A stretch of 64,000 bases of DNA from Actinomycetota bacterium (GTDB taxonomy: Bacteria > Actinomycetota > Acidimicrobiia > Acidimicrobiales > Ilumatobacteraceae). The position numbers and the translations under genes were made by a program. Numbering within the stretch: the first letter of the stretch is position 1; each line of letters begins with the position of its first letter. Shown piece after piece: positions 1 to 64,000 of this stretch. The stretch is taken from contig WLIV01000013.1 in NCBI GenBank assembly GCA_009702045.1, positions 1 through 64,000 of the forward strand. The letters are read 5' to 3'. Below the pieces are notes generated by a model. It was not told where the DNA came from and made no database searches. It saw only the letters and a program-made list of their open reading frames with translations.

Positions 1-52
1 GGGTGAGTCCCATCACGTGGTGTAGGAGTCAGCGGCCATCGTCGGGGTGATG

Positions 53-112
53 GTGGTCATCGTGCGATTCTCGTAAGCGACCAAGCCAACAAGAAGGCCG
101 CACGATGACCAC
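53..112 (+). promoter_or_regulatory. Inverted repeat sequestering the transposase start
   Basis: GTGGTCATCGTGCG at 53-66 is perfectly repeated in inverted orientation at 99-112, with a 32-base loop. The transposase ATG (105-107) lies in the right arm. A transcript entering from outside the element would fold and hide the start codon; a transcript starting inside the loop would not. Such anti-readthrough hairpins are known in other IS families (IS10, IS50). The role here is inferred. Confidence 0.5.
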
Positions 113-1334
113 TCACGAGTTTGCCCTATCCGACCTTGCCGCGCGTCTGCTCGGCACCGATGCCAGTCTCTCGACGTCGCTGCGCGACATCCTCACTGTC
201 GCGTTGCAGGAGTTGATCGAAGCGGAGCTCACCGCGACGATCGGTGCCGCGCCTGGTGAACGCACGGCCGAGCGTGTGACGCAACGCAACGGGCATCGTC
301 CGAAGCTGCTCTCGACACCGGGAGGTGATGTCGAGATCGGGATCCCCAAGCTCCGTCAAGGTTCGTTCTTCCCGGAGCTGCTCGAGCCGCGCCGGCGGAT
401 CGACAAAGCGTTGTGGGCGGTGATCATGACCGCGTACATCACAGGCACCTCCACGAGGAAGGTCGACGATCTCGTCAAGGCGCTGGGTTGCGAGTCGGGG
501 ATCTCGAAGTCGACGGTGTCGCGGATCTGCACCCAGATCGACGCCGACGTGCATGTACTGCGGACACGCCGGTTGGATCATCAGCCGTTCGTCTACGTCT
601 GGCTCGACGCCACCTACGTCCATGTCCGCGAGCACCGCCAGGTCGTCTCGAAAGCGATCGTGATCGCCACCGGACTGCGTGCTGACGGGCATCGCGAGGT
701 CCTCGGCCTCGATGTCGGCGACAGCGAGAACGAAACATTCTGGCGCGAGTTCCTCACCAGCCTCACCGACCGCGGGCTCGCCGGTGTGCGCTTGGTGATC
801 TCCGACGCGCACGCCGGGCTGATCAAAGCGATCCGCCGCTGCTTCCAAGGCACCGCATGGCAACGCTGCCGCGTCCACGCGATGCGCAACCTGCTCTCCG
901 CAGCGAACCACCGCCACCGCCAAGTGATCGCCGCGTTGATCCGCACGATCTTCGTGCAACCCGACGCAGCCACCGCGACCACCCAGCTGCGTGCCGTTGT
1001 CGAACAGCTGCGACCCTACGCGCCCGGTGTCGCCGAGCGCCTCGAGGCCATGGAAGCCGACCTGCTCGCCTACACCGGGTTCCCGCCGGCGCACTGGTCC
1101 AAGATCTGGTCGAACAACCCGATCGAACGTCTCAACCGTGAACTCAAGCGACGCACCGATGTCGTCGGAATCTTTCCCGACAAGGCTTCCGTCATCCGCC
1201 TCGTCGGTGCCCTGCTCGTCGAGATCAACGACGAAATGATCGCCGCCGAACGCCGCTACATCGCCGCCGCCAGCGTCGCTGACCTCACCGATCAACCCGG
1301 CGAACTAGCCTTGCCCGCAGCACCCCGAACCTGA
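105..1334 (+). CDS. IS256-family (Mutator) transposase
   Basis: This 409-residue DDE transposase is the usual length for the IS256 family. The catalytic triad is visible as D168 (WLDATY), D234 (ISDAHAG) and E341 (NNPIERLNRELKRR). The family's C/H motif appears as CRVHAMRN at 255-262. It would cut and paste the element between its terminal inverted repeats. No frameshift or internal stop is seen, so the copy may be active. The start ATG at 105 lies in an inverted-repeat hairpin. The long opposite-strand reading frame over it is a GC-bias shadow. Confidence 0.95.
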   Translation: MTTHEFALSDLAARLLGTDASLSTSLRDILTVALQELIEAELTATIGAAPGERTAERVTQRNGHRPKLLSTPGGDVEIGIPKLRQGSFFPELLEPRRRIDKALWAVIMTAYITGTSTRKVDDLVKALGCESGISKSTVSRICTQIDADVHVLRTRRLDHQPFVYVWLDATYVHVREHRQVVSKAIVIATGLRADGHREVLGLDVGDSENETFWREFLTSLTDRGLAGVRLVISDAHAGLIKAIRRCFQGTAWQRCRVHAMRNLLSAANHRHRQVIAALIRTIFVQPDAATATTQLRAVVEQLRPYAPGVAERLEAMEADLLAYTGFPPAHWSKIWSNNPIERLNRELKRRTDVVGIFPDKASVIRLVGALLVEINDEMIAAERRYIAAASVADLTDQPGELALPAAPRT

Positions 1335-4300
1335 CCAACAGCTTCGAGGAACACACGAGCTTCTACACCACGCTCTGGGACGCAATCGGCAGTTCTGTCT
1401 TCCGGGGACAGCGATCTGAGGTCGAAGGGCCCGAGTTCCGGGGAGCCCTGCTCAAGAGCGGTCACCAGGTCCCATGAAGATCGAAGCTGCGCTGCCGCTT
1501 CGACCTTGATGGGGAAGAAGGTGCGGACGTCGATCAAATCGCTGGATGCAACTCCGAGGTCGCTACCTTCCTCGATCCTGGCGAGCTGCTCGGAAACCGT
1601 GCGGAGGTCCAGTGCTTGGAGTCTGCTTCCGAGGGACTTTCGTTGTTCGTCTGTGACTCGGCCGGAGTTTGCGAACTCCGCGACACGGGCGGCAAGCTCT
1701 TCCGACTGATCGGTTAGGATCTTGCGCAGATGCGTCAGTCGCTTCTCCAGTATTCGCAGATTCTCCTGCAGCATTGAGATGTCATCGAGTCGAGCCAGTT
1801 CGACATCTGTGAGGATGTCGGAAGCGTCCTCATCACGAATGAGATCGGCCGACCGGGCCTGGCCCAGAAGAACTTCGCATTGATCGCTTGAAGCGCGTAG
1901 CCGGGAACGAAGGTGAGATTCGGCGTCCGCGTGTGCTGATTCGAGATCCTTGCCCCAGCCGGGCCATAGGTGTCGCAGCGCTTCAATGGCGCGAGTGGCG
2001 CGCTTGAGCTCGCCGGCCTCGAGTAGGGCGCGGCACTTCTCTGATGAATCGTCTCGGTCGGCGAGGGCAGGGAGGTACGTGTTCAGCTTCTCTCGATCGG
2101 CGTAGTCATCTGGAGCTGAAGGAATGGATGGCTCGATGTCAACTTCCCAGCCCAGGATCGCGTCCGATGTCGGCATCGAGCTTGTCTCGACGACTTCATG
2201 CGAAAGGACGATTTCAATCAGGTCACACAGCCTTCGCTTGAGTTCCGAAGTTGCCGCAAGATCGGTGACCGCTGCCTCAAGAACCTTCTTGAGATGGATC
2301 GGTGTCAGCTGATCGAGCCCTGTGCGGCCGCGTGTCGACGACGATGGCTGGGCCGCCGCCACCCAACGTTGAAGATGCACGACCGCGTCCTCAATCATTT
2401 CGATCAGACGTTGTCGAGCCCTGGCATCGACGTTGGTGTGGTTGTGGAGACGCGGAGTCGATCGCGCCACGCGGTCGATGCGGTCCTGTATGGCAGCCCT
2501 TGTAGCAAGCTCGCTGCAGATGTCAGCGACCTCCCTGGCCCGCCGTTGATCGTTGGCTGCCACCACAGAGGCGGCGACGCCCAGGCATCCGTGTTCACCC
2601 TCGACGTGCGCCAGCTCTTGCCAGACAACAGTCGCCGGTTGGAACTTCAGTCTGCGTCGGGGTGCCGTCTTAAGAAAACCCTGCGCCCACTCCACCTCAG
2701 TTTCGGCAGGCCCAATCCGCTCAGTAGAGCGATCGTCAATGTCTGAGGCGTCAGCGGAGACTGTGATGCCACCCGCTGGCACCAACGCGAGATCCCTCAT
2801 GATCGACAGGAGATCAGTGCCCCACATTTGACCCTGGGTGGACAGCTGCGTCACAAAGGATATGAAACCCGGTTGGCCCGTGCTGGCGCATCCAGCGACA
2901 CCGACCACAGCGCCGATTCCTGCCCAGAGCTGATCGTCTCGGATCGCCCCAACGTCTAGCTGCGAGAGCAAACCAGAGGCGGCGTAAGCGAAGTCGTCAA
3001 AGGGTGAACGCGAGGCCTCGAGAAGGAGTGCTGCCTTGACTAGTTGGTGATGGGTCTCAGCAGGAGCTTCGGGCGATTCGTGGAGAGTGGACCAAGCAAG
3101 GAAAGCAGAGAGCTGGCCCGCGGCGAGCAACGTGGAACCTTCAACAGGGACTCGATCCTGTGTGGGGGAAGCCTCCACGGAATCATGCGTTGGTGCGACA
3201 ACTTTGCCGAGATCGACAGGATCTTCTGACCCTTTCGCCTTTGGCCCCGACTTATCTCTCGAGCCAGCCGACGAAGCAGAGACTGGGATCGGCGCCGGGG
3301 CACTGGGTATGGTCGCCTGTTCCGCAACAGCGGCGATTTCGGGGGTGGATTCAATCGGCGAATCGACGCGCTGGCTCGGATCCCGAGGGTCTCCAAGCGC
3401 TGGTGCCGGCGCGTCCTCTGCTTCATTGCCCAGCCGCTCGTTGGCGGAATCACCAGCATCCCCGGCAGCGCTATCGGGTAACGAAAGTACGCCGGAGCTA
3501 AGCGCCACGGCGACGTGTCCACCCGATGCTGGAGGCAGCGTTGACATAACCAGCTCACCCAGCTCAAAAGTGGCGCCCGCTTGATGCTTCCCATCGGCAC
3601 GGAGGAAATCGAGAAGGCGAGAGAGCGCCTGCCCGGCCACCTCATCCGTGTCCGTGACTTCGGACTGGGAGAGCCCCGACAGGCGCGACGCCATCGCTGC
3701 CAGATCCTCAAGCCCGGCGACTGGATGCGAGGCTTGAATGTTCGCGAGGGCGGACAGCCTGGCGAATGGTGGTTCGGAGATGCGAGTGAGCGCTGCCCTG
3801 TGCTCCTCAAGTGAGCGGACAGTAACTTCATCTTCTGGGATGCCAAAGCCAGTCTCTCGCGCCGCTTCAAGCGTTGATTTGAACTCCGCCACATAAGTCA
3901 TCAGGGCGAGAAGATCCCCATTGTCGACTTGCTTCCCCAAATCAACAGCCGACGACATTCGACCGACGGGTGCCTCCGCTGCCGAGCGCGCGTCCTCTAG
4001 CCGGTGGGCGGCATCTGTCTGTTCGGCGTCGGCGCCGTCGTCGGGTATCTGCAGCGTTGGATCACTGGGGGCCCGCAACTGCGGATGCATTACAGCCACA
4101 TACTCCACGACACCCGGGGATTCGGCGCCGACGACGAGTGCGTTCAGAAGCGCTAATCGAACAATCTTCGGTGGATAGGGGTTGAGAGCCTCGTCAACTG
4201 TAGCCATCAGCTGGCGAACGCTGGGCCACCGAACCGACTCTGCGAGTTCATTGTGGATCAGTTTCACGCACGAACTGACAAGAACGTTCTCGACGAACCG

Positions 4301-4576
4301 CCGCCGGGCGTCTGGGCCCAGCTTCGTCTTGAAGTTGGTTGCAGCCAGAAGTGGCTTGTAATGGCCGCTCATCTTCAGCGGTGCGCGAAGGGCATCGGCA
4401 ACTTGGCTGGACGGCTTCCAGGCCCTCAGGAAGTCACCGGACATTGCCTCTCGGAATGTCGCGTCCCAGAGCTCCTGATACTGGGCATCGGTGAGGGTCC
4501 CGTCAACGCGCATCTGGTCCAGCGCCTCTCCGGAGCCCCGCCGTGGCGGATGGCTGCATGGACCCCTTCTTATCAC
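1292..4576 (-). pseudogene. Large uncharacterised protein, 3' end replaced by IS256
   Basis: This reading frame of about 1094 codons matches no family I recognise. The N-terminal 150 residues look globular. Residues roughly 190-480 are low-complexity and rich in Ala, Pro, Ser and Asp. The C-terminal third is charged and helical, with probable coiled coil (around SMLQENLRILEKRLTHLRK). The last 31 or so codons, after about 1385, are read from the IS256 right end, so the native C-terminus is lost. An in-frame stop lies just before the GTG at 4576; a better start may be the ATG at 4513, or the 5' end may also be missing. Base composition is visibly less GC-rich than the rest of the window, suggesting transfer. 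Coiled-coil size and the IS-rich setting would suit a defence-island protein, but nothing in the sequence shows that. Confidence 0.6.
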
Positions 4577-4853
4577 CGATCAATGCTCGCTCTTGCCGAC
4601 AGACGGTTCAATGGCTCGTCGGCCTGGCGCATCATGGCCGGGTCGGCCAAATGACCGTTCTGCTGACGGCAACAGGCAGAGGGACACCGGCGGTGGATCG
4701 GGAGTTGGCTGATTCGAGCGAAGAGAGAACGCCACTCCCGTGGTCTTAGCGTTCGCTGCCGTCGCCCAGGTCGACAGAAGATCCCGAGCTATCCACTTGT
4801 TCCTCACAGGGCACACAAGAGCAGTCACCGATCCCGGGGTTCCTCTGTGTTTG
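4577..4853. other. Non-coding stretch between large gene and IS110
   Basis: I see no convincing gene here. The stretch probably holds the 5' flank of the large gene and the transposase-distal end of the IS110 element, whose exact boundary cannot be set by eye because IS110 elements lack clear terminal inverted repeats. Confidence 0.4.
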
Positions 4854-5909
4854 TCAAGCGGCGATTTCGCCGGGTTCGAGCTGACCTGGTGCGCGTCGTT
4901 CGTCGGCGAGCATGAGTCGCCAGAGGTGGGCGGCGAGTCGTCGCTTCAAGCAGCGGAGTGCTTCGTTTCGGGTCTTGCCCTCGGCGAGTTTCGCGTCGAA
5001 GTAGTGACGGCCGACGCTGTCACGCATTCGCACTTGGGTGACTGCGACGAGATGGATCGCTGAGTTCAGTTGGCGGTCACCGCTGCGCGAGAGACGGTGG
5101 CGTGCCTTGTCACCGCTGGCCACCTCGATCGGGGCGACACCCGCATACGCGGCGAACGCATCAGCACTGCGGAACCGCGACGCCGGCCCGGTCCGGCCGA
5201 TCAGGCGGACTGCGTTGATCGGACCGACTCCGTCGACCTCTCGAAGCCGAGTGCCGTGCTCATCGAGCGCGTCAGTCATCCGCTTGGCGATGTCAGCCAG
5301 GTTGGCGTCCGCCGCTCGCAAATCGCGAACCAGATCTTGGGCGAGTTCCTTACGCATCCGTTCAGCAGGTGATGACGGTCGCACAGATCTCAGCATCGCT
5401 GCCGCAACCGTGGCCTTCAAAGCGAGCGGGGCGCCACCCGGGATCAGATCACGGATCAATGCGTGGAGCTGGTTCGTCACCCGAACCCGTTGTGCGGCAA
5501 GGTTCGCGCGGCGTTCCTCGAGCAATGCAAACACGACCGTGTGGTCCTCACCGGACACGACCGAAGCATCGCCCTGCAACGCGGCGACGCTCGCCGCGGC
5601 GGACGCGTCGATGACATCGTTCTTGCGGCGACCGCCACGCGACAACTCTCGAACCCGTGCGGTCGCCGTGGCCGACACGTCCCAGACGACCTCATCGCGG
5701 GCAACCAGCCACTGCGCGAGATGACGACCCAAACCGCGTGCGTTCTCGACGGCCCATCGGCGATCGCTGAACTGGGCAGCCCAACGCAACAGCTGGCGAT
5801 AGCCGACCAGCGATGCATCAATCCGAAGCGATGCCACTGGCATGTTCGTAGCCGGGTCCACTGCTGTCGCGGTGTGGGAACTCTTGTGCGGGTCGACCCC
5901 GATGATCAT
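4854..5909 (-). CDS. IS110-family transposase (DEDD recombinase)
   Basis: This 351-residue protein has the IS110 layout. The N-terminal DEDD (RuvC-like) domain begins at the very start (MIIGVDPHKSSHTA, first catalytic Asp in GVDPHK). The C-terminal transposase_20 domain includes GVGPINAVRLIGRTG and the Ser-bearing segment FAAYAGVAPIEVASG, followed by the DRQLNSAIH motif. I chose the ATG at 5909 because it gives the family's canonical N-terminus; a longer frame upstream runs through the element's non-coding leader. IS110 enzymes work with a structured bridge (seek) RNA encoded in that leader. Confidence 0.93.
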   Translation of the reverse strand: MIIGVDPHKSSHTATAVDPATNMPVASLRIDASLVGYRQLLRWAAQFSDRRWAVENARGLGRHLAQWLVARDEVVWDVSATATARVRELSRGGRRKNDVIDASAAASVAALQGDASVVSGEDHTVVFALLEERRANLAAQRVRVTNQLHALIRDLIPGGAPLALKATVAAAMLRSVRPSSPAERMRKELAQDLVRDLRAADANLADIAKRMTDALDEHGTRLREVDGVGPINAVRLIGRTGPASRFRSADAFAAYAGVAPIEVASGDKARHRLSRSGDRQLNSAIHLVAVTQVRMRDSVGRHYFDAKLAEGKTRNEALRCLKRRLAAHLWRLMLADERRAPGQLEPGEIAA

Positions 5910-6150
5910 GACGTTGTCTCCGATCGTGTTCGATGATGGAAAGCCACGGTCGGCATGCCGACTTCCGGAAACCCCGCTGGGGCACCACTCCTCTGTTGAG
6001 CCAGACCGCAACCGGTCGCTGGCGGGAGGCAAACCCCGGGAGAGCCAACCCGAAGGCGGCAGGCGATTCACGAGCCAACCCGACCAGCGACCTACCGGAC
6101 GCTACGAGCCTCAACCCACAACGACCGACACCTCACATACAAGTCGGCGG
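5910..6150 (-). ncRNA. IS110 leader, probable bridge-RNA region
   Basis: About 240 bases upstream of the transposase start carry no gene. They contain several short self-complementary stretches, for example around ccggaaaccccgctgggg and cgctggcgggaggc. In IS110-group elements this position encodes the bridge RNA that base-pairs with target and donor DNA. The assignment rests on position and family knowledge. Boundaries are approximate and I did not fold the RNA. Confidence 0.4.
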
Positions 6151-6197
6151 TTCAAGGTTCGGGGGTTCCAGGCCGCGGGTCGAGCGCCGCCCGCCAG

Positions 6198-7013
6198 TCA
6201 CCGGCCCGGGAGGTCGCTGAGGTCGCGTGCCACCTCGACCTGGCAGCAACGGGTGTCGACGTCGACAAGGAAGAGGCTCTGATGCGTCATCACCACTCCT
6301 TCGCGCAGCCCGTGCGCCTCCGCGAGCGTCAGCGCCACGAGACTGTTCAGCGGTGCGACCACTCCGTGCGTGGTCATCCCCCGAACCTTCATCGTCACCG
6401 GCCACGCGTCGGTGCCGGACTCCACCAGGTCGGCCGCATCGACCTCGCTCATCGGCAGCAACCACCATTCGCCGCCACCGGGCATGGCCGAGGCGGCGTT
6501 GCGGCCCACCATCTCGACTCCGTGCTCCGTCACCACCGACAAGCTACGCAGTTGTGCTTGCGCACGTACCCAGTCATCGTCGCCATCGACCATTTCGTCG
6601 ATGGGCACGGTGTCCCAGCTCAGGTCCTCCTGCTCAGGCTCGACGGCCAGTAGGCGTCGCCCAGGACCGCAGTAGAACGCCTCGGATGCCAGGAGGCAGC
6701 GCCACGAGCCCTCGGCAGGGTCCTCGAATTCGCCGATGATCCTCACCTCGATTTCGCCGCCATCACGACTATCGCCGAGGAACCACACGGTGCCGCTCTG
6801 GAAGATCTCCTGCCGACGAACCCAACCCAATGCCGACCCAACGCCGTCCACCGCGATGGCTGATGCCACCGTCGCGACGCAGCGGTCCCAGTAGTCGTCG
6901 AAGCGGGCGGGCAGGAAGATGGAGCGCGGCGACTTCGGGATGGGGTGACGTACCCACGCGTCTGGGTCGTACTCATCGTCGATCAAATCCAGCACTGCAG
7001 CCTCGGTGTACAT
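6198..7013 (-). CDS. Hypothetical protein
   Basis: I do not recognise this protein (271 residues from the ATG at 7013). It is acidic and Trp-rich, apparently soluble, with no signal peptide or membrane segment. The frame extends to a GTG at 7151, which would add 46 residues that are basic and rich in Ser, Pro and Gly and look like linker or non-coding sequence. It sits alone between the IS110 leader and a non-coding gap. Codon use is ordinary for the window, so I consider it a real gene of unknown role. Confidence 0.55.
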   Translation of the reverse strand: MYTEAAVLDLIDDEYDPDAWVRHPIPKSPRSIFLPARFDDYWDRCVATVASAIAVDGVGSALGWVRRQEIFQSGTVWFLGDSRDGGEIEVRIIGEFEDPAEGSWRCLLASEAFYCGPGRRLLAVEPEQEDLSWDTVPIDEMVDGDDDWVRAQAQLRSLSVVTEHGVEMVGRNAASAMPGGGEWWLLPMSEVDAADLVESGTDAWPVTMKVRGMTTHGVVAPLNSLVALTLAEAHGLREGVVMTHQSLFLVDVDTRCCQVEVARDLSDLPGR

Positions 7014-7461
7014 CGGTCTGCCCGGTCTGCCTGGCTTGCTGGACACGAGCCGTGGCGAGCGAAACCAACTACTCGTGAAGCCGAACGGGGCCGACGGCTT
7101 GGGAGCCCACTTCGGGCCCGAGGAACCACTGGCTTTCTTCGGAATCAACACGCCTCACCGCCTCGTCAACAATCTGCAGACTACCGAGAAGGTCCGCGTC
7201 GCGTTGCCAGCGCAGCAGGAGGATCGGTCCAGTGAGCCGCCCGTGGATCGGCGACTGCCGTTGTGGCAGTCGACGTACGGCGGGTGAAGTCGCCGACCTA
7301 ATGATGTGTCGCTGTAGCCAAAGTGATCGCGTCGCCAGTCACCGCGACCGCGCCGCGTAGTCGCATGGTCAGTGACGTCGTCAATCTCGCGACGGCTAGA
7401 AGTCCTCGTGTCCGCCACACACTGGGAGATCACCGAGTTCAAGTGGGTCGTTAGCCGGGTG
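7014..7461. other. Non-coding stretch, nothing recognised
   Basis: No credible gene, RNA or repeat is visible. Short open frames exist on both strands but have no ribosome binding site and no protein-like composition. The part near 7014-7151 may be the 5' extension of the preceding minus-strand gene. Confidence 0.4.
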
Positions 7462-8067
7462 CTAAGGCAGTCTGCGAATGGGAGGTTCGGGCCGCGGTCT
7501 AGGGAGCCTGTCGGCTTGGCTAAGCGGGCCGAGCGTTAGCTCCAGGCATTCCTCCAGCACCGCTGCTGCGAGGCCCGCCAGCGACTGGTCACGGGGCAGG
7601 GGAAACGGGAGGGGCGAGTTGAGGGGAAGCGCGGCTTTGTGACCGTGCGCAAGATTGGATCGAACGATCCACAGCAGGTCTGCCAGTCGGTCGGCCGCAT
7701 CGTTGACATTGCGAGGAGATCCGGAACGGTCAAGTCGTCCAAACGCTTCGACCGCCTTCTTGTGCCCGGCCTCGGGGTTCGAGTTCGGGCCGTTGCGGCC
7801 GAGATCTCGGATGAGTGGGCGCGCATCAACCAACTGGCGTACCGACGTAGCGAACAGGACACCCGGAATCGATTCGATCAATCTCCGCCGAGCAACGTCT
7901 GGGTTCATGCCAGCGGTGCCGGGGTTCTCCTCGGCCAGCAACTCGAACGCCCAAACCAAGGTGATCGTGCGGAAGATCAACTCGCTGTAGTCCTTGGCGG
8001 TTCGCCAGTGGCTGATCGCACGCTGTACAGCGACGGCGTGCTCAGGGTCTGACACCCACCCCAGCAT
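7462..8067 (-). CDS. Unknown protein with HEPN-like RxxxxH motif
   Basis: This 201-residue, mostly helical protein has no match I can name. The segment WIVRSNLAHGHK (about residues 134-145) holds R-S-N-L-A-H, the R-x4-H spacing typical of the HEPN ribonuclease active site. The helices around it suit a small all-alpha domain. It overlaps the upstream gene by one base (TAATG), so the two are translationally coupled. The HEPN link is inference from one motif; a structure prediction would settle it. The setting, next to two insertion sequences, suits an accessory toxin or defence gene. Confidence 0.6.
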   Translation of the reverse strand: MLGWVSDPEHAVAVQRAISHWRTAKDYSELIFRTITLVWAFELLAEENPGTAGMNPDVARRRLIESIPGVLFATSVRQLVDARPLIRDLGRNGPNSNPEAGHKKAVEAFGRLDRSGSPRNVNDAADRLADLLWIVRSNLAHGHKAALPLNSPLPFPLPRDQSLAGLAAAVLEECLELTLGPLSQADRLPRPRPEPPIRRLP

Positions 8068-8582
8068 TAGGCGTCGCCTGCACCCAGGTCGCCATTGGCG
8101 AACCGTTGTTCTCCACTTCCGTAAGCCAGGTAGGAAGTCGTGAGCACCTCAACCTCACCATCGATGTCGACCAGAACCTGCAGCTGACGTGTGATTGAGG
8201 ATCCAGCGCAGACCGCGACCACGACGCTCGCGGCAGCGAGTCCTGCGCACGCTGCAGACACAGCGAGTCCGGCGGCTTCTGGAAGTTCGTAGGGGCCATC
8301 GTCGATCCGTAACGTGTTCACACGGCCCAGCGCCTGGTTGGTCTCCAGATCGCCAACAACGATTGCCGCCAGCATTACCAGCGCGTCGCTGAGGATCGTG
8401 TCCGGGCCACGCGGAATCCACGACACGGTTTGACCGACCTCGGCTGGGTCGGTCGGCACGAGCTGCAGCACCGGTCTTGACCCCTCGAGCAGATAGAGCA
8501 CGTGAGTTGGTACGGGCGCCCGGCCGGCGAACCGACCCCTCGAGGCGGGTCCGATATGGATGTAGGCGGTCACTTCGGCCAT
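8067..8582 (-). CDS. Unknown partner of the HEPN-like protein
   Basis: This 171-residue protein is unrecognised. A hydrophobic Ala/Val-rich stretch (about 108-128) could be a membrane segment or a buried helix, and the rest reads as mixed alpha/beta. Its stop overlaps the start of the following HEPN-like gene by one base, so the pair forms one transcription unit. A -10-like AAGACT lies six bases before the ATG with no ribosome binding site, consistent with a leaderless start. It could be the antitoxin or sensor half of a two-gene system, but nothing in the sequence proves that. Confidence 0.6.
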   Translation of the reverse strand: MAEVTAYIHIGPASRGRFAGRAPVPTHVLYLLEGSRPVLQLVPTDPAEVGQTVSWIPRGPDTILSDALVMLAAIVVGDLETNQALGRVNTLRIDDGPYELPEAAGLAVSAACAGLAAASVVVAVCAGSSITRQLQVLVDIDGEVEVLTTSYLAYGSGEQRFANGDLGAGDA

Positions 8583-8625
8583 ACCGGCAGTCTTGCCGAT
8601 CTAGCCGGGCATCCGAGACAGGAGT

Positions 8626-9402
8626 TCACTCGACGATCGCCGCGATCATCTGTGCAAACGATTCGACCTGTGTCATACCTGCCGACCCGCCCCGCTCCAG
8701 GTACAGATCCCGCCGGAGCTCGACCATCACCGACGACACCTCAGGTACACGTCGGTAGTGCTTCGTCGGTACGTAGGTGCCGGCGAATGGCGTGTTCCAA
8801 CCCACGCCTTCGGCGATCCCGCCAAAGCTCTGCTCTGCCACCTCGGACAACCACGCCGGAGTGTGGAAATGATCACTGCCCAAGCACACGCCTGGGCGCA
8901 GCGCAGTCTGGTCGAGTTCGTAGGGCAACGGATCCTGCGGGAACGAATGGAGGTCGATAATGATGCACCGACCGTGCGTGGCCAGCACCCGGTCGACCTG
9001 CTGCTCGATCGCCTTCGCGTAGGGGAAGAAGTAGCTCTCCAGCAACTGCGTGTCGTCCACGCCGATCCCGTGACGAAGAGGTGCACCGCTCGATGTCTTC
9101 GTGTAGACCGCGCCCATGCCCACCCGTCGCATGACCTCCCGCTCGTCGGGGAAACGCTCGGGGTCGACAACCAGCCGCGAGAGTCGGTTCACGAACAGGT
9201 TGACCGGGCACAAGGCGGCAACCCGCTGCGCGATGAGATCCGTGTGATGGTCGGTCATCAGGGCGAGCTCGTTCACCAGTTCGTCATCGGACAGCACGAT
9301 CTGGTCGCGCACAGCCGGCGGTATGACGGTGGCAGCGTGTGGCACGTGGATGAGCACAGGGCTGTCGGCTTCGGTCACCGTCCAGTTCGACATCGTCGAC
9401 AT
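8626..9402 (-). CDS. N-formylglutamate amidohydrolase family protein
   Basis: This 258-residue enzyme belongs to the HutG/N-formylglutamate deformylase fold, zinc-type hydrolases that remove formyl groups from N-formyl amino acids. Metal-site motifs are visible: HVPHAA near the N-terminus, a DHHTD cluster, and IIDLHSFP in the middle. The ATG at 9402 is preceded by GGTGAGAG. The gene follows the amine oxidase by only four bases, so the two are one operon. No hut genes are nearby, so histidine degradation is not implied; the pair may act on an amine or N-formyl substrate. Family confidence is high and substrate confidence low. Confidence 0.85.
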   Translation of the reverse strand: MSTMSNWTVTEADSPVLIHVPHAATVIPPAVRDQIVLSDDELVNELALMTDHHTDLIAQRVAALCPVNLFVNRLSRLVVDPERFPDEREVMRRVGMGAVYTKTSSGAPLRHGIGVDDTQLLESYFFPYAKAIEQQVDRVLATHGRCIIIDLHSFPQDPLPYELDQTALRPGVCLGSDHFHTPAWLSEVAEQSFGGIAEGVGWNTPFAGTYVPTKHYRRVPEVSSVMVELRRDLYLERGGSAGMTQVESFAQMIAAIVE

Positions 9403-9406
9403 GCTC

Positions 9407-10864
9407 TCACCACCCCGCAGCGCGAAACCGTTCCAGCGAGGCCAGCGCAGCGGCCAACACTTCGTCGTCCGACTTCCCCGCCCACGCTCTTGCCTCGGCT
9501 CCGCCGACCAGGCCCAGCAGCACGGGCGTTCCTGCCAACTCGGCGAGATTGTACCACTCGACGAATGAGTCGTCGGCCGCGGCGACACGACTCCATTGCT
9601 CGGCCTTCTCGGTCCACCACGGCTCGTCCCATCGCAGCCACACCTTGTCCAGCAGGCCCATCGCCATCGCATCGATCGCGGCACGATGCGCCTCGGGCAG
9701 CTCCGGTTCGAAGCGGATGGTTCCGGCCTTCAACACGCCGAGTGGGACGGTGACGATCACCCGAGCGGCCGGCAGCGCTTCGCCCGAGGTGCCGGTGACG
9801 ACGACCCCGTCGTCGGCTACGGACACCGTCGCCACCGGCCAGCCCAGGCGCACGTCGAGGCCAGTGGCCAGTGCATCCACCACGGTGCCGTAGCCGCCGA
9901 GCACCAACAGGTCGTCGCCGTCGCTGCCCTCGTCGGTGCCCCACCACGCCGACAGCTGGTCGGCATCGGCCCCGTACTCGGTGCTCACCTCGGTGCGCAG
10001 GAAGTGCACGAGTGCGGCCGGGTCGACACCATCGGCCGCACCCGAGCCATCGATGGCAGCGGCCAGCGACAGGTCGTTGTCCTGCGTGTCGGCCCACTCG
10101 ACCGCGGCTTCCACGGCCTTCGACGCACCGTCCAGATAGCCGTCGGCGGCCACTGTGCCGTCGGCGCCCAGCACCACGTCGTCGTAGGCGAACGGCACAG
10201 CCTTCACACCCAACGCCTTCAGCCGAGCGGGCAGGTCGCTGGCCTTCGTGTCGTGCACCCAGTTGGCGCCACGCTCCACCGGTACCGGCCAGCCATCGGG
10301 CCGCACGGTGTGCACCCGGCCGCCCACACGGTCCTGCGCCTCCACCACGATCACCCGATGTCCAGCATCGGCCAGCGCACGAGCGGCGCTGACGCCGGCG
10401 ATGCCTGCGCCCACCACCACGATCGTCTCGCCGGCATCGGCCTCGTCGTCCACCAGCGCCGCGGCCGCACGACCCGACGCTTGCGCGCCGTGCACCGTCG
10501 CCGGGTTATCGGGGTCGAGCGCCTCACCGGCGAAGAACAACCGGCCGGCCACGGGCTGGGCCAGATCGACCCGCGCCTGCGGGGTGGCGCCCACGGGCAG
10601 GTACGAGTACGAGCCGAGCGCGAACGGGTCGGCCGACCACGACGTGCGCAGCATCGCCGCCGGCTGCGGCACCATCGCCGACGGCAGCGTCGCCGTCGGC
10701 AGCGGCTGCGGCACGGAGCCGGGCAGTTCCCCGGGCGGCGCTGATGGGCCGTTCGTGTTCGCGACGCCGTCGTTCGACGACGTGCAGGCACCCAGCCCGA
10801 GCAACACACCCGCACCCAACCCGGCACGCAGCACCGAGCGTCGTCCGATCGGTCGTTCACGCAT
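9407..10864 (-). CDS. Flavin amine oxidase, circularly permuted, Tat lipoprotein-like
   Basis: This 485-residue protein has the FAD-dependent amine oxidase (monoamine/polyamine oxidase) signatures, but in permuted order. Residues 1-27 are a twin-arginine, lipobox-like leader (GRRSVLRAG ending LGLGAC). Residues 75-135 are the segment that normally ends such enzymes ([15 protein letters not shown] and [18 protein letters not shown]). Only then comes the Rossmann FAD motif ([12 protein letters not shown], about 151-161; [12 protein letters not shown]). The C-terminus stops at [24 protein letters not shown], just where the usual tail would follow. The ATG at 10864 has TATCGT seven bases upstream, so it is probably leaderless. 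It is co-transcribed with the N-formylglutamate amidohydrolase. Confidence 0.88.
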
Positions 10865-10970
10865 CCGCCGCACGATACGGCGATCGGGTTCGTGCGGCGC
10901 GGCACCGACCACACGCTGGCGCGCGCTGGAGCGCGGCAACTTCGTGACACCCCTCTGCGATCGTGCCGGC

Positions 10971-11336
10971 ATGAGCACATCACGCCACTTCCAACCACGC
11001 CGACGCTCCGCCCGCCCCGCCGGTCAGCCTCGCCGACCCAGCCAGTTCCAGGTGCCCCCGCATCACCACCACGTCACCATCGATGCCAGCAACGTCGAGT
11101 TCTGGTTGAACCACCTGCGGGAATCGGCCATCAAGGCACGGGTCGAGAACGACACCGAGATCGGCGATCGTTTCGATGAGATGGCCGACGACCTCGCCGC
11201 GTGCGTCGCCGCCGGTTGGCGCGATGTCGACGGGCGCCCGGTGCGGCACTGGCACTACCACATGCACGTGACACCGCACCCCAGCGGTCTGCTCGAACAC
11301 TTCATCGAGCTCTGGCCCGAGCACCTCGCCGCCTGA
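10971..11336 (+). CDS. Small hypothetical protein
   Basis: This 121-residue protein of unknown function diverges from the amine oxidase gene. The first 35 residues are basic and Pro/Arg-rich. The remainder ([25 protein letters not shown]... onward) is a compact His/Trp-containing domain that looks folded. The ATG at 10971 follows a weak -10-like GATCGT by six bases. No signal peptide is seen. I judge it a real gene because its amino acid composition is protein-like and the gap would otherwise be empty. Confidence 0.55.
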
Positions 11337-11381
11337 CGCTGTTGTGCCGCCGGCTTCAGTCGCGAATTCGCCTTACGAGCG

Positions 11382-11996
11382 CTACCCCTCGGTGCGCGCC
11401 GGGTCGTGAGCCGGCAGCACATCGTTCAGGAACGGCAACTGCTTCCACTCGGGGACCGGCGTCTCGCGGCCCGGTTGCGGCACGAACGGCGACACCTCGC
11501 CATCGCGGTGGATGTAGCGACCGCAGTTCGGGAACACCCGCGCCACCTGCACGCTCAACACCGCTTCGGCGCCGTGGAACGTGGCCACCGTGTCTGCATC
11601 GGTGAGCACCGTGCCGATGCCGTGCACGCGCACGCGCCATGGCCGAACATGGTCGACGAACAGCAGCGCCACCCGGCCGTTGTCGCTGATGTTGCCCAGC
11701 GTGCGCCACATGCCGTTGCCGTTGTAGATCGGCAACTGCAACTCGCTGCGCTCCACCACGCGCACGAATCCGGGCGCGCCACCCTTGTAGGAAACATCGG
11801 GCCAACCGTCGGCGTCCACCGTCGCCACCCACACCGTCGACTGCTCGCGCACCAACGCGATGTCGCCGTCGTCCAGCTCACCGTGCACGGTCACATCCGC
11901 CAGCAGATCGGCCAGGCGGCGCGAATCGAACTCGTCCTGCAACGCACGCGCACCCTCGCCGTACATCGCGCTCAGCTCATCCCCGTTCCGACTCAC
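11382..11996 (-). CDS. Pyridoxamine 5'-phosphate oxidase-family protein
   Basis: This is a flavin-binding split-barrel protein of about 204 residues. Typical features are the STVWVATVDADGWPDVSYKGG strand, the GNISDNGRVALLFVD core and a C-terminal FPNCGRYIH motif. Such proteins bind FMN (some bind F420 or heme) and reduce small substrates; true PLP synthesis is not implied. I prefer the GTG at 11996 because TACGAT lies exactly six bases before it, the leaderless pattern seen across the window; the frame opens at 12044. It is convergent with the small gene upstream. Confidence 0.8.
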   Translation of the reverse strand: MSRNGDELSAMYGEGARALQDEFDSRRLADLLADVTVHGELDDGDIALVREQSTVWVATVDADGWPDVSYKGGAPGFVRVVERSELQLPIYNGNGMWRTLGNISDNGRVALLFVDHVRPWRVRVHGIGTVLTDADTVATFHGAEAVLSVQVARVFPNCGRYIHRDGEVSPFVPQPGRETPVPEWKQLPFLNDVLPAHDPARTEG

Positions 11997-12237
11997 ACCC
12001 GCATCGTATGACGCCACGCTGGCCACCCCGAACAGCTCGCCCATGCAGCCGATGCCGAACCTGAGGTGTCCTGTGTTCGACCTCGCCGCCCGCCTCGTGG
12101 AGGTCGGCCATCAGCGGTTCGTCACGACCTACTATGGGACACCTTGGTCCACGGCCTACCCGACCTGCACCACGCAATCGTCGGTTGCACGTGACCATGT
12201 CGGCACGCTCCACCCTCCGATCAGAACGGGACTCCAC

Positions 12238-12717
12238 ATGACCTTCACCCCGAACCCGGAACTCGACCTCGTGCTCGAGCGCACGGTGCCCGTCTCGCCG
12301 CAGAAGGTGTGGGCCGCGTGGACCGAGCCCGAGCTGCTGTTGCAGTGGTTCACCCCTGCACCATTCAAGACGGTGAAGGTCGAGCAGGACCTGCGCCCGG
12401 GCGGGGCGAACTGCATCACCATGGAATCGCCCGAAGGCCACCAGTTCCCCAACGCTGGCTGCTACCTGGTGGTGGAGCCGAATCGTCTGCTGGTGTTCAC
12501 CAGCGTGATGGGTGCCGACTTCCGCCCCTTGGTTGCTGGCCCAGGCGACCTGCCGTTCACCGGCCGCATCGAGATCGCCCCGGCACCCGGCGGCGGCACG
12601 CTGTACCGGGCGATCGCGATGCACGCCGACGCGGACGCCGCTCGACGCCATTCCGAGATGGGCTTCCACGCCGGCTGGGGCGCCGCGCTGGATCAACTCG
12701 TCGCACTGATGTCCTGA
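12238..12717 (+). CDS. SRPBCC (AHSA1-type) protein
   Basis: This 159-residue protein is of the START/Bet v1 superfamily, AHSA1 subgroup. It shows the classic opening LVLERTVPVSPQKVWAAWTEPELLLQWF and the closing amphipathic helix GWGAALDQLVALM. These proteins bind hydrophobic ligands in a cavity; the ligand cannot be read from sequence. The ATG at 12238 gives the family-standard N-terminus. It stands alone and is followed by a dispersed repeat. Confidence 0.85.
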   Translation: MTFTPNPELDLVLERTVPVSPQKVWAAWTEPELLLQWFTPAPFKTVKVEQDLRPGGANCITMESPEGHQFPNAGCYLVVEPNRLLVFTSVMGADFRPLVAGPGDLPFTGRIEIAPAPGGGTLYRAIAMHADADAARRHSEMGFHAGWGAALDQLVALMS

Positions 12718-12789
12718 CCCTGTTTGGCGTGTCGTCGGCGCTGGCGTGTCGCCGCCGCCGCCGCCGTGTCGTCGGTCCCGGTCCGGGTT

Positions 12790-12869
12790 GGGCGCGCTTC
12801 GTGCCGGAGCTGACTGGTCGCCGCACCCACGGGCGCGACAACCGGTCGCCACGTGCACGAAGCGCGCCC
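12790..12869. repeat. Dispersed inverted-repeat element, copy A
   Basis: GGGCGCGCTTCGTGC at 12790-12804 is perfectly inverted at 12855-12869 (15-base arms, 50-base spacer). It fills the gap between convergent genes. The arms recur at 16.8, 26.1 and 38.1 kb. Confidence 0.8.
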
Positions 12870-12947
12870 GTTCGACCGGGCCGAACGAGCCCGACCACAC
12901 CGCCGCCCCGCCGCCGCCGCCCGGCCGCGCCTCGACGCGCCCGCCCG

Positions 12948-13898
12948 TCAGTGGCGGTGGGTGTCGATGCTGCAGAACGTGGCGGGCACGCCGCAGGCTT
13001 CGCATTCCAACTCGAGCGTCGCGTGGCTGATGCGGAAGCGCGCACCGATCGCCGACTTCGCCCGGGCGCTCACCACCTGCGCCTGCTCGAGCGTCGGGTG
13101 ACCGTCGAGCACGAGGTGTGCCGACAACGCCCGCACATCGCTGGACAACGTCCACACATGCAGGTCGTGCACTGACTCGACGCCCTCAACCTCGGCCATC
13201 GCCGCGGCGAGCGCGTCTACATCAAGCCCGGCGGGTGTGGACTCCAACAACACGTCGGCCGTCGAACGCAGCAACTGCCAGCCCTGCACACCGATCACCA
13301 CACCGATCACCAGCGACACGGCGGGGTCGAGCCAGTACCAACCACCGGTCAGCAGAATCACCAGGCCGGCCAGCGCCACGCCGACCGACACTGCGCCGTC
13401 GGACAGCATGTGCAGCAGGGCCGAGCGCATGTTCAGGTCGTGCGAGTCGCCACCGTCGTCGGGTTCGCCGTCGGCGTGGTGCGCTTGGCCGCCACCCAAC
13501 GCGGCCGCCGCGCCGAAGTTCGCCGCCGCAGCAATGAGCGCAACGATCACCACCAGGCCACCCTTCACTGGGTGCGGGTCGAGGAAGCGGCGGACGGCCT
13601 CGAAGCCGACCAACACGCACACGACCAGGATGCTGGCGGCGTTGGCCTGCGCCGCCAGGATCGTGCCGCGGTGATAGCCGAACGAGCGCGATGCGTTTGC
13701 CGCTCGCCGGGCGAAGCGCACTGCGACCAGCGACACCACGATCGCGGCCACATCGGTGAGGTTGTGCGCCGCATCCGCCAGCAGTCCCAGCGACGAGGCG
13801 ACCAGCCCGATCACCACCTGCACCACCACGATCACCACGTTCAGACCGAGGGCAATGGCAAGCCTGCGCTCTTTCACCCTGGCGACCTCGGACGACAT
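12948..13898 (-). CDS. Cation diffusion facilitator (CDF) metal exporter
   Basis: This 316-residue inner-membrane transporter has six predicted helices. The two metal-site motifs are DAAHNLTDV in TM2 and HMLSDGAVS in TM5, giving the His/Asp pairs of zinc-type CDF proteins. A His/Asp-rich loop (GGGQAHHADGEPDDGGDSHD) lies between TM4 and TM5. The cytoplasmic C-terminal domain follows and ends in CSIDTHRH. It probably exports Zn(II), Co(II) or Cd(II) in exchange for protons. The ATG at 13898 fits the family N-terminus. It lies 35 bases after the msrB gene on the same strand. Confidence 0.9.
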   Translation of the reverse strand: MSSEVARVKERRLAIALGLNVVIVVVQVVIGLVASSLGLLADAAHNLTDVAAIVVSLVAVRFARRAANASRSFGYHRGTILAAQANAASILVVCVLVGFEAVRRFLDPHPVKGGLVVIVALIAAAANFGAAAALGGGQAHHADGEPDDGGDSHDLNMRSALLHMLSDGAVSVGVALAGLVILLTGGWYWLDPAVSLVIGVVIGVQGWQLLRSTADVLLESTPAGLDVDALAAAMAEVEGVESVHDLHVWTLSSDVRALSAHLVLDGHPTLEQAQVVSARAKSAIGARFRISHATLELECEACGVPATFCSIDTHRH

Positions 13899-13933
13899 GG
13901 CCACACGTTGCCACGCCGAATGCGGCGCGACAA

Positions 13934-14359
13934 CTACGCGTCGGGCTGGCCGTTGGGCTGGCTGTCGGGCTGGAACGCCAGCGACACCGAGTTCATGCAG
14001 AACCGGTTGCCGGTGGGCGTGCCGTAGCCGTCGGGGAACACGTGGCCGAGGTGCGAACCGCAGCGGGCGCAACGCACTTCGGTGCGCAGCATGCCCATTG
14101 CGCGATCCTCGATCAGCTCCACCGCTTCCGGCCGCACCGATTCGTAGAAACTCGGCCAGCCGCAGCCCGAATCGAACTTCGTGCCGGCGGTGAACAGCTC
14201 GCCCCCGCACGCCCGGCACGTGTACAGCCCGTCACGTTCCTCGTGCAGCAACGCACCAGTGCCCGGCCGCTCGGTGGCCGCCCGCCGCAACACGGCGAAC
14301 TCCTCCGGGCTGAGCATGCTGCGCCACACCTCGTCGGGGTGTTCGACCTCGTAGTGCAT
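13934..14359 (-). CDS. msrB: Peptide-methionine (R)-S-oxide reductase MsrB
   Basis: This 141-residue enzyme reduces methionine-R-sulfoxide in oxidised proteins. Structural zinc cysteines are C48/C51 (TCRACGG) and C97/C100 (RCARCGSH). The catalytic cysteine is C121 in NRFCMNSVSL, and C66 in SGCGWPSFY may act in recycling. I chose the ATG at 14359 because GGAGG lies five bases before it; the GTG at 14374 upstream would overlap that site. It is followed on the same strand by the CDF exporter. Confidence 0.95.
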   Translation of the reverse strand: MHYEVEHPDEVWRSMLSPEEFAVLRRAATERPGTGALLHEERDGLYTCRACGGELFTAGTKFDSGCGWPSFYESVRPEAVELIEDRAMGMLRTEVRCARCGSHLGHVFPDGYGTPTGNRFCMNSVSLAFQPDSQPNGQPDA

Positions 14360-14505
14360 CTCGCCTCCTGTCACGGGAAGTTTCTATCGGGTTCCGCAGG
14401 CCAGGTGGCGGCCGGCCCCGCCGAGGACCCGTCGCATTCCGGGCCGACGGGTGCGGTTCGATGTCGGTTCCGACGTCGTTCCGCACCCGTGGGTGCGACG
14501 GCAGG

Positions 14506-14817
14506 TCAGAAGGGACGCGGATCGCGCCCATCCTGGGTGGGGTGGCGCACAAGGGTCAGGCCACGATCCTCGTCGAACCGACACCCGCACGACAACAACT
14601 GCCCGCCGCACGTGGGGCACCGCTGCAGATCGCACCCCGGATGGTGATGACCGCCGCGCTCGACGCCGCAATCACCGCACCGCGTGCCACGGCCCATCCA
14701 GCCCGGCTCGCGCCCGAACGGAACCAGCCCGACGTGACGCCCGCGCACGTGCAAGGCATCGACTGTGCACGACGCAGCGGTGGTCATCTCGCGCCCACAC
14801 CACTGACACATCACCAT
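14506..14817 (-). CDS. Small zinc-ribbon protein
   Basis: This 103-residue protein is built around Cys/His pairs: CQWC near the start, CGDC in the middle, and HHHPGC-x3[14 protein letters not shown]. It should bind one or two zinc ions. Proteins of this kind are common in actinobacteria and their role is unknown to me. GGAGG sits seven bases before the ATG at 14817. A 17-codon reading frame with its own strong ribosome site ends inside the start region, so translation may be coupled. Confidence 0.7.
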
Positions 14818-14864
14818 CTCGCCACCTCCGCACGAGCGACGTTGATCTCACGAACCTGGCGCAT
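14811..14864 (-). CDS. Possible 17-residue leader peptide
   Basis: An ATG at 14864 is preceded by GAGGAGG at good spacing. It encodes [17 protein letters not shown] and stops at 14811, overlapping the start of the zinc-ribbon gene. The strong ribosome site and the overlap suggest a coupled small ORF or upstream leader. No homology can be claimed for so short a peptide, and it could be fortuitous. Confidence 0.35.
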
Positions 14865-15099
14865 GGAAGCACCTCCTCATCGACGACGACGGGGCCGCCA
14901 CAAGTGGCCCGATACGGAAGCATCACTTCGAGAAGGGCCGCAGCCCGAGGCGCCAATAGAGGCTGAGGCGCCGCTGAGCGCACCATATCGACCGCTTGCG
15001 CATCGCGTGACACCCCTTCGCGATGCTCAGGCCATGCGCACGACGCCCATCCCACCCCGCCCAGACCCACCTCCGCAGCGAAGTGCTACATTGACGCAC

Positions 15100-15363
15100 A
15101 TGGCTGACGTCGGCATTCGAGCCCTCAAGCAGAACGCATCCGCCGTGGTCGCCGAAGCCGCTGCCGGCGAGACCATCACCATCACCGACCGCGGGCGGCC
15201 CGTCGCCCGGTTGACTCCGCTGCCAGCCACACGGCTACAGGCGTTGCTGGACAGCGGCCGTGCCCGACCGGCTCGGCGTCGCATCGACGATCTCACACCA
15301 CCGAAGACCGGCCCCAGCCTGACGGCGGAGCTGGCAGCGATGCGCGCCGACGAACGCAGCTGA
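15100..15363 (+). CDS. Phd/YefM-type antitoxin (VapB partner)
   Basis: This 87-residue protein shows the Phd/YefM antitoxin N-terminus: MADVGIRALKQNASAVV followed by GETITITDRGRPVARLTPL. This fold binds the operon's operator and the C-terminal tail blocks the toxin. TACATT lies seven bases before the ATG, so the operon appears leaderless. The next gene, a PIN-domain toxin, starts one base after its stop codon. Confidence 0.9.
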   Translation: MADVGIRALKQNASAVVAEAAAGETITITDRGRPVARLTPLPATRLQALLDSGRARPARRRIDDLTPPKTGPSLTAELAAMRADERS

Positions 15364-15364
15364 C

Positions 15365-15763
15365 GTGGCGTACTACGTCGACACCTCCGCGCTCACGAAA
15401 CTGGTGGTTGCCGAGCCCGAGTCGAAGGCGCTGCGCAAGTGGCTCACCGCTACCAATCGTCAACTGGTGTCGAGCGACCTCGCCCGCACCGAACTGCTGC
15501 GAGCCGTGCGGCGAGCCGCCCCCGACCGGATGGTGCAGGCACGCGAGGTGCTCGACTCGCTCGTGCTGCTGCAGGTGTCCACCGACGTCTTTGAAGCTGC
15601 CGCCCACCTCGAACCGACAGTCCTGCGCACGCTCGACGCGGTCCACCTCGCGTCGGCGCTCACGCTCGGCGACGAGCTGGAAGGTGTGGTGGCCTACGAC
15701 GAGCGGCTGGCCCAGGCAGCCCAGGGAGTAGGCATCGCCGTGATCCAGCCTCGGCCCAAGTGA
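15365..15763 (+). CDS. vapC: PIN-domain toxin (VapC family)
   Basis: This 132-residue PIN-domain ribonuclease has the acidic metal-site residues in place: D6 (YYVDTSAL), E43 in the ARTEL segment, D92 (RTLDAVHLASAL) and D110 (VAYDERL). VapC toxins cut tRNA or rRNA when freed from the antitoxin. It uses a GTG start one base after the antitoxin stop, the usual tight pairing. The locus looks intact. Confidence 0.92.
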   Translation: MAYYVDTSALTKLVVAEPESKALRKWLTATNRQLVSSDLARTELLRAVRRAAPDRMVQAREVLDSLVLLQVSTDVFEAAAHLEPTVLRTLDAVHLASALTLGDELEGVVAYDERLAQAAQGVGIAVIQPRPK

Positions 15764-15848
15764 CTGCACCGGGCGCAGCGCCCAGCCGAGCCGCGCCGGA
15801 AGCGACCCCCGACCCACAAGTCGCCGCGAAGCCCGGTAGGAAGGAGGT

Positions 15849-16760
15849 GTGATCGATTTGCTGAGAGACAAGATCGTCGGCTCCACCACGTCGCTGTTCT
15901 CGCACGGGCCACAAGCCTTGGAGCACACGCTCGACCACATGGGCGACCCCGGTCTGCTGGGCCCCGACTCGGTGTCGTGGCGGGTCATCGGCGACACGTC
16001 GGCCTTCGTCGGCGGTATCCGTGCGTTGCTGATCCAGACCGCGCACCCGGAGGTGTCGGCCGGTGTCGAGCAGCACTCGCGCTATCGCGACGACCCGCTC
16101 GGCCGGCTGAGCCGCACGTCGGTGTATGTCACCGAAACCACCTACGGCTCGATGCCCGAGGTGGAGGCCGCGGTGCAAGCGGTGCGCACCGCGCACGTGC
16201 CGGTGAAGGGGCGTTCGGAGCGCGACAAGGCGTATAGCGCGAGCAACCCGGGCATGGCTGCGTGGGTGCACAACGTGCTGACCGATTCGTTCCTCGCTGC
16301 GTACCAGGCGTACGGGGCGTCGAAGCTGACACCCGAGGATGCCGACCGCTTCGTCGAGGAGCAGACCCGCATCGGTGCGCTGCTCGGTGCGTCGCCGATG
16401 CCCACCACCGCTGCCGAGTTGGCGGCGTGGGTGAGCGAGCACCCCGCGCTCGCCCGGTCACAGGCCGAGCACAACGCGATCAAGTTCCTGCGCCGTCCGC
16501 CCCTGTCGGTCCCGGTGCAGCTCGGCTACCAGCCGCTGCTGCAGGCTGCGGTGGCGACGGTGCCCGAACGCATCCGCGAGATCATCGGCATGAAGCCCTC
16601 GCCCGTCAGCGCCTGCATCGGCGGCACCGCCGTCACGGCGTTGCGTTGGGCCCTCGGCTACTCACCCGCATGGCATGTGGCCCTCGTCCGCTCGGGCGCG
16701 CCCATCCCGCCCGGGCTGTTCCGCCAACCCCTGCGCGCCTCCACCGTCACCGTTCCCTGA
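15849..16760 (+). CDS. MpaB-family (DUF2236) oxygenase
   Basis: This 303-residue protein is of the MpaB/latex-clearing-protein-related family, haem-containing oxygenases in characterised members. Family hallmarks include the DSVSWRVIGDTSAFVGGIRALLIQTAHPEV block, SRYRDDPLGRLSRTS, and VHNVLTDSFLAAYQ. The substrate is unknown. GGAAGGAGG lies directly upstream of the GTG start, one of the few strong ribosome sites here. The gene is monocistronic and is followed by a dispersed repeat. Confidence 0.85.
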   Translation: MIDLLRDKIVGSTTSLFSHGPQALEHTLDHMGDPGLLGPDSVSWRVIGDTSAFVGGIRALLIQTAHPEVSAGVEQHSRYRDDPLGRLSRTSVYVTETTYGSMPEVEAAVQAVRTAHVPVKGRSERDKAYSASNPGMAAWVHNVLTDSFLAAYQAYGASKLTPEDADRFVEEQTRIGALLGASPMPTTAAELAAWVSEHPALARSQAEHNAIKFLRRPPLSVPVQLGYQPLLQAAVATVPERIREIIGMKPSPVSACIGGTAVTALRWALGYSPAWHVALVRSGAPIPPGLFRQPLRASTVTVP

Positions 16761-16777
16761 CCGGCCAGGCCCCGTGT

Positions 16778-16856
16778 GGGCGCGGTTCGTGCCGATGCTG
16801 CGCACACATCGCGCCCGTGGGAGCTGAGGCGGACACCGCCGACACGAAGCGCGCCC
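16778..16856. repeat. Dispersed inverted-repeat element, copy B
   Basis: The left arm at 16778-16792 and right arm at 16842-16856 match the consensus with one or two changes each. The spacer includes CGCCCGTGGGAGCTG, also found in copy C. It begins 18 bases after the MpaB gene. Confidence 0.75.
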
Positions 16857-17016
16857 AACTGCGCACCGCCACCACTGGCCGCCGCCGCAAGCAGCACGCG
16901 GCGAGCGGCCGGGCCCGCGTGGGGGTGGGCAGACAACCATTCGTAGCGCTTCACCTGAGCAACGGTTAGACCATAAGCGTTACTTAGAGAGTTCGGAGGG
17001 AACGGTTGTTGCACAA

Positions 17017-17610
17017 CTGAGCAGACGCCGCTGGACCTCCAAATTCGAGGGAATGAGCCGCAGCGACCGACAGGGTTGCGACTACGACGCCTCTCTCCCC
17101 GACACGCTCGCCGACCGGAATCTTGCCCTTCCGGCCTATCTCGTCGCCGATCTCAGCGACGCAGATGCAGCGATACGCCGGTTGAACGCCTCTGGCACCT
17201 CGCATGTCAGCCTCGAAGGGCTAGCTCGTTTCCTGCTCCGCGCGGAGTCGGTCGCTTCGTCGAAGATCGAAGCGCTCGATGCCCGCTGGCGAGAACAGCT
17301 GGGCCGCATTCGCGCCAACTCGGCCACCGAGCTGCTCCTCGATCTGCTGCCCGGCGTTCCGGTCATCACTGTCGAGAGTGCCGCACGGCTGATCGGACGA
17401 TCCGAGATGCGCACGGGCGAAGCCGTGAACCGACTCGAAGCCGCCGGCGTCCTGCGCCAACGCAACATCGGACGCCAGCGCTATCGCATCTTCGAAGCGA
17501 CCGGTGTCGTCGAACTGTTCACCGGCCTGGGCCGATACCCCGACCACACTGGATTCGGACCCGGGGAGGAGTCACCTCACTCCGGGTCGTTGTCGAGCGC
17601 GCTCCAGTAG
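17017..17610 (+). pseudogene. Fic-family protein lacking the catalytic Fic core
   Basis: The frame begins with a typical Fic N-terminal domain (RWTSKFEGMSRSDRQGCDYD, LARFLLRAESVASSKIEAL) and then jumps straight to the segment that usually follows the Fic core (DARWREQLGRIRANSATELLLDLLPG) and the C-terminal winged helix (ESAARLIGRSEMRTGEAVNRLEAAGVLRQ). The HPFxxGNGR active-site motif and about 150 residues are missing, with no frameshift at the join. It cannot be an AMP-transferase. The first ATG is at 17053, but homology extends upstream to about 17023. It may be a dead gene or a retained DNA-binding remnant. Confidence 0.75.
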
Positions 17611-17894
17611 TCCGGGTCGTCGGCGAAACTGACGACCTCGACGATCTCGTCGGTTCGCAGCACCGCAACGAACGTCACCGCGCCGAAGAACGAATCGACC
17701 ACGGTGTAAGAACGTACGGCAGGCACCACGTCATACGACAGCACGTCGAACTCTCGAAAAGCAAAGACCGCCGCAGCGAGCGGCCCACCGACGAAGTCGT
17801 ATTCCGAGCCATCGCCCAGAGGTGACCGCGCCGCTTCGAACTGCTCATGCGCGCTCTCGAACACCGCTGACGCGACTTCAACGCGACGGATCAC
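17577..17894 (-). CDS. Small protein paired with Panacea antitoxin (candidate toxin)
   Basis: This 105-residue acidic protein is unrecognised. Its second half (YTVVDSFFGAVTFVAVLRTDEIVEVVSFADDPDYW) reads as alternating beta strands, loosely like small RelE-type folds, but no catalytic residues can be named. It starts at a GTG overlapping the stop of the Panacea-domain gene by four bases. Panacea antitoxins are usually paired with a small toxin, so position makes this the candidate toxin. Its 3' end overlaps the end of the convergent Fic remnant. Confidence 0.65.
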   Translation of the reverse strand: MIRRVEVASAVFESAHEQFEAARSPLGDGSEYDFVGGPLAAAVFAFREFDVLSYDVVPAVRSYTVVDSFFGAVTFVAVLRTDEIVEVVSFADDPDYWSALDNDPE

Positions 17895-18439
17895 GACGCG
17901 ATGAGACCGAGCCGTTCGGCAGCTTCGCGCTCGAGCCGCTGCGACGTGGGTGTGGACACCTGCCGGGCACCGACCAGCGCAGCCTCGTAGGGGATGTCGT
18001 CGCCAAACTCAACCAACCGCCAGCCGGCCTCCTCATGCGAGAGATCGCTGACTTGCCGGCCATTGAGGCCGTCGAGATCGGCAAGCACCTTGTCGATCGT
18101 GGCGAGTTCGTCGACCGTGAACACCGTCAGGTCTGGCTGGCGCAGCGGAACCAGCCGATGCTGTTGGTAACCCAGAAACTCCTCCTCGCAGAGCTCGGCT
18201 TCGCCCTTGCCAATGAGCTCATCGCGAACCGGGCGCAAGCGGCGAGCGGCCGGGCCGTGCACGAGCTTCTGATAGGTGGCCCCTGTGATCGGCCTGCCGG
18301 CGCGCCGGACGTGCGCGAAGTCGGCGAAGAACAGCACCTTGTTCAACTTGGTGGCTCCGCCCGATCGATCGCCCTGAAGGCGGGCGGCCACGTACACGAT
18401 GAGTTCGGTGAACTTGCGTTCGTCGTAGGTTGTCTTCAT
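17891..18439 (-). CDS. Panacea (DUF4065/SocA-like) domain antitoxin
   Basis: This 182-residue protein carries the Panacea/DUF4065 domain: TKLNKVLFFADFAHVRRAGRPITGATYQKLVHGP, then a helical tail ending with the LSHEEAGWRLV segment. Panacea domains are known promiscuous antitoxin modules that neutralise many toxin types. The ATG at 18439 is preceded by CAGGAT at six bases, suggesting a leaderless start. The downstream overlapping gene is the likely cognate toxin. The first residues (MKTTYDERKFTELI) match the family N-terminus. Confidence 0.85.
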   Translation of the reverse strand: MKTTYDERKFTELIVYVAARLQGDRSGGATKLNKVLFFADFAHVRRAGRPITGATYQKLVHGPAARRLRPVRDELIGKGEAELCEEEFLGYQQHRLVPLRQPDLTVFTVDELATIDKVLADLDGLNGRQVSDLSHEEAGWRLVEFGDDIPYEAALVGARQVSTPTSQRLEREAAERLGLIAS

Positions 18440-18584
18440 GGCCCCATCCTGCGTAACGGGTGTGACACCGAACTGTACCTGTGGGCCGCACGCCTGTCGG
18501 CACACCGACCTTCGGCGGCTGACCGTCATCTGCGTGGCCGGTCGAACAAGCAGCCGCCCACACGGTTCGCCATAGGCTCGGAGT

Positions 18585-19298
18585 GTGTTGCACCATCCGG
18601 AGCGTTGCCCGTACCCGGTCCGTACGGCGGTCATGCGCCAGGACTGGCTCGACCTCGCGTACGTGCACTGGCGCTACAACCCTGAGGTTGTCCAAGCGCT
18701 GCTCCCTGCCGGGTTGACCGTCGACACCTTCGACGGCTCGGCCTGGGTGGGGCTGATCCCGTTCTCGATGCGCGACGTCGGCCTACCGCACGGACCGGCC
18801 GTGCCATACCTGGGGGCGTTCGCCGAGGTGAACGTGCGCACCTACGTGCACGCCAACGGCAAGCCCGGCGTGTGGTTCTTCTCGCTCGACGTCGACCGCC
18901 TGATTCCTGCGGTCGTCGCCCGCCTCACCTACCGACTGCCCTACTGCTGGGGGCGCACCTCGCACGAACGCAGCGGCGACACGCTCACGACGCTGGTGCG
19001 CCGACGCTGGCCCACCAGGGTTGCCGACTCGCGGCTCGTCATCGAGATCGGTGCCCCGGTGGTGGCCGACGAACTCGACCTGTTCCTCTGCGCCCGCTGG
19101 GGGCTGTACTCGCGAGCCGGGCGAGGTGTGCGCTACGCGCCAGTGGAACACGAGCCGTGGCCCCTGCGCGCGGCCACGCTGCAACATGTCGACGAATCGC
19201 TGCTGCAAGCGGCCGGCCTCCCGGCGCCTACGGGCACACCCCACGTGCGCGCCTCCGACGGTGTGTCGGTGCGCATCGGTCTGCCACACCGCGCCTGA
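18585..19298 (+). CDS. DUF2071 (YqjF-like) family protein
   Basis: This 237-residue protein of the DUF2071 family has an N-terminal MRQDWLDLAYVHWRYNPEVVQALLPAGL block, then PFSMRDVG, FAEVNVRTYV, and GVWFFSLDVDRLIPAVVARLTYRLPYCWG. The function of the family is unknown. TAGGCT precedes the GTG at 18585 by exactly six bases, which I take as a leaderless start; an internal ATG is 16 codons later. It diverges from the Panacea operon. Confidence 0.8.
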   Translation: MLHHPERCPYPVRTAVMRQDWLDLAYVHWRYNPEVVQALLPAGLTVDTFDGSAWVGLIPFSMRDVGLPHGPAVPYLGAFAEVNVRTYVHANGKPGVWFFSLDVDRLIPAVVARLTYRLPYCWGRTSHERSGDTLTTLVRRRWPTRVADSRLVIEIGAPVVADELDLFLCARWGLYSRAGRGVRYAPVEHEPWPLRAATLQHVDESLLQAAGLPAPTGTPHVRASDGVSVRIGLPHRA

Positions 19299-19333
19299 CA
19301 ATCAGCGGCGCGGTGGCGCAGGCGGTGCGGGTC

Positions 19334-19996
19334 TCATTTCGTGGTGGTGGTGACGTGGGGGCCGAACAGCAGCAAACACACTGCGTCGGCGTGGGCCTGG
19401 ATGACGGCGTCGTCCGTGGGGTCGAGCGAGGTGAGGCGACGGCACTCGGGGCCGTGCACGAACATCGTCGGGCCGGCGCCGGTGATGATGTAGTAGAGGT
19501 GTTCCACCGGGATGTCGGGCACCGCGCCGGCCTTCACCAACGTGCCCATGATCTGCGCCGTGCGCTCGTAGACCGGGCGTACGTGGCGGTCGACCAGGTA
19601 GTCCATGCGCGGGCCGTCGGCCTTGGACTCCTGGGTGATCATCCGGTGCAGTTGCGGGCGGCGGGCGGAGAAGCAGATGAACTCGCGGATCACGGCCTTC
19701 GCTCCGGCGACGTCGCCATCGGCGACCACTTCGGCGGTCCGCACGTCGAGCGCCTGGGTCATCTCCGCGAACAGTTGGTCGACCGCGGCGCGCCACAGGT
19801 CGTCCTTCGAGCGAAAGTGGTAGTTGAGCAGCGGCTGCGCCACACCGGCCCGCGCCGCTAGCTCGCGGGTGGACGCACCCTCGAACGAGCGCTCGGAGAA
19901 CAGGTCGATCGCCGCGGCGACGATCCGCTCGCGGGTGGGATCGGACGACGTCCGGTGCACCCGCTCGCGTCCGTGGCGGGCCGTCTGCTGGATCAC
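19334..19996 (-). CDS. TetR-family regulator of the aromatic cluster
   Basis: This 220-residue regulator has a clear N-terminal TetR helix-turn-helix (RERIVAAAIDLFSERSFEGASTRELAARAGVAQPLLNYHF). The C-terminal ligand domain is less conserved. I chose the GTG at 19996. The gene diverges from the FAH, dioxygenase and hydroxylase genes across a gap holding the palindrome ATCAATTGAT, so it probably represses both itself and the cluster until a pathway intermediate binds. Confidence 0.88.
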   Translation of the reverse strand: MIQQTARHGRERVHRTSSDPTRERIVAAAIDLFSERSFEGASTRELAARAGVAQPLLNYHFRSKDDLWRAAVDQLFAEMTQALDVRTAEVVADGDVAGAKAVIREFICFSARRPQLHRMITQESKADGPRMDYLVDRHVRPVYERTAQIMGTLVKAGAVPDIPVEHLYYIITGAGPTMFVHGPECRRLTSLDPTDDAVIQAHADAVCLLLFGPHVTTTTK

Positions 19997-20021
19997 CCTG
20001 CCATTGAAGCACGAAGACTGG

Positions 20022-20055
20022 ACAAGAGTCTGATCAATTGATAAAACAATCTTGT
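20022..20055. promoter_or_regulatory. Probable TetR operator
   Basis: A perfect ten-base palindrome ATCAATTGAT (20033-20042) sits inside a wider inverted repeat ACAAGA (20022-20027) and TCTTGT (20050-20055). It lies between the divergent TetR and FAH genes, in a strikingly AT-rich patch for this genome. Confidence 0.6.
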
Positions 20056-20105
20056 TGCGGCGCACTGGGCGCCCATGGGGGTGTCTGAGATGAGGGGTGT
20101 CTGAC

Positions 20106-20933
20106 ATGAAGTTCGCCAACCACGGAGGCCGCGCCGCGATCGTGCTCGCCGACCAAATCGCCGATGTGTACACCGTCTCCGACGGGCGCTTTGGGCCCGA
20201 CCCGATGGCGGTCCTTGCCGACTGGCCGGCGTTCGTCGAGTTCGCCGCCGGTGTCACCACCGGCACCGCTCCACTCGTGGAGCGCGAGCTGCGCAACCCT
20301 GTCCCGATGCCCGCCCAGGTGTTCGCCATCGGTCTGAACTACCGGTCTCATGCCGAGGAGTCGGGCATGAAACTGCCGTCCGTACCGGCGACGTTCACCA
20401 AGTTCCCGACGTCGCTCGCCGGCCCGTTCGACGACGTGGAGATCGTCGGCACGACCGTCGACTGGGAAGTGGAGTTGGTGGTGGTGATCGGCACCCGCGC
20501 CGACCGCGTGTCCGTCGACGACGCGTGGGCGCATGTCGCCGGGTTGGCCGTCGGGCAGGACATCTCCGACCGCACGCTGCAGGTGGCCGCCGGCGCCCAG
20601 TTCTCGCTCGGCAAGTCGCGCCGCGGCTACGGGCCGATCGGCCCCTGGCTGGTCACCCCCGACGAACTGCCCAACCCCGACGACCTCGCGCTCGGGTGCT
20701 CGGTGTCGGGCGAGAGCATGCAGGACTCGCGCACGTCCGACCTGATCTTCAACGTGTCGCAGTTGATTGCCGAGCTGTCGGCGGTGCTGCCCATGCTGCC
20801 CGGCGACGTGATCTTCACCGGCACGCCATCGGGGGTCGGCGGCGCCCGCAAGCCGCAGCGCTTCCTGCGCTCCGGCGATGTCATCGAGTCGTCGATCGAG
20901 GGCATCGGCACCATCCGCAACCACTGTCGCTGA
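20106..20933 (+). CDS. Fumarylacetoacetate hydrolase-family protein
   Basis: This 275-residue FAH-superfamily enzyme has the metal-site segments VFAIGLNYRSHAEE, WEVELVVVIG, and GDVIFTGTPSGVG near the C-terminus. Members hydrolyse or decarboxylate ring-cleavage products in meta-cleavage pathways. I chose the ATG at 20106 because GAGGGG lies eight bases before it; the GTG at 20097 would overlap that site. It is first in an operon with an extradiol dioxygenase and a flavin hydroxylase, so it probably handles the downstream cleavage product. Confidence 0.85.
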   Translation: MKFANHGGRAAIVLADQIADVYTVSDGRFGPDPMAVLADWPAFVEFAAGVTTGTAPLVERELRNPVPMPAQVFAIGLNYRSHAEESGMKLPSVPATFTKFPTSLAGPFDDVEIVGTTVDWEVELVVVIGTRADRVSVDDAWAHVAGLAVGQDISDRTLQVAAGAQFSLGKSRRGYGPIGPWLVTPDELPNPDDLALGCSVSGESMQDSRTSDLIFNVSQLIAELSAVLPMLPGDVIFTGTPSGVGGARKPQRFLRSGDVIESSIEGIGTIRNHCR

Positions 20934-20986
20934 CCCAGCACCGCACACCGCACCACATCACTCACCCAACACCCGCGAGGTACTCC

Positions 20987-21877
20987 ATGTTCGACCAACT
21001 CGAGATCGCCTATCTCGGCGTCGAAGTCCCCGACCCGTCGTCGCTCGACTCGTTCTTCACTGACATCGTCGGGCTCGTGCCCGGCGCACCCGGTGCCGAC
21101 GGCACGCGCACCTGGCGCAACGACGACAAGGCGCAGCGGCTGATCGTCAGCGCCGGCCCGGCCAACGACGCCGTGCTGGTGGGCGTGGAAGCCGTCGACG
21201 AGGCTGCGTTCGAGCAGGCCGTCGCTGGTCTCGCCGCGACCGGGTTCGCCACCACCGAAGGCACCGCCGCCGACCTCGCCGCCCGCCACGTGCAACGGCT
21301 GGCACGCGTCGATGCGCCGTGGGGTATGACGCTGGAAGTGGTGCTCGGGCTGCAGCGGGCGGAGCAACCGTTCGCCTCGCCGCTGGTGCCGGGCGGGTTC
21401 TACACGCACGGAGTCGGGTTCGGTCACATCGCGCTCGCCACCAACGCGTTCGACGAGGCCGTTCACCTCCTTGTCGACGGGCTCGGCTTTCGCCAGTCGG
21501 ACTGGATTGAGCTGCCGATGGGGCCCGACCTCACCATCAAGGTCGCGTTCTTGCATGCCAACGGGCGGCACCACACCTTCGCCTTTGTGCGCGCGCCGTT
21601 CGAGATGCCCCAGCGACTGCACCACGTGATGCTGGAGGTGAACCAGCGCGACGACGTCGGCATGGCCTTCGACCGCGCCTGGGCCAGCTCGCTACCAATC
21701 CCCAACGGCCTCGGGGTGCACGACAACGACCGCATGTTCAGCTTCTACGTCGCCAGCCCCGCCGGCTTCGCCGTCGAGATCGGGCACGGGGCGCGCACCG
21801 TCACCGAGGACTGGGACGACAACCGCCCGTACGACCGAGCCTCGGTGTGGGGCCACCAACCTCTCCGCATGGGCTGA
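20987..21877 (+). CDS. Extradiol ring-cleavage dioxygenase (VOC type)
   Basis: This 296-residue, two-domain type I extradiol dioxygenase is similar in length to BphC (2,3-dihydroxybiphenyl dioxygenase). The Fe(II) facial triad is visible as H147 (GFGHIAL), H213 (LHHVMLEV) and E264 (FAVEIG). The N-terminal domain lacks metal ligands, as usual. It should open a catechol-like ring next to the hydroxyls. The downstream gene, a hydroxylase, starts four bases after its stop, so the pathway order is hydroxylation, cleavage, hydrolysis. Confidence 0.88.
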   Translation: MFDQLEIAYLGVEVPDPSSLDSFFTDIVGLVPGAPGADGTRTWRNDDKAQRLIVSAGPANDAVLVGVEAVDEAAFEQAVAGLAATGFATTEGTAADLAARHVQRLARVDAPWGMTLEVVLGLQRAEQPFASPLVPGGFYTHGVGFGHIALATNAFDEAVHLLVDGLGFRQSDWIELPMGPDLTIKVAFLHANGRHHTFAFVRAPFEMPQRLHHVMLEVNQRDDVGMAFDRAWASSLPIPNGLGVHDNDRMFSFYVASPAGFAVEIGHGARTVTEDWDDNRPYDRASVWGHQPLRMG

Positions 21878-21880
21878 ACG

Positions 21881-23359
21881 ATGAGCGCTACCGATGTCAT
21901 CGTCGTGGGCGCCGGCCCGACCGGTTTGATCACCGCGATCCAGCTCGCGCAGCGCGGGCACAGCGTGCGGGTGCTGGAGAAGTGGTCCGCCCCGTACCCG
22001 TTGCCGCGGGCCGTCCACTTCGACGCGGAGATCGGCCGAGTCCTGCAGTCGTGCGGCATCGGCGACGAACTACGCACGATGATCGAACCCGCCGACGTGT
22101 ACGAGTGGCGCAACGCCAACGGCACCACCCTGCTGCGCTTCGGATTGGTCGGCGACGCGCCATCCGGCTGGCCGGTGTCGTCGATGTTCTGCCAGCCCGA
22201 GTTGGAGGCGCTGCTCGAGCGCCGCGCCCGTTCGCTGCCCGGGTTGGAGTTGGTGCGCGGTGTGGAGGCGAGCAGCATCGAGCAGCACACAGACCATGTC
22301 GTGGTGGCAACGACGGACGGTGCCGAGCACTCGGCTCGCTACGTCGTCGGTGCCGACGGGGCGCGCAGCACGGTGCGCGGCCTGCTGGGCATCGAGCTGA
22401 TCGACCTCGGCTACTTCTACGACTGGTTCGTCGTCGACCTGATCCCCAACGAGCCGCGGGTCTACGACCCGGTGAACCTGCAGGTGTGCGACCCCGCTCG
22501 CCCGACAACAGCGGTGTCCGGTGGACCCGGGCGGCGCCGCTGGGAGTTCATGCTCCTGCCCGGCGAAGACCCGGCGACGTTCTGTACCGAGGAGCGGGCA
22601 TGGGCGCTGCTCGCGCCCTGGGACATCGCTCCGGACAACTCGCGTCTGGAGCGTTTCGCCAACTATCGCTTCCACGCGCGGTACGCGCCGACGTGGCACG
22701 AGGGTCGCGTGTTTCTCGCCGGCGACGCGGCACACCAGACGCCACCGTTCGCCGGCCAAGGCCTGTGCGCCGGAGCACGCGACGCCGTCAACCTGGCATG
22801 GAAGCTCGACCTCGTGCTCGCCGGCGCGGCGAGCGAGTCGTTACTGGAGGCCTACGACGCCGAGCGCATCGCGCCAGCGCGCCAGGTGCTCGAGTTCGCG
22901 ATGGACCTTGGCAAGGTGATCTGTGTGCCCGACCCGCAGGAGGCCGCTGCCCGCGACGCCGCGATGGCGGCCGTGGTCACCGACGAACTGTCTCCGGTGC
23001 CGCCGTTCCCGGCCGCGACCGAAGGCATCTTCGCGACCGATACTCCGCACGCCGGTCGATTGTCGGTGCAGGGCATCGTCGACGGCCGCCCGTTCGACGA
23101 CGTACACGGCGCCGGTTTCCGGCTGGTCACCGTCGGCACCGACGCGGTCGCGCCCGAGGCCGCCGAGTGGTTCGAGTCGATCGGCGGACGGATCGTCGCC
23201 CTCCCCGACCCCAACCCCCGCCACGCGGCCTGGTTCGCCGATGCCAGCGTCACCTGGGCGCTGCACCGCCCCGACTTCCTCGTCTACGGCACCGCCGCCG
23301 ACGCGCCCGGAGCGACCGCACTGGTGACACGCCTACGCGAGGACTTGGGAGCATCTTGA
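21881..23359 (+). CDS. FAD-dependent aromatic hydroxylase (MhpA/PheA-like)
   Basis: This 492-residue class A flavin monooxygenase shows the GxGxxG FAD motif at the N-terminus (VIVVGAGPTGLITAI), the DG segment VVGADGARSTVR, and the second FAD motif VFLAGDAAHQTPPFAGQGLCAG. The C-terminal thioredoxin-like domain is also present. It resembles 3-(3-hydroxyphenyl)propionate and phenol 2-monooxygenases, making a catechol-type substrate for the extradiol enzyme upstream. The start is an ATG four bases after the dioxygenase stop. The exact aromatic substrate is not readable. Confidence 0.88.
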   Translation: MSATDVIVVGAGPTGLITAIQLAQRGHSVRVLEKWSAPYPLPRAVHFDAEIGRVLQSCGIGDELRTMIEPADVYEWRNANGTTLLRFGLVGDAPSGWPVSSMFCQPELEALLERRARSLPGLELVRGVEASSIEQHTDHVVVATTDGAEHSARYVVGADGARSTVRGLLGIELIDLGYFYDWFVVDLIPNEPRVYDPVNLQVCDPARPTTAVSGGPGRRRWEFMLLPGEDPATFCTEERAWALLAPWDIAPDNSRLERFANYRFHARYAPTWHEGRVFLAGDAAHQTPPFAGQGLCAGARDAVNLAWKLDLVLAGAASESLLEAYDAERIAPARQVLEFAMDLGKVICVPDPQEAAARDAAMAAVVTDELSPVPPFPAATEGIFATDTPHAGRLSVQGIVDGRPFDDVHGAGFRLVTVGTDAVAPEAAEWFESIGGRIVALPDPNPRHAAWFADASVTWALHRPDFLVYGTAADAPGATALVTRLREDLGAS

Positions 23360-23472
23360 CACGCGGCGGGTTGTGTCGATGCACAGACAACCACCGATTG
23401 GGTGTGACTAGGGTGCCGTCGCTGAGCCGTTGAACCGCATGGCTCGGATCTGTGTTCTGGGAGGACTACGAA

Positions 23473-23817
23473 ATGGGCATCAGCGCACCTCGAGCGTTTG
23501 CAGATCGATACGTCGAGATCATCAACAAGGGCGAGTACTCCAAGCTGCGCGATCTGTTCGCAGCGGATGCACTGTTCCTCGCACCACACGGACAGGAGTT
23601 CCGCGGTCGTGACGAGATCGGCGCCTTCTACGAGAAGTTCCTCGGCGACATCACACCGACGATCCGGATTGCCAGTTACGTGGAGCAGGGGAACGATTGC
23701 GTCTACGAGTTGGAGGCGATCGCCAAAGACGTGCCGACCTACATCCTCGGGGCGATCGATCACGCAACGCTGGACGCTGACGGCAAGGTCGTGCGGTTCA
23801 CCGTCTTCACGAAGTAG
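23473..23817 (+). CDS. SnoaL/NTF2-like protein
   Basis: This 114-residue alpha+beta barrel protein is of the SnoaL-like superfamily: FADRYVEIINKGEYSKLRDLFAADALFLAPHGQEFRG then an EIGAFYEKFLGD helix. Such folds act as small hydrolases, isomerases or binding proteins. I chose the ATG at 23473, preceded by GGGAGG at nine bases; the GTG at 23452 is also in frame. It follows the aromatic cluster after a 110-base gap with a short inverted repeat, so it may be separately transcribed. Confidence 0.75.
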   Translation: MGISAPRAFADRYVEIINKGEYSKLRDLFAADALFLAPHGQEFRGRDEIGAFYEKFLGDITPTIRIASYVEQGNDCVYELEAIAKDVPTYILGAIDHATLDADGKVVRFTVFTK

Positions 23818-23933
23818 CGCATGCCGCGGAGCGACGGCTCGAGCGCCATTGACGCCTCGCTGGATGAGGCCATGGTCCCGAAACCGTGTTCCCAGGGCCA
23901 TTTGCTGGTCGCAGGAAGCGTTGCGGTTCGGAG

Positions 23934-24125
23934 GTGGTCAAGGAACTGCCGTCAGCACGAGCGCAAGTCCCGTCGTGGACGTTCCTGACGAACCACGCCC
24001 ACGTCCTGGTCTGCATTGCCCAGAACACCGAGGTACGCCTCGCCGAGATCGCCCGCCTCGTCGGCATCGGCGAACGAGCTGTGCACAGCATCGTCCAAGA
24101 CCTCGCCGACCTGTTCGACTTCTGA
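23934..24125 (+). pseudogene. Truncated winged-helix regulator
   Basis: About 63 residues carry a MarR/GntR-like helix-turn-helix of a kind common in actinobacteria (WTFLTNHAHVLVCIAQ then VRLAEIARLVGIGERAVHSIVQDL). Full-length relatives continue after this with a beta wing and C-terminal tail; here the frame ends in DLADLFDF. It is therefore a truncated copy, probably non-functional, lying between the SnoaL-like gene and the MNT/HEPN operon. Confidence 0.5.
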
Positions 24126-24207
24126 TAACCCGCCGAGCCGCGACGCTTAGCAGCTCATGGACAGGACAGTTGTTCCATTTATGCGCTCTATCTGCTACCC
24201 TGACCCC

Positions 24208-24831
24208 GTGGACTTCGTGCATCCCGTCGAGGCAGTGATCCCTGGAGTGCAGGGTCGCGTCCTGGCGGTGCTGGTGAAAACGACCGCCGAGCTCAACCTG
24301 CGCACGTTGGCCCGCCTCGCCGGCGTGAGCGTCGCTCAGGCGTCGCGGGTGATGCCTCACCTCGTGGAGTTGGGTGTCGTCGAGCGTCATGAGGTACCTC
24401 CCTCGTCGCTCTTCCGTCTGAATCGAGCTCACGTGGCCGCTCAGCCGATCATGGCGCTCGCCCGTTCGCGCGACGATGTACTGCGCCAGCTCGGTGTTAC
24501 CGCGGCGCAGATGCGGGTGCAGCCCGAGAGCGTCATCGTCTTCGGATCGTTCGCAAGAGGCGAGGCCGACGCGCAGAGCGACATCGACGCAGTGGTGGTT
24601 CGCCGCGACGACGTTGCTGAAGATGACGATGAATGGACGCGCGCCGTGGAGTCCTGGCGGCAGGGGGCTCGCGCCATCAGCGGCAACCGCACAGAGGTGA
24701 TCGAGGTATCCAGTTCCGAGATCGCCCGCAAGCTCACCAGCGACGCGCCACTTTGGCGCAACGTTGCACAACAAGGGGTCGTCGTGCACGGTTGGTCGCT
24801 CCACCAACTCGGCGAGGTGCTGCATGCCTAA
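24208..24831 (+). CDS. MNT-type nucleotidyltransferase antitoxin with N-terminal HTH
   Basis: This 207-residue protein has a winged-helix domain (LRTLARLAGVSVAQASRVMPHLVELGVVERH) followed by a minimal nucleotidyltransferase domain with the motif GSFARGEADAQSDID (about 113-127). In MNT/HEPN systems the nucleotidyltransferase silences the HEPN toxin by adding nucleotides. TACCCT lies six bases before the GTG at 24208, so I choose this leaderless start over the ATG at 24157. It overlaps the HEPN gene by eight bases. The HTH suggests it also autoregulates the operon. Confidence 0.85.
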   Translation: MDFVHPVEAVIPGVQGRVLAVLVKTTAELNLRTLARLAGVSVAQASRVMPHLVELGVVERHEVPPSSLFRLNRAHVAAQPIMALARSRDDVLRQLGVTAAQMRVQPESVIVFGSFARGEADAQSDIDAVVVRRDDVAEDDDEWTRAVESWRQGARAISGNRTEVIEVSSSEIARKLTSDAPLWRNVAQQGVVVHGWSLHQLGEVLHA

Positions 24832-25231
24832 GCCGACGCGCACCCGACCCGTGACAGGTGCTCAGGTACGCGCGTATGCGGGCAAGGCCCAGGAGTACGC
24901 CGAGGCTGCACGGAGCGAACTCGGTGCGCATCGCTACATCGCTGCCACCAGCCTCGCGATCCACGCGGCAATCAACGCCGCTGATGCTGTCTGCGGTGCG
25001 CGACTCGGGCGTCGGGCCGCCGGCGAAGACCACGACCAAGTTCTGACCTTCTTGCGCCAAGCCGGTGCTGACGGCGCCAAGGTCGAAAAGGAACTCAACC
25101 GTCTGCTGCCCTTGAAGACCAAGGCCCAGTACGAACCCGACGACATCGCGGCGAGCGTCGCCGAGAAGTCCGTCGAACGTGCGGAACGCTGCGTCGAGAT
25201 AGCACGGTCGGTAGCGGGGTCGGTGAAGTGA
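24824..25231 (+). CDS. HEPN-domain toxin of the MNT/HEPN pair
   Basis: This 135-residue all-helical HEPN protein (AQEYAEAARSELGAHRYIAATSLAIHAAINAADAVC, then a GEDHDQVLTFL segment) sits as the partner of an MNT nucleotidyltransferase. HEPN toxins are ribonucleases. The usual RxxxxH motif is not obvious here, so catalysis is uncertain; the position and fold make the pairing clear. It is overlapped by the upstream antitoxin gene and overlaps the next gene by four bases (GTGA). Confidence 0.8.
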   Translation: MPKPTRTRPVTGAQVRAYAGKAQEYAEAARSELGAHRYIAATSLAIHAAINAADAVCGARLGRRAAGEDHDQVLTFLRQAGADGAKVEKELNRLLPLKTKAQYEPDDIAASVAEKSVERAERCVEIARSVAGSVK

Positions 25232-25779
25232 TTCCGTTCGGCCCCACCGTCCTTGTACTGCGCGTGTCGCTTCGCGACGTCGAACCGGAGGTGTGGCGTC
25301 GGGTGGTGGTCCGCTCCGACACTGCCCTGCCCAAGCTCGCCCGAATTCTCGAGCAGACGATGGGTTGGGAGGGCCACCACCTCCACTTGTTCGACGTTGC
25401 CGGCGTCCTGTTCGGCAACCCTGACGAGGATGCCGACTACCTCATCAACGAGAAGGCTGCCAAGGTTCGCCACGTGCTGCCACAGATCGGCTCGTCCTTG
25501 CGTTGGGACTACGACTTCGGCGACGGATGGGAACACGACGTGGTGACCGAGACGATCGAGTCACCCGTGGACGGCCAGCGCTACCCGATTTGCCTCGACG
25601 GCGCGATGGCCTGCCCGCCCGAGGACTGCGGCGGAGTGCCCGGCTACGACCACCTACGGGCAGTACTGGCCGACCAGACCCATCGCGATCACCGTCGCCT
25701 CACCGAGTGGGCACCCACCGGCTTCGACGCGACGGCCTTCGACACCACCGACGTGAACCGCCGCCTGCGCGGCCGCTGA
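25228..25779 (+). CDS. Plasmid pRiA4b ORF-3 family protein
   Basis: This 183-residue protein belongs to the pRiA4b ORF-3 (IS1096 TnpR-like passenger) family: RVSLRDVEPEVWRRVVV, LARILEQTMGWEGHHLHLF, WDYDFGDGWEHDV and CPPEDCGGVPGYDH. Its function is unknown and it is often carried on mobile DNA. The GTG start overlaps the HEPN stop, making a three-gene operon with the MNT/HEPN pair. That coupling is unusual and may mean a third component of the system. A strong hairpin terminator follows at 25807. Confidence 0.88.
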   Translation: MIPFGPTVLVLRVSLRDVEPEVWRRVVVRSDTALPKLARILEQTMGWEGHHLHLFDVAGVLFGNPDEDADYLINEKAAKVRHVLPQIGSSLRWDYDFGDGWEHDVVTETIESPVDGQRYPICLDGAMACPPEDCGGVPGYDHLRAVLADQTHRDHRRLTEWAPTGFDATAFDTTDVNRRLRGR

Positions 25780-25806
25780 CCGTCCACCGGCCTTCACCAA
25801 CGAACA

Positions 25807-25840
25807 AAGCCCTGGTAGATCTTGCGATCTACCAGGGCTT
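25807..25840. terminator. Hairpin terminator after pRiA4b gene
   Basis: A perfect 15-base stem, AAGCCCTGGTAGATC with its inverted copy, closes on a TTGC loop. The T-tract is weak, but the position 27 bases after a stop codon fits transcription termination. Confidence 0.75.
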
Positions 25841-25846
25841 CTTAGT

Positions 25847-25861
25847 GGCGGGGGCAGGAAC
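25847..25861 (-). repeat. Partial copy of the tRNA-fMet 3' end
   Basis: GTGGCGGGGGCAGGA is identical to the 3' end of the tRNA-fMet gene 100 bases away. The match stops before the T-loop. It may be an attachment-site remnant or a leftover of tRNA duplication. Confidence 0.5.
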
Positions 25862-25904
25862 CGTCGCTTCGCTCCTCCCAAATCCGCGCGCCGCCACCAG
25901 AACG

Positions 25905-25938
25905 ACGAAGGCCCGGACCTTGCGGTCCGGGCCTTCGT
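25905..25938. terminator. Hairpin terminator downstream of tRNA-fMet
   Basis: ACGAAGGCCCGGACC and its perfect inverted copy form a 15-base stem with a TTGC loop. On the minus strand it lies just after the 3' end of the tRNA. Confidence 0.75.
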
Positions 25939-25944
25939 GCCAAA

Positions 25945-26021
<77 letters not shown>

Positions 26022-26090
26022 TCGGTAGGTAAAACCATAGCGGCGCATACCCCCAACGGCAACGCCGGCGCCCCCGCCGTCACCCCGTGT

Positions 26091-26189
26091 GGGCGCGCTT
26101 CGTGCCGGGCCTGCGCAGAAACCGCACCCGTGGGAGCTGGGTCGGTCAGTAGCGGCACGAATCGCGCCCAACCGGCACGAATCGCGCCC
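26091..26189. repeat. Dispersed inverted-repeat element, copy C
   Basis: The left arm is at 26091-26105. The right arm, with one change (GCACGAATCGCGCCC), is present twice, at 26155-26169 and 26175-26189. The spacer carries CCCGTGGGAGCTGGG. Confidence 0.78.
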
Positions 26190-26297
26190 AACCGGGCCCA
26201 ACCGGGCCGGGCCGGGCCGGGTCGGGTTCGGGCGGCTTGCCATTGCCCATCGTGGGTCGCACACTGGAGACGCGAGCATTCGACGGAGGTGGTCGCT

Positions 26298-27059
26298 ATG
26301 CGTCGACACTGGTGGTGCGTCGGCATCCTTTCCCTGGCCCTGTCGGCAACGGCGTGCCGCATCTCGGGCGATGGTCCGCCCGGCACCCTGGTGACGGGGC
26401 CGGTGAACCTGCTGTACATCAGCGATTCCTCCGGGTGGGGCGTGGCGGAGATCTACTCGAGCTTGATCCAAAAGTGGCTGGGCGTGCCGGTCAACGTCAT
26501 CGACTGGCGCGAAGGTGGGCTGTCCTTGAAGGACGCGGTCGCACATATCGACCGCGACCTCGCCACCATCGCCGCTGCTGACATTGTCGTGCTGGAAGGC
26601 AACCCCTACGGCTCGGGCGTGCGTGAAGGGTTCGGCGAATGCATGAACAAGTTCGCCACCAAGAGTCCCGGCCCCTACACCGTGCAGGACTTCGCCCCCT
26701 ACCAGGCCCTCATGGAACAAGCCTTGGCCAAGATCACCACTGCCAGAGCAGGGAAGCCGACGGCGATCCGCGTGACAGACATCTACAACGCCGCACCCGA
26801 CATGTGGGTGAAGCTCGGCCTCGACGCCGACTGCCGCAGCATCTGGGACGCCCAGCACGAGGCAATCAGCCAGGCGGCAGCAACTGGCGGCGCCCGCTTC
26901 GTCTCGGCGTACGACGTGTTCAACGGCCCGAACCATGACCAGAGCCCGGGGAAGAAGGGCTACCTGACGAGCGACGGCATCCACCCCAGCAGCATCGGCG
27001 CGGACGCGATGGCCGTTGCCCTCGATGCCGCTGGGTACGCCGAGCTGACCGGCAAGTAG
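26298..27059 (+). CDS. SGNH/GDSL-like lipoprotein
   Basis: This 253-residue protein has a signal peptide and lipobox (LSLALSATAC), so it is probably anchored outside the membrane. The SGNH fold is suggested by LLYISDSSGWG (block I), IVVLEGNPYGSG (block III) and SDGIHPSSIGADAMA (block V, catalytic Asp/His). It may be a lipase, esterase or acetylhydrolase of cell-wall or glycan groups. The ATG at 26298 follows a GGAGG site. Confidence 0.75.
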   Translation: MRRHWWCVGILSLALSATACRISGDGPPGTLVTGPVNLLYISDSSGWGVAEIYSSLIQKWLGVPVNVIDWREGGLSLKDAVAHIDRDLATIAAADIVVLEGNPYGSGVREGFGECMNKFATKSPGPYTVQDFAPYQALMEQALAKITTARAGKPTAIRVTDIYNAAPDMWVKLGLDADCRSIWDAQHEAISQAAATGGARFVSAYDVFNGPNHDQSPGKKGYLTSDGIHPSSIGADAMAVALDAAGYAELTGK

Positions 27060-27173
27060 CGACCGTACTGATCGCGATACGCGGGCAGGGACGCCAAACC
27101 TCTCGCGTCCCTGCGTCGTGCCTGATGCACCACCCGCAGCGGCCAGCCGCCGCCGACGCTCGAGGAGCACACC

Positions 27174-27722
27174 ATGACCGACACCATCCCGCACCGCTTC
27201 ACCCGCCGCTTCGTCATCGGCGCCGCGGCCGTCGGCATCACCCTCGGTGCCGCCGGGCTGGCCAGCGCCACCCAGGCCGTGCTCACCAGCGACGACCGCC
27301 CCACGCCGTCGGCCGTCAGCGTGCCGGCCACCAACACCAGCGTCGACGACAACGTCACCACCACTAACTCGATCGACGACACCACCGACTCCAGCACCAG
27401 CGTCGAGGACACCGCCGACGACCACGCCACCACCAACTCGATCGACGACCACGGCGACGACAACAGCTCCAGCAGCAGCACGCCGCGCTCGCTGCCGGAA
27501 CCGTTCACCACCACCTACACGTCGGCCGGCGGCTCGATCACCGTCTCGTGGACCGGTACGGCCCTCACCCTCGACTCGGTCGACCCGGCCGATGGCTCGT
27601 CGCCGGAGATCAAGGACCAGCAGTGGGATCGGGTTCGCGTGGAGTTCAAGGGCTCGACCGAAAGCCGCATCGAAGTGCGCCTGAACGACGAGCACGGCAC
27701 CCTCAGTGTGCGTATCGGCTGA
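27174..27722 (+). CDS. Secreted low-complexity protein
   Basis: This 182-residue protein has an N-terminal signal sequence (FTRRFVIGAAAVGITLGAAGLASA), with a twin arginine that could suit Tat export. A Thr/Ser/Asp-rich linker with two copies of a TTNSIDD-type unit follows, then a C-terminal beta domain (TYTSAGGSITVSWTGTALTLDSV). Its role is unknown. It is probably an envelope protein, like the two secreted proteins at 30.4 and 31.5 kb. Confidence 0.65.
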   Translation: MTDTIPHRFTRRFVIGAAAVGITLGAAGLASATQAVLTSDDRPTPSAVSVPATNTSVDDNVTTTNSIDDTTDSSTSVEDTADDHATTNSIDDHGDDNSSSSSTPRSLPEPFTTTYTSAGGSITVSWTGTALTLDSVDPADGSSPEIKDQQWDRVRVEFKGSTESRIEVRLNDEHGTLSVRIG

Positions 27723-27723
27723 C

Positions 27724-27787
27724 CCGGTCACCGTCGGTAGTCGGTCAAGGGTGCCCCGGTCACCGTCGGTAGTCGGTCAAGGGTGCC
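27724..27787. repeat. 32-base tandem direct repeat
   Basis: A 32-base unit containing CGGTCACCGTCGGTAGTCGG is present twice, end to end, just after the secreted-protein stop codon and before the methyltransferase promoter. Confidence 0.85.
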
Positions 27788-27808
27788 CCGCCTCGCTACG
27801 GTGGCCCC

Positions 27809-28714
27809 ATGGGCACCCACGACTCGCCTGCTGCAGACGGCCCGCCCGAGCACCATCCCGAGCATCAACACGGTCACCACCACGATCACGACCGTGGCCC
27901 AGATTTCGACTGGGAAGCCATGGCCGACTCGCTGGAACTCGACGGGTCGATCATGTTGCCCCTGGTCAGCGATGTGGTGCAGGGCCTTGCGAGCACGGTC
28001 AGCTGGTCCACGATCGGCCACGTCCTCGATGTCGGTTGCGGCCCCGGCGTCATCGCCGGGGCCCTCGCCCGTCATGCCCCCTGGGCCACGGTGACCGGGC
28101 TGGACACCTCGGAACCGCTGCTGGCACGCCTCCAGACCCGGATGGCCACCGATGGACTTGCCGAGCGGGTGACCGCCCTGAACGCCGACCTCGAGGCGCC
28201 ATTGCCGGCGATGGAAGCCGCCGATGTGATCTGGGCATCGATGGTGCTGCACCACGTGAACGACCCAGCCACCGTGTTGACCTCACTGCTGCAGCAACTG
28301 CGCCCCGGCGGCACGCTGGTGCTCGTTGAGTTCGCCGGCCCAGCGGCAGTGCTGCCCGCCGACGACCCGTTGCTCACCTCGGGTGCCTGGAGTCGCCTGG
28401 AGGCGAACGTCGCCGCCGTACTGCGCGAACGATTGGGGCTCAACCCGGTCACGCTCGACTGGCCGGGCCGCCTCGCGGCCGCCGGTTTCACCGACATCGC
28501 CGATCGCACTCGGGTGGCCTGGCACGACGCGCCGCTCGAGGGTCGCAGCCGCCGCTGGATCGCGCAGCACGTGAACCGCGGCCTGCGCACTGTCGGCGAC
28601 ATGCTGCCCGATGCCGACATCACCGCGCTCCAAGACCTGGTCGACCTGGCCGCCCGGCGCAGCGATTTGTTCGTGCGCATCGAGCGCAGAGTGGTCACTG
28701 CGCGCAAACCGTGA
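27809..28714 (+). CDS. SAM-dependent methyltransferase with His-rich N-terminus
   Basis: This 301-residue class I methyltransferase has motif I as VLDVGCGPGVIAGALA, the acidic motif II in VTGLDTS, and a motif III-like ALNADLEAPLP. The first 30 residues contain HHPEHQHGHHHDHDRG, a likely metal-binding extension. The substrate is unknown; the Ubi/Coq-like layout would suit a small molecule. TACGGT lies six bases before the ATG at 27809, so the start is probably leaderless. Confidence 0.85.
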   Translation: MGTHDSPAADGPPEHHPEHQHGHHHDHDRGPDFDWEAMADSLELDGSIMLPLVSDVVQGLASTVSWSTIGHVLDVGCGPGVIAGALARHAPWATVTGLDTSEPLLARLQTRMATDGLAERVTALNADLEAPLPAMEAADVIWASMVLHHVNDPATVLTSLLQQLRPGGTLVLVEFAGPAAVLPADDPLLTSGAWSRLEANVAAVLRERLGLNPVTLDWPGRLAAAGFTDIADRTRVAWHDAPLEGRSRRWIAQHVNRGLRTVGDMLPDADITALQDLVDLAARRSDLFVRIERRVVTARKP

Positions 28715-28775
28715 TCCTGGTCACGAAACCGACGCCTGACGAGCAACAGGAGCGCTCATCCTCCATGATGTGGGG

Positions 28776-30230
28776 ATGACCGAACAGGGCGGCGTGAAGA
28801 CCGGGTACCGCGTGTGCCTCGCCGCGGCCTTGCTCTCGGTGCTGGCCCCCGGGGCCGGCCATCTCGCGATCAAAGCGAGGTGGAAGGCGCTCTCGATCGC
28901 AGCCGCCGTGTTGAACATCGCCGCGTTCGTCACCGTGATCGTCATCGTCGCCCCGGTGCGCAGCCGCCGCGACCTCGCCGACGTGATCGGCAACCGCAGC
29001 GTGTTCATCGCCCTCGGGATCAGCCTGCTGGTGCTGGCCATCACCCGCCTGTGGGCCATCCTCGACTCAGCGTGGATCGCCCGACCCGTCAATGTTGCGA
29101 TGCCGGAGGGCGAAACCTCTGCGCCCACGGTGAGCCGCGTCACGCAGATCGCCGCCGTGTTCACCACCGCGGTCATCGTGGTTGCTGCCGTCGCACCGCT
29201 CACCGTGGCCGCCAACTACGTATGGCAGACCGACCGGATGATCGAGAAGGTGTTCGCCTCGCACGACGCCACGACCGCCAACCCAACGCCCATCGCCACC
29301 AGTGACACCATCGACCCCAGCACCACCGCGCCACCGTTCCCTGGTGTCGACCGCGTGAACGTTCTGCTGATCGGTGGCGACGCCGGACAAGGTCGCCCGG
29401 GGCTGCGCACCGACTCGATGATCGTGGTGTCCGTTGACCCCACCACCGGCGACACGGCGATGATCTCGGTGCCGCGCAACCTGCCCGCGCTGCCATTCCC
29501 GCCCGGCACTGCGATGGCCGAGCGTTTCCCCAACGGGTTCGACAACATCGCCAACGCGGTGTACGGCTACGCCGACAAGCACCGCGACCTGATGGGTGGT
29601 GTCGCCGACGCCGGAGCCCAGGCGATCAAGTCGGGAATCGCACAACTGCTCGGCATCCCGATCAACTACTACGTACTCGTGGACATGGGCGGCTTTCGCG
29701 ACGTCGTTGATGCGCTCGGCGGCATCGACATCTACGTCACCCAACGGATCCCCACCCCAGGCAACCCACAGGGCAGCGACTACCACGAAGTGCCCGAGTA
29801 CATCGAGGTTGGCCAGCAGCACATGGACGGCACGTTGGCCCTCGCCTACTCACGCTCGCGCGAATCCGACAGCGACTACCACCGCATGGGCCGCCAGCGC
29901 TGCATGCTCGCAGCGATCGCCACGGCAGCCACACCGAAGAGCCTCGCACTGGGCCTCACCGATCTCGTGTCCGCGTTCGGCGCCGCAGTGCGCACCGATA
30001 TTCCGCGCAGCAAGCTGGGCGACTTCGCGCAACTGATCGACCGCTTCTCCAAGGCCGGCGGCACTGACGCCGTGCGCACGCTGCACCTTGCGCCACCCAC
30101 GCTCGATACGAACCGCTGGCGCGCCAAGCAAGTGCGCGACCTGGTGGCGGCCACGCTGTCGCCCACCTTCACCGGGCCGATCAACCTGCCACCCGCGTTG
30201 CTCGACGAGCAGTGCCGCGCCAGCAAGTAG
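28776..30230 (+). CDS. LytR-CpsA-Psr (LCP) family protein
   Basis: This protein of about 484 residues has three to four N-terminal membrane helices and an extracellular LCP domain (from about 190). LCP motifs include VNVLLIGGDAGQGRPGLRTDSMIVVSVDP, SVPRNL, and LAYSRSRESDSDYHRMGRQR with its conserved arginines. LCP enzymes attach glycopolymers such as arabinogalactan or teichoic acids to peptidoglycan. The extra N-terminal helices are more than the single helix of most family members. CATGAT precedes the ATG at 28776 by six bases; a GTG two codons earlier is possible. Confidence 0.9.
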   Translation: MTEQGGVKTGYRVCLAAALLSVLAPGAGHLAIKARWKALSIAAAVLNIAAFVTVIVIVAPVRSRRDLADVIGNRSVFIALGISLLVLAITRLWAILDSAWIARPVNVAMPEGETSAPTVSRVTQIAAVFTTAVIVVAAVAPLTVAANYVWQTDRMIEKVFASHDATTANPTPIATSDTIDPSTTAPPFPGVDRVNVLLIGGDAGQGRPGLRTDSMIVVSVDPTTGDTAMISVPRNLPALPFPPGTAMAERFPNGFDNIANAVYGYADKHRDLMGGVADAGAQAIKSGIAQLLGIPINYYVLVDMGGFRDVVDALGGIDIYVTQRIPTPGNPQGSDYHEVPEYIEVGQQHMDGTLALAYSRSRESDSDYHRMGRQRCMLAAIATAATPKSLALGLTDLVSAFGAAVRTDIPRSKLGDFAQLIDRFSKAGGTDAVRTLHLAPPTLDTNRWRAKQVRDLVAATLSPTFTGPINLPPALLDEQCRASK

Positions 30231-30389
30231 CACCCCGCTGCCATTTGTCAAGATTGGTCGAATCTCGACGACTCGGTTCAAGGCGTCGGAAACGAGAACC
30301 GATGACTGCTGTAATTCTCGTCGCCGCCAAACGATCAGTACGTGACTGTCGTGTCCCTACATGACGACCCCACTCACCGGAGGAAGCAC

Positions 30390-31490
30390 ATGCAACGCAG
30401 CAAGACCTTGATCGGGGTGATCGCCGGGGCAACCGCCCTGCTGATCACCGCTGGCATCACCACGGTCGGTGCCGCACCGGCCGTTGTGCCGTCGGGTGTT
30501 CCCACCACCACCACCCTCCCGCTGTTCGGCGTGGCGCTGACAGTGGACGTCACCACCGGCCCCGGTGGCACCCTTTCCACCGTGGCGGTGAACCCGTCCG
30601 ACGGCCTCACCGCCACCACCCTCAAGCCCAACCGCGTGGTGTTCGAGAACGCCGACGGCACCGGCCGCGTATCGGTCGGTAGCGGCCACGGACGCCAGTC
30701 GGTCTCCACCAGAGCCGGTCTGCTCAGCGACATCAGCGGCGATGGCGGCTGGTCCGGCGATGTGTTCAACACCGGAACGGCCACCACCGTGGCCTTCGCC
30801 ATCGGCACCACCACCGACGGCGGCCCTGACATCACCGGCGTCTCCAGCAGCGACACCACTGCGGTCATCTCGGCCACGGAGTACAAGTCCGCGACCGACG
30901 ACGGCGAGAGCTACCAGTCGGCACGGGCCAACGTGACGTTCAGCACCACGGGCCAGACCCGCACACTGTCGATCAGCGCCACCGTCAAGACCGAGGAGGA
31001 CGGCACGACGTCGGCCTCGGCTCGGGTGACGCTCGGTCGTCTGCACGCCACCGCCCTGCCGATCGCTGACGCAATCGGCGACAAGAGCTGGTCCGGTCTG
31101 CTGTGCGACGGTTCCGTCGCCACGATCAACTACAACGTCGCCGAAGATGGCAACGTCACCTTCACCGACTCGGCTCCTACGGCCACCGACGTGCGGGCCG
31201 ATGAGGGCCACGGCATCGAGGTTCGCTTCTCGCAGTCCGAGCGTGTCCGCATCCGTGGCGTGCTCTCGGCCGAGGGCATCACCATCAACGTCAACGAGCA
31301 CATCCGTTGCGGTGACGCCGCCTCGCCGAGCGTGAACACTCCGGTGTCCACCATCGCCGAGGGCGACCACCACGACGGTCACCACGACGGTCACCACGAC
31401 GGCGGCACCCCTCCGCCGACGACCGTGATCGGCGGTAGTGGCAGCGTTCCCCCCACCAGCATCAGTGGCGCCCGCCACCCCCGCGGCTGA
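30390..31490 (+). CDS. Secreted hypothetical protein with HHDG repeats
   Basis: This 366-residue protein starts with a signal peptide (LIGVIAGATALLITAGITTVGA). The rest is Thr/Ser/Val-rich beta sequence without a domain I know. Near the C-terminus the unit HHDG occurs three times in a row, a possible metal-binding tail, followed by a Pro/Thr-rich end. GGAGGAAGC lies upstream of the ATG at 30390. It is four bases from the next lipoprotein gene, so the two are co-transcribed. Confidence 0.7.
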   Translation: MQRSKTLIGVIAGATALLITAGITTVGAAPAVVPSGVPTTTTLPLFGVALTVDVTTGPGGTLSTVAVNPSDGLTATTLKPNRVVFENADGTGRVSVGSGHGRQSVSTRAGLLSDISGDGGWSGDVFNTGTATTVAFAIGTTTDGGPDITGVSSSDTTAVISATEYKSATDDGESYQSARANVTFSTTGQTRTLSISATVKTEEDGTTSASARVTLGRLHATALPIADAIGDKSWSGLLCDGSVATINYNVAEDGNVTFTDSAPTATDVRADEGHGIEVRFSQSERVRIRGVLSAEGITINVNEHIRCGDAASPSVNTPVSTIAEGDHHDGHHDGHHDGGTPPPTTVIGGSGSVPPTSISGARHPRG

Positions 31491-31494
31491 GCCG

Positions 31495-32172
31495 ATGACC
31501 TCACGTCACCGGCGAGTGCGGCTGCTCTTCGGAGCGGCCGCACTCGCCGCGTCGCTCACCACATCGCTGGCAGCGTGCAGCAGCACATCGTCCAGCTCGG
31601 CCACCACCGTCGCCGGCACCAGCACGGATGGCATCGGCACAGGTACCGCCACGGTCACCGTGCCCGCCGACCCGGCCGCCGCGCTGGCCGAAGGGGTCGC
31701 CGCGCTTGATGTCGGCTACCACTTCACCGCCACCGTCACGGTCAACGGCGCAACTCAGGTCGTGGCCGACGGCGACCGCAACGGCTCGAACAGCCGACTG
31801 GCGATCACCAGCGCCGGCGCCACCGTCGACTACGTGATCACCGCCGACGGCAGCTGGGCCAAACCCGCCGACGGCGAATGGCAGCTCCTGGAAGTCGCAC
31901 CAGCGACCTCCGACCCGATCGACGCGCTGCGCGCTCCAGTCGCCGTTGAGGTCTCGCCCAGCACCGGCGGCACACTGCATGTGAAAGTGACCGTCACCGC
32001 CGTGTCGTTGGGCATCCAAGCCGAGGGCAACGTCTCCGTGCTCGTCAACCTGCAGGGTGGGGTCATCACCCTCATCTCGTACGACGCCACAGTGCAGGGT
32101 GGCACCGCCAATGTGAGCACGGCGATCAGCGCGATCACCGACACCACCGCGATCACCGCACCCGCCGTCTGA
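31495..32172 (+). CDS. Lipoprotein, LppX/LprG-like in outline
   Basis: This 225-residue lipoprotein has signal and lipobox LTTSLAAC. The mature part (VGYHFTATVTVNGATQVVADGD, VDYVITADGSWAKPADGEW) recalls mycobacterial LppX/LprAFG lipid carriers, but the match is by general pattern only. It may carry or sense envelope lipids. The ATG at 31495 follows the previous stop by four bases. Confidence 0.65.
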   Translation: MTSRHRRVRLLFGAAALAASLTTSLAACSSTSSSSATTVAGTSTDGIGTGTATVTVPADPAAALAEGVAALDVGYHFTATVTVNGATQVVADGDRNGSNSRLAITSAGATVDYVITADGSWAKPADGEWQLLEVAPATSDPIDALRAPVAVEVSPSTGGTLHVKVTVTAVSLGIQAEGNVSVLVNLQGGVITLISYDATVQGGTANVSTAISAITDTTAITAPAV

Positions 32173-32267
32173 CCTCCCCGTTTGCAGGGAGTATCGGGCG
32201 GCGCGTCCGCAAGAGATGAGCACTAGGGCCATAGCTACTTGGCTGGCGATACGCCAGACTCCCTGCC

Positions 32268-33644
32268 ATGAACCGTTGGAAGACAATCGTCGAGCCATTC
32301 CGCATCCACTCTGTGGAACCCGCCCACTTCTCCACCGTGGAAGAGCGCACCGCGTGGCTCGAGGAAGCCGGCCACAACCTGTTCAACCTGCGCGCCGATC
32401 GCGTGCTCATCGACCTGCTCACCGACTCGGGAACCGGCGCGATGTCGCGCGACCAGTGGGCAGCCATCCAGCAAGGTGACGAGAGCTACGCCGGTTCACC
32501 TTCGTGGTACCGCTTCCTCGCCGCGGTGCAGAACCTGTTCCCGTTCGAGCACGTGATCCCCACACACCAGGGCCGCGCCGCCGAGAAGATCCTGTTCTCG
32601 GTGATCGGCGGCCCGGGCAAAGTGATCCCCAACAACACCCACTTCGACACCACCCGGGCGAACGTCGAGTTCACCGGCGCTGAGGCCGTCGACCTGGTGA
32701 TCGCCGAGGGCAAGCGCCCAGAGCTCGAGCACCCGTTCAAGGGCAACATGGATGTCGTCGCGCTCGAGGAACTGATCCTCGCTCGCGGCGCGCAGAACAT
32801 CCCCGTCGTGTTCGTCACCATCACCAACAACTCCGGTGGCGGCCAACCTGTGTCGCTGGCCAACCTGCGCGCCGTGCGTGCCGTGTGCGACAAGTACGAC
32901 CTGCCGTTGTTCCTGGACGGCTGCCGATTTGCCGAGAACGCGTGGTTCATCCACGAACGTGAAGAGGGTCAGCAGGATCGCTCGATCGTCGACATCGTGC
33001 GCGACATCGGCGCGCTCGCCGACGGGATGACGATGAGCGCCAAGAAGGATGGGATGGCCAACATCGGCGGCTGGTTGGCGATGAACGACGACGCACTCGC
33101 CGTGCAATGCCGCAACATGTTGATCCTCACCGAGGGCTTCCCCACCTACGGCGGGCTCGCCGGACGCGATCTGGAGGCCATCGCCCAAGGTCTGGCAGAA
33201 GTGGTCGACCCGAACTACCTGCGCTACCGCATCCGCAGCACGGCCTACTTGGCCGACGCGCTGTCGGCCGCAGGTGTGCCGGTGGTACGACCCGCCGGCG
33301 GCCACGCGGTGTACCTCGATGCCCGGTCGCTGTTGTCGCACATCCCGCCACTGCAGTACCCCGGCCAGGCATTGGCCACCGCGCTGTACCTGCAGGGCGG
33401 CATCCGCGGCTGCGAGATCGGCACGGTCATGTTCGGCCGTCAACCCGACGGCAGCGAGATCCCAGCGGCGATGGACCTCGTGCGCCTCGCCATCCCCCGT
33501 CGTACGTACACACAGAGCCACATCGACTACGTGATCGAAGTGGTCACCTGGGTGGCCGAACGTGCCAGCGAGCTGAAGGGGATGCGCATCGTCGACGAAC
33601 CGCCAGCGTTGCGCCACTTCACGGCCCGCTTCGGCCCCCTCTGA
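32268..33644 (+). CDS. tnaA: Tryptophanase
   Basis: This 458-residue PLP enzyme is of the beta-eliminating lyase family, close to E. coli TnaA in length (471). The PLP lysine is K260 in SAKKDGMANIGG, and the cofactor aspartate is D217 (LFLDGCRFAEN). Tyrosine phenol-lyase and tryptophanase differ near the C-terminus: TPL has E-R-G (the substrate-binding Arg), tryptophanase E-I-G. Here it reads GIRGCEIGT, favouring tryptophanase, although GLAGRD is TPL-like. It should cut tryptophan to indole, pyruvate and ammonia. CAGACT lies seven bases before the ATG. No tnaB transporter is adjacent. Confidence 0.82.
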   Translation: MNRWKTIVEPFRIHSVEPAHFSTVEERTAWLEEAGHNLFNLRADRVLIDLLTDSGTGAMSRDQWAAIQQGDESYAGSPSWYRFLAAVQNLFPFEHVIPTHQGRAAEKILFSVIGGPGKVIPNNTHFDTTRANVEFTGAEAVDLVIAEGKRPELEHPFKGNMDVVALEELILARGAQNIPVVFVTITNNSGGGQPVSLANLRAVRAVCDKYDLPLFLDGCRFAENAWFIHEREEGQQDRSIVDIVRDIGALADGMTMSAKKDGMANIGGWLAMNDDALAVQCRNMLILTEGFPTYGGLAGRDLEAIAQGLAEVVDPNYLRYRIRSTAYLADALSAAGVPVVRPAGGHAVYLDARSLLSHIPPLQYPGQALATALYLQGGIRGCEIGTVMFGRQPDGSEIPAAMDLVRLAIPRRTYTQSHIDYVIEVVTWVAERASELKGMRIVDEPPALRHFTARFGPL

Positions 33645-33652
33645 CCCCACTT

Positions 33653-33687
33653 GGCGTTCAGGCCAGACCTGTCCGGACCTGAACGCC
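33653..33687. terminator. Bidirectional hairpin between tnaA and MFS gene
   Basis: GGCGTTCAGG (33653-33662) and CCTGAACGCC (33678-33687) form a perfect ten-base stem. It includes the MFS stop codon and lies ten bases after the tnaA stop, so it serves both convergent genes. Confidence 0.75.
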
Positions 33688-34920
33688 GACTTGTGGGTGC
33701 CTGGGGGTGCCGTCGACCGCGGCGCGCCAGTGACGCGAGCGCAACGTGAGAGCGACGAACCCGAGCGGCAACAGCACCGCACCTACGGCAAACGCGGAGC
33801 GCAGGTTGACGGCATCGCCGATGGACCCGATGAACAGCAGACCCAACCCGTAGGCCACGCCCATGCTCGCCTGGTTGATCGACATCACGCGGCCGCGGCT
33901 GGCGTGCGGCGCGTCGCGCTGCACGATCGATGAGGCCGAGATGAACAGCCCCGACGACCCCATTCCCAACAGGAACGCGGCCAGAATGGCCACTGCCGGG
34001 TTCGGCGCGGTTGCGTAGAGCAGCAGCGCGCACGACATGAACACCACGATCCGCCTGACCATCATCGACCGTTGCCGGCTCGTGGCCAGCACGGTGATCG
34101 CAACACCGCCGATGATCGCGCCCACACCCTGCGCCGAGGCGACGGTGCCAGTAAGGCCGGTGCCGCCGTGGAACTCCGCACGAACGTAGATCGGGATGAG
34201 ACCCATGAACGGCACGACCGTGAGGTTGAACAGCACGAGCAGTACGAGGCCGTGGATGCAACCGGGGGTGGTGCGCATCGCGCGCCAACCATCGCGCAAC
34301 TGCTCGAGCACCGAACCGTCCGAGCCATGCGGCGCGAAGGGACGGCGCAGCAGCATCACCGCCCCGGCGATCACCACGAACGTGAACGCGTTGAACCCGA
34401 CGGTCCACGCTGGGCCGACGGCCAGCGCCAGGAGGGTGCCCAGGATGGGGCCGATCACGCGACCGCTGTTCCACGAATACACACCCAGCGACACCATCGC
34501 CATCAGTTCCTCGGGCGGCACCAGGTCGGGCAACATCGCCGCGTAGCTGGGCCCGCCGGTGGCTCCCGCGGCGCTGGCGAACAGGATGAGCACGGTGAGC
34601 ACCAATGGAGTACGCACACCCATACCGAGCACGACCGCAAGTGCGGTAGTCACGAGCGCCTGCACCATCAAGAACGTCGCGAACACCTTGCGCCGGTCGT
34701 AGCGGTCGGCGAGCAGACCGCCCACCGGCGAGGCGATGCCCTGGGGCATGAACGTGGCCAGCGCCACGAGACCGGTCTGTACCGCCGACCCGGTGTGCGC
34801 GGCAACGAGGCTGCCGACGACGATGAGCTGCACCCACGTGCCGATATCGGAGATCATCGCCGAACCCCACAACAAACGCACCTCACGGTGGCGAAGAGGG
34901 CGGAACGGGTGGCTACTCAC
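33658..34920 (-). CDS. MFS transporter (MFS_3/EntS-type)
   Basis: This 420-residue major facilitator protein has twelve predicted helices. The N-terminal FRPLRHREVRLLWGSAMISDIGTWVQ and the cytoplasmic loop motif GGLLADRYDRRKVF place it with EntS-like exporters. The substrate is unknown. The GTG at 34920 is the only good start. Convergent with tnaA, it could export indole or an unrelated compound; the link is not shown by sequence. Confidence 0.85.
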   Translation of the reverse strand: MSSHPFRPLRHREVRLLWGSAMISDIGTWVQLIVVGSLVAAHTGSAVQTGLVALATFMPQGIASPVGGLLADRYDRRKVFATFLMVQALVTTALAVVLGMGVRTPLVLTVLILFASAAGATGGPSYAAMLPDLVPPEELMAMVSLGVYSWNSGRVIGPILGTLLALAVGPAWTVGFNAFTFVVIAGAVMLLRRPFAPHGSDGSVLEQLRDGWRAMRTTPGCIHGLVLLVLFNLTVVPFMGLIPIYVRAEFHGGTGLTGTVASAQGVGAIIGGVAITVLATSRQRSMMVRRIVVFMSCALLLYATAPNPAVAILAAFLLGMGSSGLFISASSIVQRDAPHASRGRVMSINQASMGVAYGLGLLFIGSIGDAVNLRSAFAVGAVLLPLGFVALTLRSRHWRAAVDGTPRHPQVGVQVRTGLA

Positions 34921-34994
34921 GGCTAGACCACGCTATCCCTTGTGCCCTCAATGACCCGGGCGACTTCCGGCACTACGCGGCGTGTGGCGCGGCG

Positions 34995-35471
34995 TCAGAC
35001 GGCAGCGGCGATGATCGCCTGCAAGTGCGGCCAGGCGGCGGCGAAACCGGCATGTAACGCGCGGTGCACCACCTCGTCCACCGGCAGCCAGGCGACGGCG
35101 TCGGTCTCGAAGTTGACCGACGCACCGAACATCTCGTCGACCTCCAACACCACCGTGGTGTAGATCCAGTCGGTCGCGGGTGCGAACACGTACTCGCCGA
35201 GCACCCGATGGTGTACGGGGATCTCGCCCACCTCTTCGCTGGCCTCGCGCAGCGCTGCCTCGTAGGGCGACTCGTCCTCGTCGATCGCCCCACCGGCACA
35301 ACTCCAGGTGCCACCCTCGTGCGCCCACGCCGACCGCTTCTGCAACATCACCAGCGCGGGCATGTCGGCCGGGCGCAGCACGAACACGACGCCGGCCGCA
35401 CCGAAGACTCCCCAGCGCACGTGCCCGTCGGAGCAACGCATGAACCCATCACCGGAACGACCACCAGACAT
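34995..35471 (-). CDS. Nudix hydrolase
   Basis: This 158-residue Nudix hydrolase carries the full Nudix box at about 60-84 (GGAIDEDESPYEAALREASEEVG; the family pattern is G-x5-E-x7-R-E-x2-E-E-x-G). It cleaves nucleoside diphosphates linked to another group; the substrate is not readable. TAACGT lies eight bases before the ATG at 35471. Confidence 0.9.
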   Translation of the reverse strand: MSGGRSGDGFMRCSDGHVRWGVFGAAGVVFVLRPADMPALVMLQKRSAWAHEGGTWSCAGGAIDEDESPYEAALREASEEVGEIPVHHRVLGEYVFAPATDWIYTTVVLEVDEMFGASVNFETDAVAWLPVDEVVHRALHAGFAAAWPHLQAIIAAAV

Positions 35472-35502
35472 GAGTGCCGACGTTACGCCAGCAGCGCCTG
35501 AT

Positions 35503-38022
35503 TCACACTCCCGAACTGTGCTGATCGCGCTTCAACGGTTCCGCCCACAGCGTCGCGATCGCTGCCACGACCACCAGCACCGGCCACCCCCATCGCGGGA
35601 ACGGCGCGAACGACAACAGTCGCGCCACCGGGCCGATCTCCACAACACCGATCGTGACCACGACGATGAGGCCGAGCACCCACCACAGGGTGCGGGTGAA
35701 CGGACGACCTGGCTTCCACACCGGCCGCTCGGGCGAGCGCATGCCCAGCAGCAGGAAGATCTGGCTGGCCAGCAACGTGGCGAACGTCAGCGCACGGGCC
35801 TGCTCGACGGGCCAGTCGGCGGCCAGCGCCCACAGGTACTCACCGATCAATGCCGCCGCCAGCACACCACCCACCGCGTAGGGCCGCCACAGTGCTCGCA
35901 TGCGCAGCGCGTCGCGCACCGGGCGCGGTGGGCGACGCATCACGTCGTCGTCGGCCGGGTCGGCCTGGAACACGAGCGACACCACCGGATGCAGCAGCAG
36001 TTCCAGCACCACCAGATGCACGGGCAGCAGCCACAGTGGCTTGCCGAGCAGCGGCATGACGAGCGCGCCGAACAACAGTGGCGGGTGGAACGCAATCAGG
36101 TACGCGAACGCTCGGGTGAGGTTGTCGAAGATGCGTCGCCCGTCGCGTACGGCACCGACGATGGTGGCGAAGTTGTCGTCGACCAGCACCAGCGACGCTG
36201 CCTCGCGGGCCACCGTGGTGCCGCGCTCGCCCATCGCAACACCGATGTCGGCCTCGCGCAGAGCGGGTGCATCGTTGATGCCGTCGCCGGTCATCGCCAC
36301 CACTTCGCCCTGTGCGCGCAGTGCTTCCACCAGCAGGTGCTTCTGCTCGGGCCGTGTGCGGGCGAACACGTTGGCGTGCGCCACGAGATAGGCGAGACGC
36401 TCGGCATCCGCGTGGTCGAGGTCGTCGCCAGTGGCGATCAGGTCGGAGCCATCCGCCTCGTGCGGCAGATCGAGACCCTCGGCAACTGCGTGCGCGGTGG
36501 CCGGATGGTCGCCGGTGACCATGATGACGCGCACACCCGCCGCCCGGCACTCGGCCAACGCCTCGGCGACACCGTCGCGGATGGGGTCGCTGAACGCAAC
36601 CAGGCCCAACAGGCGCAACCCTGTTTCGTCGCCGTCGCGTACACCTGTGGGCGCTGCGATCTCGCGACCGGCCACTGCGATCACGCGCATTCCGTCAGCC
36701 GCGAACTGTTCGTTCCCGTACGTCACTCCGGCGCGCTGCTGCTCGGCACCGGCAACGTGACGCAGTAGTCCTTCGATGGAACCCTTCGACGCGACGTGGT
36801 GCGACCCATCCGCGTCGCGCCAGATGTGGGTGAGGTACTTGTCGGACTGCTCGAAGGGCCAGTCGACGACGAGTGCGCCACCGTGCAACATCGCTGTGTC
36901 CAGCCCGTGCAGTTCGGCGAAGCGCACGATGGCCACGTCGAGCGGGTCGAACGGATTCGGCTCGCAGGCCAACACCGCCGTGGTCAACAGCACCCGTTCG
37001 CCGAGCGTCAGATCGCCCTCGCCGCGATACTCGCGCTCGGACGTCCACAAGCCAGCGACCTCGAGGCGACCATGTGTCAGCGTGCCGGTCTTGTCGGTGC
37101 AGATCACCGTGGTGGAGCCCAACGTCTCCACCGACGGCAGACGGCGAACCAGCGCACGGTGCTGCGCCAGTCGCCATGCACCCATTGCCAGGTACAACGT
37201 GTACACCATCGAGAACTCTTCGGGGATCGCGGCGATGGCCAGGCTGACACCAGCGATCACTGCTGCACCCCAACCGTCACCGTGGAGCAGTTCGGCGCCC
37301 ATCGCCGCGATGCAGAACACCGCCGCCACCACTGCGAGCGAGCGCACCAGCGATGCCAGGCCGCGCTGCAGCGGCGTGGGCGGTTGCTTCACGGACGCCA
37401 CCAGCGCACCGATCTTGCCGTAGCGAGTGGCCGGGCCAATGGTGCTGATCTGCGCTCGCGCCCGACCCGAGAGCACCGTGGTGCCGGCCCACACGTTGCA
37501 GTCGTCGCCCGGGGCGTCGCCGGTGCCCTTGGCAACCGGCAACGACTCACCCGTGAGCGCGGCTTCATCGACCAGCAGTTGCGTCAGTTCGCGCACGACA
37601 CCATCCGCCGGAATGACATCGCCCTCCAACAACCACACCGCATCACCCACCACCAACTCCTCCGTGGGCACCTCCACCTCCACGCCGTCACGCACGACCC
37701 GCGTGGTGGGCGCGGTCATCTTGCGCAACTGCTCCAACGTGCGCTCGGCCCGCGACTCGAGCAGCCAGCCGACACCGGCGATGGGCACCAGCGCAGCGAG
37801 GGCGACGATCGCATCCGTGGTCTCGCCGATGAGGAGGTATGTGGGCGCGGCAATCAGCAAGAGCGCAACCATCGGGTCGGCGAGCGGTCCGAGCAATCGC
37901 TTCAGGCGCCGACCCTTGGCTTCGGGGATGACACGGTTCGGACCATCGGCCAACAGCCGCGCGCGTGCCTCGGCCGTCGTCAGCCCAGTGGTGGGCGAGC
38001 TGAGGTCGACTGGTAGCGACAT
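35503..38022 (-). CDS. P-type cation ATPase (P2-like, PEEF type)
   Basis: This 839-residue P-type ATPase has the actuator motif TGES at 157-160, the phosphorylated aspartate D310 (ICTDKTGTLT), nucleotide-domain SKG, and the hinge MTGDGINDAPALREADIGVAM. The M4 motif is IPEEFSM instead of the PEGLP of SERCA-type pumps, and M6 reads HPVVSLVFQADP. It lacks N-terminal heavy-metal domains. It probably moves Ca, Mg or another hard cation, but the ion cannot be fixed. I chose the ATG at 38022, which gives a normal N-terminus before the cation-ATPase N domain. Confidence 0.88.
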   Translation of the reverse strand: MSLPVDLSSPTTGLTTAEARARLLADGPNRVIPEAKGRRLKRLLGPLADPMVALLLIAAPTYLLIGETTDAIVALAALVPIAGVGWLLESRAERTLEQLRKMTAPTTRVVRDGVEVEVPTEELVVGDAVWLLEGDVIPADGVVRELTQLLVDEAALTGESLPVAKGTGDAPGDDCNVWAGTTVLSGRARAQISTIGPATRYGKIGALVASVKQPPTPLQRGLASLVRSLAVVAAVFCIAAMGAELLHGDGWGAAVIAGVSLAIAAIPEEFSMVYTLYLAMGAWRLAQHRALVRRLPSVETLGSTTVICTDKTGTLTHGRLEVAGLWTSEREYRGEGDLTLGERVLLTTAVLACEPNPFDPLDVAIVRFAELHGLDTAMLHGGALVVDWPFEQSDKYLTHIWRDADGSHHVASKGSIEGLLRHVAGAEQQRAGVTYGNEQFAADGMRVIAVAGREIAAPTGVRDGDETGLRLLGLVAFSDPIRDGVAEALAECRAAGVRVIMVTGDHPATAHAVAEGLDLPHEADGSDLIATGDDLDHADAERLAYLVAHANVFARTRPEQKHLLVEALRAQGEVVAMTGDGINDAPALREADIGVAMGERGTTVAREAASLVLVDDNFATIVGAVRDGRRIFDNLTRAFAYLIAFHPPLLFGALVMPLLGKPLWLLPVHLVVLELLLHPVVSLVFQADPADDDVMRRPPRPVRDALRMRALWRPYAVGGVLAAALIGEYLWALAADWPVEQARALTFATLLASQIFLLLGMRSPERPVWKPGRPFTRTLWWVLGLIVVVTIGVVEIGPVARLLSFAPFPRWGWPVLVVVAAIATLWAEPLKRDQHSSGV

Positions 38023-38135
38023 GTGTGCGGGGGCCTCCACGATGAACGTGTGCCCACAGCGTCGCCTGCGGAGGCCTGCACGACTACGGACATAGGTCCC
38101 GAATCGCCGCCCGCCTCGCCCTGCCTCCCTCCAAT

Positions 38136-38255
38136 GGGCGCGCTTCATACCGCCGGGCGCTGCGAAGCGCGCCCGTGTGGGCTGGTGCGGTCAGCACCGA
38201 CACAAAGCGCGCCCAACCTGGGCTTCGGCGGTCAGGACCGGCACGAATCGCGCCC
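38136..38255. repeat. Dispersed inverted-repeat element, copy D
   Basis: The left arm is diverged (GGGCGCGCTTCATAC, 38136-38150). An internal GCGAAGCGCGCCC lies at 38162-38174, and two right arms lie at 38200-38214 and 38241-38255. It sits between the divergent ATPase and deazaflavin reductase genes. Confidence 0.72.
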
Positions 38256-38297
38256 AACGTGGGGAATGCGGGGGCGGGGGCGGGGGTTGGCGCACAT

Positions 38298-38726
38298 ATG
38301 CCCAGTGACTTCGCCCTCAAGACCATGAACCGCGTCCACCGGGCGATGCTCGCCGTCAGCGGTGGCCGCATGGGCTGGTCGGCCAGCAACATGCAGGTGC
38401 TGGAACTGCACACGGTCGGTCGCAAGAGTGGTCAGCCGCGTGCGTCGATGTTGACCGCACCGGTGCAGGACGGCGACACGTTCGTGATCGTGGCCTCACG
38501 CGGTGGCGACGACCACCACCCGGCCTGGTTCTTGAACCTGCAGGCCGACCCGCATGTGAAGGTGACGATTCGTGCCACCACCCGCCCGTACACCGCGCGC
38601 ATCGCCACGGCCGAGGAGCGCCCTGCCCTGTGGCAGCGAGTGGTCAGCGACAACAAGCGATACGCCGACTACCAGAGCAAGACGCAGCGCGAGATCCCCT
38701 TAGTGATCCTCACACCCGACGCCTGA
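38298..38726 (+). CDS. Deazaflavin (F420)-dependent nitroreductase-family protein
   Basis: This 142-residue protein is of the Ddn/F420-dependent reductase split-barrel family: VLELHTVGRKSGQPRASMLTAP, then DTFVIVASRGGDDHHPAWFLNLQADPHVKV, the classic cofactor-site block. Members reduce quinones or other substrates with F420H2. Its presence indicates the host makes F420, usual in actinobacteria. The ATG at 38298 directly follows the copy D repeat. Confidence 0.88.
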   Translation: MPSDFALKTMNRVHRAMLAVSGGRMGWSASNMQVLELHTVGRKSGQPRASMLTAPVQDGDTFVIVASRGGDDHHPAWFLNLQADPHVKVTIRATTRPYTARIATAEERPALWQRVVSDNKRYADYQSKTQREIPLVILTPDA

Positions 38727-38763
38727 ACGGCACCGGACGGAGGCGCTCGCCTACGATCGGCGC

Positions 38764-40068
38764 GTGACACGGTGGCGCAGTGCGATCTCGATGCTGATCG
38801 CACTCGCACTCGGTGCGGCGAGCGCCTGGTTCATCGGCCGCACTGCCGGCCCCGGTGGCGTGTTCACCACTGCGCTGGGATCAGCCGCCCTCACTTGGGC
38901 GATCACTCGCCACCGCGCTCCCGGGCCGCGACGAATGATGTGGACGGCGGTGTATTCGATCCTCGCGCTGACGTTGCTGTGGACCACCATCTCCATCGTC
39001 AGCTATGCCCGCGACTCGGACGGCGAGCCGGTGTCGCAAGTGATCGGCGAATGGGGCCGCAATCATCGCCTCGGCACGGTCGTCGACCAGATGGAAGCGA
39101 TCGCCTACAGCAATTCACCGGCCAAGAGTCCGGCCAAGCAACTCACGCTCGACCCCACGCTGACCAGCGCCACTGGCGACACCGCTGCGCCAACCACCAC
39201 CAACGCTGCCATCCCCGCACCTGCGCCGATCGTACCGGTGCTGTCGCCTGCGTTGCCGGGTGAAGGACAGTGGGCACCCATCGCCAAGGCCGGTGGGTAC
39301 GACGCGGTGTGGGCCACGAGCATGCGCCCGCTCGCTGAGTTCGGCGGGGTCGTGGCCTCAATGGCCGTCATCGACCAGACCTACCTGCGCGTCGGTCTGT
39401 TCAACGGCAGCGAGGTGCCCGGCGGTTCGTGGACCCGCGGCAAGCGGATCCCCACCGAGTTGTACCCGGCACTCGTCGCCGCGTTCAACGGCGGGTTCCG
39501 CTTCGACCACATCAAGGGTGGTTACGTCACCGAAGGCCGCACCGTGCGCGCGTTGCGCAGCGCTGACGCGACGATCGCCATCGGCAAGGACGGCAAGGTG
39601 GTGTTCGGCGCGCTCGGCCGCGACATCGCCAAGGACGGGCCGTGGGTGAGCCTGCGACAGAACCTGATCCTCATCGTCGACAACAGCGAGTCGCAGGTAC
39701 GCGCCGGTGTCACGCTCGGCGTCTGGTGGGGTGCCGATTACGGCCGGCAGGTGTACGTGCCCCGCTCGGCACTGTGCCAGCTGGCCGATGGCCGCCTGGC
39801 GTACGCCTACGTCAGCGAAGTGGACGCCGAGCAGTTGGCGCAGTCGCTGATCCACATGGGCTGCACGAAGGCGATGCAACTCGACATCAACGGCGACTGG
39901 CCGGCGCTGTTCACCTTCGACCACCCGCTCGACGGCAGCGTGCTGCCGCATCTGCTCGACGACCGCATGCACACACCGCTGCACCGTTACCTGAACGGCT
40001 CGAAGAAGGAGTTCTTCGCCTTGTTCGACAGCACCCTGGTACCAAACCCCAGCGTCCTGGACGCCTGA
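38764..40068 (+). CDS. Phosphodiester glycosidase-like membrane protein
   Basis: This 434-residue protein has two N-terminal membrane helices, a Thr/Pro-rich linker (about 135-165) and an extracellular domain of the NAGPA/phosphodiester glycosidase (DUF2233) type: ALVAAFNGGFRFDHIKGGYVTEGRTV, then CTKAMQLDINGDWPALF near the C-terminus. Such domains cleave phosphodiester-linked sugars in cell-wall polymers. TACGAT lies six bases before the GTG at 38764, so the start is probably leaderless. The coiled-coil gene follows on the same strand. Confidence 0.8.
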   Translation: MTRWRSAISMLIALALGAASAWFIGRTAGPGGVFTTALGSAALTWAITRHRAPGPRRMMWTAVYSILALTLLWTTISIVSYARDSDGEPVSQVIGEWGRNHRLGTVVDQMEAIAYSNSPAKSPAKQLTLDPTLTSATGDTAAPTTTNAAIPAPAPIVPVLSPALPGEGQWAPIAKAGGYDAVWATSMRPLAEFGGVVASMAVIDQTYLRVGLFNGSEVPGGSWTRGKRIPTELYPALVAAFNGGFRFDHIKGGYVTEGRTVRALRSADATIAIGKDGKVVFGALGRDIAKDGPWVSLRQNLILIVDNSESQVRAGVTLGVWWGADYGRQVYVPRSALCQLADGRLAYAYVSEVDAEQLAQSLIHMGCTKAMQLDINGDWPALFTFDHPLDGSVLPHLLDDRMHTPLHRYLNGSKKEFFALFDSTLVPNPSVLDA

Positions 40069-40137
40069 CGCACCCTGTTCCGGTACCCTCGCGGTGGACC
40101 TCGGCGTTCGTCGTGCCCCTCGTGTGTGGAGAGTTTC

Positions 40138-40866
40138 ATGGGACTGTTCAGCAAGAAATCCAAGCCGGCCCGCAAGGTCAACCCGGCCGACTTCCTCGCC
40201 CTGCGTGACGAACTCCTCGAAGTGCGTACCCGCCTAGAGACGAGCGAGCAGACCAAGGCCATCGTCGAAGCCCGGCTCGCCGCGCTCGATGCCACCACCA
40301 CTGCCATCGCCACCGGTCGCCTCGGCGGCGAGGACCTGCGTGTGCGGATGGACGAAGTCGAAGGTCAACTGCTGGCCGTCTCTGCCGCCAGTTCCGTCGC
40401 GCTCACCACCGCCGAAAGCGCAGCAAAGACGGCCAGCGCTGCCAGCGAACTCGCGGCCACCAGCAACCAGGCCCCCGCGGAAACTGCCCCGCTCGACCCG
40501 TCCGTCCTGGATAGCATCGGGGCCCTCACCACACAGGTGGCGCAACTGGCCGAGCGCACCGCCACCACGGACACCAGTACCCGCCAAGCGGTCGACCTGG
40601 TGAACACGCTGCAGCAGCGGCTCACCTCGATCAGCACCGAACTGGCCAACCAGGTGCTCGAACTCAGCACCGACATCGACGGTCTGGGAGCACGTCAGCA
40701 CGACGTCGCCAACAGCACGGGAAGCGGCACGGTGAGCGACACCGTGATCGAGTCGCTGAAGACCGCGCAGGTGCGCCTGGCTGCCGAGCAGGCGCGCTAC
40801 GAGATTGCCTTCCGCCAGGATCTGGCCAACTTGGCCGAACACGTGCGCCGCAGCCCGAAGGGCTGA
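40138..40866 (+). CDS. Coiled-coil protein of unknown function
   Basis: This 242-residue protein begins with a short basic stretch (MGLFSKKSKPARK) and continues as long helical, Ala/Thr/Glu-rich segments (LALRDELLEVRTRLETSEQTKAIVEARLAAL and VDLVNTLQQRLTSISTELANQVLELSTDI). It has no membrane segment. It looks like a structural or scaffold protein and is conserved only in outline as far as I can tell. It is convergent with the UPF0182 gene, one base apart. Confidence 0.65.
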   Translation: MGLFSKKSKPARKVNPADFLALRDELLEVRTRLETSEQTKAIVEARLAALDATTTAIATGRLGGEDLRVRMDEVEGQLLAVSAASSVALTTAESAAKTASAASELAATSNQAPAETAPLDPSVLDSIGALTTQVAQLAERTATTDTSTRQAVDLVNTLQQRLTSISTELANQVLELSTDIDGLGARQHDVANSTGSGTVSDTVIESLKTAQVRLAAEQARYEIAFRQDLANLAEHVRRSPKG

Positions 40867-40867
40867 A

Positions 40868-43750
40868 TCAGGCCTTCTGTAGGAGGTCGATCGCCTGCTG
40901 CACCAGTGCACGAGCCTGGCGCACCTTGGTCTGGTAGGCACCCAGATCGCCGGTGGACTTCAACGTCGTCTCTGCTTCGGCGAACAGCTTGTCGGCCTGT
41001 GCCAGCAGTTCCGCGGCCGTCGTGCCGGTGACCGGCGGTGTGCTCGGGTCGGTGCTCGGGTCGGTGGTGGGTGTGCCACTGCCGACGTCGCCGATCTGGC
41101 CCTTGAAGCCGGGGAACAACTGCACCAGCGCACTGGCGAAGCTGTCGCCCATGGCCACCTTGCCGTTGTAGTTGACCACCATCTTGTTGACCAGTGGCTG
41201 ACCCGACGACTTCGACTCGACGTACAGCGGCCGGAACCACAGTGCTCCACTGCCGACACGCAACATCTGCAGATCGCCCCACTCGACCGTGGAACCCTGC
41301 TGGTTGTTGGCCGTGATGTACGCCGACACCTCGGGATAGGACACCATCGCCGACCCGATGATGTACGGACCATCATCGGTGGCACCATCTGGCAACACGT
41401 GGGCCACGAGTTGGCCGTAGCTGGCGGGATCGCTGCTCGCCGTCATGTATGCGACCAGGTTCTTGTATTGGTCGCTGGTGCTGAACGGCTGGAACGGCCG
41501 GAACAGTTGGAACGTGGCCTTCGCGTCACCCGCCGAATGGAACATCGTGTAGTACGGCTCGAAGCGCCTGACGCTGCTGTCCGAGGCGAACTGCGTACTG
41601 CCCGCATCCACCGGTGTCGTGTCGGTGGTGACCTGACCGGTGACGTCGACGCCGCTGCTGTTCTGCTCAGGTGCCGCCAGGGCAACCGACCAGGCACCCT
41701 TGCGGTCGAAGAAGTCGGCCGAATCGAGGCGGTACTTGGAGTACGCCGCAGTCTGGATGCGGAACAACTCCTCGGGGTAGCGCAAGTGCGCCTTCAACTC
41801 GGACGGCATCTTGTCGAACGACGTGAACAGGTCGGGGAAGGCCGACTGCCACACCTGCAGGATCGGGTCGGTGGGGTCGATCGCGTAGAGCGTGACCGAG
41901 CCGTCGTAGGCATCAACCACGGCCTTCACGCTGTTGCGCACGTAGTTCAACGCGTGGTCGAGGCCGCTGTTGGCACCCAACTGGCCGAGGTCGGCGTTCT
42001 CGCCGTACGGGTAGCGGTTGCTCGTCGTGTAGCCATCAATGACCCACAACACCCGCCCGCCGACGGCCACCGGGTACGGGTCGCCGTCGAGCGAGAGGAA
42101 CGGGGCGATCTTGGCGACGCGCTCGCTGACGTTGCGCACCGCGACGAACCGCGACTGATCGGTGATCGCGCTACTGCCGACGAGGTTGTAGTCGAACTCG
42201 TTCAGCGCGAAGACAAGGCGACGGAACGTGCTGTTCATCGGCACGCCACCGGAACCCGAATAGGCGGCGACCTTCTGACCCTCACACGCGGTCTCACTGA
42301 CGGACGAGTTCAGAATCGCGTAACCGGTCATTGACGTGCCGTAGTACAGCTCCGGGCGATCAACCTTGGCGATGGAGTCGTCGTACGCAGGCTTGCGACC
42401 GCTGTCGATCTGTCCAGCGGGTGACACCACCAGGCCGCAGCCGTGCGTGTTGATCAGGTGCGTACCCTGCCACGACTTGTTGCCGACCTGACTGAGATCT
42501 AGTTCGCGCGCTCCGACGATGACCTGGCGCTCCTCGCCGTTGATGGTGTAGCGATCGGGGTCGACGTCGGTGACCTTCGTGCCAGGCCGAGGTTCGTCGG
42601 TCTGGAAGCGGGTGCGCATCTGCTCGGTGGGCTTGATCAGCCGAATGTCCTGCAACGCCGGCACGTTCGAGTCGAGGGTGCTTCGCGTCAAGTCGGTGAA
42701 CGAGACATCCTGTTTCTCCACGTTGTCGATACCCAGCGCGTGGCGCGTGGCGTCGATGTTGTACGCGATGTACTTGGCTTCCTTGTCCTTCTGGTTCGGG
42801 TTCACGACCAGTGACTGGATGGCGCTGGGGTAGATCACACCGCCGACGAGGGCGACCACGGCCCACAGACCCGAGGCCACCACCGCCGGCCGCCAACGGT
42901 CGGTCTTCAGCGTGCTGAGGAACAACGCTGCAGTGAGAAAAGCGATGAGCGTGAGCAACAAGATCGCAGGAAGCTGCGCGTTGTCGATCGCGTAGGTGAT
43001 GCCACGCACCGCGCCACGGCTGGCGGTGGTCTGCTCGTAGCGCGTGACCCAGTAGTCGCCGGCCTTGAGGATCGCCAGCAGTGCGAGCAACACCGCCACA
43101 TGGGCCTTCGTGGCGCGGCGCACCTTCGGGCGGTTGGCGGCGAACACGATGCCGCCCGACAGCACATGGGTGAAGATGACCAGCACGGTGAGCAGCGCTG
43201 TGGCGATGAACAGCCAGTCGAGCACGAACGTCACGAACGGCAGCTTGAACATGTAGAAGCCGACGTCGTTGCCGAAGTGCGGGTCGTTGATGCCGAACGA
43301 CTTGCTGTTACGGAACATCAGCCAGTCCTGCCACCGGTCGGTGGTGGGCAGTGCAACGAGCAGCCCCAGCACGACGGCGACGGCGAAGCGGAACAGACGC
43401 AACCGGTGACCGAAGAATTCGTGGAAGCGCTCGACCACGGGGTGCACGTTGGCCGAGAACGTGGCGGGAGCGAGACGGTCGGCGATGATCAGGTTGAGCA
43501 CACCGAGCACGATGAACACGCCGGCGAAGATGCCGAAGAGCGTGGCCTTCGCGCCGAGGACCCCCCAGAACACATCAGTGCGGCCGACCGACTGGTGCCA
43601 CAGGTAATCGACGTAGAAACCGGCAAGGGACCGCAACGAGAACAAGCCGACGATGATCACCGCCGCGGCAATGATCAGCATGATCCGTCCACGGTCGCCG
43701 ATACGGCGACGGGGAGATGGCTGGCGGGGGAGGTCTGCAGGATTCCGCAC
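40868..43750 (-). CDS. UPF0182 family membrane protein
   Basis: This 960-residue protein is of the UPF0182 family, widespread in actinobacteria (for example Rv3193c). Seven or so N-terminal helices (from IMLIIAAAVIIVGLFSL) are followed by a large extracytoplasmic domain, with the conserved YNIDATRHAL block and GGRVLWVIDGYTTSNRYPYGE. Its function is unknown. The GTG at 43750 has TAACCT seven bases upstream; the extra N-terminal codons before it lack family similarity. The C-terminus ends in a short helical segment common in the family. Confidence 0.9.
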   Translation of the reverse strand: MRNPADLPRQPSPRRRIGDRGRIMLIIAAAVIIVGLFSLRSLAGFYVDYLWHQSVGRTDVFWGVLGAKATLFGIFAGVFIVLGVLNLIIADRLAPATFSANVHPVVERFHEFFGHRLRLFRFAVAVVLGLLVALPTTDRWQDWLMFRNSKSFGINDPHFGNDVGFYMFKLPFVTFVLDWLFIATALLTVLVIFTHVLSGGIVFAANRPKVRRATKAHVAVLLALLAILKAGDYWVTRYEQTTASRGAVRGITYAIDNAQLPAILLLTLIAFLTAALFLSTLKTDRWRPAVVASGLWAVVALVGGVIYPSAIQSLVVNPNQKDKEAKYIAYNIDATRHALGIDNVEKQDVSFTDLTRSTLDSNVPALQDIRLIKPTEQMRTRFQTDEPRPGTKVTDVDPDRYTINGEERQVIVGARELDLSQVGNKSWQGTHLINTHGCGLVVSPAGQIDSGRKPAYDDSIAKVDRPELYYGTSMTGYAILNSSVSETACEGQKVAAYSGSGGVPMNSTFRRLVFALNEFDYNLVGSSAITDQSRFVAVRNVSERVAKIAPFLSLDGDPYPVAVGGRVLWVIDGYTTSNRYPYGENADLGQLGANSGLDHALNYVRNSVKAVVDAYDGSVTLYAIDPTDPILQVWQSAFPDLFTSFDKMPSELKAHLRYPEELFRIQTAAYSKYRLDSADFFDRKGAWSVALAAPEQNSSGVDVTGQVTTDTTPVDAGSTQFASDSSVRRFEPYYTMFHSAGDAKATFQLFRPFQPFSTSDQYKNLVAYMTASSDPASYGQLVAHVLPDGATDDGPYIIGSAMVSYPEVSAYITANNQQGSTVEWGDLQMLRVGSGALWFRPLYVESKSSGQPLVNKMVVNYNGKVAMGDSFASALVQLFPGFKGQIGDVGSGTPTTDPSTDPSTPPVTGTTAAELLAQADKLFAEAETTLKSTGDLGAYQTKVRQARALVQQAIDLLQKA

Positions 43751-43760
43751 GCGGCGAAGG

Positions 43761-45668
43761 TTACAGCGGCGCTCGCTGCAGCATGCAGCGGCAGCCCTCG
43801 TGTGCGGGAGCGCACAGGTGGTCTGTGGGGAACGGGTCGCCCGCACCGACGACTCCACCGAGGGTGTTGTCCTCCGCATCTGGGCATGCCGGACCCTTGG
43901 GATCGATTGTCCAGCAGACCGGTGTTCCAGGTGTCAGCGCCGCGAGTGCACCGCGGCCGAACGCCATCCGCACCACATCATCGAGGTGCTCGTCGATGCG
44001 CTGGGTCTTCCACTCGCGATAGATGGCCCGCACCGACTCGGCCAGCACTGCGTTCTCGCCGCTGGCCGCATTCACGGCCCGTTCCAGCCGCTCGCGCAGC
44101 GGAACGATGATCGAGGAGCCAAGTGAGTCGACTGCTGGGGCGAGCGCATGGCGACGGTCGATATCGCGCTGGTGCTTGACCAGCGAGCCCTCATCGACGC
44201 TGGCTGCGCCGGCGAGTGCCGCATGGTGGAGTTCGTCATCGATTGCCGCCGCGTAGCGCACGATGTGCTCGGCAACGACCGGTATCAGCGCGTCGATCGA
44301 CACGACGGCGTCCTTGCGGCGCAGCACGTGCAGCAGATCGTTCTGCTCATCGGCCAGCACTCGCTTGAGCTTGCGGGCACTCAGCACGATGAGCGGTGTG
44401 AGCTCGGTGTCGCGGCGAGCGAACGGCGTGTCGTCGAGCGCGAGGTCGTCGTCGGGTGCCGTGGGCGACGGCTGGAACACCGACGGGCGTTCGAGCAGCG
44501 CCGTGGGAGCCTCGGCCTCGGGCGCCTCGGGCACCAGGGTGAGCACCGGAGCGGTGTCGTGCGACGGGTGGTCGGACATTGCTCGCTCCGCGACCGCGTC
44601 GGTTCGCGACGCACGCAGGCGGGCGAACAGGTCGTCGACGGTCGAGCGCGGCGCCTCGGCCACGGGCTCGGGCTCGGGCTCGGGGGCCAGCACCGACTCG
44701 TCGGCGGGGGGTGCCGACGGCGGTGCAGGTAAGTGGACCTCGCCGGCGAACAGCGACACGACGGGAGCAAGACGCCCGGTGCCACGATCGTCGGCGGAGT
44801 GGTCATCTTCGTTGATCTCGGTCTCGCGCAGTTGCACGACCGTGCGCTCAGGCTCGGCCTCCTCGACGATCTCCTCGACGATCTCCTCGACGGGGATCTC
44901 TTCGATCTTGACGACGACCTCTTCGACGATCGGCTCCGGCTCAACGACCGGCGCTGGGGGGCGACGCTCGGCGGGAATCATCAGCGGCACCGGCCCAGTG
45001 GTGGGCGCCAAGTTGACGAACTCGCTGGGCTCGTTGAGCGGGGCGAGCTCTGCCATCACGTCGACCGCGGCGACGCGCGCCCGTTCGAACGCGTTCAACA
45101 AGCGGTCGCGACCGTGAACCAGTTGTTCGATCTGCTGGCGGGCCAGTTCCCGGCGGCGGGCAAGCTCGCCCAAGACACGCTCTCGATAGGCGCGCGCCTC
45201 GTTGACCATCTCGCGGCCCTGCTGCTTGGCCATCTGCAGCTCGGACTCGGCATCGGAAGCAGCATCCTGGCGACGACGCGCGGCCTCGATCTCGGCCTCC
45301 TCGCGCAATCGCTGGGCCTCATCGGTGGCTTCGCGCAACAGGCGCGCGGCACCCTCTTCGGCGCGGCCCTTGATCTGCGCTGCGGCTTCGCGCGACGTAG
45401 TGAGAATGCGGGCAGCTTCCTCGCCGAGCATGCGGGTGACGACTTCTTCGTCGAGTGCGATGTTCGGGTTCGGCGTCTGGCGTTGGGCGACACGCAGCTC
45501 GCGGTCGAGAAACTTCTCGCGCTCCTGCAAGCGGGCCAGCTCAGCAGCCACCATGCGGAGGAACTCGCGAACCTCCTCCGGTTCGAAGCCGCGGCGAGCC
45601 ATCGTGAAGTTCGCCGTCGACACCGCCATAGGCGATGAAGGGTCGGGACGTGAGAACGAAATGGCCAT
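43761..45668 (-). CDS. DivIVA-domain protein with MuF-like C-terminal Cys/His motif
   Basis: This 635-residue protein has three parts. The N-terminus (about 15-200) is a DivIVA/Wag31 domain (MAVSTANFTMARRGFEPEEVREFLRMVA) with long coiled coils. The middle (about 225-400) is a Pro/Glu-rich linker with EEIVEEIVEEA repeats. The C-terminal 220 residues are helical and end in CWTIDPKGPACPDAEDN...FPTDHLCAPAHEGCRCML. That ending resembles the tail of phage MuF/SPP1 gp7 head proteins. DivIVA proteins mark curved membrane and guide polar growth. TACGAT lies eight bases before the ATG. The tail similarity is pattern-level inference. Confidence 0.8.
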   Translation of the reverse strand: MAISFSRPDPSSPMAVSTANFTMARRGFEPEEVREFLRMVAAELARLQEREKFLDRELRVAQRQTPNPNIALDEEVVTRMLGEEAARILTTSREAAAQIKGRAEEGAARLLREATDEAQRLREEAEIEAARRRQDAASDAESELQMAKQQGREMVNEARAYRERVLGELARRRELARQQIEQLVHGRDRLLNAFERARVAAVDVMAELAPLNEPSEFVNLAPTTGPVPLMIPAERRPPAPVVEPEPIVEEVVVKIEEIPVEEIVEEIVEEAEPERTVVQLRETEINEDDHSADDRGTGRLAPVVSLFAGEVHLPAPPSAPPADESVLAPEPEPEPVAEAPRSTVDDLFARLRASRTDAVAERAMSDHPSHDTAPVLTLVPEAPEAEAPTALLERPSVFQPSPTAPDDDLALDDTPFARRDTELTPLIVLSARKLKRVLADEQNDLLHVLRRKDAVVSIDALIPVVAEHIVRYAAAIDDELHHAALAGAASVDEGSLVKHQRDIDRRHALAPAVDSLGSSIIVPLRERLERAVNAASGENAVLAESVRAIYREWKTQRIDEHLDDVVRMAFGRGALAALTPGTPVCWTIDPKGPACPDAEDNTLGGVVGAGDPFPTDHLCAPAHEGCRCMLQRAPL

Positions 45669-45736
45669 CGGCGTAAATCGTAGGTCTCACACGCTCCCAA
45701 AGGGTGGCAATGGCACTTCTGCCACCTGCACCGAGA

Positions 45737-47044
45737 TCAGGTGGCCGGGAGGGTGGCGAGCTTCACCGGGTCGCCACCGATTCGCACCAGTGCGTCGAGT
45801 GCCTCCTGCAGCGTCGCGACCGGGATGATCTGCACATCGTTGCCCACGACCTTTCGTGCTGCGGCGACAGTGTCGGGCCAGCCCTGCTGATCCTGCGCGG
45901 CGGGCACCAGGAAGTACTTGACGCCAACCTGCTGTACGGCCGACGCCTTCGAGTTCAGCCCACCGATCGCACCAACGTTGCCGTTGAGGTCGATCGTGCC
46001 GGTGACGGCGACCTTCTTGCCGCCCATCAGATCGCCTTCGGTCAGTTGGTCGATGAGGGTGAGGGTGAACGCCAGACCGGCCGACGGCCCACCAATGAGG
46101 TCGGTGTTGATCTGGACGTTGATGCCGTCGGGCAACTCAACGGTGGTGGTATCGATCGGCCGGAAGCCGATGATCGTGCGCTGCGTCTGCTCGTTCGGGG
46201 CGGCGATCGTCTCGATCGTTCCCTTCATCGGCGTGCCGTTGCGGGTGAACTCGATCTCCACCGAGGTACCGGGACTGATGCCCTTGAGGATCGGTGGCAA
46301 ATCGTCGACGGTCTTCAACGGCGTGCCGTCCACCGCCGTGAGATGGTCGCCCGGGTTGAGCAACTTGTCGGCGGGGCTGAACTGTTCGCATTCGGTGCCG
46401 GCCTCGTTGGCCTTCAGGCACAGCAGGAAGTCGACAACGACATCGCCCGGTTTCAGCTCCACGGGGTAACCAGCGGCCTTCAACGCGACGTACACCGCAT
46501 TGTCCTTCGCCGAACGCATCTGCTGTTGACCCGACTGGGTGAGTTGCTGCGCTGTCTGGTCGCCGTATTTGTCGTGATGGCTGAGGAACCTCGCCGCCGC
46601 GTCGTCGCGGGTGACGAGCCAGTCGAGCAGGCTGATCTTCGGCTCGGTGATGGTGACGAAGTAGATGCGGCCCTTGGTGTCGTAGGTGGTGGCGCCGTTG
46701 ATCGACAGCCGCGGCTCCACCTGTTCTGCATCGGCCGGCACCAACGCGTACTCGATCGCCTCGTCGACCCTCGCCGTGCACACGGGCGGGTTCACCGACG
46801 TGTCGTACGCGGTGCATCTGCTCTTGTGCACCGCTGCGCTGCTGGGCACGAAGCTCAGGACCAACGGTGCGACCGCCACCAACACACCGATCGCTGCCAG
46901 TGGCGCAGCCCACCAACCGTGAATCCCGCTGGGGCGGTGGACGCCCACCCCGAGCACTGCCGTATGCCCACGGCGAACGAACTCGGTGTCGACGAGTTCC
47001 ACAGGGTCGGGTTCGGCGGGCGTGTCCGGCGGCTCGAAGGTCAC
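45737..47044 (-). CDS. YlbL-type PDZ/Lon (S16) protease
   Basis: This 435-residue, membrane-anchored serine protease has one N-terminal helix (about 45-68), a PDZ-like domain (about 225-290, LLNPGDHLTAVDGTPLKTVDDL) and a C-terminal Lon proteolytic domain. The Ser/Lys dyad is S321 (GGPSAGLAFTL) and K366 (GGLNSKASAV). It has no ATPase domain, like B. subtilis YlbL. It probably degrades envelope or division proteins. The GTG at 47044 has CAGGCT six bases upstream. It lies 68 bases after DivIVA's neighbour on the same strand, suggesting a shared cell-envelope theme. Confidence 0.9.
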   Translation of the reverse strand: MTFEPPDTPAEPDPVELVDTEFVRRGHTAVLGVGVHRPSGIHGWWAAPLAAIGVLVAVAPLVLSFVPSSAAVHKSRCTAYDTSVNPPVCTARVDEAIEYALVPADAEQVEPRLSINGATTYDTKGRIYFVTITEPKISLLDWLVTRDDAAARFLSHHDKYGDQTAQQLTQSGQQQMRSAKDNAVYVALKAAGYPVELKPGDVVVDFLLCLKANEAGTECEQFSPADKLLNPGDHLTAVDGTPLKTVDDLPPILKGISPGTSVEIEFTRNGTPMKGTIETIAAPNEQTQRTIIGFRPIDTTTVELPDGINVQINTDLIGGPSAGLAFTLTLIDQLTEGDLMGGKKVAVTGTIDLNGNVGAIGGLNSKASAVQQVGVKYFLVPAAQDQQGWPDTVAAARKVVGNDVQIIPVATLQEALDALVRIGGDPVKLATLPAT

Positions 47045-47114
47045 CCGAGCAGCCTGCCAGATGGGCCACCGGAAGCGGGCGCGCGGTGACGGCCGCGGCC
47101 GCGGCGCACGATCC

Positions 47115-49323
47115 TCATTTCAACGGGCCCGGCCGACCGAGCAGGTACCCCTGGCCGAACGGCACCCCGAGACCGCGCACCGTTTCAGCCTCGGCTGCAG
47201 TCTCGATCCCCTCGGCGATGAGGATCGCGCCGGTGCGGGCCGCAAAGTGGCACAGACCCACGATGAGCGCCTGACGCGCCGGATCGGCCTCGATGCCGCG
47301 CACCAACGCCACGTCGAGCTTCACGAAGTCGGGCTTCAGTTCGAGGATGTGGCGGAGGCTGGCGAAGCCGGCTCCAGCGTCGTCGACCGACACCTTCATC
47401 GGCCCCAACTGGCTCAGCGCTCGGCGCAGCACCGGGTAGTTCTCGATCCGTGCGTGCTCGGTGATCTCTACGACCAGCATGCGACCGCTGGTTTCGACGA
47501 AACTCCTCGCTGCGCCAGAGCGAACCGCACATCTGGCGGTGTGTCATCGTCGAAGCGGGTGAGCGCCTCATACCCGCACACCCGGCGGGTCGTCAGGTCG
47601 ACCACCGGTTGGAACACCGACTGGTATTCCTGCTCGTCGATGATGCGGCGGATGTCAGCACGCAACTCCTGAGCACGCCCGTTCTCGTCGAGTTGTGGGC
47701 CGAGCAATGTGCCGGCGAACGAACCCAACTCCTCGAGCAGCGTTCGTCGTTCCGGCATCCTCGCCGGGCCATCGACGTCACGCGTCCCCACGACGATCGC
47801 ACCGACTGCAGGTCGTTGGACAGGCCGTCTCCGGCGAGCCCGGCGATCTGGAAACCCGTCTCCTTGTCGAGCAGCACCACCGCCGTGGCATCGAACCCGG
47901 AGAGATCGTTGACCGCTTGGCACAGGGTGATCGACGTGCCGTGCAGAGTGGCGGCCGGACGTACCCGCGACATCACGCCGAACATCACGTCACGATCGTT
48001 CTGCTGCCGATCGATGCTCGCCTCGAGCAACCGCTCGGCACTGAGATCGTGCTTCACGCTGACGAATGCGATCAGCATGCCGTCCTTGTCGTGGATCGGT
48101 GCGATGTTCGCTTTCTCCTCGTACAACTCGCCGTTCTTGCGTCGGTTCACAAACACACCGCGCCACGACTGACCATCAAGCAGACGCGCCCACATCGTCT
48201 CGTAGAACACCTGGTCGTGGATCCCGCTCTTGAACACGCGCGGATTGCCGCCGCGCAACTCGTCGAGCGTGTACCCACTGGTTCGCGATGTCGCCGGGTT
48301 GGCGTAGACGATGTTCGCGTCGGTGTCGTTGATGACCACCGAGTCGCCCGTCTGTTCGATGGCGGTGATGAGCAGCGACTGCTCCCTCAACGCGTCGAGT
48401 AGTTGGACCTCATTGCGCAGCCGCTGCAGACCGTAACCCAGCTGGCTAGCAAGACCGGCCAGCAGTGCCACAGCGCGCTGGTCGAATGCCCGAACCTCAG
48501 CGGAGTACACCGTCAACACACCATCGATCTCGCCGTCGATGACCACGGGCAGCGCGATCGAGGAACGGAAACCATGTCGGATCGCCTCCGCGATCCACGG
48601 CTGGAACGACGCATCCTGCGCGAAGTCGTGCACAATCACCACGGTGCCGTCGCGCAGTGCAGTGCCGGAGGGGCCCAGGCCCAAAGGATTCGCTCTGTCC
48701 CACGACAAGCCGATGCGATCGAGGTAACCGGCGTGCTCGGTGCTCATCGCGACGCGTTCCACCGACTTGGCTTCGTCGTCGACCCGACGGCCATACCAGG
48801 CGAACAAGTAGCCGGCCTTGTCGACCGAGGCCTGACACATGTCCGTGAGCAACTCGAGTTCATCGTGCGAACGCAGGAGAACATCGGTGCCTGCGGCAAG
48901 CGCGTCCCGCGCTCGCTGGTTGGCGACCTCGGTGCGGCAATCGCGCATGACGACGACCGATGCGGCGACGGTTCCATCGGGAGCCACCCTCAGTGGGTGC
49001 GAACGCGCTGACATCCAACGGAGCTCGCTACGGCTGGTTCGGATTCGTACGTGGACGTCGCTCACTGGTTCCCCGGCGAACACCTTCGAGCGTTGTTGTT
49101 CCACGGTGACCACATCATCGGCGTGGACAATGTCCAGCGCGCTGGTCCCGATGATCTCTCCAGGGAGCCACCCCAGCACCGACTCAATCGAGGGCGACAC
49201 CCATAGCACCGAGCCGTTCGATCCGGTCTCCAAGACCACGTCAGATGAGCTCTCGGCCAGCAACGCATACCGGTCTTGGTCGTCGGTGGCCGACGCCGAT
49301 GTCCTTCTACGAACTCCGAACAT
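47115..49323 (-). pseudogene. PAS/GAF/EAL signalling protein, broken by frameshifts
   Basis: The N-terminal part from the ATG at 49323 reads PAS (YALLAESSSDVVLETGSNGSVLWVSP), GAF (RSSIALPVVIDGEIDGVLTVYSAE), a second PAS (INDTDANIVYANPATSRTSGYTLDEL), then start of a second GAF. Near 47,800 the reading frame shifts by one; the continuation encodes the EAL start (QSVFQPVVDLTTRRVCGYEALTRF). Near 47,500 it shifts again, with about 60 residues of the EAL domain absent, before VVEITEHARI and IAEGIETAAEAE. The intact ancestor would have degraded cyclic-di-GMP under sensory control. As read, it is non-functional. Confidence 0.75.
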
Positions 49324-49420
49324 CACTCCCCCGCCGGCGATTCCCGTCTCGCCGTGGCCCAGGATACGCCCCGGTCGGCGACCACCACCGTCACCGGGAC
49401 CTCCGGTACCATTGCGCTGC

Positions 49421-49738
49421 GTGACGATCACCGATGCCACCACCTACGCCGGCTGGCTCGCCGGGCTCGCAATCGTGGCCCTGATCGCCACGGCATGGCG
49501 GCGCTCGGCTCCTGCGACGGTGCACCACGACGACCCGACTACGCCCGCCGACGACGAACACTGGGCCCTGGCCGAACTGCACGCCCCACTCGACGCGCCA
49601 GTGCCGTGGACGAAGAAGGCGTGGTCGGCGGTCGCCGGCTTCGGCCTCGCCGTCTGGGTCGGGGCAGCACTCGCCACGGTGATCGGGTTCGGCACTGCGT
49701 TTCTTGTCATCACGCTCACGAACATGCTGAAGCAATGA
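49421..49738 (+). CDS. Small membrane protein
   Basis: This 105-residue protein has two hydrophobic segments (YAGWLAGLAIVALIATA near the start, VAGFGLAVWVGAALATVIGFGTAFLVI near the end) with an acidic loop between. The function is unknown. TACCAT lies eight bases before the GTG at 49421. Its stop overlaps the start of the HEAT-repeat gene (ATGA), so they are coupled. It diverges from the broken EAL gene. Confidence 0.65.
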   Translation: MTITDATTYAGWLAGLAIVALIATAWRRSAPATVHHDDPTTPADDEHWALAELHAPLDAPVPWTKKAWSAVAGFGLAVWVGAALATVIGFGTAFLVITLTNMLKQ

Positions 49739-50349
49739 ACTCGCAACCGAACTGGCGAGCACTGTCCCAGGCCGGTCACGTGGGTGACGAAGCAACCGCA
49801 CGGGCCGCGCTCACCGACGCCGACCCGGTGGCCCGCGAACTGGCGCTGGGCGCGCTCGCCCGGTCGGGCACGTTGACCGACAGCGACCTTGCCGGTGCCC
49901 TCACTGATTCAGCGGTGTCGGTCCGACGCCGCGCTGTGCAGGTCGCCGCCGGCGTGCCCTCGATCGATCTGCTGCCCTCGCTACGCGACCCCGACCCCAC
50001 CGTCGTGGAAGTTGCTGCGTGGGCCGCGGGCGAGCACGAAACGGTGTCCGATGCGGTGCTGCTCGAGTTGTGCGGACTCGCGACCGGTTCCGACGACGCG
50101 CTGATCCGCGAGGCCGCAGTTGCCGCCCTCGGCGCGATCGGCGACGAACGCGGGCTGCCCGCCATTCTGGCCGGGTGCAGCGACAAGCCGGCCGTGCGTC
50201 GGCGTGCGGTGCTGGCGCTGGCACCGTTCGACGGCCCCGAGGTGGACACTGCCATGCGGGCCGCGCTCGTCGACCGCGACTGGCAAGTGCGCCAGGCAGC
50301 CGAGGACATCGCCGAGATCGTGCTCGACACCGAATCACCGCCTGGCTGA
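49735..50349 (+). CDS. HEAT-repeat protein
   Basis: This 204-residue helical-repeat protein has several HEAT units of about 30 residues (EATARAALTDADPVARELALGALARSG, VSVRRRAVQVAAG, TVVEVAAWAAGEHE, KPAVRRRAVLALAPFDG, WQVRQAAEDIAEI). Such repeats bind partner proteins, or carry lyase activity in phycobilin lyases. The specific partner is unknown. Translationally coupled to the small membrane protein. Confidence 0.8.
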   Translation: MNSQPNWRALSQAGHVGDEATARAALTDADPVARELALGALARSGTLTDSDLAGALTDSAVSVRRRAVQVAAGVPSIDLLPSLRDPDPTVVEVAAWAAGEHETVSDAVLLELCGLATGSDDALIREAAVAALGAIGDERGLPAILAGCSDKPAVRRRAVLALAPFDGPEVDTAMRAALVDRDWQVRQAAEDIAEIVLDTESPPG

Positions 50350-50407
50350 TCCGGCCGGGCTCGCCCCGTTGGTTTCGATCGTCACGGGTGGCTGCGATAC
50401 TCCTGCC

Positions 50408-51373
50408 ATGGCGAACGTCATCAGCCCTGAGTCCCGTGTGTACGTCGCGGGTCACGCCGGTCTTGTCGGCTCAGCCATCGTCCGGCGCCTGCAGGCAGAC
50501 GGGTTCACGAACATCCTCACCGCCACACGAGCGCAGGTCGACCTGCGCAACCAGGCGGAAGTGGCGCACTGGTTCAAGGCCAACCGCCCCGAGTACGTGT
50601 TCCTGGTGGCCGGAACCGTCGGCGGCATCATGGCCAACAGCACACGCCCGGCCGAGTTCATCTACGACAACATGATGATGCACGGCACCGTCGTGAACGC
50701 CGCCTACGAGTTCAGTGTCACCAAGCTGCTGTACCTCGGCTCGTCGTGCATCTACCCGCGCGAAGCTACGCAGCCGATGAAGGAAGAGGCGTTGCTCACC
50801 GGCACGCTGGAACCCACCAACGAGGCCTACGCCATCGCCAAGATCGCCGGCATCAAGCTGTGCCAGGCGTACCACCGCCAGTACGGGTGCGACTTCATCT
50901 CGGCAATGCCCACCAACCTCTACGGTCCGCAGGACAACTTCGACCTCACCTCCAGCCACGTGCTCCCTGCGCTGATGCGCAAGTTCCACGACGCTCGTCT
51001 GGCGGGCGTGGGCGAAGTGGAGATCTGGGGCACGGGAACACCGCGGCGCGAGTTCCTCCATGTCGACGACCTCGCCGACGCCTGCCTGCACCTGATGCGC
51101 AACTACAGCGATGAGAGCCACATCAACGTCGGCACCGGTATCGACCTGTCGATCAAGGAACTGGCCGAGAAGGTGCGCGATCTCATCCACCCGTCGGCCG
51201 AACTGCGCTTCGACACATCCAAGCCCGACGGCACGCCGCGCAAGGTGCTCGACGTCACCCGTTTGAACGGCACTGGCTGGACCGCCGGCATCGATCTCGA
51301 CAGCGGTCTCGCCAGCACCTACCAATGGTTCCTCGACCAACAGGGTCAGAACATCCGCGGCTTCTCCGCCTGA
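50408..51373 (+). CDS. fcl: GDP-L-fucose synthase
   Basis: This 321-residue SDR enzyme has the same length as E. coli WcaG/Fcl. It makes GDP-L-fucose from GDP-4-keto-6-deoxymannose. The NADP motif GHAGLVGSA is at the N-terminus, the catalytic Ser is in LYLGSSCIYPR, and the Tyr/Lys pair in AYAIAKIAG. The C-terminal EIWGTGTPRREFLHVDDLADA block is family-typical. GATACT lies six bases before the ATG. The expected partner gmd is not in this window, so it may be encoded elsewhere. It would supply fucose for envelope glycans. Confidence 0.92.
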   Translation: MANVISPESRVYVAGHAGLVGSAIVRRLQADGFTNILTATRAQVDLRNQAEVAHWFKANRPEYVFLVAGTVGGIMANSTRPAEFIYDNMMMHGTVVNAAYEFSVTKLLYLGSSCIYPREATQPMKEEALLTGTLEPTNEAYAIAKIAGIKLCQAYHRQYGCDFISAMPTNLYGPQDNFDLTSSHVLPALMRKFHDARLAGVGEVEIWGTGTPRREFLHVDDLADACLHLMRNYSDESHINVGTGIDLSIKELAEKVRDLIHPSAELRFDTSKPDGTPRKVLDVTRLNGTGWTAGIDLDSGLASTYQWFLDQQGQNIRGFSA

Positions 51374-51374
51374 A

Positions 51375-51671
51375 TCAGCGTCCGCCAGAGCGGCCCTGCA
51401 TCGGACCCATCTGCCCGTCGAAGTGCATGTTGCCGTCCACGAGGTGACCGCGACGGTCGCCGCGATCGTGGCCGCCGCCGTCGTGCGAGCCGGCCAAGGC
51501 CATCGCCCCGGCACCCAGGCCGAGGCCCACGACACCTGCGGCGACCGCTGTCACCAGCGAACGCTTCACGCGGCTGGACTTCACAACGACCGGCTCGGCG
51601 GGTGACTCTGCGGGTACGACCTGCTCGGTCGTGCCGACGATCTCGTCGGTGTGTTCGTGTTGCTCATTCAT
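51375..51671 (-). CDS. Small membrane-anchored hypothetical protein
   Basis: This 98-residue protein has an acidic N-terminus, one hydrophobic helix (TAVAAGVVGLGLGAGAMALAG, about 44-64) and a His/Gly/Asp-rich external tail. GAGGAG lies seven bases before the ATG at 51671, better placed than the ATG at 51713. The function is unknown. It ends one base after the GDP-fucose synthase stop, convergent with it, and diverges from the arsenic operon. Confidence 0.65.
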   Translation of the reverse strand: MNEQHEHTDEIVGTTEQVVPAESPAEPVVVKSSRVKRSLVTAVAAGVVGLGLGAGAMALAGSHDGGGHDRGDRRGHLVDGNMHFDGQMGPMQGRSGGR

Positions 51672-51793
51672 GTCGTGCTCCTCATCGGGGGGAAGGGGTT
51701 CCGATGTATTCATGCTGCGCCGCCAACGTGAGATGCGAATCCGAGGAACGTACGAGTTGGGTGAGAACGGCATCTGCCGTTCACGACACGTTC

Positions 51794-51841
51794 ACTCAAT
51801 AGATATTGAGTCAGTCACCACTGAGTGGATATGGTGTCCTC
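51794..51841 (+). promoter_or_regulatory. ArsR operator and leaderless promoter of arsJ operon
   Basis: ACTCAATA and TATTGAGT flank a two-base spacer at 51794-51811 (8-base inverted arms). A second small palindrome, CCACTGAGTGG, lies at 51818-51828. TATGGT at 51830 serves as the -10, six bases before the ATG at 51842. Binding by the fused ArsR would block the promoter. Confidence 0.65.
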
Positions 51842-52525
51842 ATGTCGGACCAGCGGATCGATGAGCTGCACAGAAGGGCGGCGCTGCACGCCGCGCTGGG
51901 CGAGCCAGGGCGGCTTGCGATCGTCGACGAATTGGCCGTCAGCGATCGATCACCGAAGGAACTCGCCGAACGGTTAGGCATCGCTTCCAATCTGCTCGCT
52001 CACCATCTCGATGTGCTCGAGCACGCAGGCCTGATCGCCCGCTTTGCCTCCGCTGGCGACGGACGGCGCAAGTATGTGCGCCTCGTGCATGATCCCCTGA
52101 GCCGCCTGGCGATCGGCACGATCGGTGCGCCCCCGCCAAGCGACATGCTGTTTCTCTGCAGCCATAATTCGGCGCGATCGCAGCTCGCTGCCGCCATGTG
52201 GACAGCACGCACCGGCGCCCACGCGTCATCCGCCGGCACGCACCCCGCACCCCGCGTGCACCGGGGCGCGGTGGCTGCTGCACGCCGCGCAGGCCTGCGC
52301 CTCGATGACGCCGCGCCGCAGCCGATCGGCACCATCAGACCCACCACCCAGGTGGTGACGGTGTGCGACCATGCCCACGAAGCACTCGCGCCTGCCGCCG
52401 ACTGGTGGCATTGGTCGATTCCCGATCCAGTCGAGATTGGCACGGCCCTGGCGTTCGACGCCGCCGTCGCCGAGCTCGACGCGCGCATCTCCACCCTTCT
52501 CGCCAACGAACGGACCACACGATGA
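51842..52525 (+). CDS. ArsR-ArsC fusion (regulator plus arsenate reductase domain)
   Basis: This 227-residue protein joins an ArsR winged-helix domain (1-95; [27 protein letters not shown]) to a low-molecular-weight phosphatase/ArsC domain (100-227). The catalytic loop is C106-x5-R112 (CSHNSAR), and the Asp general acid is D195 in PDPVE. C175 (TVCDHAHE) is the second redox cysteine position; the third is replaced by Ala/Pro, so thioredoxin-type recycling is unlikely and mycothiol is a plausible reductant. The ATGA overlap couples it to the GAPDH gene. Confidence 0.85.
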
Positions 52526-53550
52526 CCACCCGCATCGGCATCAACGGATTCGGCCGCATGGGCCGCCTCGCAGTGCGCGCGCTACAGCACCAACCCGGGC
52601 TCCAGCTCGTGCACGTCAACGAACTGAAGGGTGGCGTGGCCACAGCAGCGCACCTGCTCGAATTCGACACGGTTCATGGCCGCTACCAGGGCGCGGTCGG
52701 CACCGACGGCGGCAACCTGCTCGTCGACGGCAGCACCGTCACGTTCTCCGAGCACGCAGCACCGGGCGATATTTCGTGGGGCGATCTCGGCGTCGAGGTG
52801 GTCATCGAAGCGACCGGCAAGTTCAAGACCGCCGAGGATCTCCAGCACTACTTCGATCGCGGCGTGCGCAAAGTGGTGGTGGCCTGCCCGGTGAAGAGCG
52901 ACGGCGTGCTGAACATCGTGATGGGTTGCAACGACCACCTCTACGAGCCTGCCGTACACAACATCGTCACCGCCGCGTCCTGCACCACCAACTGCCTCGC
53001 ACCAGTGGTGAAGGTGCTGCACGAGTCCATCGGCATTGAACGTGGCGCGATCACCACGATGCACGACGTGACCAACACCCAGGTGGTGGTCGACGCACCG
53101 CACAAGGATCTGCGGCGAGCACGCTCGGCGCTGAACTCGTTGATCCCCACGTCCACCGGGTCGGCCACGGCAATCACGATGATCTACCCCGAGCTGCTCG
53201 GCAAGCTGAACGGCATTGCCGTACGCATCCCGCTGTTGAACGCCTCACTCACCGACGCGGTATTCACTATGAGCCGCGACGTCACCGTCGACGAGGTCAA
53301 CGGGTTGCTGCGCACCGCGGCGAACGGCCCGCTGCAGGGCATTCTCGGGTTCGAGGACCGCCCGCTCGTGTCGGCCGACTACACCAACGACACCCGCTCG
53401 GGCATCGTCGACGGGCCGTCCACGATGGTGATCGACGGCAGCATGGTGAAGGTCTTGGTCTGGTACGACAACGAGTACGGCTACGCGTTCCGCCTGGTTG
53501 AGTTGACGGCCAAGGTTGCGGCCGCGCTGCACAGCGATTCCTCGTCGTGA
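52522..53550 (+). CDS. ArsJ-associated glyceraldehyde-3-phosphate dehydrogenase
   Basis: This 342-residue GAPDH has the NAD motif [12 protein letters not shown], the catalytic cysteine in [10 protein letters not shown], and the C-terminal [10 protein letters not shown]. It lies between an ars regulator and arsJ with ATGA/GTGA overlaps, the known arrangement of the organoarsenical GAPDH. That enzyme makes 1-arseno-3-phosphoglycerate from glyceraldehyde-3-phosphate and arsenate. The product is then exported by ArsJ. The glycolytic gapA is presumably elsewhere. Confidence 0.9.
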
Positions 53551-54752
53551 AGCTGCGCAACTATGCGCTGGTGACGGCGGGGTACTGGGTCTTCACACTC
53601 ACCGACGGCGCACTGCGGATGCTCGTGCTGTTGCACTTCAACGAACTCGGCTACTCGCCGGTCTCGATCGCGTTCTTGTTTCTCGCCTACGAATTCATGG
53701 GCATCCTCACCAACCTGCTCGGCGGCTGGGTGGGCGCACGGCGCGGGCTGAACCGCACGCTGGTCGCCGGCCTCGGACTGCAGATCGTGGCCCTCGCCGC
53801 GCTGACATTTGAGCGCGCGTCGTGGCAGACCTGGTTCGCGGTGACATTCGTGATGGCGGCGCAGGCACTGTCGGGTATCGCCAAAGACCTCACCAAGATG
53901 AGCTCCAAGAGCGCGGTGAAGACCGTCGCCGGCGACGCCGATGGTGCCTTGTTCCGGATGGTGGCGGTCCTCACCGGTTCGAAGAACGCGCTGAAAGGGG
54001 TCGGGTTCTTCCTCGGAGCCTGGCTGCTGTCGGCGATCGGCTACGACGATGCGCTCTGGTCAATGGCGGCTGCGCTCGCCGTCACCGTCGTTGCCCTACT
54101 GATCTTCTTGAACGAGGACATCGGCAAGTCGAAGAAGAAGCCGCCGTTGCGCTCGGTGCTGTCGAAGTCGACGGCCATCAACCGCCTGTCGGCCGCTCGC
54201 TTCTTCCTGTTCGGCGCCCGCGACATCTGGTTCGTGGTGGCACTGCCCGTGTTTCTCTCCGACCACCTCGGCTGGTCGCACAGTGGGGTCGGCGGCTTCC
54301 TGGCGGTGTGGGTCATCGGCTACGGCATCATCCAGTCGCTCGCCCCGCGAATTCTCAGCCGTGGCGACACGAAGGTCGACGAGGTGAAGGCCACACAGCA
54401 GTGGGCGTTCATGCTCGGCATCGTCTCCGCGGCCATCGCCGTGCTCGTGGCATTCGACATCGCCACCACCGTGGCAATCGTCGGCGGACTGATCGTGTTC
54501 GGCATCGTGTTCGCGATGAACTCATCGCTGCACTCGTACCTCGTGCTCGCCTACGCCGACGACGAGGACGTGGCGCTCGACGTCGGCTTCTACTACTCGG
54601 CCAACGCAGCCGGTCGCCTCGTGGGCACGCTGCTCTCGGGTGTGCTGTACCTGCAGGGCGGGCTCGCCGCAGCGCTGTGGGGTTCGGCCCTGTTTGTAAT
54701 GGCCACCTGGCTGCTGTCGCTGCGCCTGCCCCCGTTGCCCACTGGCGACTGA
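53547..54752 (+). CDS. arsJ: ArsJ organoarsenical efflux MFS transporter
   Basis: This 401-residue membrane protein has about 11-12 helices. The opening [30 protein letters not shown] matches the ArsJ family, and the middle loop holds [14 protein letters not shown]. ArsJ exports 1-arseno-3-phosphoglycerate, which breaks down to arsenate outside. The GTG start overlaps the GAPDH stop by four bases. Together with the fusion regulator it gives arsenate resistance without needing reduction to arsenite. Confidence 0.92.
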
Positions 54753-54754
54753 GC

Positions 54755-55090
54755 TCAGCCGAGCGCGAGCTTCAACGCGTCGACGCGCTGCTGCTCGACG
54801 CGGTACCAGGCCCACGTGCCGCGCTTCTCGCTGGCGACGAGACCTGCCTCGCGCAGCACCTTGAGGTGATGGCTGACCGTCGGCTGCGAGCGGCCGGAGG
54901 GTTCGACGAGATCGCACACGCACGCGCCGTCGGCGCCAGCCGAGGTGATCAGCGACAACAGGTGCAGGCGCACGGGATCGGCGAGCGCGGCGAACCCCTT
55001 CGCCAACTCCGCCGCATCGCGTTCGTCGAAGGACGCACTGCCGACCGGCGCGCAGCAGACCACGGGGATCTTCGCCTTGATGCTGCCCAT
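54755..55090 (-). CDS. arsR: ArsR-family arsenic regulator
   Basis: This 111-residue ArsR protein shows the DNA-binding helices SQPTVSHHLKVLREAGL, the metal-site motif C57-V-C59-D (ACVCDL), and an N-terminal vicinal cysteine pair C12-C13 (VCCAP) that may complete a trivalent arsenic site. GGAGGGG lies just before the ATG at 55090. It diverges from arsI across an 18-base inverted repeat and is convergent with arsJ, whose stop lies two bases away. Confidence 0.92.
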   Translation of the reverse strand: MGSIKAKIPVVCCAPVGSASFDERDAAELAKGFAALADPVRLHLLSLITSAGADGACVCDLVEPSGRSQPTVSHHLKVLREAGLVASEKRGTWAWYRVEQQRVDALKLALG

Positions 55091-55119
55091 CTGCCCCTCC
55101 CGAAAAATCTGTCGCGTTG

Positions 55120-55172
55120 TATTGACAATGATCGATGTATCCGTAGGATGAGCACATCGACGGATGTCAATA
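55120..55172. promoter_or_regulatory. Probable ArsR operator between arsR and arsI
   Basis: Two 18-base arms, 55120-55137 and 55155-55172, are inverted copies at 14 of 18 positions. The conserved parts are TATTGACA and TCGATG. The spacing and AT content suit ArsR dimers acting on both divergent promoters. Confidence 0.65.
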
Positions 55173-55204
55173 TACTGCGTCCGCCTGCCTGAAAGGAACC
55201 CTCC

Positions 55205-55624
55205 ATGTCACGAGTTCAACTGGCCCTCAACGTCTCCAACCTCGAGGACGCGATCGCGTTCTACTCCACACTGTTCGGCACCCAGCCGGCCAAGGTACGC
55301 GAGGGCTACGCCAACTTTGCGATTGCCGAACCTCCGCTGAAGCTCGTGCTCATCGAAGGCGGCGGCACCCCCGGCACGCTGAACCACCTCGGCGTCGAGG
55401 TGGAGAACAGCGACCTCGTCGGCGCAGCCATCACCCGGCTGCAGGCCGAAGGGCTGCCCACCACGGTCGAGGAGCAGACCAGCTGTTGCTACGCCGTGCA
55501 GGACAAGGTGTGGGTACATGGCCCCGACGCCGAGCCGTGGGAGGTGTACACCGTGCTCGCCGATGCGCCCGCCATGGCCAAGGTGGCCGCGGAACCGGTG
55601 ACGCTCGGCCGCGCGTGCTGCTGA
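55205..55624 (+). CDS. arsI: ArsI/CadI-type VOC protein (C-As lyase)
   Basis: This 139-residue protein is of the vicinal oxygen chelate family. Metal ligand positions are Q5, H61 (LNHLGVE) and E113 (PWEVY). The vicinal cysteines C94-C95 (TSCCYAVQDKVWV) are the substrate-binding pair of ArsI, which breaks the carbon-arsenic bond of trivalent organoarsenicals. It ends in a further Cys pair (RACC). CadI relatives share the fold, but the arsenic neighbours favour ArsI. GAAAGGAA lies before the ATG. Confidence 0.85.
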   Translation: MSRVQLALNVSNLEDAIAFYSTLFGTQPAKVREGYANFAIAEPPLKLVLIEGGGTPGTLNHLGVEVENSDLVGAAITRLQAEGLPTTVEEQTSCCYAVQDKVWVHGPDAEPWEVYTVLADAPAMAKVAAEPVTLGRACC

Positions 55625-55642
55625 GTGCGGCACACTGCTGAC

Positions 55643-56692
55643 ATGACCGAAACGTCGGCGCCGCGCCTGTCCACGCTCGACCGGTTGTTGCCGGTATGGA
55701 TCGGCGCGGCGATGGTGTTGGGGCTGGGCCTCGGGCGGGTATTTCCCGACCTGAACGACCAGCTCGACAAAGTGAAGCTCGGCACCGTGTCGCTGCCGAT
55801 CGCCATCGGCCTACTGGTGATGATGTACCCGGTGCTGGCCAAGGTGAAGTACAAGTCGCTCGGCCATGTCGTCGCCGACCGCCGTTCGCTGCTGGTGTCA
55901 CTCGGCATCACCTGGCTGATCGGCCCAGCGGTGATGTTCGCCCTCGCCTGGCTGACGCTGCCCGATCTGCCCGAATACCGCACCGGCCTGATCATCGTCG
56001 GCATCGCCCCGTGCATTGCGATGGTGCTCATCTGGATCGACCTGGCGGGCGGCGACCGCGAACTCGCTGCGGTGCTCGTCGCGATCAACTCGATCATCCA
56101 GATCGTCGCCTACTCGGTACTCGGCTACTTCTACCTCCGCCTGCTGCCAGGGTGGTTGGGGCTCGACAGCAAGGGCATCGATGTCACCGTCTGGTCGATC
56201 GCCAAGTCGGTGCTCATCTTCCTCGGGGTTCCCCTGTTGGCCGGGTTCCTCACGCGCACATTCGGCGAACGCGCCAAAGGCGCCGAGTGGTACGAAGGCA
56301 CGTTCCTGCCGCGCATCGGCCCCATCGCGCTCTACGGACTGCTGTTCACCATCGTCCTGCTGTTCGCACTACAGGGCGACCGCATCACCAACCAACCGCT
56401 CGACGTGGCCCGTATCGCCCTGCCGTTGCTGGCCTACTTCGCAATCATGTGGTTCGGCACGTTCTGGGTGGGACGGCGCATGCACCTGTCGTACGAACGC
56501 GATGCCACGATCGCGTTCACCGCTGCAGGCAACAACTTCGAACTCGCCATCGCCGTAGCCATCGCCGTGTTCGGCGTCTCGTCCGGGCAAGCGCTCGCCG
56601 GTGTCGTCGGCCCACTCATCGAGGTGCCTGTTCTCGTCGGCCTGGTCTATGTCTCGCGCTACCTGCGGCCACGGTTCACCGCGCCTATGTGA
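55643..56692 (+). CDS. acr3: ACR3-family arsenite efflux transporter
   Basis: This 349-residue, ten-helix transporter is of the ACR3 family (often called ArsB in annotation). The essential cysteine is C124 in helix 4 (VGIAPCIAMVLIW). Family motifs such as AGNNFELAIAVAIAVFG are present. It exports arsenite, including that released by ArsI. CACACT lies six bases before the ATG at 55643. It follows arsI by 18 bases in the same operon. Confidence 0.93.
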   Translation: MTETSAPRLSTLDRLLPVWIGAAMVLGLGLGRVFPDLNDQLDKVKLGTVSLPIAIGLLVMMYPVLAKVKYKSLGHVVADRRSLLVSLGITWLIGPAVMFALAWLTLPDLPEYRTGLIIVGIAPCIAMVLIWIDLAGGDRELAAVLVAINSIIQIVAYSVLGYFYLRLLPGWLGLDSKGIDVTVWSIAKSVLIFLGVPLLAGFLTRTFGERAKGAEWYEGTFLPRIGPIALYGLLFTIVLLFALQGDRITNQPLDVARIALPLLAYFAIMWFGTFWVGRRMHLSYERDATIAFTAAGNNFELAIAVAIAVFGVSSGQALAGVVGPLIEVPVLVGLVYVSRYLRPRFTAPM

Positions 56693-56704
56693 AAGGCTGA
56701 ACGA

Positions 56705-57280
56705 ATGGCCACGACCGACGACACCGTTCGCCGACGCGACGCCGTTCGCACCCGCCAGGCCCTGCTGAGCTCGGCGCGGGAGTTGTTTGGAGCCAAGGGA
56801 TACGCCGGCACCACACTGCGCCAGATCGGCGAGCGCGCTGGCGTCGACCCGGCGCTCGTTGCCCGTTACTTCGGCAGCAAGACCGCGATCTACATTGCGT
56901 CCATCGAGGCCGACGGCCCCACTGCTGACGCAGCAACAACGCAGGTATTTGCGCAAGGAATCGTCGACCGTCTCATCGAGCGCATCACTCGTGTCGGGGC
57001 CAGTCCGCTGCTGCAAGCCGTCGTGCTGCCAACCTCCGACGACGAGGTGCGCGACGCGGCGAGGCGCATCATCAACGAGCGCACCATCACGCCGCTGTTG
57101 CAGGAGACCGAACCATCAAGTCTCGACCGGCCACGGCTGCGGGCGGAGATCGCGGCGGCTGCGCTCACCGGCATTGTGCTCGCCCGTTCGGCCGGGCTGT
57201 TCGAGACACTTGCCGCAGCCGACCACGACGATGTCGTCGAACTCACGCTGCGCACCATTCGCCCGATCCTCGAAGCCTGA
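56705..57280 (+). CDS. TetR-family regulator
   Basis: This 191-residue TetR protein has its HTH at the N-terminus (RQALLSSARELFGAKGYAGTTLRQIGERAGVDPALVARYF) and a C-terminal domain of the TetR_C type. It starts 12 bases after acr3 with GAAAGGCTGAAC upstream, so it may be expressed with the ars operon, but its ligand and targets are unknown. Confidence 0.85.
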   Translation: MATTDDTVRRRDAVRTRQALLSSARELFGAKGYAGTTLRQIGERAGVDPALVARYFGSKTAIYIASIEADGPTADAATTQVFAQGIVDRLIERITRVGASPLLQAVVLPTSDDEVRDAARRIINERTITPLLQETEPSSLDRPRLRAEIAAAALTGIVLARSAGLFETLAAADHDDVVELTLRTIRPILEA

Positions 57281-57287
57281 CGGTCAA

Positions 57288-58358
57288 CTACCTGGCACCA
57301 ACGCGTTCCCGCTCCGACATGAACGGCTTTGTCATTCGCGTCACCGCCGTCCGTGGGCCGGCCACCACCACCCACTCCTTGTTGCGCACGTGCGAGACCT
57401 CGCCGACCAGTGCTCCATTGGGGTTGTACACACCGATCTGCGCTCCGATGTAGCGCCGCGAATCGAAGGCCAACATGCGCACGGTTTGGAAGCGATCACA
57501 CATCGCGACGAGTTGCTCGCGCTCCACCCATGACTCGTCGTTGTAGGACAGCACCAGTACCTCGGCATCGATGGCAGCCACCGTCTCGGCCAAGGCGGTA
57601 GGCATGTCCTTCTTCGAGTTGAACATGCTCTTGGTAGCACCGTCGCGGCTGTCGATGCGCTTGCACGCAACGCCGTAGTGCTCGGGCCGATCCCACGCCA
57701 CGAGCGTTTCGAAGATGTGGTAGTTCGTGAAGTAGCGGTGCTGGTTGTACGGCGGGTCGAGGTACGCGAGGTCGAACGATCCCAGTGTCGGCGCCAACTC
57801 CAACGCATCGCCACGTACGGCCGAACCACTTCCCTCCACCAGCGCTGGCGCCCGCAGCTCGAGATCGCGATGCGCGCGGGGCGCCCACTGTTTCAGGTAC
57901 GCCATGTGCATACCGGTCGTCGAGTCCACCCGGTCGGCAGCGAGGATCAGGCTCGTCAACAGGATCGGGTACAACGGCGAACCGGAGAAGTCGCGCTCGA
58001 TCGCATCGCGGATCGCATCGACTCGCGCGCCGTTCTTGGGTTGGAAGAAGCGCGACTGCTCGCAGAACGTCTCGGTGAAGTACCCGGGTTCGCCGGGCAG
58101 CGCTGAGAGGTGCAAGAGCGCATCAGTGAGTTCCGCCTGGTCGATGTCCGACGCCGAGGTCTCGATCCAGCAGCGAGCGAACACCTCCGAGTAGCGCGCA
58201 CAATCCACCGCTGTCACCGTCCCTCCGCGGCGCTTGAACTCCTGCGCGACGCGGGTAGTGCCGGTGAACAGGTCGAGCGCCGTGCTGGCTCGCGAGCGCG
58301 TGAACAGGTCGCCCAGCACGGGCAGCAGTCGCCGCTTCGAGCCGAGGTACTTGATCAC
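57288..58358 (-). CDS. Solitary D12-class DNA adenine methyltransferase
   Basis: This 356-residue N6-adenine methyltransferase (D12/Dam class) has the opening IKYLGSKRRLLPVL, SAM motif DLFTGTTRVAQEF (about 29-41), and catalytic DPPY at 201-204 (LAYLDPPYNQHRY). A longer helical insert separates them. No restriction enzyme is nearby, so it may be an orphan regulator or a remnant of a modification system. The GTG at 58358 has GACAAT six bases upstream. It is convergent with the TetR gene, seven bases apart. Confidence 0.88.
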   Translation of the reverse strand: MIKYLGSKRRLLPVLGDLFTRSRASTALDLFTGTTRVAQEFKRRGGTVTAVDCARYSEVFARCWIETSASDIDQAELTDALLHLSALPGEPGYFTETFCEQSRFFQPKNGARVDAIRDAIERDFSGSPLYPILLTSLILAADRVDSTTGMHMAYLKQWAPRAHRDLELRAPALVEGSGSAVRGDALELAPTLGSFDLAYLDPPYNQHRYFTNYHIFETLVAWDRPEHYGVACKRIDSRDGATKSMFNSKKDMPTALAETVAAIDAEVLVLSYNDESWVEREQLVAMCDRFQTVRMLAFDSRRYIGAQIGVYNPNGALVGEVSHVRNKEWVVVAGPRTAVTRMTKPFMSERERVGAR

Positions 58359-58395
58359 CCCGCCATTGTCGTACACGCGGCTGCCACAGCGCTGC

Positions 58396-58908
58396 TCAGT
58401 ACGGCTCCACCGCCGGCCCATCCGGGTCGGCACCGACCATCCGCTGCCGCGCCGTCTGCCCACGCTTGCTCGCGGCAACCACCCCCGTCACAGCGCCCAG
58501 ACCGAACGTGGGCATGTTGCCGTAGACGGTCTCGACCGTGGCGTCGGAGAGCATGATCGTCTCGTGGTAGATGCCCACCGAGCCGTTGTCGCGCACACGC
58601 CGGTTGAACGACCGCCACGCTGGCAGGTGCGCCGCCGATGTCGACTTTGAGTACGCCTCGAGCTTCTCAAAGGACTCCCAGTACTGCCACACCAAGGTGG
58701 TACGGCCCGACAGGAACGTGCGCGGCTTGCCCACGAGGCCCAGCTCCGGGTTCTTCTGCAGTTCGATGAGCATGCGCGGCATCGCGATCACCACAGGCAG
58801 CCACTTCCACGGCTTCCAGAGTTGGTTGAAGCGCATCCCGATGAGAAACAGCACCGCGCCATCTGCCCCGACATCAGCCGAGAATCTGCCCTTGTTGATC
58901 GTCGCCAT
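58396..58908 (-). CDS. DUF4188 family protein
   Basis: This 170-residue protein is of the DUF4188 family: LFLIGMRFNQLWKPWKWLPV, then TTLVWQYWESFEKLEAYSKS and VGIYHETIML. The family resembles ferredoxin-like dimeric alpha/beta-barrel proteins (some are haem-binding monooxygenase-like), but the function is unknown. GGGAGCG lies before the ATG at 58908. It is divergent from a TetR regulator across strong palindromes and is the likely regulated gene. Confidence 0.8.
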   Translation of the reverse strand: MATINKGRFSADVGADGAVLFLIGMRFNQLWKPWKWLPVVIAMPRMLIELQKNPELGLVGKPRTFLSGRTTLVWQYWESFEKLEAYSKSTSAAHLPAWRSFNRRVRDNGSVGIYHETIMLSDATVETVYGNMPTFGLGAVTGVVAASKRGQTARQRMVGADPDGPAVEPY

Positions 58909-58926
58909 GCGTCGCTCCCGTCCTTC

Positions 58927-58972
58927 ATGTGAATGGTGTTCACATTATCAGGAATGTGAACGCTGTCAACAT
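58927..58972. promoter_or_regulatory. TetR operators between DUF4188 and tetR
   Basis: ATGTGAA and TTCACAT form a perfect inverted repeat (58927-58945, five-base spacer). A second, degenerate copy follows from 58954 (ATGTGAAC with GTCAACAT). Both lie between the divergent starts. Confidence 0.7.
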
Positions 58973-58991
58973 CCTGTGCCAGACTGCCCGC

Positions 58992-59588
58992 ATGCCACCC
59001 AAGCCGTACCACCACGGCGACCTCCAACGGGCTCTGCTCGACGCAGCGATCGACGTCGTCCGCTCCGACGGCATCGCTGCGCTCTCATTGCGCGACCTCA
59101 CGAAGGCGGTCGGCGTCACGCCGTCGGCGGCCTATCGCCACTTCCCCAGCCGCGACCATCTGATCGCCGCGGTCGCCATGCTGTCGCGAGAAGAACTGGC
59201 GCGCCACTTGCTCGCAGCCCGCGATGCCGTGCCCGCCAGAGGTACGGCGCAGCGTCGGTCGGTCGCGAGGTTCGAGGCGATCGGCCACGCCTACGTGGCA
59301 TTCGCTGTCGCCCACCCCAGAGTGTTCGAAGCGGCGTTCACCGCCTGCCCCGTGATACTCGAGCGCACCGAAGATCCCCGAGCGTGGGAAGTACTCATCG
59401 CCGCCATTGACGAGATGGCAGAGCTCGGGGCCATCCAATCAGCTCGCCGGAAGGATGCCCCGATCATCGCGTGGGCCGGCGTACACGGCCTCGCCAACAT
59501 CCTCACTGCTTCCGTGGTACCGCCGGGCGTGGAGGCCGACCGTCAGATCGACGCCGTATTGAAAGCCATCTACCGGTCCATCAGCTGA
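58992..59588 (+). CDS. TetR-family regulator of DUF4188 gene
   Basis: This 198-residue TetR protein has the HTH region YHHGDLQRALLDAAIDVVRSDGIAALSLRDLTKAVGVTPSAAYRHF followed by a TetR_C_13-like ligand domain. CAGACT lies six bases before the ATG at 58992. It likely binds the ATGTGAA palindromes and controls the divergent DUF4188 gene and itself. Confidence 0.88.
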   Translation: MPPKPYHHGDLQRALLDAAIDVVRSDGIAALSLRDLTKAVGVTPSAAYRHFPSRDHLIAAVAMLSREELARHLLAARDAVPARGTAQRRSVARFEAIGHAYVAFAVAHPRVFEAAFTACPVILERTEDPRAWEVLIAAIDEMAELGAIQSARRKDAPIIAWAGVHGLANILTASVVPPGVEADRQIDAVLKAIYRSIS

Positions 59589-59598
59589 CCGGGCCGGC

Positions 59599-60030
59599 CT
59601 ACAGGTCGAAGCGGTACACGTTCGTCTCGCGAGGCATGAAGCCGATGCGCTGGTACAGCCGGTTGGCGGCTTCACGTGAGGGGCGCGAGGTGAGGTCGAC
59701 GGTCTTAGCGCCCTTGCCCTCGGCGATGTCGATCGCGAAGCGGTTGAGCTGATCGCCGACGCTCTGCCCGCGGGCCGAATCGTCGACAACGACGTCCTCG
59801 ATCCAGGCGCGCACACCGGTGGGGATGCGGAACACCACCAACGTGAGCGTGCCGACGATCTTGCCGTCGAGGCGGGCGACCAGCACATCGCTGGCCGGCG
59901 ACTCGACCATCTCGCGCACCTCGGCGAGGGTGGGCGGCGGCGAGCTGCGCGACAGCTGGGGGATTAGGTAGGCGAACGCATCGACCAGTTCTTGGTCGGC
60001 GACTGCGGCGATCTCAAGGGTGACACTCAC
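59599..60030 (-). CDS. GNAT-family acetyltransferase
   Basis: This 143-residue GNAT enzyme has the acetyl-CoA motif A in IEDVVVDDSARGQSVGDQLNRFAI (R/Q-x-x-G-x-G/A type) and the closing EAANRLYQRIGFMPRETNVY. The substrate is not readable. TAAGTT lies seven bases before the GTG at 60030, so I prefer it over the TTG at 60039. It diverges from the PAC2 gene. Confidence 0.88.
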   Translation of the reverse strand: MSVTLEIAAVADQELVDAFAYLIPQLSRSSPPPTLAEVREMVESPASDVLVARLDGKIVGTLTLVVFRIPTGVRAWIEDVVVDDSARGQSVGDQLNRFAIDIAEGKGAKTVDLTSRPSREAANRLYQRIGFMPRETNVYRFDL

Positions 60031-60087
60031 GGTTCGCAACTTACTGCCCGCTGCGCAGGCCAGACCTCACCGGTAGGCTCCGTGGAC

Positions 60088-61035
60088 ATGGAGCATGTTC
60101 GCTGGCTGGCGCATCCCACCATGCAACGACCGGTACTCATCTCTGCGTTCACCGGCTGGAACGACGCAGCAGAATCCGCGAGCAACACTGTTCGGCACCT
60201 CATCAAGGCATGGCACGCCGAGCCGCTCGCCGAAATCAACCCTGAGGAGTTCACCGACTTCGCCACGGTTCGTCCGCACGTTCGCCTCACGGCTGATCAG
60301 AAGCGCTCCATCGTGTGGCCAACGGTGGGCCTGTGGAGCGCCCGCACTCCTGGCGGCGACGTCATCCTCATGCTCGGCCCCGAGCCAGCCATGCGTTGGA
60401 GGTTGTTCTCCGAGCAGATCATCGGCCTGGCTCAGCACTTCAATGCGTCGATGATGCTCACCCTCGGCGCGCTGCTGGCCGACGTTCCGCACTCGCGTCC
60501 TGTTCAACTCATCGGCACGGCCACCGATCAAGAGACCCTCGACCGCTTCGATCTCCAGCGCAGCCGTTACGAAGGCCCCACCGGCATCGTCGGCGTGCTG
60601 CAGGACGCATGCACCCGCAGTGATCTGCCGTCGGCGTCGCTCTGGGCCGCCGTGCCCGCCTATGCATCGCAGGTGCCCTCGCCCAAGGCAACCCTCGCCC
60701 TCGTGCAACGCGCCTGCGAGATGATCGGCACACCGGCACCCATCGGCACTCTGCGCACCGAGGCCGAGGACTACGACACTCGGGTCACCCACTTCGTCGC
60801 CGACGACAACGACCTCATCGGCTACGTCGCCCGGCTCGAGAACCTCTCGGACAGCGGCGAGCTCGATGACTACAACCAGGACGACGAGGACGATGACGGC
60901 CTCGATGACGATGACGACGACGATGACGACGATTCCGTCGGCGGCGAACTGGCAGCCGACACCGAGGTCGACAGCGAGGAACTGATGGCCGAGGTGGAGC
61001 GCTTCCTCCGCGATCAGGGTCCGAACGGCGCCTAG
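60088..61035 (+). CDS. PAC2 family protein with acidic tail
   Basis: This 315-residue protein is of the PAC2 (proteasome assembly chaperone 2-like) family: RPVLISAFTGWNDAAESASNTVRHLI, then ILMLGPEPAMRWRLFSEQII and LGALLADVPHSRPV. The exact bacterial role is unclear, though it occurs in proteasome-bearing actinobacteria. Residues about 260-295 are an Asp/Glu run (DDGLDDDDDDDDDDS core), then a helical end. TAGGCT lies eight bases before the ATG. Confidence 0.88.
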   Translation: MEHVRWLAHPTMQRPVLISAFTGWNDAAESASNTVRHLIKAWHAEPLAEINPEEFTDFATVRPHVRLTADQKRSIVWPTVGLWSARTPGGDVILMLGPEPAMRWRLFSEQIIGLAQHFNASMMLTLGALLADVPHSRPVQLIGTATDQETLDRFDLQRSRYEGPTGIVGVLQDACTRSDLPSASLWAAVPAYASQVPSPKATLALVQRACEMIGTPAPIGTLRTEAEDYDTRVTHFVADDNDLIGYVARLENLSDSGELDDYNQDDEDDDGLDDDDDDDDDDSVGGELAADTEVDSEELMAEVERFLRDQGPNGA

Positions 61036-61755
61036 CTACACCTGGCCCTGGGCGTGTGCCGCGTCGCCGCGCCACACCGGCGACCGCGGTGCTTCGAACA
61101 CTGTGGCGGTGCGGGCACCATCGATTGCAGCGAACGCGCCCGGCCCCCACCACTTCGCGCCCACGGTGTTCTCGGGTAGCGCATCGCGGCGGAACCAGCC
61201 GACGTCGGCGGTCTCCAACGGGTGCGGCACCAGCGAACCGCCGGTGGCCCGACAGTGGAACAGCAGCAGGTACATCCCAAAGCGGCTGAAGCCGGCGCGC
61301 TGACCATCGATGACGGCCATCAGCTGCACGGGTTCGCATTCGATGCCGGTCTCCTCCAGCACTTCCTTCACCACTACCTCTGCAGGCGAATAGCCGACGT
61401 CGGCCCACCCGGTGGGGTACAGCCATACTCCGCTGTCGCTGCGTTGGACGAGCAGGATCTCACCGGAATCGTTGCCGACGACCGCGCCGATCGCCACCTT
61501 TGGCGTGACGTACCCGGGGATACCTTCGCCGATGTCGTCCATCCACTCCTGCACGAAGTGATCGCTCTCGCGGCGCACTTCCAGCGCCTCGTCCGCGGCG
61601 GCCTTGATATCGGCGGCGACGTGCAGCACCTCCTCGAAGCGCTCGCGCTCGTAGAGGCTCTGGGTGAACGCCAGACCAGTGCGAGCGATACCGACCAGCG
61701 ATTCACTCCATCGGGTCAGGTCGCGGGTGAAGTCGTTCGGGGAGGCGTCACTCAC
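61036..61755 (-). CDS. Nudix hydrolase with N-terminal helical domain
   Basis: This 239-residue protein has an N-terminal helical domain of the Hydrolase_N type (1-75, MSDASPNDFTRDLTRWSESLVGIARTGLAFT) and a Nudix domain with its box at about 116-138 (GWADVGYSPAEVVVKEVLEETG). Relatives act as ADP-ribose or similar pyrophosphatases. TAGGGT lies seven bases before the GTG at 61755. Its stop codon abuts that of the PAC2 gene. Confidence 0.88.
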   Translation of the reverse strand: MSDASPNDFTRDLTRWSESLVGIARTGLAFTQSLYERERFEEVLHVAADIKAAADEALEVRRESDHFVQEWMDDIGEGIPGYVTPKVAIGAVVGNDSGEILLVQRSDSGVWLYPTGWADVGYSPAEVVVKEVLEETGIECEPVQLMAVIDGQRAGFSRFGMYLLLFHCRATGGSLVPHPLETADVGWFRRDALPENTVGAKWWGPGAFAAIDGARTATVFEAPRSPVWRGDAAHAQGQV

Positions 61756-61762
61756 CCTCGCG

Positions 61763-61795
61763 ACCCTATGCGGCGCTGCGAGCGTCTCCTACACT
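61763..61795. promoter_or_regulatory. Divergent leaderless promoters (Nudix and SBP)
   Basis: On the minus strand TAGGGT (61768-61763) lies seven bases before the Nudix GTG. On the plus strand TACACT (61790-61795) lies six bases before the substrate-binding protein GTG. Both leave no room for an untranslated leader. Confidence 0.65.
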
Positions 61796-61801
61796 CGCAG
61801 C

Positions 61802-63067
61802 GTGCACACGTCGAAGCTGGTCGTCATTGCCACGTGCGCAGTGCTCACCATCGCTGCCTGTTCGGGCAGCAACAACAGTTCTGCGACCACGACCGCCGTC
61901 CAACCCACAACCACCGCGGCGGGTCACCTGAACGACGGCACACTGGTCATCGGCGCCGTCTTGCCGACGGTGGGAACGGCGTCGGAGATCGGCGTATCGA
62001 TGGCCGATGCGCTGCAGTTGGGCGTCAGCGAGATCAACCAAAGCGGCGGCGTGAACGGCCGCCAGATCCGGTTGATCACGCGCGAGGAAGGTGACAACTC
62101 GGCAACGGCTGTCCTCGCGGTGCAGAGCCTGTTGCAGTTCGGCGTCGACGCGATCATCGGGCCCACGTCCGTACCCAATCTGCTGGCCACGCTCGGCACG
62201 GCGGTCGAAGCGGGGGTCCTCACGTGTGCCCCAACGGCGTCGGCACTCGCGCTCGACAACTTCCCCGATGACGGCCTGTTGCTCCGCACTGTTCCCAGCG
62301 ACTCGCTGCAGGCCCAGGCGATGGCCCAGTTGGTCGAGTCCTCGGGCAGTAGCGCTGTCGCGGTGGTCTATCTCGACGACAACTACGGCCGACCCTTTGC
62401 CGAGGCGACTCGTGCGGCGATCACCCAGCGCGGTACCGCCGTCTCTGGCTTTGTCGGCTTCACACCAGGTGAGGCCTCCGTCAGTGCTGCCGTGGCAGCC
62501 GTGATCCAGGCACGACCTCAGGTCGTTGCCGTGGTCGCCGATGCAATCACCGGTCCGTCGATCATCAACGCGATCGACGCTGCCTCGGATGGCACCATCA
62601 CCTTCGTCGTCAACGACGCGGCCCGCCGACCTGATGCATCGGCGCAGCCATTCAGCAGCGCGCTCGGGCCACGCATCACTGGCGTGTCGCCGATCGCGTA
62701 CGCGACATCCGCGGCATTCACGACCGGACTGAAATCGATCGACCCAGAGGCCACCGGACTGTTTGCCCACAACGCGTACGACTGTCTCAACATCATCGCC
62801 CTGGCCGCCGCGAGCGCCGGATCGTTGCGACCTTCGGCAATCGCGGCAGAGATCCCCGGCCTCACCACCGGTGGCACGCGGTGCTCCTCGTTCCCCACCT
62901 GCCAGGTGTCGCTCGCGGAACGCCGCAACATCAACTACGACGGACCCGGTGGCAACCTGGCCATCGACGCGAGCGGCGAGATGACCAGTGCAACGTTCGA
63001 CAAGTTCACGTTCGACAAGAACAGCCGCGATGTCTCCATCGGGCTGCTACGACTGGGCGACGGCTGA
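61802..63067 (+). CDS. ABC transporter substrate-binding lipoprotein (Leu/Ile/Val type)
   Basis: This 421-residue type I periplasmic-binding protein (Peripla_BP_6, LivJ-like) has a signal and lipobox VLTIAAC. A Thr/Ser linker leads into the binding domain (LVIGAVLPTVGTASEIGVSMADALQLGVSEINQSGGVNGR). The usual permease and ATPase genes are not next to it, so it is an orphan binding protein, either serving a distant transporter or acting as a sensor. The GTG at 61802 is leaderless by the six-base rule. Confidence 0.88.
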   Translation: MHTSKLVVIATCAVLTIAACSGSNNSSATTTAVQPTTTAAGHLNDGTLVIGAVLPTVGTASEIGVSMADALQLGVSEINQSGGVNGRQIRLITREEGDNSATAVLAVQSLLQFGVDAIIGPTSVPNLLATLGTAVEAGVLTCAPTASALALDNFPDDGLLLRTVPSDSLQAQAMAQLVESSGSSAVAVVYLDDNYGRPFAEATRAAITQRGTAVSGFVGFTPGEASVSAAVAAVIQARPQVVAVVADAITGPSIINAIDAASDGTITFVVNDAARRPDASAQPFSSALGPRITGVSPIAYATSAAFTTGLKSIDPEATGLFAHNAYDCLNIIALAAASAGSLRPSAIAAEIPGLTTGGTRCSSFPTCQVSLAERRNINYDGPGGNLAIDASGEMTSATFDKFTFDKNSRDVSIGLLRLGDG

Positions 63068-63089
63068 ACCTCACACCCACGCCAGAACC

Positions 63090-63770
63090 TCAGAGCGTGG
63101 TGACGAGCTCTTCCACCGGCACCACGAAGCCGGTGTAGAACGGGCCGAACTCGGCGTACACGGACGATGCCTCGTCGAAGCGCATCGTGTACACGACTTC
63201 CTTGAGATCGTCGGGGTTCACGGCGAACAGCGTGACGCCCCACTCGTAGTCGTCGAGGCCAGTGCTGCCGGTGATGTACTGCACGATGCGGCCGGCGAAC
63301 TTGCGGCCGCTGGTGCCGTGCTCTGACATCAGCCGCTTGCGATCGTCGAACGGCAGCGTGAACCAGTTGACGTGGGCTTCGCGCTTCTTCGACATTGGGT
63401 AGAAGCACCATGCCGGCATGTGGTGTGCCTTCGGCGGGATCTCGGGATACAGGCGAGCCTGGATGTGCGCCTCGGGCATACCCGTTGCGTACTCGCTGAC
63501 CTCGGTGAGGCTGACGTAGCTGTCGACGACCTCGAGGCCCGCACGCTGCAGACCGGACTGGAGCGCTCGCAGTTCCACGATGTTCTCGTGTATCGCCATG
63601 AACGCGGCATCGGACTTGTGGCCCAGCATCGAGATGCAGACCACCTGGGTACCTGCGGCTTCAGCGGCGCGCACTGCGTCCACGACCGCCTCGCCATCGA
63701 ACATGGGGGTCGGCTTACAGAACAGGTGCAGCACGCCGAGGCCGACGGAGGGCTTGATCGCTTCGCTCAT
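63090..63770 (-). CDS. hemQ: Coproheme decarboxylase (HemQ/ChdC)
   Basis: This 226-residue protein is of the chlorite dismutase-like family. The haem ligand is H151 in MSEHGTSGRKFAG, and the catalytic tyrosine is Y124 in WCFYPMSKKR, as in actinobacterial ChdC. The core TGSTGLDDYEWGVTLF is conserved. It converts coproheme to haem b with peroxide in the coproporphyrin-dependent pathway. TAGCCT lies seven bases before the ATG. Confidence 0.93.
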   Translation of the reverse strand: MSEAIKPSVGLGVLHLFCKPTPMFDGEAVVDAVRAAEAAGTQVVCISMLGHKSDAAFMAIHENIVELRALQSGLQRAGLEVVDSYVSLTEVSEYATGMPEAHIQARLYPEIPPKAHHMPAWCFYPMSKKREAHVNWFTLPFDDRKRLMSEHGTSGRKFAGRIVQYITGSTGLDDYEWGVTLFAVNPDDLKEVVYTMRFDEASSVYAEFGPFYTGFVVPVEELVTTL

Positions 63771-63796
63771 GGCCTGCAGGCTAGGGGTTCTGCGGC

Positions 63797-64000
63797 CTAC
63801 GGCGCGAGGCGCTCGGGCGAGTACACGTTCAGACGGTCGGCGCGCACGAAGCCAGCCAACACCAGACCGGAGCGGCGAGCGGTGTGAACCGCCAGCGCGG
63901 TGGGTGCGCTGACGGCCACGAGCGTGCTGAACCCGGCAGCCCACGCCTTCTGCACCAGCTCGAAGCTGGCCCGACCACTGACGAACAGCCCCAGACCCGT
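63797..64000 (-). CDS. fdhD: FdhD sulfurtransferase, C-terminal fragment (cut by window edge)
   Basis: The last 67 codons of a gene run off the right edge. The fragment reads LGLFVSGRASFELVQKAWAAGF then VAVSAPTALAVHTARRSGLVLAGFVRADRLNVYSPERL, the conserved end of FdhD. FdhD passes sulfur from IscS to the molybdenum cofactor of formate dehydrogenase. A molybdenum-dependent formate dehydrogenase is therefore expected nearby. The start lies outside the window. Confidence 0.88.
   Translation of the reverse strand, partial: TGLGLFVSGRASFELVQKAWAAGFSTLVAVSAPTALAVHTARRSGLVLAGFVRADRLNVYSPERLAP

Follow-up and report, generated by a model that had tools for sequence, protein, structure and literature searches.

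A gene on the minus strand of the window (the whole 64,000-nucleotide stretch of actinobacterial DNA analysed here) raises the question of whether the C-terminal tail of a flavin-containing amine oxidase can come first in the protein. Few flavoenzymes have been studied as thoroughly as LSD1, the monoamine oxidases and the polyamine oxidases, and natural circular permutants, which arise by the same type of rearrangement, are known in other folds. The matches listed from the open-access literature in PMC, and passages of PMC4432964, describe no natural circularly permuted amine oxidase. The first-pass annotation of the gene had proposed such a permutation, with the segment that ends ordinary amine oxidases placed at residues 84-127, ahead of the FAD-binding GAGIAG at 152, and had suggested that the rearrangement could make room for an export signal. 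The gene, its parts and its neighbour are as follows.

9407..10864, minus strand: whole gene, encoding a very probably circularly permuted PF01593 amine oxidase of 485 amino acids plus stop
10784..10864, minus strand: leader by sequence pattern, with RR and the lipobox L-G-A-C, whose Cys27 is predicted to carry the lipid
10460..10675, minus strand: residues 64-135, the C-terminal tail in canonical relatives, with GSYS, GEA and HGA motifs
10430..10459, minus strand: residues 136-145, last part of the tail helix plus a linker that connects the former C-terminus with the start of the Rossmann segment
9410..10429, minus strand: residues 146-485, FAD-binding Rossmann start and body, with GAGIAG from residue 152
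9644..9646, minus strand: Lys407, at the position of the near-flavin lysine of the family
8626..9402, minus strand: neighbouring gene of the N-formylglutamate amidohydrolase family PF05013, beginning 4 bases past the oxidase stop

Order of the segments in the window protein

Translation of the minus strand from 10864 to 9407 gives 485 amino acids ending in ERFRAAGW. The tail motif starts at residue 84, GEALD..TVHGA follows at 113-127 and GAGIAG begins at 152; with the acidic residue E175 and GGR, the FAD-binding motif set is complete. Pfam assigns the protein to PF01593 at 235 bits, against a curated cut-off of 19.8, in two stretches, the better of which pairs residues 155-480 with profile positions 1-364 of 443. 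Members of that family run from Rossmann start through body to tail, an order that the window protein does not follow, its tail coming first, and by profile coverage it is a PF01593 member only as a permuted variant.

The same arrangement emerges from a phmmer search of the sequences of solved structures, among which human LSD2 is the best match. LSD2 residues 337-692 pair with window residues 146-478, and LSD2 residues 699-770 pair with window residues 64-135; both stretches are significant (105.1 and 33.7 bits, respectively), they lie in swapped order, and 6 target residues stand between them. The tail therefore lies ahead of the Rossmann start, and the protein ends at the point where a tail would be expected to follow, just as the first-pass annotation, whose coordinates and residue numbers prove correct, had read from the motif positions and from the ERFRAAGW end. 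In its native order the protein scores 255.3 bits over positions 3-335 of 417 of an HMM built from seven canonical relatives (L032, L036, L049 and L057-L060), while the same residues, cut at 139-145 and rotated, score 340.7 bits over positions 3-413. The rotated sequence covers PF01593 from position 1 to 442 of 443 in a single stretch (247.9 bits) and LSD2 from 337 to 770, again in a single stretch (150.9 bits). Of the rotation controls, canonical L129 scores highest without rotation and permuted L018 after it; L061 and L053 give broken matches, both lowered by the cut between body and tail, and decide little. Because two LSD2 stretches are significant and rotation raises the score, the swapped order lies beyond chance.

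A second copy of the tail at the true C-terminus had been named in the first-pass annotation as a finding that would speak against permutation. Among ORFs of at least 90 amino acids in 41 regions round permuted genes, no second tail match was found for any of the 40 uncut permuted ORFs, each of which has exactly one tail-to-Rossmann match, the 41st region (L072) being cut by the contig. Two complementary segments in swapped order, with nothing large missing and no second copy, are what characterizes a natural circular permutant, and we conclude that the window protein is very likely such a permutant within the flavin-containing amine oxidases (PF01593).

Active site and putative reaction

The window protein keeps a lysine, K407, at the position of the near-flavin lysine of known amine oxidases. 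Across 60 permuted proteins this column holds K in 45, R in 3, T in 3, V in 2, A in 2, L, Q and S in 1 each and a gap in 2 (the 60 come from 63 loci, from which cut L014, canonical L032 and L160, with its internal stop, were omitted), and the lysine is invariant in 14 canonical rows. It is absent from 10 of the 19 permuted proteins read from family f106 (L053-L056, L145, L149, L151 and L154-L156), where V, T, A, L, Q or S stands instead. Since the lysine is missing from these proteins, not all permuted members need be oxidases, and those without it may catalyze another reaction or none. The same substitutions, together with an amine substrate that is itself putative, favor a reading in which the fold is kept in a protein other than an amine oxidase, be it a dehydrogenase or isomerase, or an FAD protein without catalytic activity; however, the lysine is kept in the window protein and in 44 others of the 60, and oxidases are the nearest relatives with a solved structure, which makes this reading possible though unlikely. 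From its motifs and the lysine, the window protein most likely uses FAD to oxidize an amine after Tat export and lipid anchoring, and the putative oxidation would release hydrogen peroxide.

Gene neighborhoods and fusions

The PF05013 gene next to the oxidase was considered as a conserved partner and rejected: of the regions compared, only the near-identical L072 has such a neighbor within 5 kb, and L066 (71 percent identical) is among those without it. Because the neighbor is not conserved, no pathway is drawn from it. An IS110-type transposase lies at window positions 4854-6101 (minus strand), approximately 3 kb beyond the oxidase gene.

In a subclade of permuted proteins that lack a leader, one neighbor family recurs in 9 loci, upstream on the opposite strand (the L089 and L080-L087 regions). 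At the one locus scanned, L089 (3160-13892), this neighbor is a PF04069 substrate-binding gene standing head to head with the leaderless permuted oxidase; ABC transporter genes adjoin the PF04069 gene, and an IspD/IspF gene and an FtsK-like gene lie near. The PF04069 and ABC transporter context hints at an imported amine as the substrate at loci of this type.

A GNAT acetyltransferase stands in frame ahead of the tail in 4 of the 60 permuted proteins, which belong to families f1 and f21:

L028, 70-2760: GNAT fusion, recognized by PF00583
L030, 1396-4110: GNAT fusion, recognized by PF00583
L047, 850-2892: GNAT fusion, recognized by sequence similarity
L159: GNAT fusion, recognized by sequence similarity

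It is conceivable that the permutation is itself functional, in that the moved ends change the face that the oxidase turns toward its membrane tether and open a new N-terminal port, where a GNAT domain could make a single-chain enzyme that acetylates its substrate and then oxidizes it; we regard this proposal as rather improbable. Animals split these two steps between spermidine/spermine acetyltransferase and N1-acetylpolyamine oxidase.

Predicted structure and proposed fold

Prediction of window residues 60-485 from the sequence alone gave a mean pLDDT of 39.7. An AlphaFold model based on an eight-row alignment (the query, L007 and six canonical bodies from viral contigs) reached 59.4 with the tail unplaced; residues 60-141 are below 50 in this model, and the tail is below 50 in both predictions. 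The modeled body matches LSD1, LSD2, polyamine oxidases and monoamine oxidases with Z of 16.0-19.1 among the 50 matches listed. The structural matches span model residues 76-426, and, judged from numbering offsets, the modeled body appears to end just before the tails of the matched oxidases.

Sequence, motifs and joint length suggest that the usual fold is likely kept despite the permutation. In our model, the tail helix would continue through a brief linker into the first strand of the Rossmann domain, and a single chain would rebuild the usual two-domain fold round FAD, with the new chain ends falling between the last helix of the body and the strand that carries W-x-x-D-P...GSYS. Once the protein had been exported by Tat and anchored by Cys27, the tether would lead to the enzyme via the tail segment, no longer via the Rossmann strand. 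Alternatively, the front tail might complete the fold of a neighboring subunit by domain swapping, in which case a complete enzyme would form only in a dimer or oligomer, and the predictions, in leaving the tail unplaced, do not fix its partner chain. However, much of the joint is tail helix and first strand, and the distance from the tail histidine to GxGxxG is 23-28 residues in 59 of the 60 permuted proteins (L158 has 44); because the joint is short and near-constant in length, it suits closure within one chain, and we consider a domain swap very unlikely.

Distribution of the permuted order

A search for homologues of the same order, proposed along with the original reading, found them in many actinobacterial genomes. 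At E ≤1e-30, the window's family has matches in 27 of 200 genomes, of which 25 have the permuted order, G157 has the canonical order and G063 is cut by the contig. A junction profile (A1, 23 rows) separates the two orders: against a profile of the same region, 27 of 27 permuted ORFs match in one stretch at 165-215 bits, and 2 of 2 canonical ORFs are split into two stretches at ≤80 bits in the opposite order. With A1 at E ≤1e-25, 13 of 296 genomes match in the class (12 with the permuted joint and one, L049, canonical) and 14 of 396 in the phylum (10 with the permuted joint and four, L057-L060, canonical); these class and phylum matches include L040 and L052, with broken or short bodies, and L048, which starts at a contig end. 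Family f106, counted by match range and with 15 new proteins (L143-L157) read, has matches in 63 of 199 genomes; 61 span the joint, G1016 and G855 match on the tail side only, and the G843 match reaches only position 109. In family f21, 5 of 6 genomes have the permuted joint. The family, class, phylum, f106 and f21 sets overlap, and together they hold 101 different genomes, many counted by match range alone. By these matches, the permuted order is common to many relatives in other actinobacteria, and the tail motifs are kept in permuted and canonical order alike. L007, a near relative, comes from an uncultured Acidimicrobiaceae bacterium. Although many genomes with the permuted order are fragmented assemblies, there is virtually no chance that a misassembly, a frame error or a fusion of fragments explains it, since the order is present in the single-contig assemblies G708 and G679, 20 relatives align with the window protein along their full length (31-74 percent identity), and the number of independent genomes in effect refutes such an origin.

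Among 72,556 plasmid records, 8 match, on the tail side only, and phages gave zero matches to the permuted-oxidase profile. On viral contigs, 3 loci gave partial matches to the profile and 11 matched a canonical query, and the order was canonical wherever both parts were found. The IMG/VR contigs L161-L165 and L064, of putative viral origin, carry canonical-order amine oxidases approximately 30-33 percent identical to the window body. The junction profile also matches 155 solved sequences; in the best 60 of these, the joint is not crossed by any best stretch.

Leader and predicted export

The N-terminus of the window protein has the pattern of a Tat lipoprotein, consisting of RR, a hydrophobic stretch and a lipobox (L-G-A-C) with Cys27, and the first-pass annotation had correctly recognized a Tat/lipobox leader. 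An RR and lipobox leader is present in 39 of the 60 permuted proteins; a simple pattern fits 40, from which L024 was dropped as spurious, its match preceding its likely start. Permuted proteins without a leader comprise an 11-row clade (L020, L022-L027, L029, L031, L034 and L035), a group made up of L028, L030, L033, L046 and L047 (a clade at 100/98) with L158 and L159, and the single proteins L040 (RR, no Cys), L048 (contig end) and L052. Similar leaders were seen by eye in all seven of the canonical actinobacterial relatives used for the HMM, with RR, a hydrophobic stretch and a Cys before the Rossmann strand and a weak lipobox in L032, L058 and L060; the canonical Nostoc protein L061 is without an RR/lipobox leader. 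The seven actinobacterial relatives run leader, body, tail, whereas the window protein runs leader, tail, body. As read from these patterns, leader and permutation vary independently. Because the leader occurs in canonical relatives and is absent from some permuted clades, the proposal that the permutation made room for an export signal is unsupported, while the permutation itself holds at the sequence level in pairwise, profile and rotation comparisons and in homologues.

Canonical relatives and evolutionary history

The canonical-order relatives L032 and L036 come from the window's genus, and their bodies are approximately 33-34 percent identical to that of the window protein. One genome of this genus, G120, holds both permuted L025 and canonical L036 and thereby offers a natural comparison pair. 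We placed the order on a tree of 60 rows, 40 permuted (rotated in silico) and 20 canonical; the tree omits L040, L051 and L052 (short bodies), L002, L004-L006 and L136 (unclear), duplicate places and the later-fetched L143-L160. The order label changes 5 times on this tree, against a shuffle mean of 17, and 0 of 500 shuffles were as low. At least two changes of order are forced by well supported branches, because permuted L048 groups with canonical L129 at 96/92. In the best tree the permuted rows are not one clade; constraining them to one costs 22.15 log units and is not rejected (AU p = 0.104). The likely route would be a tandem duplication from which the leading body and the trailing tail were then lost, and no tandem-duplication intermediate was seen round 40 permuted genes.

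Discussion

Our results place the window protein beside the PF01593 oxidases, which include LSD1/LSD2, the polyamine and spermine oxidases and the bacterial monoamine oxidases. It shares their motifs and, by profile and body model, their domain; in those enzymes the tail comes last, whereas in the window protein it stands before the Rossmann start. A SWIRM domain beside the oxidase domain is a feature of the histone demethylases LSD1 and LSD2, and, unlike in these proteins, SWIRM is not among the 12 Pfam families of the window protein at E ≤0.01.

Profile annotation gives permuted proteins of this kind as ordinary, partly matched amine oxidases. A widespread permuted group would show that the oxidase fold can be opened between body and tail, and the moved chain end marks a site where fusions occur. 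Finally, the presence of permuted and canonical relatives in one genus makes a direct comparison of the two orders possible.
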